The notes beneath the pieces are model-generated. The model saw only the letters and a program-made list of their open reading frames with translations. It made no database searches and was not told the origin of the DNA. Shown here in pieces: positions 1 through 54,522 of a DNA stretch of 54,522 nucleotides. Numbering within the stretch: the first letter of the stretch is position 1; every line of letters starts with the position of its first letter. The position numbers were made by a program, and so were the translations under genes. The stretch comes from Maribacter sp. (lineage in GTDB: Bacteria; Bacteroidota; Bacteroidia; Flavobacteriales; Flavobacteriaceae): positions 1 to 54,522 of the forward strand of contig NZ_JADGES010000007.1 in the NCBI RefSeq assembly GCF_016744255.1. Reading direction: 5' to 3'.

Positions 1-3000
1 CCAACTAGATTTAAAGCCTATTGGAAGCACATACCCTCTTTTTTCTGCCTCTAATAAAAAATGTCCTGCGTAGGTTGTTCCCCAATCGTTGGCTTTATTT
101 TGCCCTGGCCAGTAGCCTAAACCTCCATTGGATAATTGAAAACCTCCTAATCTTTTTATAGCACTTTCTACATTCTGTTGAATTCGTTTTTTCTTATTAG
201 AATCTACATCAAATATGGTAGATAAAAACAACTGAGGGAAAGCCCCAGAAGTAGTCTGTTCTACACAACCATGAGGGTAACGAATAAGCTGTTGCATACG
301 ACCATTGAAATTCATGGCTGGTAATGTGGAAAACTCTAAATCTACCGAGTTACTTCCTTTAACTCCAAAAGATTCCAAAGAAACCGTTTGTTCTCCATTA
401 GCGTCTAAAACAATATATTCCGTTTTAGAGGTCATAGGGTTTGGATTCACTACATCAATAGGAATTTCAAAAGATGCTTTTTCTCCGTTACCAGAAGCTT
501 CTACAACGACTTTGCCTATTCCTTTAAAGTTGGACACATTTAAAGTAAAATAAGCCATCTTTTCATCTGGATCAGAGAAACTCAAAGATTGCGAATTTCC
601 ACCTTCTACTGTAAATGCTTTGTTTTGTTTTATTTTTAAAGTAACCTTTTTAATTTTCTTTTCCATAGCAAATACAGTAACAGGTAGTATTACTTTTTCG
701 CCAGGTGTAATTTTTCTAGGTAAAGATGCCAATATCATTAGAGGCTTGCGAACTGGTGTTGTTTTTTCTGCTATTCCATACGCTTCTTTAGTTACATCAC
801 CTGCAACTAGCATAGTACGAACAGAGCCTACATATTTTGGAATCTTTATTTTATGCGATTTCGATTTTCCTGCCTTTAACTCGAACGGCCCTAAATGAAC
901 CACCATAGGCTCGAACCTATTCGCTTTCTTATTTTTTGCTCCTGCCAACTCATCATCTCCACCAATAGCGAATACCTGATTTATTTTTCCTCCAAAAGCT
1001 CCTATAACATCATCATACACATCCCAAGTTTTTACTCCTAATGCTTCCTTAGCATAAAAGGTGTTCCATGGGTTAGGGGTTTTAAATCTGGTTAAATCTA
1101 GCAGGCCTTCATCTACAATAGCAATACTATAGGTCATGGCTTTACCGTTAGTTTCTTTTACCGTTAGTTTTATTTCTTCCTCTGGTCTAAGAACATCTGG
1201 CATGGTAACAACAGGCTGTAATTTAGTTTCTGGGTTTTCTACACTAATTGGCACTAATCCATACAAACGAATAGGGTTATCATTCAATGTACTTGCATGC
1301 GGTTGTAATAACGTAATATGAATAAATACATTTGGCGTGTACAATTCTGTTATTGGCAAGGTAAACTTGGTTTCTCCTTCAGTAGCATCTACCCAAAGGG
1401 ATTCTAAAACTTCACTTCCATTCTCTATAGTAACTAAAGCTCTACTACCCTCCGAACTTGGGAAAGAAACTATAGCATTTTCTCCTACTTTATAATTTTC
1501 TTTATCCGTAGAAAAAGATAACATAGTAGCTGCAGAAGGATCGTTCTTTTTAGATTTTCCTGCCCATCCTGGCCAATCTACATAAATAGTTTTCCCTGTG
1601 GCATGACCCCCTTTAGTATCTTCTACGCGTACCAAATAACGCCCCCAATCTGGGTATTTAAGTTCAAAATTAAAACTTCCTTTTCCCTTAGAATCTGTAC
1701 TAATTGTTTTGGCGAAAATTTCTTCTCTATACTGGCTGCTACTATAGGAGGATAGGTTATCTGCCGATGTATCCCACCACCATCTCCAATTTACTTTATG
1801 GACTGTAACCTTAAGGTTTTTGGTTGCTTTTGGTTTTCCATTTTCATCAACAGAAACAACTTCGAATTTATGGGCGACATCTGTTAAAAGCATTCCTCTT
1901 GTTTTATCCCCTTTAGGAGAATTTAAACCAACATACGTAGCGTAAGGAGAGTAAGGCTTGGTAAAAACATCTGTACTAAAATCGCCTCCATTTTCGTAAA
2001 CCTTAGTAATAAATGCGGCACTTAACATTCCTGGTGCTTTAGCATCTAATTGTGGGTTTACATTGAATTTTGCTTTTCCTTCTCCATCAATTTTACCATT
2101 ATATATTACTTGCTCCTCGCTAGAAAAACTACGAGAAGGGTCATCGAAAATATAACCTGGAAAGGTTTTAAAAGTTGTGGTTTTAGAATTAAATTTTCCT
2201 GTAATATCTGCTTTTAAATTCTTTGCAATAGCTCCATGTAACCATTTTACTTCTATTTCCCCATCTACTGCAGATTTACTAGATAGAACTTCTTTATTAA
2301 ACGCTGTTTTTATTTTTAACCGATTAGGTTTTATTGTCTCTATCTTAATAGTCTTGGTAAAAGAAGCCCCACCGACAGAAACCTTTGCCAACCAATTGCC
2401 TGTTACAGCATTCTCATCGGTCTTTAAATTAAAATGATAAAAATTTTGCGTACCGCCTGTTTTAACTTCTCTATGAACAACAGTATTATAAGGGTCTAAA
2501 AGTTCTAATTTTACAGGATGATTTTTAGGTAACTTATTAGCATTATCATTTAGCATAAAAGAAAGATAAATTTTATCTCCTGGACGCCAGACTCCTCTTT
2601 CGGCAAAAATAAATCCTTTAATACCCTTTTGTAATTGAGCTCCAGAAACATTAAACTTACTTACAGAAAGTGCATTACCATCATTAAGCTTTATATAGTT
2701 TTTTTGACCTTTGCTCTCTACAATAGCAAAAAATGGAAGTTTATCCGCATCGAAAAATGAAATACCCTCTTGGTCCGTAGTAACATTCCCTAATGGTTGT
2801 TGTTGGTAATTATAAAAAGTAACCTTAGCCCCAGCAATAGGGGTAGTGCTTACAATATCATTTACAGCAACAAAATAGCTTTTATTTAATCCTTTTTTTA
2901 TGGTAACGCCTATATCGGTTGCTAATACATTTATACCCACCTTTTTATTATGATAATAGGACGTATTACATGGGTTCTCTCTCTCTGACCAATTATAGTC

Positions 3001-4455
3001 GTAGTAATAATTATCGTAGTAATCTTCTACGCCGTCCCAAGAACTATCCTCTTGCTCTTCATCAAAATTATCATTTGTATTTTCCTCATCCTCAAAATTG
3101 GTAGAACTACAGGTATATAAACTATACGCTCCTTTATAATTAAATTCTACTCTATAAATAGCACCTATTTCTGGAGAAATGATGGTCTTTAAATCCAAAG
3201 CATGGGCTGTCCATTTACCATGATTACCAGAAAGTTTACTTACAAGCTTTATCTTTTTAGTAATGATTGGCCTTGCAACACTCCTTAAATTACCTTGTCC
3301 GTTAAGGTTATTATTTTGTAGAAATTGTAAAATATTGTTTTCATAAATCTTAAGTATGGTAATGTCTACTGCTTTTAGATTTACCGCTTCAAAATTAATT
3401 TTAAGATTGCTAGAAGATGGTAAGATAGTTCCGTTAGATAATAGTCTTATTTGCGGTTTTAACTCTTCAAAAGCAATACGTTCTGTAAATTTAGATTTTA
3501 GCTTATAACCATCTGTACTTTGTATTCCATCAAAAACCTCTAACTGCGCTGTGCCATTCATTTCTTTGGAAGGGTAGACTTTTAAAGTATTACCATCCAC
3601 AGCATATTTACTTTTATCATCCCCTTCTAGAACTACTAAACCTTTAAAGTTTTGTCCTTTTTTAATTGGGTCTGAAAAATTTACTAAGACAATTTGATTT
3701 TCGGAAGTATCTAACGTAGCATCTAGTATCGTAAAGTTATTTTTACCAGCTATAGTTATAGTGTTTTCTCCAGAACTCTCTATACCTAAATTTTCCCCGC
3801 TCCACGTAAATTGTAGTTCGCTATCGGCATCCAAACGTTGAATACTATCTACAATAAAAGAAAATTGAGTTCCTTCTTTTACTCCTTCTTCAAATTTTGG
3901 AATTATTTTTTTCCCTTCGTGGCTAATCGTTAATAAGGTTTTTGCTTTTTCTAAAGAAAGAACATCCGAACTTCTTAATTGCCCATTTATATATTGCAAC
4001 TCCTTGGAATACGATTGTACCGCATTGGTATAAATATTAAACTGTTGTTTAAGCGTCTTTATACCAAAAGTCATTTGGCTTAATTCTTTTGGTAAATTGG
4101 GTAGTATGGTCTCTAAATCTAATGTAAAAGAATACTCCGTATCTTGCTTTAAAGCAGCTTCTGGTATAAAAGAAATAGTACGGTTGTCTAACACCATAAC
4201 TTTACCAGGTACTTTTGGAGTAATTGTAAATACGTCTTTATCTAGCTCTAAACCATTTTCCCAACCTTCTATAGGCTCGTTGAAAACAACTCTAACATCT
4301 GATTTTACAGAAACTATACCATGACTAACTTCAGAGACATGTTCCTGATATATGCTTAAATCATCAAAATTAGACGAATCTACTTTCCCTTTAGGATTAC
4401 ATCCTATGAATAGCATTAAAAGACTTAAGGAAGGAATTACGAACCTGATTCTCAT
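1..4455 (-). CDS. alpha-2-macroglobulin family lipoprotein (bacterial A2M, YfhM-like), 3' end beyond window
   Basis: The reading frame is open from ATG at 4455 to the window edge (1485 codons), so the C-terminus is missing; complete homologues are usually about 1,800 residues. The first 19 residues form a lipoprotein signal ending in LFIGC, with the lipidated Cys at 19. The macroglobulin motif GVWRPGD lies near residue 622 and the conserved LLDLTRFKTP motif follows later. The thioester motif GCVEQ is at residues 1396-1400 (bases 256-270), so this is a thioester-competent type expected to trap attacking proteases covalently. An acidic, Tyr-rich insertion lies at about residues 452-493. In many bacteria the gene is paired with penicillin-binding protein 1C, which would lie outside the window; that is inference. 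The family call is secure. Confidence 0.93.
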   Translation of the reverse strand, partial: MRIRFVIPSLSLLMLFIGCNPKGKVDSSNFDDLSIYQEHVSEVSHGIVSVKSDVRVVFNEPIEGWENGLELDKDVFTITPKVPGKVMVLDNRTISFIPEAALKQDTEYSFTLDLETILPNLPKELSQMTFGIKTLKQQFNIYTNAVQSYSKELQYINGQLRSSDVLSLEKAKTLLTISHEGKKIIPKFEEGVKEGTQFSFIVDSIQRLDADSELQFTWSGENLGIESSGENTITIAGKNNFTILDATLDTSENQIVLVNFSDPIKKGQNFKGLVVLEGDDKSKYAVDGNTLKVYPSKEMNGTAQLEVFDGIQSTDGYKLKSKFTERIAFEELKPQIRLLSNGTILPSSSNLKINFEAVNLKAVDITILKIYENNILQFLQNNNLNGQGNLRSVARPIITKKIKLVSKLSGNHGKWTAHALDLKTIISPEIGAIYRVEFNYKGAYSLYTCSSTNFEDEENTNDNFDEEQEDSSWDGVEDYYDNYYYDYNWSERENPCNTSYYHNKKVGINVLATDIGVTIKKGLNKSYFVAVNDIVSTTPIAGAKVTFYNYQQQPLGNVTTDQEGISFFDADKLPFFAIVESKGQKNYIKLNDGNALSVSKFNVSGAQLQKGIKGFIFAERGVWRPGDKIYLSFMLNDNANKLPKNHPVKLELLDPYNTVVHREVKTGGTQNFYHFNLKTDENAVTGNWLAKVSVGGASFTKTIKIETIKPNRLKIKTAFNKEVLSSKSAVDGEIEVKWLHGAIAKNLKADITGKFNSKTTTFKTFPGYIFDDPSRSFSSEEQVIYNGKIDGEGKAKFNVNPQLDAKAPGMLSAAFITKVYENGGDFSTDVFTKPYSPYATYVGLNSPKGDKTRGMLLTDVAHKFEVVSVDENGKPKATKNLKVTVHKVNWRWWWDTSADNLSSYSSSQYREEIFAKTISTDSKGKGSFNFELKYPDWGRYLVRVEDTKGGHATGKTIYVDWPGWAGKSKKNDPSAATMLSFSTDKENYKVGENAIVSFPSSEGSRALVTIENGSEVLESLWVDATEGETKFTLPITELYTPNVFIHITLLQPHASTLNDNPIRLYGLVPISVENPETKLQPVVTMPDVLRPEEEIKLTVKETNGKAMTYSIAIVDEGLLDLTRFKTPNPWNTFYAKEALGVKTWDVYDDVIGAFGGKINQVFAIGGDDELAGAKNKKANRFEPMVVHLGPFELKAGKSKSHKIKIPKYVGSVRTMLVAGDVTKEAYGIAEKTTPVRKPLMILASLPRKITPGEKVILPVTVFAMEKKIKKVTLKIKQNKAFTVEGGNSQSLSFSDPDEKMAYFTLNVSNFKGIGKVVVEASGNGEKASFEIPIDVVNPNPMTSKTEYIVLDANGEQTVSLESFGVKGSNSVDLEFSTLPAMNFNGRMQQLIRYPHGCVEQTTSGAFPQLFLSTIFDVDSNKKKRIQQNVESAIKRLGGFQLSNGGLGYWPGQNKANDWGTTYAGHFLLEAEKRGYVLPIGFKSSW

Positions 4456-4773
4456 ATGTTTAAATTTTATGTAAATGTAATAGTGTTCAAATTATAATGC
4501 ATCCCTGTTTACCATGAAAAAATAAAATTTTACCGTTTCTTAAATTATAAGCAATACAGAGACTATGCAACAACGTGTTATTCGTCGCAAAAAGTATAAA
4601 TTTTGACTAAAAGGTGGTATTTCATCGAAAAAAAACAAATTTTTACCTTGGCGACACAATAATTCTTTAATATTACGACCGTTGCATTCCCCAAAGCAAT
4701 AATCAGAACAATAGAATCCCCATTCTTTCTACCTACTTATTAGAAAAACACCTACTTACAAATAGAACATTGT
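4456..4773. other. divergent intergenic region between A2M and CAP-domain genes
   Basis: This 318-bp AT-rich stretch must carry the divergent promoters of the two lipoprotein genes. On the minus strand a TATAATTTG-like box near 4487-4495 is one base off the Bacteroidota -7 consensus. No ORF with coding character, no RNA gene and no strong hairpin was seen. Confidence 0.4.
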
Positions 4774-5247
4774 ATGAAAATGAGTGTGCAAAAAGCATTC
4801 TTAGTTTTATTTGTATTTGTAGCTTTCTCTTGTAGTAAGGAAACCATTGCAGATACAAATATTGAAGCTGAGAATATTGAAGTAGTAGAATCGGAGTTAC
4901 TAGAAATAGTAAACGAATATAGAGCGTCCTTAGGTCATAGTTCATTAGTATATAACAGCATAGCTTATGAGCAAGCGAATAAGCATAATGACTACATGAT
5001 TTCTAAAGGTAATTTAAGCCACGATAACTTTAGCGCAAGAGCATCTACAATATCTGTAGAGTTAAACGCAGAATTTGTAGCCGAGAATGTAGCTAAAGAT
5101 TATTTTACTGCCAATGACGCCTTTAAAGGTTGGCTGGCAAGTACTAGTCATAAGAAAACTATAGAAGGTGAATTTACACATACCGCAGTAAGTGTAAAAA
5201 AAGACAGTAATAACAAACTATATTTTACACAACTATTTTTTAGATAG
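4774..5247 (+). CDS. CAP-domain (SCP/PR-1-like) lipoprotein
   Basis: A 157-residue protein. The N-terminus is a lipoprotein signal with VAFSC, placing the lipidated Cys at residue 20. The rest is a compact CAP domain: a helix with NEYR, then the histidine-bearing stretch ANKHNDYM, SHDNF, a VAENVA segment, and FKGWLASTSHKKTIEG near the end, matching the GWxxSxxH signature of PF00188. Bacterial CAP proteins are extracytoplasmic and mostly of unknown activity. ATG 4780 is an alternative start. The gene stands alone, followed by a terminator and divergent from the A2M gene. Confidence 0.85.
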   Translation: MKMSVQKAFLVLFVFVAFSCSKETIADTNIEAENIEVVESELLEIVNEYRASLGHSSLVYNSIAYEQANKHNDYMISKGNLSHDNFSARASTISVELNAEFVAENVAKDYFTANDAFKGWLASTSHKKTIEGEFTHTAVSVKKDSNNKLYFTQLFFR

Positions 5248-5276
5248 TTACTATAAAGACATTTTGTTTAAATTTG

Positions 5277-5307
5277 AAAACATCAACCTTTGGTTGGTGT
5301 TTTTTTA
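5277..5307 (+). terminator. rho-independent terminator after CAP gene
   Basis: Arms AAAACATCAACC (5277-5288) and GGTTGGTGTTTT (5292-5303), with one G-T pair and a TTT loop, are followed by a T run. It ends the CAP lipoprotein transcript just before the 3-hydroxyanthranilate dioxygenase gene. Confidence 0.8.
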
Positions 5308-5336
5308 TATTTACAAAACAGTAAAAACAACACTTC

Positions 5337-5876
5337 ATGGCTATAGCTCCTCCCTTTAACTTAACAAAATGGATTGCGGAAAACAGAAATTTCCTAAAAC
5401 CACCAGTAGGAAATAAAAATTTATATAAAGAATCCGGAGATTATATTGTAATGATAGTTGCTGGCCCAAATGCAAGAAAAGATTATCATTATAATGAAAC
5501 CGAAGAACTTTTCTACCAGTTAGAAGGGAATATAGAAGTTCATATTCAAGAAAATGGAGAAAAAAAAACTATGAAATTAGGCCCCGGAGATATGTATCTG
5601 CATCCTGCAAAAGTGCCACATTCCCCCGTAAGGTATAAAGATTCTATAGGATTAGTAATTGAACGGAAAAGAGTAGATTTAGAGGCAAATGACGGTCTTT
5701 TATGGTTTTGCGATACGTGCAACCACAAATTGTACGAGACCTATTTTAGGCTAAATGATATTGAAAAAGATTTTCTAGGTCATTTTAAACATTTTTATAG
5801 CTCTCCAGAATTACTTTGCTGTAACAATTGCGGCACAAAAATGCCAGTAGATGAAAGATTTACAAAAGAAGAATAA
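5337..5876 (+). CDS. nbaC: 3-hydroxyanthranilate 3,4-dioxygenase
   Basis: A 179-residue cupin that opens the ring of 3-hydroxyanthranilate in the kynurenine route of tryptophan degradation or quinolinate/NAD synthesis. The catalytic iron ligands H51, E57 and H95 are present, as are substrate-binding R47 and R99. The bacterial-type second, rubredoxin-like iron site is intact as C125/C128 and C162/C165. Full length for the bacterial enzyme. The stop codon is directly followed by the ATG of the DUF1304 gene, indicating cotranscription. No other kynurenine gene (kynureninase, kynurenine monooxygenase) is seen in the window. The symbol is by family analogy. Confidence 0.93.
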   Translation: MAIAPPFNLTKWIAENRNFLKPPVGNKNLYKESGDYIVMIVAGPNARKDYHYNETEELFYQLEGNIEVHIQENGEKKTMKLGPGDMYLHPAKVPHSPVRYKDSIGLVIERKRVDLEANDGLLWFCDTCNHKLYETYFRLNDIEKDFLGHFKHFYSSPELLCCNNCGTKMPVDERFTKEE

Positions 5877-6236
5877 ATGGGTCTTTCTATAAAAATTCTT
5901 ATTGGGATAATTGCACTGCTACACTTCTATTTTTTATGGTTAGAGATGTTCGCTTGGACCACCAAAGGAAGAAAAGTATTCAAAAAATTTCCTCCCGATT
6001 TGTTTGAGTCGACCAAATCTATGGCAGCGAACCAAGGGCTATATAATGGTTTCTTAGCTTCAGGGCTTTTATGGACTTTTTTCATCTCGGACATGCAATG
6101 GGGGCATAACATTGCTCTTTTCTTTTTAAGCTGTATAGCTATTGCGGGTATATATGGGGCATTCTCTGTAAGCAAAAAAATATTTTATATACAGGCTCTA
6201 CCAGCTATTGCAACTATACTACTTATTTTGATCTAG
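5877..6236 (+). CDS. DUF1304 family membrane protein
   Basis: A 119-residue integral membrane protein with about four hydrophobic segments (near residues 5-25, 55-72, 78-97 and 100-118). It carries the family hallmarks FLWLEMFAW in the first helix and the NQGLYNGFLASG stretch before the second. Function is unknown in the family. It begins on the base after the dioxygenase stop, so it is probably translationally coupled to it, but nothing in the sequence links it biochemically to kynurenine metabolism. Confidence 0.85.
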   Translation: MGLSIKILIGIIALLHFYFLWLEMFAWTTKGRKVFKKFPPDLFESTKSMAANQGLYNGFLASGLLWTFFISDMQWGHNIALFFLSCIAIAGIYGAFSVSKKIFYIQALPAIATILLILI

Positions 6237-6287
6237 CTCCCATTTAAACACAAATAATTAACTTCTAGAATAAACCAGTTTTATTCG

Positions 6288-6295
6288 TAGATTTG
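6288..6295 (+). promoter_or_regulatory. possible -7 promoter box upstream of aldehyde dehydrogenase
   Basis: TAGATTTG matches the Bacteroidota -7 consensus TAnnTTTG and lies about 38 bp before the ATG at 6334. No clear TTG -33 element is seen at the right distance, so this is tentative. Confidence 0.3.
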
Positions 6296-6333
6296 CTAAA
6301 AAATACAACAATAAGTATTTAAAAAGTTATAAA

Positions 6334-7887
6334 ATGTCAAAAACAGCAGAAGCATTCGGGATACAGGAAGCACTTAAACAATTAGGTGTAAAGGAAATTA
6401 ATGAAGGAACTTCTACAGGTTCACATCATTTTTCTAATGGAGATTTAATTGAATCTTATTCCCCAGTCGATGGTAAATTAATTGGAAAAGTAAAAGCTAC
6501 TACCCAAGAAGATTACAATAAAATGATGCAAACTGCAACTGCAGCATTTACGGAATGGAAAACAAAACCAGCGCCACTTAGAGGAGAAGTAGTGCGCCAA
6601 TTTGGAGAAAAGTTAAGAGAAAAGAAAGAAGCTTTAGGTAAACTTGTTTCTTACGAGATGGGAAAAAGCTATCAAGAAGGCTTAGGGGAAGTGCAAGAAA
6701 TGATAGATATCTGTGATTTTGCAGTTGGTCTTTCTCGTCAATTACACGGTTTAACCATGCATTCCGAACGTCCTGGACATAGAATGTACGAACAATATCA
6801 TCCTCTTGGAGTAGTAGGGATTATTTCTGCTTTTAATTTTCCTGTTGCCGTATGGGCATGGAACACAGCATTAGCATGGATTTGTGGTGATGTTTGTGTT
6901 TGGAAACCATCTGAAAAAGCTCCTATTTGTGGAATTGCTTGCCAAAATATTGCTGCTGAAGTATTTAAAGAAAATGGCTTACCAGAAGGAATATGTAATC
7001 TAATAAATGGAGATTATAAAGTAGGAGAAATGATGACTAAAGATACTAGAGTACCATTAGTATCGGCTACAGGTTCTACCAGAATGGGTAAAATTGTAGC
7101 ACAAGAAGTTGCAGGTAGATTAGGAAAATCATTATTAGAGTTAGGTGGTAATAATGCCATTATTGTAACTCCAGATGCGGATATAAAAATGACCGTAATC
7201 GGAGCCGTTTTTGGCGCTGTAGGTACAGCAGGACAACGTTGTACTTCTACACGTAGATTAATCATCCATGAAAGCATGTATGACACCGTTAAAGATGCCA
7301 TAGTAAAAGCTTATGGTCAATTACGAATTGGTAACCCTTTAGATGAAAATAATCATGTAGGTCCTATTATAGATAAGGATGCTGTAAAAATGTATGAAAA
7401 TGCATTAGAACAAGTGGTTGCAGAAGGCGGAAATATAATTGTCGAAGGTGGCGTTCTTTCTGGTGAAGGTTACGAGTCTGGATGTTATGTAAAACCAGCA
7501 ATTGCGGAAGCGAAACCAAACTATAAAATTGTACAACACGAGACTTTTGCACCTATACTTTACTTATTAAAGTATTCTGGAGATGTTCATAATGCTCTTG
7601 CAATACAGAATAACGTTGCACAAGGGTTAAGCTCTGCTATAATGACTAACAATTTAAGAGAAGCAGAAGCTTTCTTATCGGTACAAGGTTCCGATTGTGG
7701 TATTGCTAATGTAAACATAGGAACTTCTGGAGCAGAAATAGGTGGTGCTTTTGGTGGTGAAAAAGAAACTGGCGGCGGTAGAGAAAGTGGCTCTGATGCT
7801 TGGAAAGTATATATGAGACGCCAAACCAATACTATTAATTATACTACTGAGTTACCTTTAGCTCAAGGTATAAAGTTCGATTTATAG
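6334..7887 (+). CDS. ALDH7 (antiquitin-type) aldehyde dehydrogenase, probable alpha-aminoadipate semialdehyde dehydrogenase
   Basis: A 517-residue NAD(P)-dependent aldehyde dehydrogenase. The catalytic Cys303 sits in GTAGQRCTSTRRL, the general base Glu269 in ELGGNNAI, and the ISAFNFPVAVWAWN and ATGSTRMG motifs are those of the ALDH7/antiquitin clade. That clade oxidises alpha-aminoadipate semialdehyde in lysine catabolism and some other aldehydes. Its position after 3-hydroxyanthranilate dioxygenase raises the alternative of 2-aminomuconate semialdehyde oxidation, but that activity usually belongs to ALDH8-type enzymes, so sequence favours the lysine role. Likely its own promoter (97-bp gap) and its own terminator. 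Confidence 0.88.
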   Translation: MSKTAEAFGIQEALKQLGVKEINEGTSTGSHHFSNGDLIESYSPVDGKLIGKVKATTQEDYNKMMQTATAAFTEWKTKPAPLRGEVVRQFGEKLREKKEALGKLVSYEMGKSYQEGLGEVQEMIDICDFAVGLSRQLHGLTMHSERPGHRMYEQYHPLGVVGIISAFNFPVAVWAWNTALAWICGDVCVWKPSEKAPICGIACQNIAAEVFKENGLPEGICNLINGDYKVGEMMTKDTRVPLVSATGSTRMGKIVAQEVAGRLGKSLLELGGNNAIIVTPDADIKMTVIGAVFGAVGTAGQRCTSTRRLIIHESMYDTVKDAIVKAYGQLRIGNPLDENNHVGPIIDKDAVKMYENALEQVVAEGGNIIVEGGVLSGEGYESGCYVKPAIAEAKPNYKIVQHETFAPILYLLKYSGDVHNALAIQNNVAQGLSSAIMTNNLREAEAFLSVQGSDCGIANVNIGTSGAEIGGAFGGEKETGGGRESGSDAWKVYMRRQTNTINYTTELPLAQGIKFDL

Positions 7888-7911
7888 ACTAACAAAAAAC
7901 AATTCATTTTT

Positions 7912-7946
7912 AAAGACCCTAATGTTTCAAAGCATTAGGGTCTTTT
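7912..7946 (+). terminator. rho-independent terminator after aldehyde dehydrogenase
   Basis: Perfect 13-bp arms AAAGACCCTAATG (7912-7924) and CATTAGGGTCTTT (7933-7945) with an 8-base loop. The last T's of the arm form a short T tract. Confidence 0.85.
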
Positions 7947-8222
7947 AGTAACTAAACAAATTTATTTAGAATATTTTATGCTTAACCCAATGCCAGAACT
8001 TAGTTGGGAGAGTCAAAGACTTAAAAATAATTCCATTATAAAATTACTTACTCTAACCATAAAAAGTATGCAAATTTATATAGTTAGATAGAAAATCTGT
8101 GTATTTAGTTAATCTTACCCTACAAATAGCAAATCCTTACTCCCTTGATTTTTAGTGTTTAATAAGAATATTTTAAGATATTTTTAATACATTGTAGTCT
8201 AAACACTAAATGATTATTAACA
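7947..8222. other. intergenic region upstream of OmpA-like gene
   Basis: With the terminator, the gene gap here is 335 bp. The remainder is AT-rich, holds no coding-like ORF on either strand, and presumably carries the promoter of the OmpA/HhH pair. No exact TAnnTTTG box or strong hairpin was found. Confidence 0.4.
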
Positions 8223-9128
8223 ATGACAAAAACAACTACGAATCTGCTAGGGATTCTTATAACCATTCTAGCAGGCACTTATTTTTACATTACGTACTGT
8301 AGCGAATGCGGTGCAGTTGTAAAAGAAGAACCTGTCACAGAAGCCGTAATCACAAAAGAACCAAACGTTACGTCTTATCCTTTTGCTTTTAGCGATGGAG
8401 ATTATACGTACAGCAACAATGACAATTACAACTTTAAAATAGCAACATCTTCCATTCTTATGCCAATATCAGGTAAAATAGAGGAAGGTATTACCAGTCT
8501 TAAATCTTTTTTAGGAAACAATACCTCTAAAGTTATAAATATCACTGGATATTATAAAAGTGATGAAACCAATGCTTCTGCCTTTCCTAATTTGGGTTTG
8601 GCAAGAGCAAATTCTGTTAAGAACCATTTAGTAGCTAATGGAATATCTTCCACCCAAATAAATACTATTGGTAACCTAAGAGATGAAATGGTTGCTAAGG
8701 ACGAAATTTATTTAGGCCCCATTACTTATAGATTAGATAGTAAAGCTGAAAACGCTGATGATGAACTACAAGCTCTTTATGAAAAACTAAAGGCTAATCC
8801 TTTAGTTTTTCATTTTAATACCGCACAGACCTCTATTAACCTTAATGCAGAGCAACGACAAAAGGTTGCTGATATCTCTAGATACTTAGATAAGGTAGAT
8901 GGTGCTTCTGCCAATGTTATTGGGTATACAGATAATACCGGAAATCGTAATACCAATATTACTCTAGGGCAAGAACGTGCTGATTTTGGAAAAGCCTATT
9001 TGGTAAGAAACGGAATTTCTGCAAATAAAATAAATGCATCTTCCAAAGGTCCTGATAGCCCCGTTACAACTAATGCAACTGAGGAAGGTAGGGCAGAAAA
9101 TAGAAGAACAGTAATTACACTAAACTAA
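8223..9128 (+). CDS. OmpA-family protein with tandem peptidoglycan-binding-like domains
   Basis: A 301-residue protein with one N-terminal membrane segment (about 7-27) followed by a short CSECG motif. The C-terminal domain (about 195-301) is a standard OmpA fold with FNTAQTSINL, the IGYTDNTG motif and the final GRAENRRTVI that contacts diaminopimelate. Residues about 75-165 look like a second, degenerate OmpA/BON-like copy (ITGYYKSDET, then LGLARANSVKNHL). It probably anchors the envelope to peptidoglycan. The next gene starts 28 bp downstream without a terminator, so the two likely form an operon. Confidence 0.85.
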   Translation: MTKTTTNLLGILITILAGTYFYITYCSECGAVVKEEPVTEAVITKEPNVTSYPFAFSDGDYTYSNNDNYNFKIATSSILMPISGKIEEGITSLKSFLGNNTSKVINITGYYKSDETNASAFPNLGLARANSVKNHLVANGISSTQINTIGNLRDEMVAKDEIYLGPITYRLDSKAENADDELQALYEKLKANPLVFHFNTAQTSINLNAEQRQKVADISRYLDKVDGASANVIGYTDNTGNRNTNITLGQERADFGKAYLVRNGISANKINASSKGPDSPVTTNATEEGRAENRRTVITLN

Positions 9129-9156
9129 ATAATTAACACTAAAAAAAATAAAAAAT

Positions 9157-9705
9157 ATGGATTTTGCAAATATGAATATCTGGTGCTGGCTAATTCCTTT
9201 ATTAGTAGGAGCAATTTGTGCTTACTTAGGATATCTTATCGGAAAAGGGAAAACAACTACAATAGATAACAGTGCAGATTTAAAATTACTAGAAAATAAA
9301 AACGCAAAATTACAAGCAGATTTAGATACTTGTAACGGCAAACTATCCATGAAAATTACCGCTCCTGTAGCATCCTTTGCTACTGGTGCCGTCGTTGCTT
9401 CTATCCCCTTTGACTCTGCTGCTGTAAAAGCTGCATTTGGCAAAACTGTAAAAGAAAATGATTTAAAAATAGTGGAGGGTATTGGTCCAAAAATTTCAGG
9501 AATGTTTATTGATTCTGGTATTAAAACATGGAAAGCATTATCTGAAGCTACTGTTGCAGAATGCCAGAAAGTTTTAGATGGTGGCGGAGACCGCTATAAA
9601 ATACACGACCCAGCATCTTGGCCTATGCAATCTAAAATGGCTTATGAAGGTAAATGGAAAGAGCTTGCTAAGTGGCAAGATAAGCATGATCACGGAAAAT
9701 TATAA
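9157..9705 (+). CDS. membrane-anchored helix-hairpin-helix protein
   Basis: A 182-residue protein with an N-terminal transmembrane helix (about 8-28), a charged helix that may be a short coiled coil (36-60), an Ala/Val-rich linker (65-95), and a C-terminal HhH domain. The HhH has the tell-tale VEGIGPKIS hairpin at about 107-115, then a second helix and a conserved tail ending in SKMAYEGKWKEL. Such domains often bind DNA, but this form is commonly fused to membrane anchors or OmpA/ribosomal-protein-like pieces in Bacteroidota and its role is not known. It follows the OmpA-like gene in a likely operon. Confidence 0.75.
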   Translation: MDFANMNIWCWLIPLLVGAICAYLGYLIGKGKTTTIDNSADLKLLENKNAKLQADLDTCNGKLSMKITAPVASFATGAVVASIPFDSAAVKAAFGKTVKENDLKIVEGIGPKISGMFIDSGIKTWKALSEATVAECQKVLDGGGDRYKIHDPASWPMQSKMAYEGKWKELAKWQDKHDHGKL

Positions 9706-9723
9706 TACAACCCAACCATACCT

Positions 9724-9760
9724 AAAAAAACCCAATCTAAATAAATAGATTGGGTTTTTT
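9724..9760 (+). terminator. terminator between convergent HhH and desaturase genes
   Basis: Arms CCCAATCT (9731-9738) and AGATTGGG (9747-9754) are flanked by an A run before and a T run after, so the hairpin can work in both directions. It sits between genes that converge here. Confidence 0.8.
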
Positions 9761-9777
9761 ACTTTTATAATACTTTT

Positions 9778-10773
9778 CTATAACCTTCCGTTTGCTTGTA
9801 CCCACTTAAAAGTAAACTCGTCTTCTGGTAATTTCATTCTTTCAGAAATACGTGTTAAACGCGCTGGTAATTTCAATAAATAATCACGAGCTTTTTCTGC
9901 CTCTTCATTCAATGAACGAATACTTTCTAGGTCCCAGAATTTATTTAGTTTAGCAAGTATCTCCACATAATCATTAGCGGTATATACTCCTAAACGCTGT
10001 GCACAATTAGAGAAATTTTCAAAAGCAACTCCCATACTTTCTCCAGACTCTCTTAAGAAGTGTGCTGGCATAACAATTTTCTTTTTCATCATATCCGCAA
10101 AAGCAAGCATCATACCTGATGGGTCTTCCACAAAAATATTCTTTACAAATTCTCTATACGCTAAATGGTGCCTCATTTCGTCACCAGCAATAATAGTACA
10201 CATTTTCCCTAATAAAGCATTACCTTTTTTCTTAGCCATTTGCCCCACACGTTTATGTGAAACTTGTGTTGCTAGCTCCTGAAAAGAAGTGTACACAAAA
10301 TTCTTATAAGGGTCTCTGTCCGTTCCAATATCAAAACCATCCGAAATTAAATGTTGCGTGGTAATTTCTATTTCGCGCATATTTACACGTCCAGAAAGAT
10401 ATAAGTATTTGTTTAAAACATCTCCATGTCTATTTTCTTCTGCTGTCCAAGCTCTTACCCATTTAGACCAACCATTATTCTTGCCTTCTTGTTGGTTTAT
10501 ACCTTCTACATCCATTAACCAAGATTCGTAAGTTGGCAATGCTTCTTCCGTAATCATATCGGCAACCATAGTTACCCAAAAATCATAACCTAAGTCTTTA
10601 GATTCTTCTCTTAGTTGTTCTACATCTTGTAAAAAAGTATCAGATTCAGAATCTGGTAAAAAATCTGACGGCTGCCAAATTTTTTCAACAGGAACAAGAA
10701 AGGATTCCATAAAGCTATCTACTTTATGTTCCAAAGCTTGCATTACTTCTAATCTAATGTTCTTGATAACCAT
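9778..10773 (-). CDS. acyl-ACP desaturase (soluble diiron, stearoyl-ACP desaturase family)
   Basis: A 331-residue ferritin-like fatty-acid desaturase (FA_desaturase_2). The two E-x-x-H diiron motifs are visible as EENRHG (near residue 111) and DEMRHH (near 198), along with a first carboxylate in the MITEEALPTYE stretch. It introduces a cis double bond into acyl-ACP in the cytoplasm, setting membrane fluidity. It lies 70 bp downstream of the metallophosphatase gene on the same strand and could be the last gene of that run or have its own promoter. Confidence 0.9.
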   Translation of the reverse strand: MVIKNIRLEVMQALEHKVDSFMESFLVPVEKIWQPSDFLPDSESDTFLQDVEQLREESKDLGYDFWVTMVADMITEEALPTYESWLMDVEGINQQEGKNNGWSKWVRAWTAEENRHGDVLNKYLYLSGRVNMREIEITTQHLISDGFDIGTDRDPYKNFVYTSFQELATQVSHKRVGQMAKKKGNALLGKMCTIIAGDEMRHHLAYREFVKNIFVEDPSGMMLAFADMMKKKIVMPAHFLRESGESMGVAFENFSNCAQRLGVYTANDYVEILAKLNKFWDLESIRSLNEEAEKARDYLLKLPARLTRISERMKLPEDEFTFKWVQANGRL

Positions 10774-10843
10774 AATATATAATTATTTTTTTGCAAAGTT
10801 CGGTAATAATATAGTCTTTTTAAGATTAAAACTACATCTATTT

Positions 10844-11569
10844 TTAATTTCTTCCTTTTTCTTTAGGGTAAAAAGTGTAAACTGGCTCACTTTGCCAGGT
10901 TTTTTTACTGTCTACATCTAAAATAGTTAGCGGACCTTTGAAAGCTGCTCCAGTATCAATATTCCATACGTTGGCAAAATTTTGAGGTGTTGTTTTTCCC
11001 ATTTTTGTAACTGGTGTATGGCCAATATATATTTCTTTATAATGCTTTAAACGCATAGGATAGTTTGCATCCTCTGGGCTTAAATTTGGATTTAAACAAA
11101 CCGCCAATTCCCAAAGAGTACGGTCCCAATAAAGCGTCTTAGTAAAATACTCGCTTTCTATTCCTTTTAAACTTGTAAATCCCGCATGAAGAAAAAGCCT
11201 ATTCTTTTCCTCTAAATAATAGTTCTTTAATTCTTTGTAAAACTGTATATGCCTTTTTTTAGTTTCATCACTAACCTCCGCATAGGAATTAGCCGTTGCT
11301 CTTCCTCCATGTTGTAACCATACAGAGTTATGTTCTTCTTTCACAAGCCAATCCGAGCAAAGTTCATCGTGATTTCCTCTTAAAAAAATGCAATTATGTG
11401 TCTTTTGCAGGTCTAATAAAAATTCTACCGTTTCTACAGCCTCACTCCAACCGTCTACATAATCTCCTAAAAAGATTAATTGGTCCTTAGGAGTGACCTC
11501 AGCTCTTTTTAATACCTGCTGCAATGCCTTTAATCCGGAATGAATATCTCCAACAACTAATGTTCTCAT
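10844..11569 (-). CDS. calcineurin-like metallophosphatase (PrpA/PP1-like serine/threonine phosphatase)
   Basis: I choose the ATG at 11569, giving 241 residues starting MRTLVVGDIHSG, rather than the upstream in-frame ATG at 11635. At 11569 the start overlaps the upstream stop as ATGA, and the protein begins right at the conserved metal motif. The phosphoesterase motifs GDIHSG, GDYVDGW, RGNHDE, a LHAGF stretch and IGHTPV are all present, giving a complete dimetal site. Such enzymes dephosphorylate phosphoproteins or small molecules such as diadenosine polyphosphates; the substrate is not inferable. Coupled translation with the zinc-ribbon membrane protein is the main context clue. Confidence 0.9.
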   Translation of the reverse strand: MRTLVVGDIHSGLKALQQVLKRAEVTPKDQLIFLGDYVDGWSEAVETVEFLLDLQKTHNCIFLRGNHDELCSDWLVKEEHNSVWLQHGGRATANSYAEVSDETKKRHIQFYKELKNYYLEEKNRLFLHAGFTSLKGIESEYFTKTLYWDRTLWELAVCLNPNLSPEDANYPMRLKHYKEIYIGHTPVTKMGKTTPQNFANVWNIDTGAAFKGPLTILDVDSKKTWQSEPVYTFYPKEKGRN

Positions 11570-12648
11570 TGCGCAAAAATCGCAATTACTACAATGATTG
11601 CAATAATAAAAAGCGTTAAAAAAAATATTTTCCAAAAAGAATAAGGTCTCGTACCGCTTAACACCCCTGTTTGTCCATTAATATAAAAACGATATTCTTG
11701 ACCATTATAACTATATGAACTTATATAAACTGGTAATAAAATATGTTTAAAAGTTTCATTAGACAGCTTAATATCGGCATGAGCAATACGTTGGGTATCC
11801 CCACCAATATCTCGACGAATCCAACTATAAGCTACCTGTTTTGCTTCTTTAAAAGATTGATGATGCCCCTCTTTTAAAGAAATCGTATATTTTTCAGTAA
11901 CAAAACCAGAAAGGTATTTAGAATTAAAAGGAACTAATTCTTTTAGATTCCAAAACGTAATTTTTTTAGGAATGTCTCTCCTCTTTTTTTGAGATGCATT
12001 TATTAATATATCATCCACAAAACCATTTACAGAACCATTTACAGAAGACCATCTTGTTTTTCTAACTCTTCTATTTTGAGTTCCGTTTTTTGTTCTTATC
12101 CTTTGGTTTTCGTAATAATAATCTCCTCTTTGTCCTTGGTATGATGCTTCTAAATTGCTGTCAAATGTCCAATAGGGGATATACAAACCATGCAACCCCT
12201 CTGGATCCAGAGCTGCTCTTTTTAGCTTATTAGGGGCGAACCAAATACTGCCAACCCATTGTTTAAAAATTATTCTTGCCTTTTTAGTATCTAACTGAAA
12301 AGGAACCAAGGCTCCTGGTAAAATCCAACCTTCCTTTTCAATATCTTCTCGAATTAAAGGCTCACTACAATAAATACAATCGAGGGACTTATAATTTTCC
12401 TCTACATGCTGATTAGCACCACAGTTTTTACAATGCAACAGATCTATAGTTTCTGTATAAGCATTTTCACCAACAACTTTTAAATAGTGTTGTAGCTCTA
12501 GCTCCTCAAAACTACTTTTGGCTTGCTCAATAAATTCCTCGTAACCGCAATACTCACATTTTAATTGATTAGAGCCTGCCTTAAATTTAAGCTCGGCTCC
12601 ACAATTTGCACAAGATTTTTTATGTTCTGTTTTAAGCGTATCCTCCAT
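11566..12648 (-). CDS. zinc-ribbon protein with C-terminal membrane anchor
   Basis: A 360-residue protein. It has two zinc ribbons: CANC...CEYC at about 13-33 and CKNC...CIYC at about 73-93. A central region without obvious catalytic motif contains IPYWTFDSNLEASYQGQRG, and a strongly hydrophobic C-terminal helix spans about 340-358. Related proteins are often mis-annotated as primosomal protein N' because of the zinc fingers. In Bacillus the SPFH protein YdjI and zinc-ribbon YdjG are neighbours, and the same association is seen here with the SPFH gene 59 bp upstream. That suggests a membrane-stress or scaffold role (inference). Its stop overlaps the phosphatase start. Confidence 0.75.
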   Translation of the reverse strand: MEDTLKTEHKKSCANCGAELKFKAGSNQLKCEYCGYEEFIEQAKSSFEELELQHYLKVVGENAYTETIDLLHCKNCGANQHVEENYKSLDCIYCSEPLIREDIEKEGWILPGALVPFQLDTKKARIIFKQWVGSIWFAPNKLKRAALDPEGLHGLYIPYWTFDSNLEASYQGQRGDYYYENQRIRTKNGTQNRRVRKTRWSSVNGSVNGFVDDILINASQKKRRDIPKKITFWNLKELVPFNSKYLSGFVTEKYTISLKEGHHQSFKEAKQVAYSWIRRDIGGDTQRIAHADIKLSNETFKHILLPVYISSYSYNGQEYRFYINGQTGVLSGTRPYSFWKIFFLTLFIIAIIVVIAIFAQ

Positions 12649-12707
12649 ATAAAATTTGGTATTTCCTAAAAGCGGGAAGTACTATTCTAAAATTAATGAA
12701 TATGCCT

Positions 12708-13832
12708 CTAAGCTATTGGTAATGGTGGCGGTGTACTACCTCCAAGAAATGCTTTTAACTCCTCTACGTCTTTTAAGGAAGACCAATTAGCCATTCCTTG
12801 TTTCCAAACAAGGGAATCTTTATTGATAGTTCTACTTGCAAATAATTCTTTTAAACGATCCAAAGAAACGGGTCCCATTTGTTGATTATTTACAGCATAA
12901 TGATACATAACTTGGGTAGGCATTGGCGGAGGAACCATAGCATTTTGTTGTGATTGCTGCACCCCTGTTTGCCCCATTAGGCCTCCCATTTGTTGTGCCA
13001 AGACAAAACCCATTCCCATTCCCATTCCTGCTCCTGCAGTTCCTCCTTCATTCTTTGCTGCTGCTTCCATAGCTTTTGCTGCCTTAAATTGAGCAAGTTT
13101 GGTCATATCTAACTTATCCAAACGGCTATATTCAAATATCTCTTTTTTTAGCTCTTCTGGCATAGAAACATTCTCTATGTAGAATTTTTCTAACTCTATA
13201 CCAACCCTATCGAACTCTGGTTGCATTACTTCTTTGCAAGTTTCAGATAATTCTGTGGCATTTGCTGCATATAGTTCAATAGGAAGGTTGGCCTCGCCAA
13301 CAGTATCTGTAAAACGAGTTACGATTAAGCTTTTAAGATGCTCATTAACTTCGTAGTTGGTAAAATGTCCATCTGTACCTACTATATCTACAACAAATTT
13401 TCCTGCATCATTAATTCTAAAACTATACGTTCCAAATGCCCTTATTTCGACCAATCCAAAACGCTCATCACTAAGCATGAACGGATTTTTAGTTCCCCAT
13501 TTTTCATCTGTAAATAAATGTGTATTTACAAAGTATACTTCCGCCTTAAATGGACTGTTAAATCCATATTTCCACCCTTTAAGGGTGGTTAATATAGGAA
13601 GGTTTTTAGTGTCCAAAGTATAGGTTCCTGGAGTAAAGACATCGGCTAATTGACCCTCACTAATGAATACTGCTGTTTGTCCTTCTCTAACGATAAGTTT
13701 AGCGCCGTTTTTAATTTCATTCTGATACCTTTCAAATCTATAAACAATAGTATCATTGGTATTATCTAGCCACTCAACTATATCAATAAATTCATGACTT
13801 AGTTTATTTTTTATCTCTTCAAATAAATTCAT
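12708..13832 (-). CDS. SPFH-domain protein (YdjI/COG4260 type) with C-terminal GYF_2 domain
   Basis: A 374-residue cytoplasmic protein. The N-terminal half is a YdjI-like SPFH/band-7 domain (IVYRFERYQNEIKNGAKLIV, then LIVTRFTDTVGEANL and a VSMPEELKKEI segment). A Met/Gly/Gln-rich low-complexity linker spans about 265-305. The last 60 residues are a GYF_2 domain (NNQQMGPVSLDRL, then WKQGMANWSSL). SPFH proteins oligomerise at membranes; the GYF_2 domain is a likely peptide-docking module. It is first in a same-strand run with the zinc-ribbon membrane protein and the phosphatase. Confidence 0.85.
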   Translation of the reverse strand: MNLFEEIKNKLSHEFIDIVEWLDNTNDTIVYRFERYQNEIKNGAKLIVREGQTAVFISEGQLADVFTPGTYTLDTKNLPILTTLKGWKYGFNSPFKAEVYFVNTHLFTDEKWGTKNPFMLSDERFGLVEIRAFGTYSFRINDAGKFVVDIVGTDGHFTNYEVNEHLKSLIVTRFTDTVGEANLPIELYAANATELSETCKEVMQPEFDRVGIELEKFYIENVSMPEELKKEIFEYSRLDKLDMTKLAQFKAAKAMEAAAKNEGGTAGAGMGMGMGFVLAQQMGGLMGQTGVQQSQQNAMVPPPMPTQVMYHYAVNNQQMGPVSLDRLKELFASRTINKDSLVWKQGMANWSSLKDVEELKAFLGGSTPPPLPIA

Positions 13833-14115
13833 ATTTTCTCTTCTTTAATTGTAAAAAGGTAAGCATTTCCTAATAAGATAACAAAGTAGTTTCGATAATT
13901 TATCCGATTCAAAAAAATTATCACTTTTTATCAAAAGCCATCATAAAATCTTCTTATTTTTAAATACCTGAAATAAATAACACCCGAAAAACATAGGCTG
14001 TCTATATAATACTTTTTTTCCGATCAAGTCTATGATTTTTATCATACAATTCACTTTGCTCTATTAGATAATTTTACACTTTCATAATACATTTCTTAAC
14101 AATAACCCACACAAA

Positions 14116-16653
14116 ATGGCTACAACAAAAACTTCCCAAAAGACAAAAATATACACCCAAAAACAAGCTTTTGAAGCTAGCCAAAAATATTTTAAAGGAG
14201 ATGATCTAGCAGCTCAGGTCTGGGTAAATAAATATGCTTTAAAAGACTCTGATGGCAACATATATGAGCAATCTCCAAACGATATGCATAGGCGTATAGC
14301 TAAGGAAATAGGTAGAATAGAAAATAAATATGCCAATCCTTTAACAGAAGAAGAAGTTTTTAACCTTATTAAAAATTTTAAATATATAGTTCCGCAAGGA
14401 AGCCCTATGGCTGGTATTGGCAATCCGTACCAAATCGCTTCTCTTTCTAATTGTTTTGTTGTCGGGAATGAAGGCACATCGGATTCTTATGGAGGCATAT
14501 TAAAAACAGACCAAGAGCAAGTACAATTAATGAAACGTAGAGGTGGCGTTGGTCATGACCTTTCGGGTATACGCCCTAAAGGGTCTGCTGTTAAAAACTC
14601 CGCACTTACGTCTACAGGGTTGGTTCCTTTTATGGAGCGTTATTCTAATTCTACAAGAGAGGTGGCGCAAGATGGCCGTAGAGGCGCATTGATGTTATCC
14701 GTATCTATAAACCACCCAGATGCAGAAGATTTTATTGACGCAAAAATGGAGCCAGGGAAAATTACTGGCGCAAATGTTTCTGTTCGGATAGATGATGATT
14801 TTATGAATACGGTGTCTAATGAAACTAATTACACTCAAAAATTTCCGGTTCATAGCAAAACACCTAAAATTACTAAAGAGATAAAAGCAAAATCGCTTTG
14901 GGATAAAATTGTGCATAATGCTTGGCAATCTGCCGAACCAGGAATTCTATTTTGGGATACTATAATTAAAGAATCTATACCCGATTGTTATGCAGATTTA
15001 GGATATAAAACGGTATCCACAAACCCTTGTGGAGAAATACCTCTTTGCCCTTATGATTCTTGTAGATTATTAGCCATAAACTTATTCTCCTATGTAGAAA
15101 CCCCTTTTACCAAAAATGCGACTTTTAATTTTGAATTATTCCATAAACATATTGCTGCTGCACAACGCATTATGGATGACATTATAGATTTAGAATTAGA
15201 AAAAATAGATGGTATTTTACACAAAATACAATCGGATCCAGAGTTAGAAGAAACCAAAGCTGTGGAAATTCGACTTTGGGAAAAAATAAAAGAAAAAGCT
15301 ACATTAGGAAGACGTACTGGTATTGGCATAACAGCAGAAGGCGATATGCTTGCTGCATTAGGCTTACAATACGGTAGTGAAATTGCTAACGAATTTTCTA
15401 TCCAAGTACACAAAACAATGGCTATTGAAGCTTATAGAGCCTCTGTGCAAACCGCCAAAGAAAGAGGTGCTTTTCCAATTTTTGATTTAGAAAGAGAAAA
15501 AAATAACCCTTTTATTCTCCGATTAAAAAAAGCAGATAAAAAACTATACCATGAAATGCTAGAGCATGGTAGAAGAAATATAGCACTACTTACTATTGCA
15601 CCAACAGGAAGTACAAGTTTAATGACGCAAACATCTTCTGGGATAGAACCTGTTTTTATGCCTGTGTACAAAAGGCGCAGAAAAGTAAATCCTAATGACA
15701 AAGATGTACATGTAGATTTTGTAGATGAAATTGGCGATTCTTGGGAAGAGTACCAAGTGTTCCATCATAGGTTTAAACAATGGATGGAAGTAAACAGATA
15801 TGATATATCTAAAAAATATAGTAATGAAGAATTAGATAAATTAGTAAAAAAATCTCCTTACTACAAGGCAACCTCTAACGATGTAAATTGGCTAAGTAAA
15901 GTACAATTACAAGGGGCTGTTCAAAAATGGATAGATCATTCTATTAGTGTTACTGTAAACCTACCAAACCAAGCCACAGAAAAACTAGTAGGACAGCTAT
16001 ATTTAGAAGCCTGGAAAGCTGGTTGTAAAGGAGTTACTGTTTACCGAGATGGCTCAAGGTCAGGAGTTTTACTTGCCAATGATGATACCAAAACCGAAAC
16101 TAATTTCCCTACCAAACGGCCACAAACTTTAGAGGCTGATGTAATACGTTTTCAGAATAACAAAGAAAAATGGATTGCTGTAATTGGCTTAATTGATGAA
16201 AAACCTTATGAGATTTTTACAGGATTAGCAGATGATGAAGATGGCTTAGTAATTCCGCGCTGGGTAAATGAAGGGCTAATTATTAAGGATAGCGATGAAA
16301 ATGGCACCTCTAGATATGATTTTCAGTATAAAAATAAAAGAGGGTACAAAACCACCATTGAAGGATTATCGCATAAATTTAATCCAGAATACTGGAATTA
16401 CGCCAAGCTCATATCTAGTACTCTGAGGCATGGAATGCCTATTGAAAATGTGGTAGAATTAATAAACAGTCTACAATTAGACGGAGAATCTATAAATACA
16501 TGGAAAAACGGAGTTGCAAGAGCCCTTAAAGGCTACGTACAAGATGGCACCAAAGCGGAAGGTCAAAAATGTACTAGTTGCCAGTCTATCAATATTATTT
16601 ATCAAGAAGGTTGTTTAACCTGTACAGATTGCGGATCTTCTAAATGCGGGTAA
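14116..16653 (+). CDS. nrdJ: adenosylcobalamin-dependent ribonucleotide reductase (class II)
   Basis: An 845-residue class II reductase that makes deoxyribonucleotides with a B12-derived radical. The catalytic motif NPCGEIPL gives N303, C305 and E307. The RRGGVGHDLSGIRPKG and APTGST motifs are conserved, as is the finger-loop region. The C-terminal part carries the TSCPD-like region, and the last 25 residues hold paired CxxC motifs (CTSC, CTDC) plus a terminal SKCG, the thiol shuttle and zinc site. No cobalamin riboswitch box was found in the 283-bp leader. A strong terminator follows. Confidence 0.95.
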   Translation: MATTKTSQKTKIYTQKQAFEASQKYFKGDDLAAQVWVNKYALKDSDGNIYEQSPNDMHRRIAKEIGRIENKYANPLTEEEVFNLIKNFKYIVPQGSPMAGIGNPYQIASLSNCFVVGNEGTSDSYGGILKTDQEQVQLMKRRGGVGHDLSGIRPKGSAVKNSALTSTGLVPFMERYSNSTREVAQDGRRGALMLSVSINHPDAEDFIDAKMEPGKITGANVSVRIDDDFMNTVSNETNYTQKFPVHSKTPKITKEIKAKSLWDKIVHNAWQSAEPGILFWDTIIKESIPDCYADLGYKTVSTNPCGEIPLCPYDSCRLLAINLFSYVETPFTKNATFNFELFHKHIAAAQRIMDDIIDLELEKIDGILHKIQSDPELEETKAVEIRLWEKIKEKATLGRRTGIGITAEGDMLAALGLQYGSEIANEFSIQVHKTMAIEAYRASVQTAKERGAFPIFDLEREKNNPFILRLKKADKKLYHEMLEHGRRNIALLTIAPTGSTSLMTQTSSGIEPVFMPVYKRRRKVNPNDKDVHVDFVDEIGDSWEEYQVFHHRFKQWMEVNRYDISKKYSNEELDKLVKKSPYYKATSNDVNWLSKVQLQGAVQKWIDHSISVTVNLPNQATEKLVGQLYLEAWKAGCKGVTVYRDGSRSGVLLANDDTKTETNFPTKRPQTLEADVIRFQNNKEKWIAVIGLIDEKPYEIFTGLADDEDGLVIPRWVNEGLIIKDSDENGTSRYDFQYKNKRGYKTTIEGLSHKFNPEYWNYAKLISSTLRHGMPIENVVELINSLQLDGESINTWKNGVARALKGYVQDGTKAEGQKCTSCQSINIIYQEGCLTCTDCGSSKCG

Positions 16654-16673
16654 TTCCACAAATTAAGAATAAG

Positions 16674-16708
16674 AATCCTCTTTCAATTATTGAAAGAGGA
16701 TTTTTTTT
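16674..16708 (+). terminator. rho-independent terminator after nrdJ
   Basis: Perfect 12-bp arms AATCCTCTTTCA (16674-16685) and TGAAAGAGGATT (16691-16702), a 5-base loop, and an eight-T tract. Confidence 0.9.
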
Positions 16709-16853
16709 AAACCCTGTTTTCTACGCTATCTAAGCCAATTTTTTACACAAATACATTGAATATCAGTACTATATAATTCAATAAAAAATTACAATTGGAT
16801 TACATTTTTAACTTTTTATTCTTATTTTGTAGACGACTAATTAAATAAACTAT

Positions 16854-19800
16854 ATGAAAACAAAACTACTCAAAAAACCTACTTCTTCTTTTTTAACATG
16901 CATGCTCCTATTTTCGGTTACATTTTATTCTTACTCCCAACAATTAAAAAAATCTCATGATGATGCTCCTCAAAAAGGACATGCCCTTTACAAACAATCT
17001 AAAATTTACGACAACAAAACGGGTCCTGTGGGCATAAAGCCCAGAGCTACGGGGGATCGCGCTATGGATCGCTGGAACTATGAACAAAAAATGCTAAGGA
17101 ATCCTTTTACTAAAACTATTCCTGCAAGTATTATTAAACTAGAAGCCGAGTTTGCTAAAAATATTAAAGAAAGAAATTTAGCAACGGAAGCAACTAATAA
17201 ATCGAGCGAAACAGCACTTAATAGTAAATACTCTAAATGGAAAAATCGAGGTCCTGGAAATGTTGGAGGACGAACTAGAGCGCTAGCAATAGATCGTAAT
17301 AATGAGAACATCATATTTGCAGGCGGTGTTTCTGGGGGACTATGGCGGTCTACAAACCAAGGTAAAACTTGGAACAAAGTGACTAAAAAAAGGCATTCTC
17401 CTAGTATTACCTCTATTGTACAAGACCCAAGACAGGGCAAAGGTCATATTTGGTATTACGCATCTGGAGAAAGGTTTGGAAATTCAGCATCTGCTGGTGG
17501 CGCATTTTATACTGGTACAGGGATTTTTAAATCGACTAATAACGGACGCTCTTGGTCTAATTTAAAAAACTCTAATGACCAAGACCTAACCACCATAACC
17601 TCATTAGATATAATTAACAGCATTGCGGTGGATCCTAAAAACGGAGAATTATATGCCGCAACTTTTGATGGTTTATATAAACTTGAAAAAAGGAAACGTA
17701 AATTCTCCGAAGTACTACCAAGTGCTAGAGACAGTCAAACAGAAGTTATGATTACTCCAAACGGTAAAATTTATGCTACTGTTGATATTTACGGTGCTGA
17801 AAATGCTGGCTTCTATACCTCCGATGATGGTATCACATGGACCAACATTACCCCATCAGAAATAATTCCTAGTTGGGGAAGAACAGTAATGGCATACGAC
17901 CCATCCGACGAAAATAAAGTTTATTTCTTTTCGCATAATGCTGCTATTCCTACACAACCATTTCTTTGGAAATACCAAGCAAATGCTGAAGCGCCAGCAG
18001 GTCTATGGGAAGATTTAAGTTCTAATTTACCCATTAATATCGGCGGTAGAGCAGGAAACTTAAATTTACAAGGAGCCTATAATATGATTATAAAAGTACA
18101 TCCAACTAATCCTGATATTGTTTTCTTAGGCGGAACCAACTTATACCGATCAACTACAGGATTCACTACTCCAACTGGATATGAAGGTTGGATTGGGGGT
18201 TATACGAACCTTAGTGATAGTTATGCTTTATACCCAAACCATCATCCAGACCAACACAATTTAGTCTTTTTACCTTCTGACCCTAACAAAGCTATTTCCT
18301 CTAATGATGGCGGAGTACAATGGACTGATGATATAACAACAACAGAACAATTTGTTGCTTGGAATTCTTTAAACAATGGTTACATAACTACACAACCTTA
18401 TGCTATTTCTTTTGATCCCGAAGGGAATAGTGATGATCTATTAGCTGGTTTTCAAGATAACGGCACCTGGTATACTAATTCTAAGGATGTAAACATTCCT
18501 TGGATTGAAGATTTTAGTGGAGATGGCTCTTATAATGCTATTGCAGATGGTGGGCTTACACGCTATGTATCCTCTCAATTCGGTAATCTTTATCGATTAA
18601 ATTTTGATGAAAATGGAGAGTTTTCAACATTTACAAGAATTACCCCAGCCGGAGCTAGCAATTTCGATTTTGTTGCTCCATTCCTATTAGATCCAATAAA
18701 TGATAACGTAATGTACATGCCTGCTGGGGATCGTATATGGAGAAATAACAATTTAGATGAAATACCTCTTTTCTCAAATGCTCCCGCTTCTGTAAATTGG
18801 GTAGAGCAAAACCAAACAGCAACTACAGATGGGTCTTATATAACATCTTTAGATATTTCTAAATTCCCAATTGCTAGTAGATTATATTATGGCACAGATA
18901 CTGGAAAAATATACAAAGTAGATCATGCCAATTTAGATGATCAAGAAGCCGTAGACATTTCAACAGGTAAAGGCTTACCAGAAGGGAATATTAATAATAT
19001 TTATGTGGATCCTAAAAACCCGGATAGAGTATTTGCTGTATTTTCTAACTACGGAATACCAAGTTTATTTATGACTAAAAATGCAGGAGATTCCTGGAAA
19101 AATATCAGCGGAAATTTAGAAGAGAATAAAGACGGGTCTGGCAATGGCCCATCCCTTAGATGGTTTGCTATGAACGGTAAAAATGATGGTTACTTTGTGG
19201 GCACAAGTACCGGTTTATACTTTACGGACCAAATACAAGGTAAAAGAACGTATTGGTATAAAGAACCTATAAAAATAGGTAGTGGTGTTGTCGCTCAAGT
19301 AAAAACTAGAGCAGACGGTTTCGTTGCCGCAGCAATCCATGGTAACGGTGTTTATAGTGCTAACTATTATGTAAGACCTCGACCAGAACCAAGATTAAGC
19401 GTAGCCTACCTATTAGCAGACCAAACTGTTGCAATTAATACAGAATCTTTTGAAATAGACATTACAGATTTATTTGTAAGCACTAAAAAAAGAGCAGAAA
19501 TTAATATAGAATTAACCAATAGTAATCCAAGCCTTATTTCAGCTGTATTAGATGGCAACATCCTTATCATGTCTGTATTACAAGCAGATACCAAAGGCAA
19601 AACCGCAATAGGCCTTATTGCTACATCTGGTAGAGAGGAAGTATCCGAAGGTTTCACAGTTAACGTAATTGAACCTGCCATTTATCAGCAAAATGATGTA
19701 GTCTCTGGAAGTAGTCCTTCTCAAAATTTTATTGATTTTGGTGGTGCTACGGCGCAATCTGCAGATGATTTTTATATTCCTGAAGGGTATAGTTGGAAAA

Positions 19801-20537
19801 TAAAAAGTATAATTGCTAGTGGTGCGGCAAACAGTGCTCCTTCCATAACAGATGCAACTATTGTATTTTTTGAAGACAATAATGGCATTCCTGGGCAGGA
19901 AATCTACAACAGTGGTTCCATTACTCCAACATCCGAACCAGATGATTATACTTTAAACTTAGAACTGGCAGAAGAAGTTACTTTAAATAGTGGCAATTAT
20001 TGGCTATCTGTTTATACTAATTTAGAATTTGGTAGCACACAACAACAGTGGTTTTGGTTTACACAAACTAATATTGTTGGTAATGAATCTATTTTTAAGG
20101 ATAATGCCGATTTATTTGGAACAGGCGCTACCGATTGGACACCACATTCTTTAGCTCTAGGCGGAGAAGCTGAAGATTTAGTATTTCAAATCTTTGGAAA
20201 CGTAGAAGATGCTAACAATACTTCTACCCCAGAAGAAACTATGATTTCTGATATTAAAATGACCAATGAAAATCTATTAGAAGTTAAGCCAAATGTGGTT
20301 ACTTCTGTTTGGCCAAACCCATCTATATCCTCCTTCAATTTTTCTATTATAGAAGAGTCTAAAGAACCCGTTTCTATTTCTGTTTATAATTTAATGGGAC
20401 AATTAATTTATACTAAAAGCAATGTAGATGCGAATAAACCTATCTCATGGGATGCCTCATTATGTCCTTCGGGAATGTATGTTGTAAAAATTATGAACAC
20501 AACAAGCACCAAGAATTTCACTGTTGTAAAAAAATAA
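16854..20537 (+). CDS. T9SS-exported BNR/sortilin-like repeat protein with type A sorting domain
   Basis: A 1227-residue secreted protein. It has an N-terminal signal peptide (about 1-29, ending in SYSQQ). Then follows a beta-propeller region with Asp-box/BNR repeats: STNQGKTW, STNNGRSW, TSDDGITW, SSNDGGVQW, TKNAGDSW. A jelly-roll-like region spans about 930-1120. The C-terminus is a type A T9SS domain of about 80 residues, with VWPNPSISSFNFSI, VYNLMGQLIY and PSGMYVVKI, ending in basic residues. It is therefore sent through the type IX system to the surface or medium. Propellers of this kind occur in sialidases, xyloglucanases and non-catalytic proteins; no substrate can be assigned. It is monocistronic, between two terminators. 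Confidence 0.88.
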   Translation: MKTKLLKKPTSSFLTCMLLFSVTFYSYSQQLKKSHDDAPQKGHALYKQSKIYDNKTGPVGIKPRATGDRAMDRWNYEQKMLRNPFTKTIPASIIKLEAEFAKNIKERNLATEATNKSSETALNSKYSKWKNRGPGNVGGRTRALAIDRNNENIIFAGGVSGGLWRSTNQGKTWNKVTKKRHSPSITSIVQDPRQGKGHIWYYASGERFGNSASAGGAFYTGTGIFKSTNNGRSWSNLKNSNDQDLTTITSLDIINSIAVDPKNGELYAATFDGLYKLEKRKRKFSEVLPSARDSQTEVMITPNGKIYATVDIYGAENAGFYTSDDGITWTNITPSEIIPSWGRTVMAYDPSDENKVYFFSHNAAIPTQPFLWKYQANAEAPAGLWEDLSSNLPINIGGRAGNLNLQGAYNMIIKVHPTNPDIVFLGGTNLYRSTTGFTTPTGYEGWIGGYTNLSDSYALYPNHHPDQHNLVFLPSDPNKAISSNDGGVQWTDDITTTEQFVAWNSLNNGYITTQPYAISFDPEGNSDDLLAGFQDNGTWYTNSKDVNIPWIEDFSGDGSYNAIADGGLTRYVSSQFGNLYRLNFDENGEFSTFTRITPAGASNFDFVAPFLLDPINDNVMYMPAGDRIWRNNNLDEIPLFSNAPASVNWVEQNQTATTDGSYITSLDISKFPIASRLYYGTDTGKIYKVDHANLDDQEAVDISTGKGLPEGNINNIYVDPKNPDRVFAVFSNYGIPSLFMTKNAGDSWKNISGNLEENKDGSGNGPSLRWFAMNGKNDGYFVGTSTGLYFTDQIQGKRTYWYKEPIKIGSGVVAQVKTRADGFVAAAIHGNGVYSANYYVRPRPEPRLSVAYLLADQTVAINTESFEIDITDLFVSTKKRAEINIELTNSNPSLISAVLDGNILIMSVLQADTKGKTAIGLIATSGREEVSEGFTVNVIEPAIYQQNDVVSGSSPSQNFIDFGGATAQSADDFYIPEGYSWKIKSIIASGAANSAPSITDATIVFFEDNNGIPGQEIYNSGSITPTSEPDDYTLNLELAEEVTLNSGNYWLSVYTNLEFGSTQQQWFWFTQTNIVGNESIFKDNADLFGTGATDWTPHSLALGGEAEDLVFQIFGNVEDANNTSTPEETMISDIKMTNENLLEVKPNVVTSVWPNPSISSFNFSIIEESKEPVSISVYNLMGQLIYTKSNVDANKPISWDASLCPSGMYVVKIMNTTSTKNFTVVKK

Positions 20538-20555
20538 ATAAAATCCATTTACTAA

Positions 20556-20583
20556 AAGAGGAGCAAGTATATTTGCTCCTCTT
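20556..20583 (+). terminator. hairpin terminator after T9SS protein gene
   Basis: Perfect 11-bp arms AAGAGGAGCAA (20556-20566) and TTGCTCCTCTT (20573-20583) with a 6-base loop. The following T tract is poor, so it may act as an mRNA 3' stabiliser as well as a terminator. Confidence 0.7.
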
Positions 20584-20598
20584 CTATTATAAAAAATA

Positions 20599-21039
20599 AT
20601 GAAATATATTATTTTAATATCCCTATTATTTTTTAGCACTCAATGTAAAACAATACATGCTAAATCTTATCCTAAAAATAACGCCAAAGAATCTTCTTTA
20701 TTTTTGGAAGAAAATAAGATTGCAGAAAATTCAATGCCCTTACAAGGGCGTGATGATATTAAACTGAAATTAAAAATTATAGAATCCTACAGCGAAAATC
20801 ATGAAGTTTGCGGTACTCAAAAAAAAAACACCTCTTTAGTTAAGGTTATTAAAATTATCTCTAGAGGAAAAAACCGAGGTAGCACCCCTCATATAAATGA
20901 TGAAATTTTAGTTACTTTTCTTATTCTTCCAAAGGGCCTAAAAAAAGGAGTTGTTTATATGGTTTCTGCCCGCGAATCTTTGTGCTCAAACTCTTCTAAA
21001 ACTTATTTTACAATCCATTCCTCTAAAATTTCCGAATGA
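20599..21039 (+). CDS. small lipoprotein of unknown function
   Basis: A 146-residue protein with a short lipoprotein signal (FFSTQC, Cys at residue 16) and a basic mature part containing three further cysteines. I recognise no family with confidence. The pattern CGTQKK...LVKVIKIISRGKN...GDEILVTF-like strand order is reminiscent of tissue-inhibitor-of-metalloproteinase-like or NTR-type lipoproteins, but this is only an impression. It starts 16 bp after the upstream hairpin, so its promoter would overlap the end of the T9SS gene unit. Confidence 0.6.
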   Translation: MKYIILISLLFFSTQCKTIHAKSYPKNNAKESSLFLEENKIAENSMPLQGRDDIKLKLKIIESYSENHEVCGTQKKNTSLVKVIKIISRGKNRGSTPHINDEILVTFLILPKGLKKGVVYMVSARESLCSNSSKTYFTIHSSKISE

Positions 21040-21086
21040 TTTTAATATTCTAATTATTTTAGTCATTCATAACCCCATAGAATATT

Positions 21087-22028
21087 ATGCAAAATGTTTT
21101 TTGTATTGGAGAAGTACTCATTGATTTTATTGCAGAAAAGCAAAAAAATGATTTAAGTAATGCCCAAAATTTTACCAAAAAACCAGGTGGAGCACCTGCA
21201 AATGTAGCTTGTGCTATTGCCAAACTAGGCGGAAATAGTAAATTTATTGGTTGTGTTGGTAACGACTCTTTTGGCAAATATCTACTAAAGGTTTTAAAAG
21301 AAAATAACGTAGACATTTCTCTTACCCAGACAAGTAAAGCATTTACGACTTTGGCTTTTGTTTCTTTAGATACAAATGGTGAACGCGATTTTATTTTTAA
21401 TCGTGGGGCAGATAAAAAATTAACGTACGATTGTACAATAAAAAAAGATTTTAATACCAATATAGTGCACTTTGGTGCTGCCACAGCTTTCTTGGGTGGT
21501 AGGCTAGAAGACGCATATAATCGCTATTTTTTTGATGCACTAACTCAAAATGCATTCATCTGTTTTGACCCCAATTATAGGGAAGATCTTTGGTCTGATA
21601 ACAAAGCTATTTTTACAAAAAAATGTATGCCATTTATTCAAAAATCGCATCTCTGTAAATTTAGTTTAGAAGAGGCACAACTACTTTCTGGAGAAACGAA
21701 TGCTATTGACTGTTGTATTAAATTACATGACGTTGGCGCAGAAGTTATTGCTATAACTTTGGGTAGTAAAGGTACTCTATTAAGCACTCCTCAAAAGCAA
21801 CAAATAATACCAAGCATTTTAGTAAATACGGTAGACACTACAGGTGCAGGCGATTCTTTTATTGGGTGTTTGCTATACCAATTAGCATCTACAAGGAACC
21901 CTTTTAATGTAATTAAAGATTTTAATTTACTAGTAAAAATGGTTGCCAAAGCAAATATTGCTGGTGCTTTTACAACCACTGGGTATGGAGCAATTCCTTC
22001 CTTACCAACTTACAAACAGGTTTTTTAA
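21087..22028 (+). CDS. PfkB-family sugar kinase, probable fructokinase
   Basis: A 313-residue ribokinase-fold kinase. The first signature is KKPGGAPANVACAIAKLGG (about 31-49) and the second, catalytic signature is VDTTGAGDSFIGCLLYQL (about 249-266), whose Asp in GAGD is the base. Length and the GEVLIDF start fit fructokinases (ATP plus fructose to fructose 6-phosphate), though other ketoses cannot be excluded. There is no sugar transporter or glycosidase next to it. Its last 4 bases overlap the end of the convergent AlbA_2 gene. Confidence 0.85.
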   Translation: MQNVFCIGEVLIDFIAEKQKNDLSNAQNFTKKPGGAPANVACAIAKLGGNSKFIGCVGNDSFGKYLLKVLKENNVDISLTQTSKAFTTLAFVSLDTNGERDFIFNRGADKKLTYDCTIKKDFNTNIVHFGAATAFLGGRLEDAYNRYFFDALTQNAFICFDPNYREDLWSDNKAIFTKKCMPFIQKSHLCKFSLEEAQLLSGETNAIDCCIKLHDVGAEVIAITLGSKGTLLSTPQKQQIIPSILVNTVDTTGAGDSFIGCLLYQLASTRNPFNVIKDFNLLVKMVAKANIAGAFTTTGYGAIPSLPTYKQVF

Positions 22029-23161
22029 TTATACTTCACTTTTCGTAAAATTCTAAGGGAGGCTTTTAGCACCCCATATATTTTTTTATCCGCATTTTTA
22101 AGCAATGGTCTAGCGTCTTCCATTTTTTCTTTAGCTTCTTCGAAACCATTTAAATAGCAAATAAGATACGTTGCTGGCAAAAGTTCTAAATCTTTTTTTT
22201 CTTGTGCAGCTAACAGGGTCTTCTTTTTTATTTTCTGTAATAAGACATTGTTCGCATTTAAAATATGATGTAAATCTTCCTTATTATACTGAGGAGGATT
22301 AAAAATTAACTCGCTCTCGATTATATACTGACCATTAGCATCAAAATTAATGACCACCTTTTCTAATGGGTAATACTTGGTCTTCTTTGCTAATCCTAAT
22401 TGCACATACTCTGTAATAGTAAAAGAATCGCTATCGGAACTTATGGTGACTTCATCTAAAGCTGAATAAAACAATTTTACTTGCTCATTTATTAACTCAA
22501 TATCCACTCTAGAGAAATACGTTTCGCCTTTAACTTTTTTAATTTTACCAGCCCAACAGACCACAAATTGTTCTTTAAAAACTTTATAGTTACTCTCTAA
22601 ATCCTTGTGTCTATGATTTATAAAATCTATTACACCATCTAAAGTGAACTCTATATTGTTTCTTGCATGTAGCTCAATGGTTGCTACCGTTTCTGAGTTT
22701 ACATCCTTAAGCTCAATGCCGAAAGCTTTAGGGAGACTTATACTGCCTTCTCTAAAGAATACCGCTCCTCCATAATATTTCCAAATATTCTTACGTAAGG
22801 CACAAACTTTTCCATTAGATTTTATAGAAACCAAACCAACTACTTTGCCTTCTGGCAAATGTGGAAACGGAATATTTTCATAGGAAATTAAGGGAGGGTT
22901 GTCTAAATAAGCATTAACCAGATTCTGAATTTTACTATCGTCAAAAAAATCTACACCAACAATTTTGTTATCTTCATCCTCTACACCAACAACAATAAAA
23001 GAGTTATTGTTAGGATTGCTATTTGCTAGCGCGCAAACGTGTTTTAAAAATTTGCCTTTACCTTCTCTTTCTCCAATATTTATAAAACGCTTTTTATCAT
23101 AAAAACTATTTTCATCATTATGGGCCAATAAGTTTTTAACTAGTAAGCGTTTGTTTATCAT
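22025..23161 (-). CDS. AlbA_2 (Schlafen-type) domain protein
   Basis: A 378-residue protein. The N-terminal about 130 residues form an AlbA_2 domain. Its landmarks are the strand/helix start ENSFYDKKRFINIG, the GKFLKHVCALANSNPNNNSFIVVGVED core with its conserved asparagines, and PPLISYENIPF. In databases these are often called putative DNA-binding or ATP-binding proteins. The C-terminal 240 residues have no domain that I recognise. Its start overlaps the stop of the upstream SDR gene by 4 bases (ATGA-type), implying coupled expression. Function unknown. Confidence 0.75.
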   Translation of the reverse strand: MINKRLLVKNLLAHNDENSFYDKKRFINIGEREGKGKFLKHVCALANSNPNNNSFIVVGVEDEDNKIVGVDFFDDSKIQNLVNAYLDNPPLISYENIPFPHLPEGKVVGLVSIKSNGKVCALRKNIWKYYGGAVFFREGSISLPKAFGIELKDVNSETVATIELHARNNIEFTLDGVIDFINHRHKDLESNYKVFKEQFVVCWAGKIKKVKGETYFSRVDIELINEQVKLFYSALDEVTISSDSDSFTITEYVQLGLAKKTKYYPLEKVVINFDANGQYIIESELIFNPPQYNKEDLHHILNANNVLLQKIKKKTLLAAQEKKDLELLPATYLICYLNGFEEAKEKMEDARPLLKNADKKIYGVLKASLRILRKVKYN

Positions 23162-23913
23162 AGTTCTTTTTTAACCATAGTACTACTTGCCTGAGCAGTT
23201 GGCATAACTATTAAATCTGCAATATTTACATGATAAGGCCGTGTTACTGCAAAATGAATTATATCTGCAATATCTTCTGGTTTTAAAGGCTGAAATCCTT
23301 TATAGACCGTTTCTGCTTTTTCAGTATCTCCTTTAAAACGTACCTCACTAAACTCGGTTTCTACAAGACCTGGATTTACTGCGCCTACTTTAATCCCGTA
23401 TTTATTTAAGTCCATTCGCATTCCTTGGTTAACCGCATCTACTGCATGTTTACTTGCACAATACACATTTCCGTTAGGGTAAACCTCTTTCCCTGCTGTA
23501 GAACCAATATTTATAATATGTCCAGAATTATTGGCTATCATTTTTGGTATTATTGCTTTGGATACATAGAGTAATCCTTTGACATTAATATCTATCATTG
23601 CATCCCAATCGTCTATATCTCCATTTTCAATGGAGTCTAATCCATGTGCATTTCCAGCATTATTAATTAAAATATCAATATTATTAAAATTTTCTGGCAA
23701 AGAATTTATTTTCTCCTGTACGGCATTTTTATCGCGAATATCAAAAGATAGGGTATGCACCTTAACTTTTTCAGACAAAGCCTGTTGCATTTCATTTAAA
23801 CGCTCTTTACGTCTTCCACAAATAATTAAATCTATTCCGTTATCAGCAAAAAGAAAAGCTGTTGCTCTACCTATTCCACTAGTTGCTCCTGTAATTAAAG
23901 CGGTTTTATTCAT
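23158..23913 (-). CDS. short-chain dehydrogenase/reductase (YdfG-like)
   Basis: A 251-residue classical SDR with the TGATSGIGRATA cofactor loop, the GRR basic motif after the second strand that favours NADP(H), NNAGNAHG, the catalytic Ser in INIGSTAG, and YCASK with Tyr and Lys of the active site. The ending with DIIHFAVTRPYHVNIADL resembles YdfG-type 3-hydroxy acid / serine dehydrogenases. The substrate is not certain. First gene of a two-gene minus-strand unit with the AlbA_2 protein. Confidence 0.88.
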   Translation of the reverse strand: MNKTALITGATSGIGRATAFLFADNGIDLIICGRRKERLNEMQQALSEKVKVHTLSFDIRDKNAVQEKINSLPENFNNIDILINNAGNAHGLDSIENGDIDDWDAMIDINVKGLLYVSKAIIPKMIANNSGHIINIGSTAGKEVYPNGNVYCASKHAVDAVNQGMRMDLNKYGIKVGAVNPGLVETEFSEVRFKGDTEKAETVYKGFQPLKPEDIADIIHFAVTRPYHVNIADLIVMPTAQASSTMVKKEL

Positions 23914-24158
23914 TTTTAATTTTATATTTAAGGATTAAATTGCTGAATTGAAATTACAGTAAAATTATTAATTAAAGAAAAAAAGAGACGCTCCTCCTAA
24001 TAAGGACGTAAAATTAAAAAGAAATGACTTAAAATGTTCTTAAAAATAGGGTATTACATCATTTTTTAACCAATTGTTAACAGGGATACAATGAATAAAT
24101 CTTCAATTTGCACCTCTGTTAAAAGTAAAACCAGTTAATACCAAAAATATACCATTAT

Positions 24159-25160
24159 ATGGAAGAAAATACCACGGTAGACATTAGCGCAGTGAATGAG
24201 AAAATTGCCCAAGAAAGCGCTTTTATTGACCTTCTTATTGCAGAAATGAATAAGGTAATTATAGGGCAAAAACATATGATAGAAAGACTACTTATTGGTC
24301 TTTTGGGTCAGGGGCATATTTTATTAGAAGGTGTTCCAGGGCTTGCAAAAACATTAGCTATTAATACCTTGTCCAAGGCTGTTAAAGGTAGTTTTAGTAG
24401 AATACAGTTTACGCCAGACTTATTGCCCGCAGATGTTGTTGGTACCATGATTTATAATATGAAAGTGAATGACTTTTCTATTAAAAAAGGCCCCATATTC
24501 GCCAATTTTGTTTTGGCAGATGAGATTAACCGTGCACCTGCAAAGGTACAATCGGCTCTTTTAGAAGCTATGCAAGAAAAGCAAGTTACTATTGGGGATA
24601 CAACTTTTGTATTAGATAAGCCTTTTTTAGTAATGGCAACACAAAACCCTGTAGAACAAGAAGGAACATACCCATTACCAGAAGCTCAGGTTGACCGTTT
24701 TATGCTAAAAACAGTAATAGATTATCCTAAAATGAATGAGGAGCAAATGGTAATGCGCCAAAATCTTTTAGGAAAATATGAAGAGGTAAACCCTGTGGTA
24801 AGCGTAGAGCAAATTTTAAGTGCTCAAAAAGCAGTTAGAGAAGTTTACATGGATGAAAAAATTGAAAAATATATTTTAGATATAGTTTTTGCAACACGTT
24901 ACCCAGAAAAATACAACTTAGAAAGTCTTAAACCATTAATTAATTTTGGTGCTTCTCCAAGGGGTAGTATAAATCTTGGTATTGCTTCTAAATGTTATGC
25001 TTTTATTAAAAGAAGAGGATATGTGGTACCTGAGGATGTAAGAGCAGTAGTCCATGATGTATTAAGACATCGTATTGGACTTACCTATGAGGCAGAAGCA
25101 GAAAATATTACTTCTGAAGAAATAATTAATAAAATTATAAACGAGGTTGAGGTACCTTAA
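24159..25160 (+). CDS. MoxR-family AAA+ ATPase, first gene of Bat operon
   Basis: A 333-residue AAA+ ATPase. Walker A is GVPGLAKT (58-65), Walker B FVLADE (116-121), and sensor 1 is in the MATQNPVEQEGTYPLPEAQ stretch that is typical of MoxR proteins. MoxR ATPases work with VWA-domain proteins as chaperones for complex assembly or metal insertion. This one heads a same-strand series with DUF58 and the VWA proteins BatA and BatB, the standard Bat arrangement. Confidence 0.93.
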   Translation: MEENTTVDISAVNEKIAQESAFIDLLIAEMNKVIIGQKHMIERLLIGLLGQGHILLEGVPGLAKTLAINTLSKAVKGSFSRIQFTPDLLPADVVGTMIYNMKVNDFSIKKGPIFANFVLADEINRAPAKVQSALLEAMQEKQVTIGDTTFVLDKPFLVMATQNPVEQEGTYPLPEAQVDRFMLKTVIDYPKMNEEQMVMRQNLLGKYEEVNPVVSVEQILSAQKAVREVYMDEKIEKYILDIVFATRYPEKYNLESLKPLINFGASPRGSINLGIASKCYAFIKRRGYVVPEDVRAVVHDVLRHRIGLTYEAEAENITSEEIINKIINEVEVP

Positions 25161-25245
25161 AACCCTCTTTTAATTCCTTAAAAAGGAAATATGAGTTAAG
25201 AATATAGGTAATTATTTTCAAAAAAATAAAAGTTATAACTATAAA

Positions 25246-25270
25246 AAGTCCTTCTCTCTGGGAAGGATTT
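25246..25270 (+). promoter_or_regulatory. hairpin covering the ribosome-binding site of the DUF58 gene
   Basis: AAGTCCTTC (25246-25254) can pair with GAAGGATTT (25262-25270; one G-T pair) around a 7-base loop. The right arm contains GAAGG, a rare good Shine-Dalgarno sequence in this genome, 6 bases before the ATG at 25273. It may limit translation of the DUF58 gene. The surrounding 112-bp gap is the longest inside the Bat run. Confidence 0.4.
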
Positions 25271-25272
25271 AG

Positions 25273-26145
25273 ATGGGAATGGATACTAAAGAATTACTAA
25301 AAAAAGTTCGTAAAATTGAGATAAAGACCAGGCGTCTTTCTGATAATCTTTTCGGAGGAGAATACCACTCTACCTTTAAAGGTCGCGGTATGACGTTTAG
25401 TGAAGTTCGCCAATACCAGTTTGGCGATGATGTTCGTAGTATTGATTGGAATGTAACTGCTCGATATAACGAGCCTTTTGTAAAAATATTTGAAGAAGAA
25501 AGAGAGCTAACCATGATGCTTATGGTAGATGTGAGTGGCTCTGAGCATTTTGGTTCTAACAACCAATTTAAGAAAGAGATTATCACAGAAATATCTGCCA
25601 CACTAGCGTTTTCTGCTCTTCAAAATAACGATAAAATTGGAGTTCTTTTATTTACGGATAAGGTAGAATTATTTATCCCTCCTAAAAAAGGAAAAACACA
25701 CGTACTTCGTATTATTCGAGAATTGTTAGAGTTTCAGCCAAAAAGTACGAAAACCGATATTACAGAGGCTTTAAAATATTTAACCAATGTGTTAAAAAAG
25801 AAAGCCATTGTTTTTGTGCTTTCGGATTTTATAGCAGATGGGTACGAAAAAACATTAAAAATAACCGGAAATAAGCATGATGTAACGGGCATTAGAGTAT
25901 ATGACGAACGAGAAGAGACCATGCCAAATATAGGAATGGTACAAATGCAAGATGCCGAGACTGGAGATATACAATATGTAAATACTCAATCTAAAAAAGT
26001 ACGTTCTGCTTATGCAAAATATCATCGCGAACAAGTAGCCTACTTCACGAATACTTTTACAAAATCTGGATGTGGAATTTTAAGCTGTAGAGTCGATGAA
26101 AGTTATGTAAAAAAATTATTGGGATATTTTAAACGAAGAGGATAA
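25273..26145 (+). CDS. DUF58 domain protein of the Bat operon
   Basis: A 290-residue cytoplasmic protein. The DUF58 signature is visible in the N-terminal third (FKGRGMTFSEVRQYQFGDDVRSIDWN), followed by a VWA-like fold with MLMVDVSGSEHFG as a MIDAS-type DxSxS loop variant (DVSGS). It is the regular partner of MoxR in metazoan-unrelated bacterial MoxR-VWA clusters. ATG 25279 is an alternative start two codons on. Confidence 0.92.
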   Translation: MGMDTKELLKKVRKIEIKTRRLSDNLFGGEYHSTFKGRGMTFSEVRQYQFGDDVRSIDWNVTARYNEPFVKIFEEERELTMMLMVDVSGSEHFGSNNQFKKEIITEISATLAFSALQNNDKIGVLLFTDKVELFIPPKKGKTHVLRIIRELLEFQPKSTKTDITEALKYLTNVLKKKAIVFVLSDFIADGYEKTLKITGNKHDVTGIRVYDEREETMPNIGMVQMQDAETGDIQYVNTQSKKVRSAYAKYHREQVAYFTNTFTKSGCGILSCRVDESYVKKLLGYFKRRG

Positions 26146-26218
26146 GCCCCTATTTGGGTAATTGTTTTTAGAACAGATTTCGTCGTTGAAAGAATTCTAA
26201 AATTAGGAAATTAAAAAA

Positions 26219-27877
26219 ATGAAAAGTATCGCTTTCTTTATAAAAAATAAATTATCGCAGCATATGCGATTACCCTTTTTGTGTCTACTTTTTACAAGTA
26301 GCTTTTTAGGGTTTTCACAAACAGAACCCTCCTTAAAATCTGAAGTAGATGCTACAAATTTAAAAATAGGGGAACAAATACATTTTAAAGTTACGGTAGA
26401 TGTAGATTCTACTGCGCAAGTAATTTTTCCTGAAGGTCAAACTTTTTCTCCTTTAGAAACGGTGGAGGCATTTAAAACCGACACTACCCGAAAAAAAGAC
26501 CGAATCACATTACAAAAAATATATGCCCTAACACAGTTCGATTCTGGCTCTTATAAATTACCCCAACAACGAATAGAAATTAACGGTAAAGGCTTCTTTA
26601 CAGACTCTCTGCGTATTGAAGTCTCTAATATAAAGGTAGATACCATTGCCCAGAAAATGTTCGATATTAAGCCACTTATTGGAGTGCAAAAAAACAATAA
26701 CAATATTTGGAAAATTATCCTTGCCATACTTTTTGTAGCCATAATTGGCGGTCTTGTATATTGGTTCTTATATCGAAAAAAACCACTAACCGAGGAAGAA
26801 AAAGTAGCGCTATTACCTCCTTATGACAGAGCGCTATTAGAACTTAAAAAATTAGAAAATTCTAAGTATTTAATACAAGACGAATACAAGCAATACTATT
26901 CCGAACTTACCGATATTGTCCGTTCCTATTTACACGAAGATGCCAATGTATCTGCGCTAGAAAGTACTACGGACGAGCTAATATCAAAATTAGAACTTAG
27001 AAAAGACGCTGGAGAGTTAGATTTAGATGAGGAAACTATCTCTCAATTTAAAAAGATACTTCAAACGGCCGATTTGGTGAAGTTTGCTAAATCTAAACCT
27101 CCTGTTGCCACAGCAGAAAATGACCGTAAAGCAGTAGAACAGATTGTTGTTAAAACACATGACGCTATTCCCGAACCTACAGAAGAAGAGCTTTTAGAAC
27201 AGGCAGAGTACCAAGAGGAATTAGCCCGTAAACAAAAAAAGAAAAAGACCTTAATAGTCATAAGCGCTGCCATAGGTGCTATTCTTATAGGTATTACAGC
27301 TTTCACAATTTACCACGGGCCTACTAAGGTTTGGGATACCATAACCGCTCATCCTTCTAAAAAAATGTTAGATAGTAAAGAATGGATATCTAGTTCTTAT
27401 GGCTATCCTCCTATAAGTTTAGAAACCCCTGAAGTTCTTGTTAGGCAAAAAACTAAAATTCCTGCAGAGGCACAAGCAAAAATTAAAGAAGTACAGACTT
27501 TTATGTACAGAAACAAAGCTTCTCTCTTTACTATAGCCACAACCTCTACAACATTTAATGGGCAAGAAGAACCAGACCACGCAAAATCAGTAGAGCACTT
27601 AATTGAAAATTTTGAGAAGAAAGGCGCAAAAAATATAATAACAAAAAACGAAGAATTTACTACTATTTCTGGGGTAAAAGGACTTAAAACATACGGTAGT
27701 GGTAAATTCAAGATTCCCAATTCTAAAGAATTAGGAAAGGGAAAATATATCATTCTAAGTTTTGGCGGCAAAGGTTTTCAACAACAAGTATTATTTACTT
27801 GGTTAGAAGAAGATACATACGCCCAACAAATTATAGACCGCGTTGTAACCAGTGTAGAAGTTAAAACAGAATCCTAA
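26219..27877 (+). CDS. BatD-like two-TM protein of the Bat operon
   Basis: A 552-residue membrane protein. It has an N-terminal signal (ATG 26264 would give a cleaner signal ending in LGFSQ), an Ig-like BatD-type extracytoplasmic part (about 35-150), TM1 at about 166-187, and a cytoplasmic helical section rich in Glu/Lys. TM2 spans about 344-362, followed by a C-terminal extracytoplasmic domain of 190 residues that I do not recognise. It is distinct from the second BatD at 30785. Its stop TAA is directly followed by the ATG of batA. Confidence 0.78.
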   Translation: MKSIAFFIKNKLSQHMRLPFLCLLFTSSFLGFSQTEPSLKSEVDATNLKIGEQIHFKVTVDVDSTAQVIFPEGQTFSPLETVEAFKTDTTRKKDRITLQKIYALTQFDSGSYKLPQQRIEINGKGFFTDSLRIEVSNIKVDTIAQKMFDIKPLIGVQKNNNNIWKIILAILFVAIIGGLVYWFLYRKKPLTEEEKVALLPPYDRALLELKKLENSKYLIQDEYKQYYSELTDIVRSYLHEDANVSALESTTDELISKLELRKDAGELDLDEETISQFKKILQTADLVKFAKSKPPVATAENDRKAVEQIVVKTHDAIPEPTEEELLEQAEYQEELARKQKKKKTLIVISAAIGAILIGITAFTIYHGPTKVWDTITAHPSKKMLDSKEWISSSYGYPPISLETPEVLVRQKTKIPAEAQAKIKEVQTFMYRNKASLFTIATTSTTFNGQEEPDHAKSVEHLIENFEKKGAKNIITKNEEFTTISGVKGLKTYGSGKFKIPNSKELGKGKYIILSFGGKGFQQQVLFTWLEEDTYAQQIIDRVVTSVEVKTES

Positions 27878-28876
27878 ATGTTAGAGAATATATCATTTGC
27901 AAATCCTGAGTTCTTTTGGTTGCTACTTTTGCTTCCTATTGCTCTATTGTGGTATTTTTTTAAACGTAAAGAACAATCTGCAACTTTAAAAATATCGAGT
28001 ATACAAGGATTTAAAACATCTAGTATTTTACCAAAACTAAGGCCTATATTACTTTTATTGCGTTTACTTGCCTTAGCCGCAATAATTGTTGCTATGGCAA
28101 GACCACAGACCGAAGATATTTCTACCAGAACCAAAACAACTAAAGGTATAGATATTGTTATGGCTATTGATGTTTCTTCTAGTATGCTTGCTCGCGATTT
28201 AAAACCGAATAGGCTAGCCGCCCTTAAAGAAGTAGCTGCAGATTTTATTAAAAAACGCCCTAACGATCGTATTGGTATTGTTGCTTATGCAGGAGAAGCA
28301 TTTACTAAAACGCCTATTACTAGTGATAAATCTATTGTTTTAAGCTCGCTTAGAGAAATTACTTATGGGCAATTAAATGATGGTACTGCAATTGGTATGG
28401 GATTAGCAACTTCCGTAAACCGACTAAAAGAAAGTAAGGCAGTAAGTAAAATAATAATTCTATTAACAGATGGTGTAAATAACTCTGGATTTATAGAACC
28501 CCAAACAGCAGCAGATTTAGCTATAGAATTTGGTATAAAAACATATACTATTGGTTTAGGAACTAATGGTAATGCCTTATCTCCAATTTCATATAACCCA
28601 GATGGTTCTTTTAGATACGGTATGCGGCAAGTAGAAATTGATGAGGAGCTACTAAAAGATATTGCAAAAGTTACCGGAGGAAAATACTTTAGAGCGACTA
28701 ATAATGAAAAATTAGAAGCCATTTATGACGAGATAAACAAACTCGAAAAAACAGAAATAGAAGAATTTAAATATTACAAGTACGAAGAAAAATTTAGGGC
28801 TTGGATACTTTTAGCAGGTGCTCTGCTTTTACTAGAATGGCTATTAAAAAATACTTTATTTAGAAGTTTTGTATAA
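27878..28876 (+). CDS. batA: BatA, membrane-anchored VWA protein
   Basis: A 332-residue aerotolerance protein. There are N-terminal TM segments (about 11-28 and 54-73), a von Willebrand A domain with an intact metal-ion-dependent adhesion site D98-x-S100-x-S102 in MAIDVSSSML, the conserved Thr/Asp region LLTDGVNNSG, and a C-terminal TM (about 308-325). It starts on the base after the upstream stop. Bat proteins are known in Bacteroides for oxygen or stress tolerance; the molecular role is unsettled. Confidence 0.93.
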   Translation: MLENISFANPEFFWLLLLLPIALLWYFFKRKEQSATLKISSIQGFKTSSILPKLRPILLLLRLLALAAIIVAMARPQTEDISTRTKTTKGIDIVMAIDVSSSMLARDLKPNRLAALKEVAADFIKKRPNDRIGIVAYAGEAFTKTPITSDKSIVLSSLREITYGQLNDGTAIGMGLATSVNRLKESKAVSKIIILLTDGVNNSGFIEPQTAADLAIEFGIKTYTIGLGTNGNALSPISYNPDGSFRYGMRQVEIDEELLKDIAKVTGGKYFRATNNEKLEAIYDEINKLEKTEIEEFKYYKYEEKFRAWILLAGALLLLEWLLKNTLFRSFV

Positions 28877-28879
28877 ACT

Positions 28880-29926
28880 ATGATTCAGTTCGACGAAAAA
28901 ATATATTTCTATCTGTTATTTATCATTCCTGTGATAATTACCCTATTTCTATTGGTAATTCTTTGGAAAAGAAAAACGCAGAAAAAATTTGGCAATCCTA
29001 TATTGCTAAAAAAACTAACACCCAATAAATCGCATTTTAAATCTACCTTAAAATTAATTCTTTTTCTTTTGGGTCTTGCGTTACTAATTATTGGTTTGGT
29101 AAACCCTAAAATTGGAACAAAATTAGAAACAGTAAAAAGAGAAGGGGTAGATATTGTATTTGCCGTTGACGTTTCTAAAAGTATGTTAGCAGAAGATATT
29201 GCTCCTAATAGGCTAGAAAAAGCCAAAAGATTGGTTTCCGAGATAATAAATCAACTAGGAAGCGATCGTATTGGTATTATAGCGTATGCAGGGCAAGCGT
29301 ATCCGCAGTTACCAATAACAACAGATTACGGCGCTGCAAAAATGTTCTTACAAAGCATGAACACCAATATGCTTACTTCTCAAGGTACAGCAATTAATGA
29401 AGCTATTGAACTAGCTACAACCTATTATGATGATGATGAACAAACCAATAGAGTTCTCTTTATTATATCGGATGGGGAAGATCACTCTGAAGGATTAACA
29501 TCAGATGCGGTTGATGAAGCTATAGAAGAAGGCATACAAATATTTACCATTGGTGTAGGTAATGCAAAAGGAGCTCCAATTCCGATAAAACGAAATGGTG
29601 TTGTAGAAACATTAAAAAAAGATTCCCAAGGCGAAGTTGTTATTACCAAACTAAATAAAAAAGTACTTGTCGATATTGCCGATGATGGTAATGGAGAGTA
29701 TATAGATGGCACCAATACGGAAATAGCAGTTGAATTTATTAAAGAACAGCTATTAAAAATGGACAAAACAGAATTCGAAGCCAAACAATTTGCTGAATAC
29801 AAAGACCAGTTTCAATGGTTCTTAGCGGCTGGACTTTTATTTCTGTTTTTAGATGTTTTTGTGTTAGATAAAAAAACCAAATGGTTGAAAAAACTAAACT
29901 TGTTTAACGAAAAAGAAGAAAAATAA
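28880..29926 (+). CDS. batB: BatB, membrane-anchored VWA protein
   Basis: A 348-residue paralogue of the preceding BatA. TM segments lie at about 8-28 and 55-73, the MIDAS is D97-x-S99-x-S101 in FAVDVSKSM, LFIISDGEDHSEG carries the second metal loop, and a C-terminal TM lies near 315-333. The spacing to batA is 3 bases and to batC 1 base, so these genes are almost surely one transcript and may be translationally coupled. Confidence 0.93.
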   Translation: MIQFDEKIYFYLLFIIPVIITLFLLVILWKRKTQKKFGNPILLKKLTPNKSHFKSTLKLILFLLGLALLIIGLVNPKIGTKLETVKREGVDIVFAVDVSKSMLAEDIAPNRLEKAKRLVSEIINQLGSDRIGIIAYAGQAYPQLPITTDYGAAKMFLQSMNTNMLTSQGTAINEAIELATTYYDDDEQTNRVLFIISDGEDHSEGLTSDAVDEAIEEGIQIFTIGVGNAKGAPIPIKRNGVVETLKKDSQGEVVITKLNKKVLVDIADDGNGEYIDGTNTEIAVEFIKEQLLKMDKTEFEAKQFAEYKDQFQWFLAAGLLFLFLDVFVLDKKTKWLKKLNLFNEKEEK

Positions 29927-29927
29927 A

Positions 29928-30785
29928 ATGAAAAAACATACTCTACTTGCTATTTTTCTTCTAGGTTATATGGGTATCTCTCAAGAAGAGGAGAAAGAAA
30001 AAGTAAAGGCTTTAGAAACTTCTAATAATTATACCTGGGATGCAAACAAAAATTTATCCGAAGATAAATTTGTAGATGCCGAAGTAGATTATAGAAAAGC
30101 AATTTCTAAAAGTTCTGAAAATGCTACTGCCCCTTATAACTTAGGAAACGCTTATTACAAGAAAGAAACCTATAGTGAAGCATTTGGTCGTTTTAAACAA
30201 GCTGGTGAAATTGCTACTAGTAAAGCAGACAAACATAAAGCATACCATAACATGGGTAATGTTTTTATGAAACGAAAGGAGTATGAAAAAGCGGTAGAGG
30301 CATATAAAGAAGCTTTACGTAATAATTCTAAGGATGAAGAAACTCGTTATAATTTAGCATTAGCAAAAGAAATGCTTAAAAAAGAACAAGACGAGCAGAA
30401 AAAAGACGAGAACAAAGATAAGAAAGACCAAGATAAAAAAGATAAGAAAGACAAAAACGAAGATAAAAAAGACGGGGACGAAGGGGATAAAGGAGACAAA
30501 GACAAGAAAGAAGAGGATAAGAAAGAAGAAGGAGACAAAGGCGATAAGGGAGAGGAAAAAAAGGAAGACAATAAAGAAGGAGATGGCGATGAAAAGAAAG
30601 AAGAGAAAAAACAGCCAAATCAAGGAGATAAACCAGAAAAACAACAACCTAGGCCTAACCAATTATCCAAGCAACAAGTTCAGAATTTGTTAGAAGCTAT
30701 GCAAAATGAGGAGAAAAAGGTAAAAGATAAAATAGACGCAAAAAAAGTAAAAGGAGTTAAAGTTAAAAACGAAAAAGACTGGTAA
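29928..30785 (+). CDS. batC: BatC, TPR protein with long charged linker
   Basis: A 285-residue secreted or periplasmic TPR protein. It has a signal peptide (about 1-18), TPR repeats at about 32-145 (PYNLGNAYYKKETYSEAFGR; YHNMGNVFMKRKEYEKAVEA), then about 90 residues composed almost only of Lys, Asp, Glu and Gly (about 147-235), then a short basic C-terminal helix. The charged stretch produces several spurious minus-strand ORFs that should not be annotated. The stop overlaps the next start (TAATG). Confidence 0.9.
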   Translation: MKKHTLLAIFLLGYMGISQEEEKEKVKALETSNNYTWDANKNLSEDKFVDAEVDYRKAISKSSENATAPYNLGNAYYKKETYSEAFGRFKQAGEIATSKADKHKAYHNMGNVFMKRKEYEKAVEAYKEALRNNSKDEETRYNLALAKEMLKKEQDEQKKDENKDKKDQDKKDKKDKNEDKKDGDEGDKGDKDKKEEDKKEEGDKGDKGEEKKEDNKEGDGDEKKEEKKQPNQGDKPEKQQPRPNQLSKQQVQNLLEAMQNEEKKVKDKIDAKKVKGVKVKNEKDW

Positions 30786-32569
30786 TGCCTAAACTATTTA
30801 AAATAAATATCCCCCTATTATTTATAGTGTTCTTTAGCCTTATGTTAAGGGCTCAAGATAAGGGTGCCGTTACTTTTGAAATGAAACTTAGTAAAGAAAA
30901 ACTAGGTATCAACGAACGCTTACGGGTGGATTTTGCCATGAACAAAGATGGTGATAATTTTACCCCGCCAGATTTTAATGGTTTTAGAGTACTCATGGGG
31001 CCGTCACAATCCATAAGTTCTTCCTGGGTAAATGGTGTGCGTAGTTATTCTAAAACGTATTCCTATACCCTTGCGCCAACAGCAAGAGGTAAATTTCTTA
31101 TTAAACAAGCTTCTATCGTTATAGATGGCAAAACCTATAAATCTCTTGCAAAAAAAATAGAAGTAACTGCAGCCGTAGATAAACCTAATGGTGAAAGATC
31201 TCCAGATTCTATTGCAGATGACAATTTGCATTTAGTCGCAGAAATCTCTAAGACTAATCCCTTTTTAAACGAGGCAATTAGCGTTGTTTATAAACTATAT
31301 GTAAGTCCGCAAATAAGTGTATCTAATTACCGTCCATTAGATAACCCAAAGTATAATAATTTTTGGAGTCAAGATATGCAAGTATCTAGACTCAATGCCC
31401 AGAATGGAACTTACAAAGGAAAATCCTATCGTTATGTAGTTTTAAAGCGTGTTGTTCTATATCCACAAAAATCAGGGAACCTAGAAATAGAACCTCTCTC
31501 TTTAGAGGTAACTGTAGATGTCCCTACTAATAAAAGAGACTTTTTCGGCAGTCGTGTATACACACAAACAAATAAAACAGTTTCCGCGGGTAACCGAACT
31601 ATAAAAGTCCAGGCGTTACCAGAAAAAGGAAAACCTGCAGATTTTAGCGGTGCTGTTGGTGACTTTGATTTTTCTGTAACCACGAGTAAAACAGAATTAA
31701 ATGCGTCCGAATCCCTACAAGCTAAAGTAGAAGTTAGTGGAAAAGGAAATTTAAAACTTTTTCAACTACCCAAGCCTAATTTACCGAGTTCTTTAGAAGT
31801 ATATGAACCCGAATTTAATGAAGGAATAAGAACCACTTTAACTGGCATGCAAGGAAAAGTTAGCGATAGTTATACCGTTGTACCAGCGTACAAAGGAAAA
31901 TACCCTATTCCCTCTATTTCTTTTAGCTATTTCAACCCTAAAACAAAACAATATATTACGGCACATTCAAACGAAATATTGATAAACGTAATAGAAGGAC
32001 CAACTAATTCTACAAGCAGCACTACCCAAAATAATACAAATAGTAAACAAGTAGTGGTTTCGACTGGAAATGCTTTCCATTTCATTAAAACCAAAACAAA
32101 TCTGCAGGCGATTGGTGGTCATTACTTTTTTGGCTCTACTTCCTTTTATTTATGGTTATTACTGCCTCTTTTATTAATCCCTATTTACATTTTATTCCGT
32201 AAAAAAAGAGATGCCATTTCTAATGATGTTATTGGTAATAAAATTAGAAAAGCTAATAAACTTGCAAAAAAATACCTTTCTACAGCTAAAGGGCAATTAG
32301 GCAACAAAGATGCATTCTATGTAGCGTTAGAAAAAGCATTACACAATTACTTAAAGGCAAAACTAAAAATCGAAACATCTGAGTTTAGTAAAGATAAAAT
32401 TCAAGTTTTGTTGAATGAGAAAGAAGTAGACTCCTCCTCCATCGAACGGTTTATACATCTACTCACAAATTGTGAATCTGCTCGCTACAGTCCGTTCTCT
32501 AATGTGCAAATGCAACAAGATTATGATAAAGCAAGTGAGGTAATTTCATTAATGGATAAACAATTATAG
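30785..32569 (+). CDS. batD: BatD, aerotolerance protein
   Basis: A 594-residue protein with a signal peptide (about 1-23), several Ig-like beta domains outside the cytoplasmic membrane (BatD family, starting VTFEMKLSKEKLGINERLRV), a Ser/Thr/Asn-rich linker (about 412-430), one TM at about 452-470, and a cytoplasmic C-terminal region of about 120 residues. The start overlaps the batC stop by one base and batE begins 2 bases after its end. Confidence 0.9.
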   Translation: MPKLFKINIPLLFIVFFSLMLRAQDKGAVTFEMKLSKEKLGINERLRVDFAMNKDGDNFTPPDFNGFRVLMGPSQSISSSWVNGVRSYSKTYSYTLAPTARGKFLIKQASIVIDGKTYKSLAKKIEVTAAVDKPNGERSPDSIADDNLHLVAEISKTNPFLNEAISVVYKLYVSPQISVSNYRPLDNPKYNNFWSQDMQVSRLNAQNGTYKGKSYRYVVLKRVVLYPQKSGNLEIEPLSLEVTVDVPTNKRDFFGSRVYTQTNKTVSAGNRTIKVQALPEKGKPADFSGAVGDFDFSVTTSKTELNASESLQAKVEVSGKGNLKLFQLPKPNLPSSLEVYEPEFNEGIRTTLTGMQGKVSDSYTVVPAYKGKYPIPSISFSYFNPKTKQYITAHSNEILINVIEGPTNSTSSTTQNNTNSKQVVVSTGNAFHFIKTKTNLQAIGGHYFFGSTSFYLWLLLPLLLIPIYILFRKKRDAISNDVIGNKIRKANKLAKKYLSTAKGQLGNKDAFYVALEKALHNYLKAKLKIETSEFSKDKIQVLLNEKEVDSSSIERFIHLLTNCESARYSPFSNVQMQQDYDKASEVISLMDKQL

Positions 32570-32571
32570 GT

Positions 32572-33333
32572 ATGCTAAAAAAAATAATATTCCTATTTGT
32601 TCTTTGTGTAAGTACTTTAGGAAATGCACAAAACATCTCCTTATTTAATAACGCCACCACCGCATACAATGATGGTGACTATAATACAGCAATTGAAAAT
32701 TACCTAAAAATAGTTGAAAATGGGGAACATTCTGCGGCACTTTATTTTAATCTTGGTAACGCATATTACAAATTAAACCAAATTGCACCAAGTATTTATT
32801 ATTACGAAAAAGCCTTGTTATTAAAACCAAATGATAGTGAGGTTTTAAACAACCTGGGGTATGCCCAAAACATGACATTAGATGCCTTTGAAACATTGCC
32901 AGAAACAGATTTTTCGAAATTTTACAAATCTTTAATAGGCATGTTTTCTTTTGATCAGTGGAGCTATATAGCAATAGTATTTATGTTTCTATTTGTATTA
33001 TTATACATTGCTTTTAAGTACTTTAATTATTCCACTAGAAAACGGATTGCTTTTATTGGTAGTTTTGTTTCTTTATTTATAGCCGCATTAACTCTAATTT
33101 TTGCTTTTCTACAATATAAAGAATTTAATGCCAAACAACCTGCAATTGTATTTTCCGAAGAAATAGCTATTACATCGGATCCTAATATTAATAGTCAAGA
33201 GGTTTTTCGCTTACATTCTGGCACAAAAGTAAATGTCATAGAAGAACTTAAGGATTGGCGAAAAATAAGCCTTATAGATGGACAAACAGGTTGGGTACTT
33301 GCCGAGAATATTAAACTTCTTAAAGATTTTTAA
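32572..33333 (+). CDS. batE: BatE, TPR and SH3-domain membrane protein
   Basis: A 253-residue protein. A signal peptide (about 1-19) precedes TPR repeats (about 23-95, including ALYFNLGNAYYKLNQIAPSI). Two TM helices follow (about 128-147 and 157-178), then a C-terminal bacterial SH3 domain (about 193-250, FRLHSGTKVNVIEELKDW and GQTGWVLAENI). This is the usual last Bat gene. It is 2 bases from batD, and a 60-bp gap separates it from the next small gene. Confidence 0.9.
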   Translation: MLKKIIFLFVLCVSTLGNAQNISLFNNATTAYNDGDYNTAIENYLKIVENGEHSAALYFNLGNAYYKLNQIAPSIYYYEKALLLKPNDSEVLNNLGYAQNMTLDAFETLPETDFSKFYKSLIGMFSFDQWSYIAIVFMFLFVLLYIAFKYFNYSTRKRIAFIGSFVSLFIAALTLIFAFLQYKEFNAKQPAIVFSEEIAITSDPNINSQEVFRLHSGTKVNVIEELKDWRKISLIDGQTGWVLAENIKLLKDF

Positions 33334-33393
33334 ATTTTCTTTGTCTTTTTTAACTGTTTTTACTATTATATTTACGCCAAATCAAAAAGAAAA

Positions 33394-33708
33394 ATGAAAC
33401 GGTCTTATATCCTTTCTATATTATCATTTTTTTTAATGGTTGCCATCTTATCTCCAACGATTGTTCGTTTACTAGATGATGGTGACAACACTATTGTTAC
33501 CGTAGAGCTTAGTGAGGAAGACAATAAGAAAGAAGGGACAAAGGAAGGAAAAAAAGAAATAGACGGAGAAGACTTTATTTTTTATAATTTATCTAGCGAT
33601 ATTTCCTCTTCCAACATAACCAACTTAGACGCTAACAATACTTACCTAATAAACTACTATACTAGTTCTTTAGAAGTTTTTCTTCCTCCTCCTAAGGAGA
33701 TATCTTAA
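33394..33708 (+). CDS. small membrane-anchored hypothetical protein
   Basis: A 104-residue protein with one N-terminal hydrophobic helix (about 4-24) and an acidic, Lys/Glu-rich extracytoplasmic tail ending in PPPKEIS. No family is recognised. The arrangement (short hydrophobic start, charged middle, Pro-rich end) fits small flavobacterial envelope proteins of unknown role. It lies 60 bp after batE, before a very strong inverted repeat, so it may be the last cistron of the Bat transcript. Confidence 0.6.
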   Translation: MKRSYILSILSFFLMVAILSPTIVRLLDDGDNTIVTVELSEEDNKKEGTKEGKKEIDGEDFIFYNLSSDISSSNITNLDANNTYLINYYTSSLEVFLPPPKEIS

Positions 33709-33723
33709 TTTTAGTCCGCCATA

Positions 33724-33767
33724 GTATATTTATTTGCTTTGAACAAGTTCAAAGCAAATAAATATAC
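33724..33767. terminator. perfect 21-bp inverted repeat closing the Bat operon
   Basis: Bases 33724-33744 are exactly complementary to 33747-33767, separated by AA. The inner part is TTTGCTTTGAAC / GTTCAAAGCAAA. There is no T tract after it, so it may be a bidirectional structural terminator, an mRNA stabiliser, or a protein-binding site. Confidence 0.6.
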
Positions 33768-33872
33768 TTGGGTATTCAACTTTAATTAAATTAACTATTA
33801 ATACTAATTAACGGCATTAATTATATTAGTTTTAATAACAATTGACAATAATTTATTACAAAATATATAATA

Positions 33873-34499
33873 ATGAAAGCACACACAAAAGAAACACAAG
33901 CGACAATGACCCCTGAAAAGGCGCTTCAATTTTTAAAAGAAGGAAACCAAAGATTTAAAAATAATTTAAAAGCAAACCGTAACCTTTTAGAACAAGTTAA
34001 TGACACGAGTGAAGGTCAATTTCCTTTCGCAACAATCTTAAGCTGTATAGATTCTAGAGTATCTGCCGAATTAGTTTTTGACCAAGGTCTTGGAGACATC
34101 TTTAGTATTAGAATTGCTGGTAACTTTGTTAATGAAGATATATTAGGAAGTATGGAATTCGCTAGCAAGCTAGCAGGAACTAAACTAATTGTAGTTCTTG
34201 GACATACAAGTTGTGGAGCAATAAAAGGTGCCTGTGATCATGCAAGAATGGGTAATTTAACTGCATTAATAAATAAAATTGAACCAGCCGTTGCTGCTGT
34301 AAAAGAACCTACAGATGAAAACCTTAGAAATTCTAAAAACTTAGATTTTGTAGACGATGTGTCTACAAAAAATGTTTTGTTAACCATTGAAAATATTCGT
34401 GAAAGAAGTAAAATATTATCAGAAATGGAAGATAATAAAGAAATAATGATAACCGGCGCTATGTATGATATCTCTACTGGTAATGTAGATTTCTATTAA
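33873..34499 (+). CDS. beta-class carbonic anhydrase
   Basis: A 208-residue beta-carbonic anhydrase interconverting CO2 and bicarbonate in the cytoplasm. Zinc ligands C58, H111 and C114 are in CIDSRV and GHTSCGA, and the D60/R62 catalytic dyad is present. There is no signal peptide. It lies 26 bp upstream of a SulP anion transporter, a common pairing for bicarbonate uptake and retention. Confidence 0.95.
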   Translation: MKAHTKETQATMTPEKALQFLKEGNQRFKNNLKANRNLLEQVNDTSEGQFPFATILSCIDSRVSAELVFDQGLGDIFSIRIAGNFVNEDILGSMEFASKLAGTKLIVVLGHTSCGAIKGACDHARMGNLTALINKIEPAVAAVKEPTDENLRNSKNLDFVDDVSTKNVLLTIENIRERSKILSEMEDNKEIMITGAMYDISTGNVDFY

Positions 34500-34525
34500 C
34501 ATTATTTTACTTAAAAACAGTTTAC

Positions 34526-36385
34526 ATGAAAAATTTATTCTCTAATTTAAAAGGGGACCTTTTTGGCGGTATTACTGCCGGAATAGTAGCTCTTCCTCTA
34601 GCCCTTGCCTTTGGTGTATCCTCTGGCTTAGGTCCAAGTGCTGGTTTATACGGCGCTATATTTATTAGTTTTTTTGCTGCATTATTTGGCGGCACAAATA
34701 CTCAAATTTCTGGGCCAACGGCACCAATGACTGCTGTAAGTATGGTCGTAATTGCAGGAATTATAGCTGTTAATGATGGTGACGTTTCCAAAGCACTCCC
34801 TGCTATTCTAACCGTATTCCTACTTTCAGGAATATTTCAAATAATTTTAGGAGTTCTGGGTATTGGTAAATACATAAGATATATTCCCTATCCAGTAGTT
34901 TCTGGTTTTATGACTGCTATTGGGTTAATCATTTTAATAACGCAAATTCTTCCTGCTATTGGCTATTATCCAAAAGAAGATACCGATTATGTAAACGGGT
35001 TTAAAGCTAATGCAGAGGAGATAATTTTAGATAATATTCTAAAAGAAGAAGCTGGTGAAGGTATATTGGTTCTAGAAAATTTTGAGGAAACCATTGTAAG
35101 GGCAAAAAAAATAACAGAGAACGATATTCTAAGAGAAGCCCAAACATTAGCTGGATCAGAAGCTAAAGGGGTTTTAGGGACTCTTAAAATTTTATCTAGA
35201 GCGTTGCAAAATATTAACTGGCTAGAATTGGGATTGGCAATAGCCACTATCCTAATCATTTTTGGCTTTAAACGTATTACAACTACAATACCCAGTACAC
35301 TAGTTGCTTTGATTGTAGTATCTGGAGTTGCTTATGGATTTAATCTACCATATAGACCTATTGAAGAAATTCCTCAAGGTTTTCCTATACCTAATCTAGA
35401 AATACTAACCGAATTTAAAATAAGCTCTATTACACCATATATTTTTACAGCCCTTACTTTAGCTTTATTAGGAGCTATAGATTCTCTTTTAACATCTGTA
35501 GTTGCAGATAACATGACAAAAACCAAACACCAACCAAATAAAGAACTTATTGGTCAGGGGATTGGTAATAGTGTTGCTGCTATTTTTGGCGGAATTCCAG
35601 GTGCTGGAGCTACTATACGTACCGTTGTTAACATAAACTCTGGTGGTAAAACAAAATTATCTGGTATGGTTGCTGGCGTTTTATTATTAATTGTAATGTT
35701 AGCACTATCTCCTGTGGCCTCACAAATTCCGGCTGCAGTATTAGCAGGTATATTAATTACTGTAGGTATCGGCGTTATGGATTATAAAGGTCTAAGAGCT
35801 ATACCTAGCTTACCAAGAGACATGAAAATTGGCCCTATAAAACTTAGTTCTGAAGTATTGATAATGCTTTTAGTAATGGTTCTTTCTAGTGTTTGGAATT
35901 TAGTTTATGCGGTTGGTATTGGTCTTGTAATTGCCTCTTTAATGTTTATGAAAAAAATTGGTGATCTTACGGCTACAAGGTCTGATGTTAAAACTTTACT
36001 GAAAGAAAAAGCTTGGTCTGATGAAGTTGGACTCCCTAAACATTTACAAGAAAAGGTATTTATTAAGCACTTAAAAGGACCCCTATTTTTTGGTTCTACA
36101 AGTGAATTTCAACGTTTGGCGGGCCAAATACCAGAAACTGCTTCCACGGTGATTATCCGTCTTGGAAGAACGCAATACATGGATCAATCTGGACTATATG
36201 CAATGGAAGATGTTCTAATAGATTTAGAGAAATCTAATATAACTGTATTATTAATTGATGTTCTAGATCAGCCAAAATATATGATGGAACGTGTAGATAT
36301 TATTCCAGACCTTATTCCTAGAGAACATATTTTTAATACGTTTGAAGAATGTTTAGCCTGGGTTAAAGAAAATGTAAAGGAATAG
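34526..36385 (+). CDS. SulP family inorganic anion transporter, probable bicarbonate transporter
   Basis: A 619-residue SLC26/SulP transporter. The N-terminal hallmark GDLFGGITAGIVALPLALAFG is followed by about 11-13 TM helices and a cytoplasmic STAS domain (about 510-615; TQYMDQSGLYAMEDVLIDL). Between two TM segments, at about residues 150-232, is an unusually long hydrophilic, acidic insertion. The upstream carbonic anhydrase gene argues for bicarbonate rather than sulfate as substrate; sequence alone cannot decide. Likely cotranscribed with the anhydrase. Confidence 0.9.
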   Translation: MKNLFSNLKGDLFGGITAGIVALPLALAFGVSSGLGPSAGLYGAIFISFFAALFGGTNTQISGPTAPMTAVSMVVIAGIIAVNDGDVSKALPAILTVFLLSGIFQIILGVLGIGKYIRYIPYPVVSGFMTAIGLIILITQILPAIGYYPKEDTDYVNGFKANAEEIILDNILKEEAGEGILVLENFEETIVRAKKITENDILREAQTLAGSEAKGVLGTLKILSRALQNINWLELGLAIATILIIFGFKRITTTIPSTLVALIVVSGVAYGFNLPYRPIEEIPQGFPIPNLEILTEFKISSITPYIFTALTLALLGAIDSLLTSVVADNMTKTKHQPNKELIGQGIGNSVAAIFGGIPGAGATIRTVVNINSGGKTKLSGMVAGVLLLIVMLALSPVASQIPAAVLAGILITVGIGVMDYKGLRAIPSLPRDMKIGPIKLSSEVLIMLLVMVLSSVWNLVYAVGIGLVIASLMFMKKIGDLTATRSDVKTLLKEKAWSDEVGLPKHLQEKVFIKHLKGPLFFGSTSEFQRLAGQIPETASTVIIRLGRTQYMDQSGLYAMEDVLIDLEKSNITVLLIDVLDQPKYMMERVDIIPDLIPREHIFNTFEECLAWVKENVKE

Positions 36386-36408
36386 TTCCTTTTTTATAAT
36401 AATACTAG

Positions 36409-36447
36409 AGCAGTAGCATATTTGGATAAAAACCTATTGCTACTGCT
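36409..36447 (+). terminator. hairpin terminator after SulP gene
   Basis: Perfect 10-bp arms AGCAGTAGCA (36409-36418) and TGCTACTGCT (36438-36447) with a 19-base loop and a short T stretch. The distal arm overlaps the proposed pheS promoter. Confidence 0.55.
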
Positions 36448-36465
36448 TTAAATGTTTTAAATTTG
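36437..36465 (+). promoter_or_regulatory. probable pheS promoter
   Basis: TTG at 36437-36439 and TAAATTTG at 36458-36465, 18 bases apart, match the Bacteroidota -33 and -7 elements. The expected start point is about 36472, giving a leader of only about 12 bases before the ATG at 36484. Confidence 0.5.
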
Positions 36466-36483
36466 CTGATTTAGCAAAGAATC

Positions 36484-37503
36484 ATGATTGATAAGATTAA
36501 AGAGCATATTGCCGAAGTAGAAAAATTCGCTACAGAATCTAAAGAAGCTGCTGAAGATTTTCGTATAAAATATTTAGGCAAAAAAGGGTTGTTAAATGAC
36601 TTTTTTGCAGAGTTTAAAAATGTTCCAAATGAACAAAAAAAAGAGTTTGGTCAAACCATAAATAAACTTAAAAAAGCAGCAGAAGAAAAAGTAGCTTCAA
36701 TCAAAAATTCGCTAGAAAAAGCTTCCGATGAAACAGGAAGTTTTAGAGATTTAACCCGTCCTGGTGAAACTGTAAATTTAGGTTCTCGTCATCCTATCTC
36801 TATTGTAAAAAATCAAATTATAGATATATTTTCTAGAATAGGTTTCAATGTATCTGAAGGACCAGAAATTGAAGATGATTGGCACAATTTCACCGCTTTA
36901 AATTTACCAGAATATCATCCTGCTAGAGATATGCAAGATACTTTCTTTGTGCAAACAAATCCCGATATTTTATTACGTACACACACCTCTTCGGTGCAAG
37001 TGCGTTATATGGAAAACAACAAACCTCCTATACGTACTATTTCACCAGGAAGAGTGTATAGAAACGAAGCCATATCTGCTCGTTCCCATTGTTTCTTTCA
37101 TCAAATAGAAGGTTTATATATTGATAAAAATGTTTCTTTTGCTGATCTAAAACAAACCTTACAGTTCTTTACTACCGAGCTTTTTGGCAAGTCTAAAATT
37201 AGATTGCGCCCATCCTATTTTCCTTTTACAGAACCTAGTGCAGAAGTAGATGTGTATTGGGGCCTAGAAACAGAAGCAGATTATAAAATTACAAAAGGAA
37301 CTGGTTGGTTAGAAATTGGCGGATGCGGCATGGTAGACCCTAATGTACTAACTAATTGTGGTATAGACCCCGAAGAATACTCTGGCTTTGCTTTTGGTGT
37401 TGGTATAGACCGTATAGCAATGCTTTTATATCAAATTACAGATATACGTTTGCTTAGTGAAAATGATGTTCGCTTTTTAGAGCAATTTAAAAGTGCATTA
37501 TAA
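36484..37503 (+). CDS. pheS: phenylalanine--tRNA ligase alpha subunit
   Basis: A 339-residue class II aminoacyl-tRNA synthetase subunit. An N-terminal coiled-coil tRNA-binding part (about 1-85, with [13 protein letters not shown]) precedes the catalytic core: motif 1 near [39 protein letters not shown], motif 2 around [13 protein letters not shown], and motif 3 in [13 protein letters not shown]. Full length. The beta-subunit gene is not next to it, as is usual in this group. Confidence 0.96.
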
Positions 37504-37515
37504 AACTTTTCCCTT

Positions 37516-37911
37516 TTGAAAAAAGATATTGAAATTCCGGAAGTAAAAGATATTCATATAGCATTACTATACGAGTATAATAAAGACTTTAGAACAAAGG
37601 AATGGAATGCTTATATAGTAAATAATAAAAGTACTCCTATTGAGTTAATTTTTGTTGTCTCTAAAGGATATGATGGCGATATAAAAACCGCCACAATGCG
37701 TCATAGTATGGCGGGTTTAGAAGCCAAATCTTTTGCAAAATTAGAATTTGTTGAAGATGAAGTTTTAAAACTAAACAATGAATTTTTTGTTACTTTTTAC
37801 CTAAATGGCACGTTATACGAAAAATGCTTCGTATTTAAAAAAGGTACGGTTTCAGAAAAAAACACAATAGAAATTCCGCTACTTGGAACTAAAGGGGTTC
37901 TCGCCTCTTAA
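37516..37911 (+). CDS. conserved small protein after pheS, TTG start
   Basis: A 131-residue cytoplasmic protein with no signal or TM segment. The likely start is TTG at 37516, 12 bases after the pheS stop; the first in-frame ATG would remove nearly half of the protein. It is acidic at the N-terminus and predicted mainly beta strand (IELIFVVSKGYDG, EFFVTFYLNGTLYEK). I do not recognise a named family. Close spacing suggests cotranscription with pheS. Confidence 0.7.
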   Translation: MKKDIEIPEVKDIHIALLYEYNKDFRTKEWNAYIVNNKSTPIELIFVVSKGYDGDIKTATMRHSMAGLEAKSFAKLEFVEDEVLKLNNEFFVTFYLNGTLYEKCFVFKKGTVSEKNTIEIPLLGTKGVLAS

Positions 37912-37920
37912 ATTTCTAAA

Positions 37921-38388
37921 TTACCACTCTTTATATGGGTACTTACTTAACTGCGAGTTATAATATTTTACTTGCCCCGTAACCTCTGCTCCCAGCCACT
38001 CTGGTTTCTCGTAAGATTCGTTTTCCGAAGACAATTCTACCTCAGCTACAACCAAACCTTTATTCTCACCAAAAAACTCATCTACCTCAAAAACATGACC
38101 CCCTAAAGGAACTTCATATCGTATTTTCTCTAAGACTCCTTTTTCACACAATTGCAATAATTCTTGCGCTTCTTCTACTGGAATTTCTTTTTCCCATTCA
38201 AATCTAGTTGTACCTTCTTCATTAGATTTACCCTTTACTGTAAAAAACCCTTGCTCGCCTTTGATACGAACCCGGACAGTACGCTCTGGATCTGTATTTA
38301 AAAACCCTTGAACAATACGTTTTTTTGAGCTTGCTTCTTTCTTATAGTTATCCGATTGCACTAAAAACTTACGCTCTATTTCTACCAT
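37921..38388 (-). CDS. CYTH domain protein (triphosphate tunnel enzyme family)
   Basis: A 155-residue protein starting with the diagnostic EIERKFLV motif. Alternating basic and acidic strands follow (RVRIKGEQGFFTVKGKS, FEWEKEIP, KIRYEVPLGGHVFEVDEFF, VVAEVELSSE) and line a triphosphate-binding tunnel. Family members hydrolyse tripolyphosphate or thiamine triphosphate, or cyclise ATP; the short bacterial form is most often a triphosphatase. Convergent with the pheS pair, divergent from dinB. Confidence 0.9.
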   Translation of the reverse strand: MVEIERKFLVQSDNYKKEASSKKRIVQGFLNTDPERTVRVRIKGEQGFFTVKGKSNEEGTTRFEWEKEIPVEEAQELLQLCEKGVLEKIRYEVPLGGHVFEVDEFFGENKGLVVAEVELSSENESYEKPEWLGAEVTGQVKYYNSQLSKYPYKEW

Positions 38389-38440
38389 TTAAAGAATGAA
38401 TTTTTATTTCTGTAAAAGTATATAAAGTTTACATTTGTTT

Positions 38441-39538
38441 ATGTCCTCTAATCTGCCTTTACGAAAAATAATTCATGTAGATATGGATGCCTTTTATGCA
38501 TCTGTAGAGGAATTAGACAACCCTAGCTTAAAAGGAAAACCTTTAGCTGTTGGTGGTAATGAAATAAGAGGTGTGGTTTCTGCTGCCAATTACGAAGCTC
38601 GGAAATTTGGTGTCCGTAGCGCTATGAGCGGGTTTATGGCCAAAAAAAACTGCCCACATATTACCTTTGTAAAACCCCGATATGACCGCTACAAAGAGAT
38701 TTCTAAAAAAATTAGAACTATCTTTTATGATTATACAGATTTGGTGGAACCTCTTTCTTTAGATGAAGCCTACCTAGACGTTACAACGAACAAAAAAGGA
38801 AACCCATCTGCTTCTTTAATTGCTAAAGAAATTAGACAACGAATTTTTGACGAACTTGGCTTGGCGGCTTCCGCAGGAATATCTATTAATAAATTTATAG
38901 CAAAAGTTGCCAGTGATATAAACAAACCCAATGGGCAAAAAACGGTAAACCCAGAAGAGGTTCTTTCTTTTTTAGAAAATCTTGAAATAAGAAAATTTTA
39001 TGGCGTAGGTAAAGTTACTACCCAAAAAATGTACAAACTAGGTATTTTTACAGGGAAAGACTTAAAAACCAAAACTTTAGAGTTTTTAGAAAATAATTTT
39101 GGTAAAGGTGGTTCTTACTATTATAATGTGGTTCGCGGAATTCATACCAGTGACGTTAAGCCACATAGAATTCCAAAGTCCTTAGGAGCCGAACGGACTT
39201 TTAACGAAAATTTAAGTAGCGAAATCTTTATGTTAGAACGCTTAGAAAACATTGCTGTTGAATTAGAAAAGCGCTTAAAAAAGTCTAAAATTGCAGGAAA
39301 AACAATTACCTTAAAAATAAAGTATAGCGACTTTACATTACAAACTCGTAGTAAAACACTACCCTATTTTATAGCCAATAACGATCTAATTTTAGAAAAT
39401 GCAAAGGAACTCTTATACCAAGAAAAACTGCAAAACTCTGTACGTTTATTAGGAATATCTTTAACCAACCTTAACACCGAGGTTAAAGAAAAACCCAAAG
39501 AAAAGAGCATCAATGTTCAATTACGATTTGATTTTTAA
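38441..39538 (+). CDS. dinB: DNA polymerase IV (Y family)
   Basis: A 365-residue translesion polymerase. I use the ATG at 38441 (MSSNLPLRKIIHVDMDAFY) rather than a TTG two codons upstream. The palm motifs IHVDMDAFYASVE and SLDEAYLD hold the three catalytic acids, AASAGISINKFIAKVASD is conserved, and the little-finger domain runs to about 350. The C-terminal LRFDF is in the position of the beta-clamp-binding peptide. A TACATTTG box at 38430-38437 is too near the start to be its promoter. Confidence 0.94.
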   Translation: MSSNLPLRKIIHVDMDAFYASVEELDNPSLKGKPLAVGGNEIRGVVSAANYEARKFGVRSAMSGFMAKKNCPHITFVKPRYDRYKEISKKIRTIFYDYTDLVEPLSLDEAYLDVTTNKKGNPSASLIAKEIRQRIFDELGLAASAGISINKFIAKVASDINKPNGQKTVNPEEVLSFLENLEIRKFYGVGKVTTQKMYKLGIFTGKDLKTKTLEFLENNFGKGGSYYYNVVRGIHTSDVKPHRIPKSLGAERTFNENLSSEIFMLERLENIAVELEKRLKKSKIAGKTITLKIKYSDFTLQTRSKTLPYFIANNDLILENAKELLYQEKLQNSVRLLGISLTNLNTEVKEKPKEKSINVQLRFDF

Positions 39539-39858
39539 GCAAAAGAAAACCCCAGTAATAATTTATTTTATTCATCGGGACTTTTTAAACACAAATACTT
39601 AACTACTACTTTACAATTAAAGCAGTATTGGTTGCTGTTGAGTTCATAGCGCAGAAATACACATATTCTCCTTTTTCTTTTTTATATGACAAGCTAAGTG
39701 CGTAAATTTTAGTGTTAATTAAAAGGATATAAAGGGTTTCTCAGCATCACAATAGAAATCATGATGGTGTTTTTGTTCGCAATGATTTTTAACTATAAGT
39801 TGTTCTTTAGCAAGTCTTGTAATAATCTTTATTGAACTTAAAATCTATTTTTAAAATA
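39539..39858 (-). other. gene-free stretch with short degenerate coding remnants
   Basis: There is no intact gene in these 320 bases. On the minus strand two stop-to-stop pieces look coding in composition. One covers about 39722-39846, ending EQKHHHDFYCDAEKPFISF, faintly like the metal-binding end of a Fur-family regulator. The other covers about 39606-39743, ending YVYFCAMNSTATNTALIVK. Neither has a plausible start. I read them as relics, with low confidence, adjoining a zone with two clearer pseudogenes. Confidence 0.3.
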
Positions 39859-40818
39859 TTATTCCTTTTTAAATTTATCATAGTAATAACTAGCTGCCGT
39901 TAAATCTTCCAAAGCATGCCCTACAGATTTAAAAAGCGTAATTTCTTTTTCAGAATTTCTACCTGTTTTTTGATTAGAACAGAGTTGAAATAAATCAGCC
40001 TTTATGTCTTCTTTTAATAACGTTCCATTTTCTAAAGGAATAACAATATCTCCACTTTCTTTTAACCCTCCTTGAAAAGTATCTAAAAAGACCGCTGCTT
40101 TTAAAATGGCTTCGTTATCTGCTTCTCGCATATTTTTTTTATAAGCTCCTACTAAATCTACATGTTGTCCTTCTTTTAAGAATTTGCCTAAAACTAAAGG
40201 AGTTATAGATAAAGTAGCACAAGAAATAATAGCAACCTCCGATATTTTTTCTTCAATAGATGCTATAGCTGTAATAGAAAAATTTTCATTTTCTAAATGC
40301 TTGCAAATAGCTTTTGCTTTGTCAAAATTTCGACCCCAAACAAATACATTTTTTATAGGACGGACAGCAATATGTGCTTTTATTAAATTTATAGCTAACG
40401 CCCCTGTACCAATCATTAATAAAGAATCTGAATTTTTTCTCGACAAGAAGGATGAAGCCAATGCAGAAGCTGCGGCTGTACGTTTAGCTGTTAAACTTTT
40501 TGCATCTAAAATAGCTCTAATAGTTCCTTTTGTAGCGTCTAAATAAATATAGACCCCGTTTATTGAAGGTAGGTTAAACTTACTATTTTCTGGGCTCACG
40601 GTTACTATTTTTACACCTGCATTTTTACTAGGGTTCCATGCAGGCATTAACAGTAAGGTAGAATCTGTGTTTACTTTCGGATTCGGAAAATCATGGTGAT
40701 GTCTCATAGGTACGATTGTTTCTTTAGCAGAAAAAGCCGTTTTTAATTCCGATATTAACTCAGAGAAAATCGTGTTTTCTTCAATGAAATTCTCGTTTAT
40801 TTGTTCAATTTTATCCAT
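39859..40818 (-). CDS. ornithine cyclodeaminase / mu-crystallin family protein
   Basis: A 319-residue NAD(P)-binding enzyme of the OCD family. MRHHHDFP at about 43-50 and the GVKIVTVSPEN stretch are in the substrate region. The Rossmann loop is MIGTGALA (about 137-144), and DAKSLTAKRTAAASALAS is the family signature. Relatives include ornithine cyclodeaminase, alanine dehydrogenase and delta1-pyrroline-2-carboxylate reductase. The nearby Xaa-Pro-type peptidase hints at proline or hydroxyproline metabolism (inference). It is divergent from the peptidase relic at 40936. Confidence 0.85.
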   Translation of the reverse strand: MDKIEQINENFIEENTIFSELISELKTAFSAKETIVPMRHHHDFPNPKVNTDSTLLLMPAWNPSKNAGVKIVTVSPENSKFNLPSINGVYIYLDATKGTIRAILDAKSLTAKRTAAASALASSFLSRKNSDSLLMIGTGALAINLIKAHIAVRPIKNVFVWGRNFDKAKAICKHLENENFSITAIASIEEKISEVAIISCATLSITPLVLGKFLKEGQHVDLVGAYKKNMREADNEAILKAAVFLDTFQGGLKESGDIVIPLENGTLLKEDIKADLFQLCSNQKTGRNSEKEITLFKSVGHALEDLTAASYYYDKFKKE

Positions 40819-40935
40819 GCCACTAAAGTAGTGTTTCTTTAAAAGTTAACTTCAGAATTATTCATATGATATTATGAATGGGTAATATTATATGAATATT
40901 CCCTTTTCATTAAAGTCTCTTTCAATAGAATTTAA

Positions 40936-41458
40936 ATCCTAAAAATCTTCTCAGAAGACATCTTTTACACATTCTTTAATTGGTTGTATTCTGATTATAA
41001 AAAAACACCTGTTTTTATAACAGGAGGTTATAATACGCGACCAAAAACGTATGAATTGAGCAATGGCAGAATACAGAATGCATGGTAAGTCATGATCAAA
41101 TTCTAATATTTAACGAACGACAATGCCATTCAAGGTTATCATAGGATACTCACAAAATTGAAAAAACGATATAAAGAAAAATAGATCTCAACAGGTATTA
41201 GTAAAGGAATAGAAACTACTTCTTAAAAGTGTGTTTTATCCAAAGAATATAAAAATAAATTGTAATAAAAATTACAGAAAATTAGTGTGTGATTATGTAG
41301 AAAATAAAAGGATATTATATATTCACGGAGAAAATAATTTTTGGACAGCTTGCGCGCATGCAGCAAAACCAGAAGTTGGCGCATTAAAAACGGTTCCCAC
41401 GGTAACACAAATCAAGTATTTTTCAAAAAAAAATCAACATAAAAAATATAGAAAATGA
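40936..41458 (+). pseudogene. degraded S37-family (PS-10) serine peptidase
   Basis: Reading through stops shows three stretches in the order expected for an S37 peptidase. At 40936-41084 is YKKTPVFITGGYNTRPKTYE, corresponding to the strand with the TEGY motif. At 41107-41223 in the same frame is KKRYKEK, a TAG at 41182-41184 where Trp is expected, then ISTGISKGIETT, the nucleophile motif (Ser at 41200-41202). At 41231-41458 in another frame is RILYIHGENNFWTACAH, then KYFSKKNQHKKYRK, the end of the domain with its acid-residue region. Stops also occur at 41085 and 41104. Intact members are over 400 residues, so large internal parts are missing. The last fragment overlaps the next gene's ATG. 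Confidence 0.75.
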
Positions 41459-42669
41459 CAGGAATTGGAGGCTCAACGATAGCAGAAGAATTACAAATAA
41501 TTACACCTAGCTTACATAATATACAACCTATTAAAAAAGAAGAATTTAAAAAAAGAATAGAACGAGTTAGTAAATTAATGAAAGTAAAAAAAGCACAAGC
41601 AGTTTATGTACATGCGGGTACAAATTTGTTTTATTTTACAGGAACTAAATGGAGTGCAAGCGAACGAATGGTTGGGGCGATTATATTTCCTAACGGAAAA
41701 GTGGCATATATAGCACCAACATTCGAAAAAGGAACTGTTTTAGATTTTATGCTTATAAAAGGAGACGTTCATTGTTGGGAAGAGCATGAGTCACCTTATG
41801 AGTTATTTATTAAAATTCTTAAAGAGAATAATGTAAAATCAGGAGAAGTAATGATTGATGAAGCTACTCCTTTTTTTATTACTGATGGAATAGCGAAAGT
41901 TCAATCTAGTTATATTTTAGTAAATGCTAAGCCAATTATTGCAGGCTGTAGAATGATAAAATCTAAAAATGAAATAGCCATTATGCAAGGGGTAATGGAT
42001 GTTACTTTAAAGGTGCAGAAAGCGGCAGCAAGAATTTTACATGTAGGTATAAGTGCTAAAGAAGTAACAGATTTTATAAACGAAGCACATAAAAGATATG
42101 GTGCTCCTTCGGGGTCTTATTTTTGTATTGTTTTATTTGGAGTAGATTCCTCATTCCCACACGGCGTAAAATCACCAAAGAATTTAGAGATGAATGAAAT
42201 GGTATTGATTGATACAGGTTGTATGTTTCACGATTACATGTCAGATATAACAAGAACATATGTTTTTGGAGAAGCAAATGAGTTGCAACGCGATATATGG
42301 AACATAGAAAAAGAAGCACAACAAGGAGCGTTTAAAGAAGCTCAATTAGGAAATTCCTGTGAAGATATTGATATCGCTTCAAGAAAAGTATTAGAATCTC
42401 ATAATTTAGGGCCAGATTATAAGTTGCCAGGATTGCCACATAGAGTAGGCCATGGAATAGGGTTAGAAATTCACGAGCACCCATACATTGTTAAAAATGA
42501 TAAAACTGTTTTACAACCAGGAATGACTTTTAGTGTAGAGCCTATGATTTGTGTCCCAAATAAGTTTGGTATTAGACACGAAGATCATATTTATATGACT
42601 TCAGAAGGCCCTAAATGGTTTACAGAGCCAATGTACTCTATTGATAATCCATTTGGCATAAAAATATAG
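41455..42669 (+). CDS. M24 family metallopeptidase (Xaa-Pro dipeptidase/aminopeptidase-like)
   Basis: A 404-residue pita-bread peptidase. It has an N-terminal creatinase-like domain (about 20-165) and a C-terminal catalytic domain. The five metal ligands are visible: Asp in LIDTGCMFHDY and DITRTY, His in VGHGIGLEIHEHP, Glu in SVEPMI, and Glu near FGIRHEDH. It removes or cleaves at X-Pro bonds in the cytoplasm. The ATG overlaps the end of the S37 peptidase relic, so its original upstream partner was probably that gene. A palindromic terminator follows. Confidence 0.9.
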   Translation: MTGIGGSTIAEELQIITPSLHNIQPIKKEEFKKRIERVSKLMKVKKAQAVYVHAGTNLFYFTGTKWSASERMVGAIIFPNGKVAYIAPTFEKGTVLDFMLIKGDVHCWEEHESPYELFIKILKENNVKSGEVMIDEATPFFITDGIAKVQSSYILVNAKPIIAGCRMIKSKNEIAIMQGVMDVTLKVQKAAARILHVGISAKEVTDFINEAHKRYGAPSGSYFCIVLFGVDSSFPHGVKSPKNLEMNEMVLIDTGCMFHDYMSDITRTYVFGEANELQRDIWNIEKEAQQGAFKEAQLGNSCEDIDIASRKVLESHNLGPDYKLPGLPHRVGHGIGLEIHEHPYIVKNDKTVLQPGMTFSVEPMICVPNKFGIRHEDHIYMTSEGPKWFTEPMYSIDNPFGIKI

Positions 42670-42720
42670 AGTTGCTAAAAGAAATACTATCTAGCACTGT
42701 CTCATAAAGTATGTAAAAAT

Positions 42721-42754
42721 ATAAAGCCCAAACATTATAATGTTTGGGCTTTAT
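42721..42754. terminator. perfect 34-bp palindrome, bidirectional terminator
   Basis: Bases 42721-42737 are exactly complementary to 42738-42754, with core AAGCCCAAACATTA / TAATGTTTGGGCTT. It lies between convergent units and also forms the last codons and stop of the cytochrome c relic on the minus strand. Confidence 0.75.
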
Positions 42755-43148
42755 ATTTAAGGTTTTGATTAAGCATAACAGCATTGTTATATTCCTTTAA
42801 AAGAGCCTTTGCAATAGGGTCTTCTTTTATCGTTCTGTCTGGGTTTAATATCATATTCATTACCCATTCTGGACTTCTTCTTTCATAAACACCTTTTAAT
42901 GCAGAGCCAATTAAACGTTTGTCTGTTAAATGACAAGCGGTACAAATAGCTTTATATTTTGCAGCACCGACTTCGGCCATATCTTTATCAATATCAGTCT
43001 CAAAATTTTAAAGATGTAATTGGGCCAACGCCTTTGTTATTTAGGTCTACAGGAACGGCTTCCTTTTCTGTTGAAAATTTTACTTCTTTTTTTCGCCACA
43101 GTTTACTATTAAAGCTCCGAGAGCTAAAATGGTGAATATTTTCTTCAT
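42735..43148 (-). pseudogene. frameshifted and truncated cytochrome c lipoprotein gene
   Basis: From ATG 43148 the frame encodes a lipoprotein signal (MKKIFTILALGALIVNCGE) and stops soon after a seven-A run (43087-43093). A one-base shift restores EVKFSTEKEAVPVDLNNKGV. A second shift at 43002-43009 (one extra base) restores ETDIDKDMAEVGAAKYKAICTACH without a gap. The heme motif CTACH is intact and followed by DKRLIG and EWVMNMILNP, typical flavobacterial small cytochromes. The C-terminal helix that should follow NQNL is missing and replaced by codons of the palindrome. The homopolymer shifts could be sequencing errors, but the truncation could not. Confidence 0.75.
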
Positions 43149-43192
43149 TTTTTATTTGAGTTTAATACTACTAAGATAAGAAATAGAAAATT

Positions 43193-44155
43193 TTAAAACA
43201 CCTCCTTTAAGAAGCTTGCAGCTCTTTTCTCGGTATATGTAATATTTTTTTTGCCATAGAATCCAACATGTCCTCCATATGTGGGCACTTCTAAATGTAA
43301 ATAGTCGTGGTTTTTGGCTATCTCTATAGGGAAACATTCTTCCCCTAGAAAGGAATCGTTTTTTGCATTTACAAGTAGTGTTGGGATGGTAATATTAGGT
43401 AAAAATTGCAGACAGCTACTTTTTTTGTAATAATCCAAGGCATTTGCAAACCCATGTGCTTTACTGGTATAAACATCATCAAAATCTAATAAAGTATGAA
43501 TGGTATTTATATCCTCATCTAAAATTTTGTTCGGAAACAACTTTTGTTTGGCTTCTAATTTCTCTATCAAATGTTTTTTAAACCTAGCTGCGTATAATGC
43601 ATTTTTAGGTTTTAATAATTGTTGTAAAGAATTATGTAAGTCGCAGGGTACTGAAATGGCAACAGCTCCTTTTATTTCTTTAGGTATATTGTTCTTTTTG
43701 CCTAGATATTTTAAAGCTATATTTCCTCCAAGGCTAAAACCTTTAATGTATATGTCAGGGTAATTCTTGGTCTCTAGAATATGATGTATAACGGCTTCTA
43801 AATCTTCTGTAGCCCCAGAATGATAAGAGCGATATAAAAGATTAGGTTCTCCGCTACACCCCCTTAAATTAATTGCACAAGCATCAAAACCTTGATTATT
43901 AAACTCTTTTACACTTCCAGTAATGTATACACGTTGCCCATTGCCTTCTAATCCATGGATTAAGAGTACTACTTTGGAGGAAGTTCTTTTAGAATAACTC
44001 CAATCTAAATCTAGAAAATCTCCATCAGAAAGTTTTATTCTTTCCCGTTTTTGAGATACATTTTTTATACTTCTGAAAATCCCATAATAAACAGTGGAGA
44101 AGTGACCATTTTTAAATAGAAGTGGCGGGTTATATTTAGAGGTAACTATAGGCAT
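43193..44155 (-). CDS. YheT-type alpha/beta hydrolase
   Basis: A 320-residue alpha/beta hydrolase. The strand VVLLIHGLEGN supplies the oxyanion region and GFSLGGNIALKYLG the nucleophile Ser (about residue 142). An Asp near LLVNAKNDSFL and His in YGGHVGFYG complete the triad. The C(A)INLRGCSGEPN motif is diagnostic of the YheT family, whose members act as carboxylesterases or lipases on unknown natural esters. It lies 2 bp downstream of the nitronate monooxygenase gene, so the two are cotranscribed. Confidence 0.9.
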   Translation of the reverse strand: MPIVTSKYNPPLLFKNGHFSTVYYGIFRSIKNVSQKRERIKLSDGDFLDLDWSYSKRTSSKVVLLIHGLEGNGQRVYITGSVKEFNNQGFDACAINLRGCSGEPNLLYRSYHSGATEDLEAVIHHILETKNYPDIYIKGFSLGGNIALKYLGKKNNIPKEIKGAVAISVPCDLHNSLQQLLKPKNALYAARFKKHLIEKLEAKQKLFPNKILDEDINTIHTLLDFDDVYTSKAHGFANALDYYKKSSCLQFLPNITIPTLLVNAKNDSFLGEECFPIEIAKNHDYLHLEVPTYGGHVGFYGKKNITYTEKRAASFLKEVF

Positions 44156-44157
44156 TT

Positions 44158-45132
44158 TTATTTAGGGTAAATTTCTAAATATTTTGTTTGTTCTTCGATA
44201 GCTGACTTAAATTCCGTTTTTAGGCTAGAAACCAATTCAGATACAGATGTAGTATTATCTATAGTAGCTACTCCTTGCCCAGCAGACCAAATAGTTTTCC
44301 AGGCTTTAGCTTCGGTATCCATTTCTTTGCCAAAATCAATTTTTGTATCCTTTTTTAGATCTTCTTCCGTAATACCTGCAGCTTGTAAACTAGCACCTAA
44401 AAAATTGGCATGTACTCCAGAGATAGAGGCAGTATAAACTACATCACTTGCCCCAGCATCAACAATCATTTTTCTATAGTCTTCCGTAGCTTTACTTTCA
44501 TTAGTATTAATAAAACGAGTGCCCATGTATGCTAAATCTGCTCCCATTTGTAAAGCAGAAGCGATATCTCTTCCTGTACTAATACATCCAGAAAGTAGTA
44601 TAGTTTTGTCAAAAAATTGTTTTATTTCTGAAACTAGAGTCATAGGGTTTATGGTTCCTCCATGGCCTCCAGCACCAGCAGCTACTAATATTAAACCATC
44701 TACACCAGCACCTGCTGCTTTTTTTGCATGTCGTTTTTTTATTACGTCATGAAAAACTAAGCCACCATAGCTATGAATAGCATCTACGACCTGAGAAACC
44801 GCTCCTAAAGAAGTTATTATTAGTGGAACTTTATGCTTTATACATAGTTTTATGTCTGCTTCTAGTCTTGGGTTGGTAGGGTGTACAATAAGATTAACAC
44901 CAAACGGAGCTGCTTTTTTGCCTGTTTCTTTTTCAAAAGCTGTTAAAGCTGTCTGTATTTCTATAAGCCATTCTTCAAAACCTTCACTTGTACGTTGGTT
45001 AAGAGCAGGAAAAGTGCCAACAATTCCGTTTTTACAGCATTCTATCACAAGTTGAGGTCCAGATATTAAGAACATAGGAGCAGCAACAGCAGGCAATGAA
45101 AGCTTATTTATAAAAGAAGGTTTATGAGTCAT
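44158..45132 (-). CDS. nitronate monooxygenase-family FMN protein
   Basis: A 324-residue TIM-barrel flavoprotein of the NPD/2-nitropropane dioxygenase family. VAAPMFLISGPQLV begins the barrel, VDGLILVAAGAGGHGG carries the FMN phosphate/His region, and GADLAYMGTRFINT is the conserved final phosphate-binding segment. Members oxidise propionate-3-nitronate or alkyl nitronates; some have other roles such as enoyl reduction. First gene of a two-gene unit with the YheT-like hydrolase. Confidence 0.9.
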   Translation of the reverse strand: MTHKPSFINKLSLPAVAAPMFLISGPQLVIECCKNGIVGTFPALNQRTSEGFEEWLIEIQTALTAFEKETGKKAAPFGVNLIVHPTNPRLEADIKLCIKHKVPLIITSLGAVSQVVDAIHSYGGLVFHDVIKKRHAKKAAGAGVDGLILVAAGAGGHGGTINPMTLVSEIKQFFDKTILLSGCISTGRDIASALQMGADLAYMGTRFINTNESKATEDYRKMIVDAGASDVVYTASISGVHANFLGASLQAAGITEEDLKKDTKIDFGKEMDTEAKAWKTIWSAGQGVATIDNTTSVSELVSSLKTEFKSAIEEQTKYLEIYPK

Positions 45133-45254
45133 AATATTAGGCTTTTAGAAGTGAAATAAAATTAAGTATAAAATTTATCGAAAAAAAATGCTCGTTTATC
45201 CAAAACTATGGTATTTTTATCAAGTATTATGCATGCATAGCAAAAAAATACCAA

Positions 45255-45731
45255 ATGTATTTAAAAGAATTTGAAATTCGATGGAGTGATTTAGACCCAA
45301 ATAGGCATTTAGCAAACTCTGCATACCTAAATTTTATGAGTCATACTCGTATGGCCTTTTTAATGGAATTAGGATTTACGCATAAAACTATGGAAGAAGA
45401 GAGTATTGGTCCTGTAGTTTTTTATGAGCATATATATTACTTTAAAGAAGCTTTTCCTGGTAGACCAGTGAAAGTATCTATGGAAGTGGTTGGTATGAGT
45501 GAAGATGGTAAATTTTTTGAATTTCACCATAATTTCTATGATTATAAAGGAAGAAACTTTGCGCACTGCGAGATGATGGGCGCATGGATGGATTTAAAAA
45601 CCAGAGTTCTAAGAGGTCTTTCGGAAGACTTTTTAAAAGCGTTTAATAATATTGAAAAGCCAGATAATTTTAGGGTTCTTACAAAAGAGCAGACAAGAAA
45701 GTTTGCAAAACTTCCTAAGGACTTGGTTTAG
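45255..45731 (+). CDS. acyl-CoA thioesterase (hotdog fold, 4HBT family)
   Basis: A 158-residue single hotdog domain. The N-terminal WSDLDPNRHLANSAYLNF carries the Asp and the conserved His-x-x-N pattern of the 4-hydroxybenzoyl-CoA thioesterase family. It hydrolyses acyl-CoA or acyl-ACP thioesters in the cytoplasm; chain specificity is not evident. Its last 17 bases overlap the 3' end of the convergent EamA gene. Confidence 0.88.
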   Translation: MYLKEFEIRWSDLDPNRHLANSAYLNFMSHTRMAFLMELGFTHKTMEEESIGPVVFYEHIYYFKEAFPGRPVKVSMEVVGMSEDGKFFEFHHNFYDYKGRNFAHCEMMGAWMDLKTRVLRGLSEDFLKAFNNIEKPDNFRVLTKEQTRKFAKLPKDLV

Positions 45732-46608
45732 GTTTTTTGGTAGTTAAGTACACGCCAAACATTATTAAGAGTGTCGCTATTATTTTTAATTCATTTAATT
45801 GATCTTTGCCTACTAATAATGCAAATAGAATACCAATAATAGGTTGTAAATAGACAAAGGAACTTAACGTAGATGCTTTTAATTTGGTTAGAGCATATAC
45901 ATTGAAGAGATAGGTAAAAAAAGTAGTAAAAACGATTACAAATAGTATGGAGCCAACAGCTTCAGTAGGGATTTCTTTCCACTGTATTTCTAAAAATTCG
46001 GGTAAAGTAATAGGGAAACAAATAATAAACCCAATAGAAAATAGCCATTTCATTAATGTAAAAGGATGGTATTTTTCGGTTAGTTTTTTTACCAAAATAA
46101 GATAAACCCCAAAGCTCACAGCATTTACTATAAAAAGTAGATTTCCTAATGGAATATTAGGAGCATCTTGGCTTGTCTTTGTTCCAAATAATATTAAGGT
46201 AACAGCACCAATAAAACCTAAAATAATACCAGTAACTTTTAAGAGAGTTATTTTTTCTTTGATTAGGATTGCAGATAGTATAACTACTAATATTGGTGTT
46301 ATAGTAATTAAAACAGCACTATTTATAGGAGTAGATAAAGCCAAACCTTTAAAAAAGGTGAGCATGTTAATTCCCATGCCTAAGATTGCACATAAAAGAA
46401 TTCTTCCCCAATCTTTTTTTTCAATACGTTCTTTAGGAGTAAAACAAGAAACACCCCAAAATAATAAAGAAGCACCTGCCAATCGTAGCATAATGAAACC
46501 ATAGGGTTTTATGTATGTTGGCATTACACCTTTAGCGATTGTATGGTTTATTCCGTAAATGGTTGCTGCACCAATAGCAGCTATTATGGCAAGAGTTCTC
46601 TGGTTCAA
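45715..46608 (-). CDS. EamA/DMT-superfamily transporter
   Basis: A 297-residue integral membrane protein with ten predicted TM helices in two five-helix EamA repeats (first around 5-140, second around 150-290, with LKASTLSSFVYLQPIIGILFA in the second). DMT carriers export or import metabolites such as amino acids or sugars; no substrate can be named. Its ATG overlaps the stop of the upstream ArsC-like gene by 4 bases. Confidence 0.9.
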   Translation of the reverse strand: MNQRTLAIIAAIGAATIYGINHTIAKGVMPTYIKPYGFIMLRLAGASLLFWGVSCFTPKERIEKKDWGRILLCAILGMGINMLTFFKGLALSTPINSAVLITITPILVVILSAILIKEKITLLKVTGIILGFIGAVTLILFGTKTSQDAPNIPLGNLLFIVNAVSFGVYLILVKKLTEKYHPFTLMKWLFSIGFIICFPITLPEFLEIQWKEIPTEAVGSILFVIVFTTFFTYLFNVYALTKLKASTLSSFVYLQPIIGILFALLVGKDQLNELKIIATLLIMFGVYLTTKKPKPSP

Positions 46609-46958
46609 GAATGAATATTTTGTTTAGCGTTTTCTACTACTTTTTTACTATTTCCTATAAATATTTGGTTATCATTTATTAAAACAGGCCTTTTAAGAAA
46701 GGTATACTGTTCTAAAATAAGTTCTTTATAATCGTTCTCGGTTAAAGTCTTTTCTTTTAAATTTCTTTCTTTATACAATCTTGCTCTTTTACTAAATAAC
46801 GCTTCGTAGGAACCAGAAAGAGTATACATTTCTGCAAGCTGTTCTGGGGTAATGTTTTCCGTTTTAATATCTTGAAAAAGAAAACCATCCATAGGTTTTA
46901 ATTCTTTAATTATTCTTTGGCAGGTATCGCAAGTGCTTAAGTGATATATTTTTTTCAT
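46605..46958 (-). CDS. ArsC/Spx-like thioredoxin-fold protein
   Basis: A 117-residue protein starting MKKIYHLSTCDTCQRIIKEL, with a CxxC redox motif at residues 10-13. The ArsC-family helix-rich insert and the late RPVLINDNQIFIGNS strand pair are present; this last contains the cis-Pro-like Arg-Pro of the fold. True arsenate reductases have other Arg residues and only one N-terminal Cys, so this is more probably a YffB/Spx-like redox protein. First in a coupled pair with the EamA transporter. Confidence 0.82.
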   Translation of the reverse strand: MKKIYHLSTCDTCQRIIKELKPMDGFLFQDIKTENITPEQLAEMYTLSGSYEALFSKRARLYKERNLKEKTLTENDYKELILEQYTFLKRPVLINDNQIFIGNSKKVVENAKQNIHS

Positions 46959-47028
46959 ATCGAAAATCTGTTAAGATATTTTAAGAGATATTTATTCGAC
47001 AAAGAAACTATAATAAAAGGTAATGTTC

Positions 47029-47036
47029 TATTTTTG
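47029..47036 (+). promoter_or_regulatory. possible -7 box upstream of DinB-like gene
   Basis: TATTTTTG matches TAnnTTTG, 43 bases before the ATG at 47079. No TTG -33 element is found at the usual spacing, so this is tentative. Confidence 0.25.
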
Positions 47037-47078
47037 ATATAGTAAAATATAATCCTTTTAACCAAAAAAATAATCTTT

Positions 47079-47543
47079 ATGGAAAAGCTTTTTGATATCA
47101 CCCTAAAGAATAGAAAAATCTTATATAGAATATTAGAAAATACACCTAAAGAGCAATTGGTTAAAATTCCGGCAGGTTTTAGGAATAGCATCTGGTGGAA
47201 TATAGCACATGTGGTAGTAACGCAACAGTTGTTAGTTTATAAGATGAGTAATTTGGAGATGAAAATGGAGGATGCCATTATTAATAAATTTAAAAAAGGA
47301 ACAGTGCCAGATGGGACTGCTACAGATGAGGAAATAGAATTAATGTCTGCCTTTTTGTTTTCTACTGCGGAGTGGGTAGAGGAGGATTATAATAATGGAA
47401 TTTTTAAAGAATTTAATGAATATACCACAACTCCGAAAATTACATTATCCAATGTAGAAGATGCTATAGCCTTTAATGTATTCCACGAGGGACTGCATTT
47501 AGGTGTTATTCTTTCTCTAGAAAAAGCATTGTTGGGTAGTTAG
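47079..47543 (+). CDS. DinB-family four-helix protein
   Basis: A 154-residue helical protein of the DinB/YfiT superfamily (not the polymerase). WWNIAHVVVTQQLLVY carries the first conserved His and AIAFNVFHEGLHLGVILSL the last two (FHEGLHLG), together forming the usual three-His metal site. Family members include thiol transferases acting with bacillithiol or mycothiol. Its last 4 bases overlap the end of the convergent DUF3298 lipoprotein gene. Confidence 0.88.
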   Translation: MEKLFDITLKNRKILYRILENTPKEQLVKIPAGFRNSIWWNIAHVVVTQQLLVYKMSNLEMKMEDAIINKFKKGTVPDGTATDEEIELMSAFLFSTAEWVEEDYNNGIFKEFNEYTTTPKITLSNVEDAIAFNVFHEGLHLGVILSLEKALLGS

Positions 47544-48283
47544 AGTTTTGGTTTTATAAACAGATATTTTTTTGCTTCGGGATAAGAAATAGTAAGGGAG
47601 ATAGAACCATCTGCATAAGAAGCTATTTCATATTGGTTATATAAGAGCTGCAACCCTTCTTTAGTGTAACCAATGTTTTCTGGTAGATTATAAGAATCCT
47701 CTTCAAACATAAATCCGGTGCTATTAATAGGGGCGTTTTGCGGAATATCTTCTTGAATTCTAAATTTAAGCTCGGCAAATTTATTAAAGTCGAAATCTGG
47801 ATTAAAAAGCTCCCAATTCTCTAGTTCAACTCCTTTTTTCTTATTAAAATTTAAAAATCTAGAGGAAGAATAACCATGTGCGCCACCTGTAAATAAGTAA
47901 GAGTTAAGCGTAATAGAAATTACATTTTTGTCTTCATAAGAAATTTCTCCGGTAATAGATGCTTCCCACTTAGTAGATTCTTCAGGGAATTTTTTCATAA
48001 GGTCCGAATATCCATTTTTAAAAGAAGATATCGCCGTTTCTATAGTATTTATTTCTACAGATTCATCAAAATTAAGTAACGTAATAATTTCTTCGCGTAT
48101 AGCTGTGTTTATGGTTTTATCTATTTTGGAATCTTCCAAAGCTTTAGGAATGCTAATTTTTACAATGGGGCAAGTGTCGCATTCTACTTCTTCAATTACA
48201 ATAGGTTCAAAGGATAATAGAGATTCATTTTTACAACTAATAGTAATTGTTAAAAAAAGAAATGCGATATAAAGAGGTTTCAT
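47540..48283 (-). CDS. DUF4163/DUF3298 (RsiV-like) lipoprotein
   Basis: I choose the ATG at 48283, giving a 247-residue protein that begins MKPLYIAFLFLTITISC, a proper lipoprotein signal with Cys at 17. A start 33 bases upstream would put charged residues before it. The C-terminal two thirds match DUF4163 then DUF3298, with LNSYLFTGGAHGYSSSRFLNF as the clear landmark. This fold occurs in the sigma-factor regulator RsiV, where it binds lysozyme, but here there is no anti-sigma part or sigma factor gene nearby, so no such role is claimed. Confidence 0.87.
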   Translation of the reverse strand: MKPLYIAFLFLTITISCKNESLLSFEPIVIEEVECDTCPIVKISIPKALEDSKIDKTINTAIREEIITLLNFDESVEINTIETAISSFKNGYSDLMKKFPEESTKWEASITGEISYEDKNVISITLNSYLFTGGAHGYSSSRFLNFNKKKGVELENWELFNPDFDFNKFAELKFRIQEDIPQNAPINSTGFMFEEDSYNLPENIGYTKEGLQLLYNQYEIASYADGSISLTISYPEAKKYLFIKPKL

Positions 48284-48403
48284 AAATAAGGGGTAATTAT
48301 TTTTTTGATAGTACAAAAATACACCTTCATTATTATCCTCAAAGAGAATAGTGTAAATTTAAAAGGTGTAAAACTTAAAATATTTGGAAGCAAAATTAAT
48401 TTT

Positions 48404-49558
48404 ATGGGCAAAGAAGGTTTAAAATTTAATAGTAGAACAATACATGGAGGGCAAGAGCTAGAAAAAGGGTATGGAGCAGTTATGCCTCCAATTTATCAGA
48501 CCTCTACATTTGCGCAAGTGGCCCCAGGGGAACATAAAGGTTATGTTTACGCTAGGAGTGCAAACCCAACACGTACCGCTTTGGAAAACTCTTTAGCAAG
48601 TATTGAAAACGGAAAATATGGTTTAGCTTTTGCGAGCGGTCTTGCGGCTATTGATGCCATAATGAAATTGTTTAATCCAGGGGATGAAATTCTATCTAAT
48701 TATGATTTATATGGAGGTGCTTTTAGGTTGTTTAAGCATATTTTTGAGAAGTACGGATTAGTTTTTTGTTTTATAGATATGCAAGATGCGAGGTCTATTG
48801 AAAATCATATTACAAAGAATACCAAACTTATATGGATGGAAACCCCAACCAATCCTATGCTAAATATATTAGATATTAAAGCCATAACTAAGATTGCTAA
48901 GGAGCATAAACTATTAGTCGCTGTAGATAATACTTTTGCATCACCATATTTGCAAACCCCTTTAGATTTAGGGGCAGATATAGTGATGCATTCTGCAACT
49001 AAGTATTTAGGCGGTCATAGCGATACCGTAGTTGGGGGTATTGTGGTTAAAGATAAAGGGTTGGCAGATAAGCTATATTTTATCCAAAATACCAGTGGAG
49101 CAATTTGCGGACCTATGGATAGTTTTTTGGTTCTTAGAGGTATTAAAACGTTGCATGTAAGAATGCAACGGCATTGCGAAAATGGAAAAGCAATAGCGTT
49201 ATTTCTTAAACAACATGACCAAGTAGAAGAGGTATATTGGCCTGGTCTTACAGATCATCCTAATCATGAAATAGCTAAAAACCAGATGAAAGATTTTGGG
49301 GCAATGTTATCTTTTGTGCCTAAGGGAGGAAATTATAATAAGGCTATAGAAATTATAAAAAAGCTATCTCTTTTTACATTAGCAGAATCCCTTGGTGGTG
49401 TAGAGAGTTTGGTAGGGCACCCAGCAAGTATGTCTCATGGAAGTATACCCAAAAAAGAGCGTGAAAAAATAGGAATTAAAGATGCATTAATAAGGATTAG
49501 TGTAGGGATAGAAGATGTGCAAGATTTAATAACGGATTTAGAGAATGCTTTAAGCTAA
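48404..49558 (+). CDS. Cys/Met metabolism PLP enzyme (cystathionine gamma-synthase/lyase type)
   Basis: The start is placed at ATG 48404, giving 384 residues beginning MGKEGLKFNSRTIHGGQ; the longer frame adds 33 residues that do not belong to the family. The PLP-binding Lys is K200 in SATKYLGGHSD. YARSANPTR, the aromatic Y and R contacts, and VAVDNTFASPYLQTP with the cofactor Asp are all in place. Cystathionine gamma-synthase and gamma-lyase cannot be separated by eye; the short sequence between them and the lack of met genes nearby give no further help. Confidence 0.9.
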   Translation: MGKEGLKFNSRTIHGGQELEKGYGAVMPPIYQTSTFAQVAPGEHKGYVYARSANPTRTALENSLASIENGKYGLAFASGLAAIDAIMKLFNPGDEILSNYDLYGGAFRLFKHIFEKYGLVFCFIDMQDARSIENHITKNTKLIWMETPTNPMLNILDIKAITKIAKEHKLLVAVDNTFASPYLQTPLDLGADIVMHSATKYLGGHSDTVVGGIVVKDKGLADKLYFIQNTSGAICGPMDSFLVLRGIKTLHVRMQRHCENGKAIALFLKQHDQVEEVYWPGLTDHPNHEIAKNQMKDFGAMLSFVPKGGNYNKAIEIIKKLSLFTLAESLGGVESLVGHPASMSHGSIPKKEREKIGIKDALIRISVGIEDVQDLITDLENALS

Positions 49559-49679
49559 TTTGTAAAGGTTTAATGGAATCCTAGTTTTTATAAAGGATTG
49601 TTATAAAAAGAGTAAATAATACTACCTCATAAAATATAGGAAACATCTAGCTTTATTAGTTTTTCGATAATTTAATGGA

Positions 49680-49730
49680 AAAATATAACGATATAATTAT
49701 AGTAATGTCATAATTTCGTCGTTATATTTT
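49680..49730. promoter_or_regulatory. dyad upstream of glutamate dehydrogenase gene
   Basis: AAAATATAACGA (49680-49691) is exactly complementary to TCGTTATATTTT (49719-49730), with a 27-base spacer. The downstream arm ends 37 bp before the gdhA start, which is promoter distance. It may be an operator with two half-sites or a leader structure. Confidence 0.4.
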
Positions 49731-49767
49731 CAAATTGTCAATATTAATAAGATATTAAATTAGCTTT

Positions 49768-51111
49768 ATGGAAGCAAAAATTAAAGATTTTATGGATGAG
49801 GTTACGGCTAGAAACGGCCACGAACCTGAGTTTATCCAAGCAGTACAAGAGGTAGCAGAAACTGTTATACCATATATTGCTAAAAATGAGATATATAATG
49901 GTAAAAACATTCTTTTAAGAATGGTAGAACCAGAACGATTAATTTCGTTCAGAGTTGCTTGGGTAGATGACAAAGGAGAGATACATGTAAATAGAGGATA
50001 CCGTATACAAATGAATTCCGCAATAGGGCCGTATAAAGGTGGTTTGCGTTTTCATCCTTCTGTAAATGCAAGTATCTTAAAATTCTTAGCTTTTGAGCAA
50101 GTATTTAAAAATAGTTTAACAACATTACCTATGGGTGGTGGTAAAGGAGGTTCCGATTTTGACCCTAAAGGAAAATCTGATGATGAGGTAATGCGTTTTT
50201 GCCATGCCTTTATGTTAGAGTTAAACAGACATATTGGTCCTAATACAGATGTTCCTGCTGGTGATATTGGTGTTGGTGCAAGAGAAATAGGTTTCCTTTT
50301 TGGAATGTACAAGAGAATAAGAAATGAATTTACAGGTGTTTTAACGGGAAAAGGACTTTCTTGGGGAGGTTCTAAAATACGTCCTGAAGCTACTGGTTAT
50401 GGTACAGTATATTTTGCACAAAGTATGCTTAAAACTAATGGACAAGATATTGATGGAAAAACAGTGGTTATTTCTGGATCTGGTAATGTTGCGCAATTTG
50501 CTGCCGAAAAAGTAATTCAATTGGGAGGTAAAGTAGTTACTCTATCAGATTCTGCAGGGTATATTCATGATAAAGATGGTATTGACGCTGAGAAACTGGC
50601 CTTTGTTATGGATTTAAAGAATAATAAAAGAGCTCGTATTTCGGAATACACTAAAAAGTATAGTTCCGCAACATACCATGCAGGAGAAAAACCGTGGAAT
50701 GTTTCTTGTGATATTGCTTTGCCATGTGCAACGCAAAACGAATTAAATGCAGAGCAAGCAAAACAGTTAATAGCTAATGGTTGCCTTTGCGTTGCGGAAG
50801 GAGCAAATATGCCTTCTACAGCAGATGCTATTCATGCATTCCATGATGCTAAAATACTTTTTGCTCCAGGAAAAGCTTCTAATGCAGGTGGTGTTGCAAC
50901 CTCTGGTTTAGAAATGTCTCAGAATTCACTTAGAATTAGCTGGACAAGAGAAGAGGTGGACCAAAGATTAAAAGGTATTATGGAAGAAATTCATAATTCT
51001 TGTATCGAATTTGGTAAGGAGAAAGATGGGTATTGCAACTATGTAAAAGGAGCAAATATCGCTGGTTTTGTTAAAGTAGCAGATGCTATGTTAGCACAGG
51101 GTGTTATTTAA
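49768..51111 (+). CDS. gdhA: NADP-type glutamate dehydrogenase
   Basis: A 447-residue hexameric glutamate dehydrogenase that joins ammonium and 2-oxoglutarate. The catalytic region holds GPYKGGLRFHPSVN and the PMGGGKGGSDFDPKG motif with the catalytic Lys. The PAGDIGVGAREIG stretch, the Rossmann motif GSGNVAQ and ASNAGGVATSGLEMSQN at the end are all of the GdhA class. The Ser/Asp after the second strand (TLSDSAG) favours NADP. The gene is monocistronic with a strong terminator and a dyad upstream, compatible with nitrogen control. Confidence 0.95.
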   Translation: MEAKIKDFMDEVTARNGHEPEFIQAVQEVAETVIPYIAKNEIYNGKNILLRMVEPERLISFRVAWVDDKGEIHVNRGYRIQMNSAIGPYKGGLRFHPSVNASILKFLAFEQVFKNSLTTLPMGGGKGGSDFDPKGKSDDEVMRFCHAFMLELNRHIGPNTDVPAGDIGVGAREIGFLFGMYKRIRNEFTGVLTGKGLSWGGSKIRPEATGYGTVYFAQSMLKTNGQDIDGKTVVISGSGNVAQFAAEKVIQLGGKVVTLSDSAGYIHDKDGIDAEKLAFVMDLKNNKRARISEYTKKYSSATYHAGEKPWNVSCDIALPCATQNELNAEQAKQLIANGCLCVAEGANMPSTADAIHAFHDAKILFAPGKASNAGGVATSGLEMSQNSLRISWTREEVDQRLKGIMEEIHNSCIEFGKEKDGYCNYVKGANIAGFVKVADAMLAQGVI

Positions 51112-51133
51112 TTGCATTTTAGTAGATGATAAT

Positions 51134-51165
51134 AAAAGGCTTTCTAGTTTCTAGAAGGCCTTTTT
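51134..51165 (+). terminator. rho-independent terminator after gdhA
   Basis: 14-bp arms AAAAGGCTTTCTAG (51134-51147) and CTAGAAGGCCTTTT (51151-51164; one G-T pair) around a TTT loop, ending in a T run. Confidence 0.88.
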
Positions 51166-51205
51166 GTTTTATTACAATTACCTTTGAGAAGATTTAAGAG
51201 TATAC

Positions 51206-51925
51206 ATGCAGGTAACAACCAAAGCCATAGTTTTATCTTCGTTAAAATATGGAGATACAAGTTTAATCGTCAAAGCATTCACGGCTTCAGACGGTCTTAA
51301 ATCGTATCTACTAAAAGGGGTTTTAGCATCTAAAAAAGGGAAATTGAAAACGGCTTATTTTCAACCTTTAATGCAACTAGAAATAGTTGCTAATCATAAA
51401 AACAAGGGTACTTTAGAAAGTATAAGAGAGGCGAAAGTAAATTACCATTATCAAACTCTTCATTCGCAAATAGCAAAAAATGCGATGACCCTTTTTTTAG
51501 CCGAAATGTTAGGTAACAGCATTCATGAAGAAGAATGTAATGAAGACCTTTTTTTGTATCTAGAAACGGCATTACAATGGTTAGATACTAATGATAAAAT
51601 TGCTAATTTTCATCTCTATTTTTTATTGCATTTAACCAAGTATTTAGGGGTGTATCCAGATACGACAAATAGCCATGCGAGCTATTTCGATTTGCTAGAA
51701 GGGGAGTTTATAAACAGGCCTTCTTTAAACCCCAACTTGCAAAATGAAAATTTATCTAATTTTAAAACCTTATTGGGCATAAATTTTGATGCATTACATT
51801 CTATTACCCTAAATAAGGCAGGTAGACAAGAGTTGTTAAAGTCGCTTATTCTGTATTTTGAATTACATTTGCAAGGATTTAGAAAACCCAAATCGTTAGA
51901 GGTCTTAAATGAAGTTTTTAGTTAG
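51206..51925 (+). CDS. recO: DNA repair protein RecO
   Basis: A 239-residue RecO. The N-terminal OB fold starts VTTKAIVLSSLKYGDTSLIVKAFT and the YLLKGVLASKKGKLK loop is conserved; the C-terminal part is helical. The zinc-binding cysteines found in many RecO proteins are absent, as is common in Bacteroidota. RecO loads RecA with RecR at gaps. A TACCTTTG box at 51179-51186 could be a -7 element. The TonB receptor start follows one base after the stop. Confidence 0.92.
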   Translation: MQVTTKAIVLSSLKYGDTSLIVKAFTASDGLKSYLLKGVLASKKGKLKTAYFQPLMQLEIVANHKNKGTLESIREAKVNYHYQTLHSQIAKNAMTLFLAEMLGNSIHEEECNEDLFLYLETALQWLDTNDKIANFHLYFLLHLTKYLGVYPDTTNSHASYFDLLEGEFINRPSLNPNLQNENLSNFKTLLGINFDALHSITLNKAGRQELLKSLILYFELHLQGFRKPKSLEVLNEVFS

Positions 51926-51926
51926 T

Positions 51927-54338
51927 ATGAAAAATATAGGTTGCCTAATACTATTCTTTCTTTTTAATCTTATTTCTGCTCAAGAAATTAGGGTGGTAGA
52001 TGGTATCACTAATGAGCCCATTGTTAATGTGGCAGTATATAATGGAAACAAAACAAAAACTACTATTACAGATTTTAATGGGTATTGTAATCTTGAGAAA
52101 TTTAGTTCTAATGAGCGTATAATTTTTAAGCATATTAGTTACGAAATTTATAAGAATACTAAGGCGCAAATTTTACGGCATAACCGTAAAATTTCTATGG
52201 TTTTAAAACCCAATGAATTAGATGAAGTTGTTATGTCTATTTCTAAATGGGAACAGCAGAAAAAAGATATTCCTAATAAAATAGCTTCTATTGACGCTAA
52301 AAGTATTGCTTTTGCAACACCACAAACGGCTGCAGATGTTTTACAAAAAAGCGGAAAAATATTTGTACAAAAAAGCCAATTAGGTGGTGGTAGCCCTATG
52401 ATTAGAGGCTTTGCAACAAATAGATTATTACTTTCTGTAGATGGTGTTCGTATGAACAACGCTATTTTTAGAGGAGGTAATGTACAAAATGTTATATCTG
52501 TAGACCCTTTTACCATACAAAACACAGAAATTATATTTGGACCTGGTTCCGTAATCTATGGTAGTGATGCTATTGGTGGGGTAATGAATTTTTATACTAA
52601 AAAGCCAGTCCTTTCTAATACCGATAGTTTGGTTGTTTCTGGGAATGCAAATTATCGTTTTGCAACTGTCAATATGGAAAATACCATACATGCAGATATT
52701 AACCTAGGAAAGAAGAAATGGGGATTATTAACAAGTGTTTCTTATAATGATTTTCAAGATTTGCAAATGGGTAATTCTGGTCCAGATTCTTATTTAAGGA
52801 ATTCCTACGTAGAAAGAGTTGATAATCAAGATGTATTAGTATCCAATAATAATCCTAAAAAGCAAGTTACCAGTGGTTATAGTCAGATAAACATCATGCA
52901 GAAAGTGCTGTTTAAGCCTAATCGTAATTGGGATTTAAATTTGGGAACCTATTATTCAGAAACTTCCGATTATTCCAGATATGATCGTTTAATTAGGCCC
53001 TCGAGTGACGGTGCTGGTCTGCGTTATGGAGATTGGTATTATGGACCACAAAAATGGTTCATGGCTAATATGCAATTGCATAAAAAAGGGAATGGAAAGT
53101 TTTACGATGGATTAAAGATTACAACAGCGTATCAATATTTTGAAGAAAGTAGAAATAACAGAAATTTCGGAGATACTAATTTGTATTCTACTAAAGAAAA
53201 AGTAGACGCGTTATCTACAAACTTAGATTTTGAAAATAAAAAAATTGGAAATTTACGTTTGTATTACGGAGCCGAATTTATCTTTAACAAAGTGTATTCA
53301 AACGGAATAGGAACGAATATAGGGACTAGAGAAACAGAGATAGTGGCTTCAAGATACCCAGATAATTCTAGTTGGAAAACAGTAGCAGGGTATATTAATG
53401 GGGAATATAAAGCAAAACCAAATTTTACTTTTTTATCAGGGTTACGATATAGCCATGTGTGGATAAATGCCATTTTTGACAAAAGATTTTATCCTTTTCC
53501 ATTTGATAATGCAAATTTAAGTACAGGAGCTCTAACTGGTAGCTTAGGATTAAGTTGGTTTCCGAAGAAAGATCTACAGGTTACTTTTAATGGTTCTACA
53601 GGTTTTAGATCCCCAAATATAGATGATGTAGGTAAAATTTTCGATTCAGAACCAGGGTCGGTAGTAGTCCCGAACCCAGATTTAGAACCAGAATACGCTT
53701 ATAATGTAGAATTAGGAATTCATAAAAATATTAAAGATAAATTAGTTTTAAAAGGAGCTGCATTTTATACCTATTTAGTAGATGCATTGGTGCGTAGAGA
53801 TTTTGAGTTTAATGGAGAATCGGAGATTCTGTATAATGGAGAGTTAAGCAATGTACAGGCCATGCAGAATGCTGCAAAAGCATATGTTTATGGTTTTGAA
53901 TTTGGGTTAGATGCCGCTTTGACAGATAATTTTTCTCTCTCTGGTAATTTAACAATTACAGAGGGTATTGAGGAAGAGGAAGATGGCACAGATACGCCAG
54001 CAAGGCATGTTTCCCCAATGTTTGGAGATTTTCACTTAGTATGGAAAAATCAAAAATTAAAAACAGATTTGTTTGTTAATTATAATGGAGAAATTGAGTA
54101 TAGTGATTTAGCAACCTCAGAGAGAAGTAAGGAATATATTTATGCTGCGGATGCGGATGGTAATCCATATTCCCCGTCTTGGTATACTCTTAATTTTCGT
54201 TCCCAGTATGCGGTTTCTTCTGCATTGAAGATGACCGCGAGTTTAGAAAATATAACCAACCAGCGATACCGAACCTATTCTTCGGGGATTGTTTCTCCAG
54301 GAATAAACCTTATTTTAGGTGTTGCATATCAATTTTAA
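51927..54338 (+). CDS. TonB-dependent outer-membrane receptor, heme/hemoglobin type
   Basis: The start is set at ATG 51927, one base after recO, giving 803 residues with a clean signal peptide (MKNIGCLILFFLFNLISAQ). Then comes a carboxypeptidase-regulatory-like domain (about 20-95), the plug (GGGSPMIRGFATNRLLLSVD, GVRMNNAIFRGGNVQNV, GPGSVIYGSDAIGGVM), and a 22-strand barrel. The C-terminus is LGVAYQF with the terminal Phe needed for outer-membrane insertion. The plug is of the heme/hemoglobin-receptor kind, but no heme ligand or uptake genes are visible, so the substrate is inferred. The cluster with recO is chance or weak coupling. Confidence 0.88.
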   Translation: MKNIGCLILFFLFNLISAQEIRVVDGITNEPIVNVAVYNGNKTKTTITDFNGYCNLEKFSSNERIIFKHISYEIYKNTKAQILRHNRKISMVLKPNELDEVVMSISKWEQQKKDIPNKIASIDAKSIAFATPQTAADVLQKSGKIFVQKSQLGGGSPMIRGFATNRLLLSVDGVRMNNAIFRGGNVQNVISVDPFTIQNTEIIFGPGSVIYGSDAIGGVMNFYTKKPVLSNTDSLVVSGNANYRFATVNMENTIHADINLGKKKWGLLTSVSYNDFQDLQMGNSGPDSYLRNSYVERVDNQDVLVSNNNPKKQVTSGYSQINIMQKVLFKPNRNWDLNLGTYYSETSDYSRYDRLIRPSSDGAGLRYGDWYYGPQKWFMANMQLHKKGNGKFYDGLKITTAYQYFEESRNNRNFGDTNLYSTKEKVDALSTNLDFENKKIGNLRLYYGAEFIFNKVYSNGIGTNIGTRETEIVASRYPDNSSWKTVAGYINGEYKAKPNFTFLSGLRYSHVWINAIFDKRFYPFPFDNANLSTGALTGSLGLSWFPKKDLQVTFNGSTGFRSPNIDDVGKIFDSEPGSVVVPNPDLEPEYAYNVELGIHKNIKDKLVLKGAAFYTYLVDALVRRDFEFNGESEILYNGELSNVQAMQNAAKAYVYGFEFGLDAALTDNFSLSGNLTITEGIEEEEDGTDTPARHVSPMFGDFHLVWKNQKLKTDLFVNYNGEIEYSDLATSERSKEYIYAADADGNPYSPSWYTLNFRSQYAVSSALKMTASLENITNQRYRTYSSGIVSPGINLILGVAYQF

Positions 54339-54346
54339 AAGAATAA

Positions 54347-54522
54347 TGTCCCGTCCTGAAATAGCGATACACTAAAACTTTAGTGTAATGAAAACATCAT
54401 TAAATATTGGCATTACCAAGCGCACCCAAAAAGATTACTCGCTCTCATTTAAACTCCAATTAGTTGAAGAAGTTGAGCAGGGTCAGTTAACAAAATCGCA
54501 GGCAAAGCTCAAATATGGTATT
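54347..54522 (+). mobile_element. left end of an IS3-family-like element, continuing beyond window
   Basis: The probable terminal repeat begins TGTCCCGTCCTGAAATAGCG at 54347, in the usual form for IS3-group ends in Bacteroidota, 8 bp after the stop codon of the TonB receptor. The element's transposase gene starts 41 bases inside. The right end and target duplication are not visible. Confidence 0.7.
54388..54522 (+). CDS. IS3-type transposase OrfA, N-terminal part
   Basis: The first 45 codons are open to the window edge. The sequence contains KDYSLSFKLQLVEEVEQG and LTKSQAKLKYGI, a helix-turn-helix of the transposase_8/OrfA type that binds the element's ends. The remainder, and the OrfB DDE integrase, lie outside the window. 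Intact so far: no stops or frameshifts. Confidence 0.8.
   Translation, partial: MKTSLNIGITKRTQKDYSLSFKLQLVEEVEQGQLTKSQAKLKYGI

Follow-up and report, generated by a model that had tools for sequence, protein, structure and literature searches.

Peptidases of family S37 are SC-clan alpha/beta hydrolases and, according to passages of two papers, post-proline-cleaving enzymes (PMC11878206, PMC9147577). The family corresponds to PF05576 (PS-10) and includes the prolyl tri/tetrapeptidyl aminopeptidase of Streptomyces mobaraensis. When the intact S37 protein L089 was searched against the PDB, lysosomal Pro-X carboxypeptidase was the sole match (E 0.0012). A literature search for pseudogenes of S37 peptidases found no paper. 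Gene neighbourhoods of dehydratase-reductase pairs, with peptidase families mentioned among them, are described in part of PMC4113996.

A stretch of 54,522 nucleotides of Maribacter sp. DNA, here called the window, contains at approximately 40969-41450 on the plus strand what is well supported, from its sequence, as a pseudogene of a family S37 peptidase. Its likeness to the described family lies in homologous pieces in the right order and in the GISKG motif. It differs in that it would no longer be a gene: some 55-60% of the protein is either absent or no longer in a common frame. The features of the locus are as follows.

39859-40818, minus strand: Delta1-pyrroline-2-carboxylate reductase gene (ornithine cyclodeaminase superfamily; PF02423, E 6.5e-56), open and divergent
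40819-40968, no strand: region between the divergent genes, presumed to be the promoter site
40969-41061, plus strand: S37 relic piece 1, first frame, L089 residues about 73-106 (frame-aware alignment and tblastn)
41063-41092, plus strand: S37 relic piece 2, second frame, L089 residues 115-124, with the EYRxxGKS motif
41095-41217, plus strand: S37 relic piece 3, first frame, L089 residues 129-169, with the nucleophile motif
41218-41233, plus strand: junction of the large central loss, about 160 residues of an intact S37 protein gone
41234-41449, plus strand: S37 relic piece 4, second frame, L089 residues about 342-419
41231-41458, plus strand: GTG open reading frame of 75 aa, consisting of piece 4 and overlapping the M24 start by 4 bases
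41455-42669, plus strand: M24 family metallopeptidase gene (Creatinase_N and Peptidase_M24; PF00557, E 9e-53), open, co-directional and downstream

The reductase scores 376.7 against a cut-off of 322 for NF004793 (Delta1-pyrroline-2-carboxylate/Delta1-piperideine-2-carboxylate reductase). The M24 protein has no NCBIfam equivalog above cut-off.

Similarity to intact S37 peptidases

The window was searched by tblastn with 31 open S37 proteins of 429-444 aa from the same bacterial family. The best first block, 40969-41262, was obtained with query L073 (74.3 bits, E 1e-16) and the best second block, 41198-41461, with query L092 (68.6 bits, E 7e-15). Elsewhere in the window the same queries score no more than 27.7 bits, and 500 dinucleotide shuffles of the relic region yield 28.5 bits at most. 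The S37 identity proposed by the first-pass annotation is thus real and far above chance, and this search, equivalent to the translated search that the annotation had suggested, aligns S37 proteins over the fragments in order. Summed scores against the relic are at least 118 bits for 14 of the 31 queries and at most 58 bits for the other 17, so the relic belongs to one S37 clade.

The profile PF05576 is the top Pfam family both on the one-frame stretch of the relic (E 0.0011, 18.3 bits) and on the joined pieces of the first-pass annotation (E 7.7e-5, 22 bits), both below the curated cut-off of 27. Descent from family S37 is supported by the significant similarity found with tblastn, though the PF05576 score reaches 22 of 27 bits, and by the G-I-S-K-G nucleophile motif, which had been reported as ISTGISKG and is found in the three-frame translation at 41185-41208 in piece 3. 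Matches of relic pieces to ACP_PD, DUF3913 and HP0268 are all below their own cut-offs and weaker than S37 over the whole, and no unrelated family provides a better fit.

To map the pieces, the region was aligned, with frameshifts allowed, to a profile built from 14 relatives; residues are numbered as in L089. Upstream of piece 1, about 72 N-terminal residues are missing. The relic had been described as three pieces in order in two frames. The order and the alternating frames hold, while the number rises to at least four with the addition of 41063-41092 (piece 2), which reads AEYRMHGKS where the intact protein of locus L165 reads VEYRMYGKS. The start given at 40936 does not stand, since convincing homology begins only at 40963/40969; earlier starts, 40909-40968 from the aligner and 40936-40968 from the first-pass annotation, were dropped for unconvincing homology.

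Decay of the coding sequence

Two stop codons lie within the aligned pieces, a TAA at 41104 and a TAG at 41182, both in piece 3. Another first-frame TAA, at 41086, is located where the alignment uses the second frame for piece 2. The TAG (41182-41184) was said to replace the Trp before ISTGISKG, and this is borne out by 23 of 24 clade S37 proteins, which have Trp at the site; the remaining one has Tyr. In piece 4, an Asn is encoded at 41336-41338 where all 14 relatives have Asp in the GxxDxW block. We take this Asp to have a catalytic role, as in the SC clan. A working S37 peptidase would have the conserved Asp and one open frame of about 430-440 codons, in place of which the relic has Asn, two alternating frames and stops.

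Divergence was compared with that of 21 of the 24 clade S37 proteins, leaving out L171, L173 and L176. Over the 154 covered codons the intact copies have a mean identity to one another of 73%, with a minimum of 60%, and the relic has a mean identity to them of 54%, with a maximum of 57%. It keeps 42 of the 57 residues that are invariant in the 21 intact copies and has lost 15, whereas each of the 21 intact copies, when held out, differs at 0-3 of the 57-60 columns on which the other 20 all agree. The stretch shows lesions that block a full product (stops, alternating frames and two extensive losses) and loosened constraint at residues kept by functional copies (15/57 against 0-3), and relatives have intact counterparts at the same place (L165, and the 12 of 35 regions with the divergent pair, both described below). 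The best-supported reading of the sequence is that the stretch does nothing as a protein and that no S37 product is to be expected. Such a pseudogene is ordinary genome erosion and of low surprise.

Other accounts of the broken frame were considered. Joining of the pieces by recoding, through frameshifting or stop read-through, into a working protein is barely conceivable: nothing was found in its favour, most of the fold between the nucleophile and the Asp block is gone, the invariant Asp is changed, and a search of 39500-43300 against Rfam gave no family at its gathering score. An error of sequencing or assembly in a working gene might be thought of in a draft genome of 181 contigs, yet a few base errors cannot explain the loss of about 160 and about 72 residues, several stops and the loss of 15 of 57 invariant residues, and we regard this as highly improbable. 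It is also very unlikely that the 75-aa GTG frame is a genuine small gene whose translation goes along with that of M24. In favour, the frame is open and shares the bases ATGA with the M24 start, an arrangement known from coupled genes. Against this, it corresponds to the last ~80 residues of S37, with neither the nucleophile nor the invariant Asp, it starts at the deletion junction, and its only Pfam match is DUF3913, under cut-off. The warning in the first-pass annotation that the final piece is a GTG-initiated frame open to mis-annotation was sound: this frame is the S37 C-terminal piece and should not be annotated as a gene.

Gene order in relatives

PF05576 matched 36 of 299 genomes of the bacterial family, 35 of them above cut-off, and gene order was counted in these 35 S37-selected regions, with G104 (E 9.2e-4, under cut-off; region L105) left out. 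A homologue of the window's reductase, divergent from the S37 gene and immediately upstream of it with 186-411 bp between the alignment ends, is present in 12 of the 35, and in all 12 of these a gene of the proline racemase superfamily is next. In 4 more of the 35 regions the reductase is near the S37 gene in another arrangement. A thirteenth divergent pair, L067 (genome G038), was fetched for its reductase and is outside the 35. At L087 (G191) the S37 gene is followed by M24 at 18 bp, and there is no reductase in the fetched stretch.

A second set comes from an M24 scan of named genomes (alignment A1 of 8), from which the best 80 of 332 loci were taken with flanks of up to 6 kb, shorter at some loci, and with only the best S37 match per locus considered. 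The genomes of the two sets are partly shared; for example, the M24 and reductase of L140 are identical to those of L084. Within the fetched flanks, 20 of these best 80 loci have an S37 match, which is near full length except at L157, where the locus ends, and 12 of the 20 have the divergent reductase and S37 pair. The exact order of the window, with the reductase on the minus strand and S37 and M24 on the plus strand, occurs in 1 of the best 80 of 332 loci, L165, from uncultured Tenacibaculum sp. isolate 654-n.

The S37 gene of L165 is intact, encoding 441 aa with the nucleophile motif ISSGISKG. It has the same place, orientations and reductase and M24 neighbours as the relic, which matches its protein in two blocks at 73.2 and 66.2 bits (49% and 45% identity); relic DNA at 41059-41226 is 69.7% identical to the L165 S37 gene (E 8.5e-18). 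L165 differs in its open S37 frame and in a dehydratase-like gene upstream of its reductase that is absent from the window. The comparison of syntenic regions that the first-pass annotation had proposed therefore gives open S37 genes beside the same neighbours in related Flavobacteriaceae, once in identical order. In the tree, the window M24 has closer neighbours than the M24 of L165, and L165 is therefore a match in position rather than a near relation of the island as a whole.

Trees of 88 M24 rows and 44 reductase rows show no clear common donor of the two genes. In the 44-row tree the reductase joins three Tenacibaculum loci with weak support (87/87, not starred); the M24 shows no such grouping. 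The end branches of the window genes are long, 0.45 against a median of 0.13 for M24 in the 88-row tree and 0.30 against 0.14 for the reductase in the 44-row tree, and could stem from relaxed constraint or from rapid evolution following transfer.

The resemblance to the dehydratase-reductase neighbourhoods described in part of PMC4113996 is in the relatives, where the reductase is paired with a proline-racemase-superfamily gene. The window is unlike them in that the sole PF05544 match in its assembly is on another contig, C134, and is a 4-hydroxyproline epimerase above the NCBIfam cut-off. No relic of a dehydratase-like gene was found in the window with 17 protein queries (top score 25.4 bits, at 52890), and PF05544 has no match in any of 7 sister species. 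An apparent 4-hydroxyproline catabolic cluster, read by eye, is present in the same genome at G000:C134:5528-13479 (L138). Besides the epimerase, its frames were labelled by eye as oxidase-, aldehyde dehydrogenase-, DapA- and AraC-like.

Sister species and the origin of the relic

At E 0.001 the profile PF05576 has no match in the 7 sister species or in the window's own genome, where the relic itself is also not reported. The 14 control genomes searched alongside the own genome and the genus are likewise without a match. These searches exclude an intact S37 gene rather than a relic, and do so only in view of the 36 of 299 family genomes in which the same model has a match. A search with 17 S37 proteins gave no match at E 1e-6 in 14 flank stretches taken from the 7 sister genomes. 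The window's reductase has no match in the 7 sisters, and a close M24 orthologue is absent from them, with distant paralogues only (best E 5e-13).

Window positions 1-39544 and 42756-54339 match one contig of sister G003 in opposite orientations, and in all 7 sisters the flanking genes, DinB and a hydrolase, share a strand and are separated by 41-62 kb. This places the island (39544-42756) at a rearrangement junction. DinB identity is 84-94% within the genus, and no more than 78% in 19 genomes searched through named loci. The simpler reading is that the island was gained by this lineage rather than lost in the sisters.

Several other features were observed near the junction. A second broken gene, at 42756-43148 on the minus strand, has stops and gaps and resembles a small haem-binding (CxxCH) lipoprotein (cytochrome c). 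It is 71% identical to an open copy in sister stretch L122, and the gene is open in all four sister stretches compared (L122, L124, L127 and L130). A near-perfect palindrome, AAAGCCCAAACATTATAATGTTTGGGCTTT, at 42719-42758 may serve as a terminator or as a site of recombination, and a similar palindrome lies downstream of DinB in G003 (L123 9192-9242). Window 39719-39839 has short matches to DNA downstream of DinB in sisters; at that place L123, L125 and L131 carry three genes, two for small proteins and one for a regulator-like protein, which are absent there in the window. Elsewhere in the own genome, a second, broken reductase fragment (G000:C174:1615-1908, L065) has 48% identity over 98 aa with 3 stops and adjoins frames at L065 683-1438, which are presumably transposase-like.

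The stretch is very probably the relic of the S37 gene of a peptide/hydroxyproline cluster, which would have been gained by the lineage and have decayed in place between open neighbours. The ancestral gene would have encoded a secreted or lipoprotein-type S37 (PS-10) peptidase, judging by eye from the N-termini of its relatives, within a small catabolic cluster of a reductase, usually a trans-3-hydroxyproline-dehydratase-like gene, and S37 and M24 peptidases. Since the sister species are without the cluster, it would have entered this lineage, where the dehydratase-like gene was presumably lost or never arrived and the S37 gene would have decayed through deletions, frameshifts and substitutions. 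That it was instead already broken on arrival, or was broken by rearrangement rather than by slow decay, is rather unlikely. The island is at a rearrangement junction, the neighbouring cytochrome c gene is broken too, and the large S37 losses could be quick events, but the many substitutions scattered over invariant positions point to a prolonged absence of selection.

After gain and decay in place, the relic would remain as spacer DNA, perhaps transcribed, between 40819-40968 and the M24 start at 41455, and it may persist as the transcribed leader of M24. In 39500-43300 there are 14 promoter-like sites, compared with 18.6 in shuffles, and 3 terminator-like sites, compared with 2.1 (not above chance). 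Promoter-like matches are found at 40846, 40904 and 40964, in a stretch not enriched relative to shuffles. Because such sites are not above the shuffle rate, a promoter is not claimed.

Recognition of the relic guards against two errors of annotation: calling a spurious 75-aa gene, and assuming that the species possesses an S37 peptidase at this site. It is also a record of a case in which one gene of a proline/hydroxyproline peptide cluster is dying while its neighbours are still open. Tentatively, the flavobacteria may have a recurrent module, rearranged freely, whose secreted S37 peptidase and M24 peptidase supply proline/hydroxyproline peptides to a dehydratase-reductase pair, and in which the reductase and S37 genes share a divergent start region; the window would then be a collapsing copy, with the S37 remnant surviving in the transcript to M24. 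That reductase, dehydratase-like, S37 and M24 genes recur in varied orders across the Flavobacteriaceae could guide enzyme assays.
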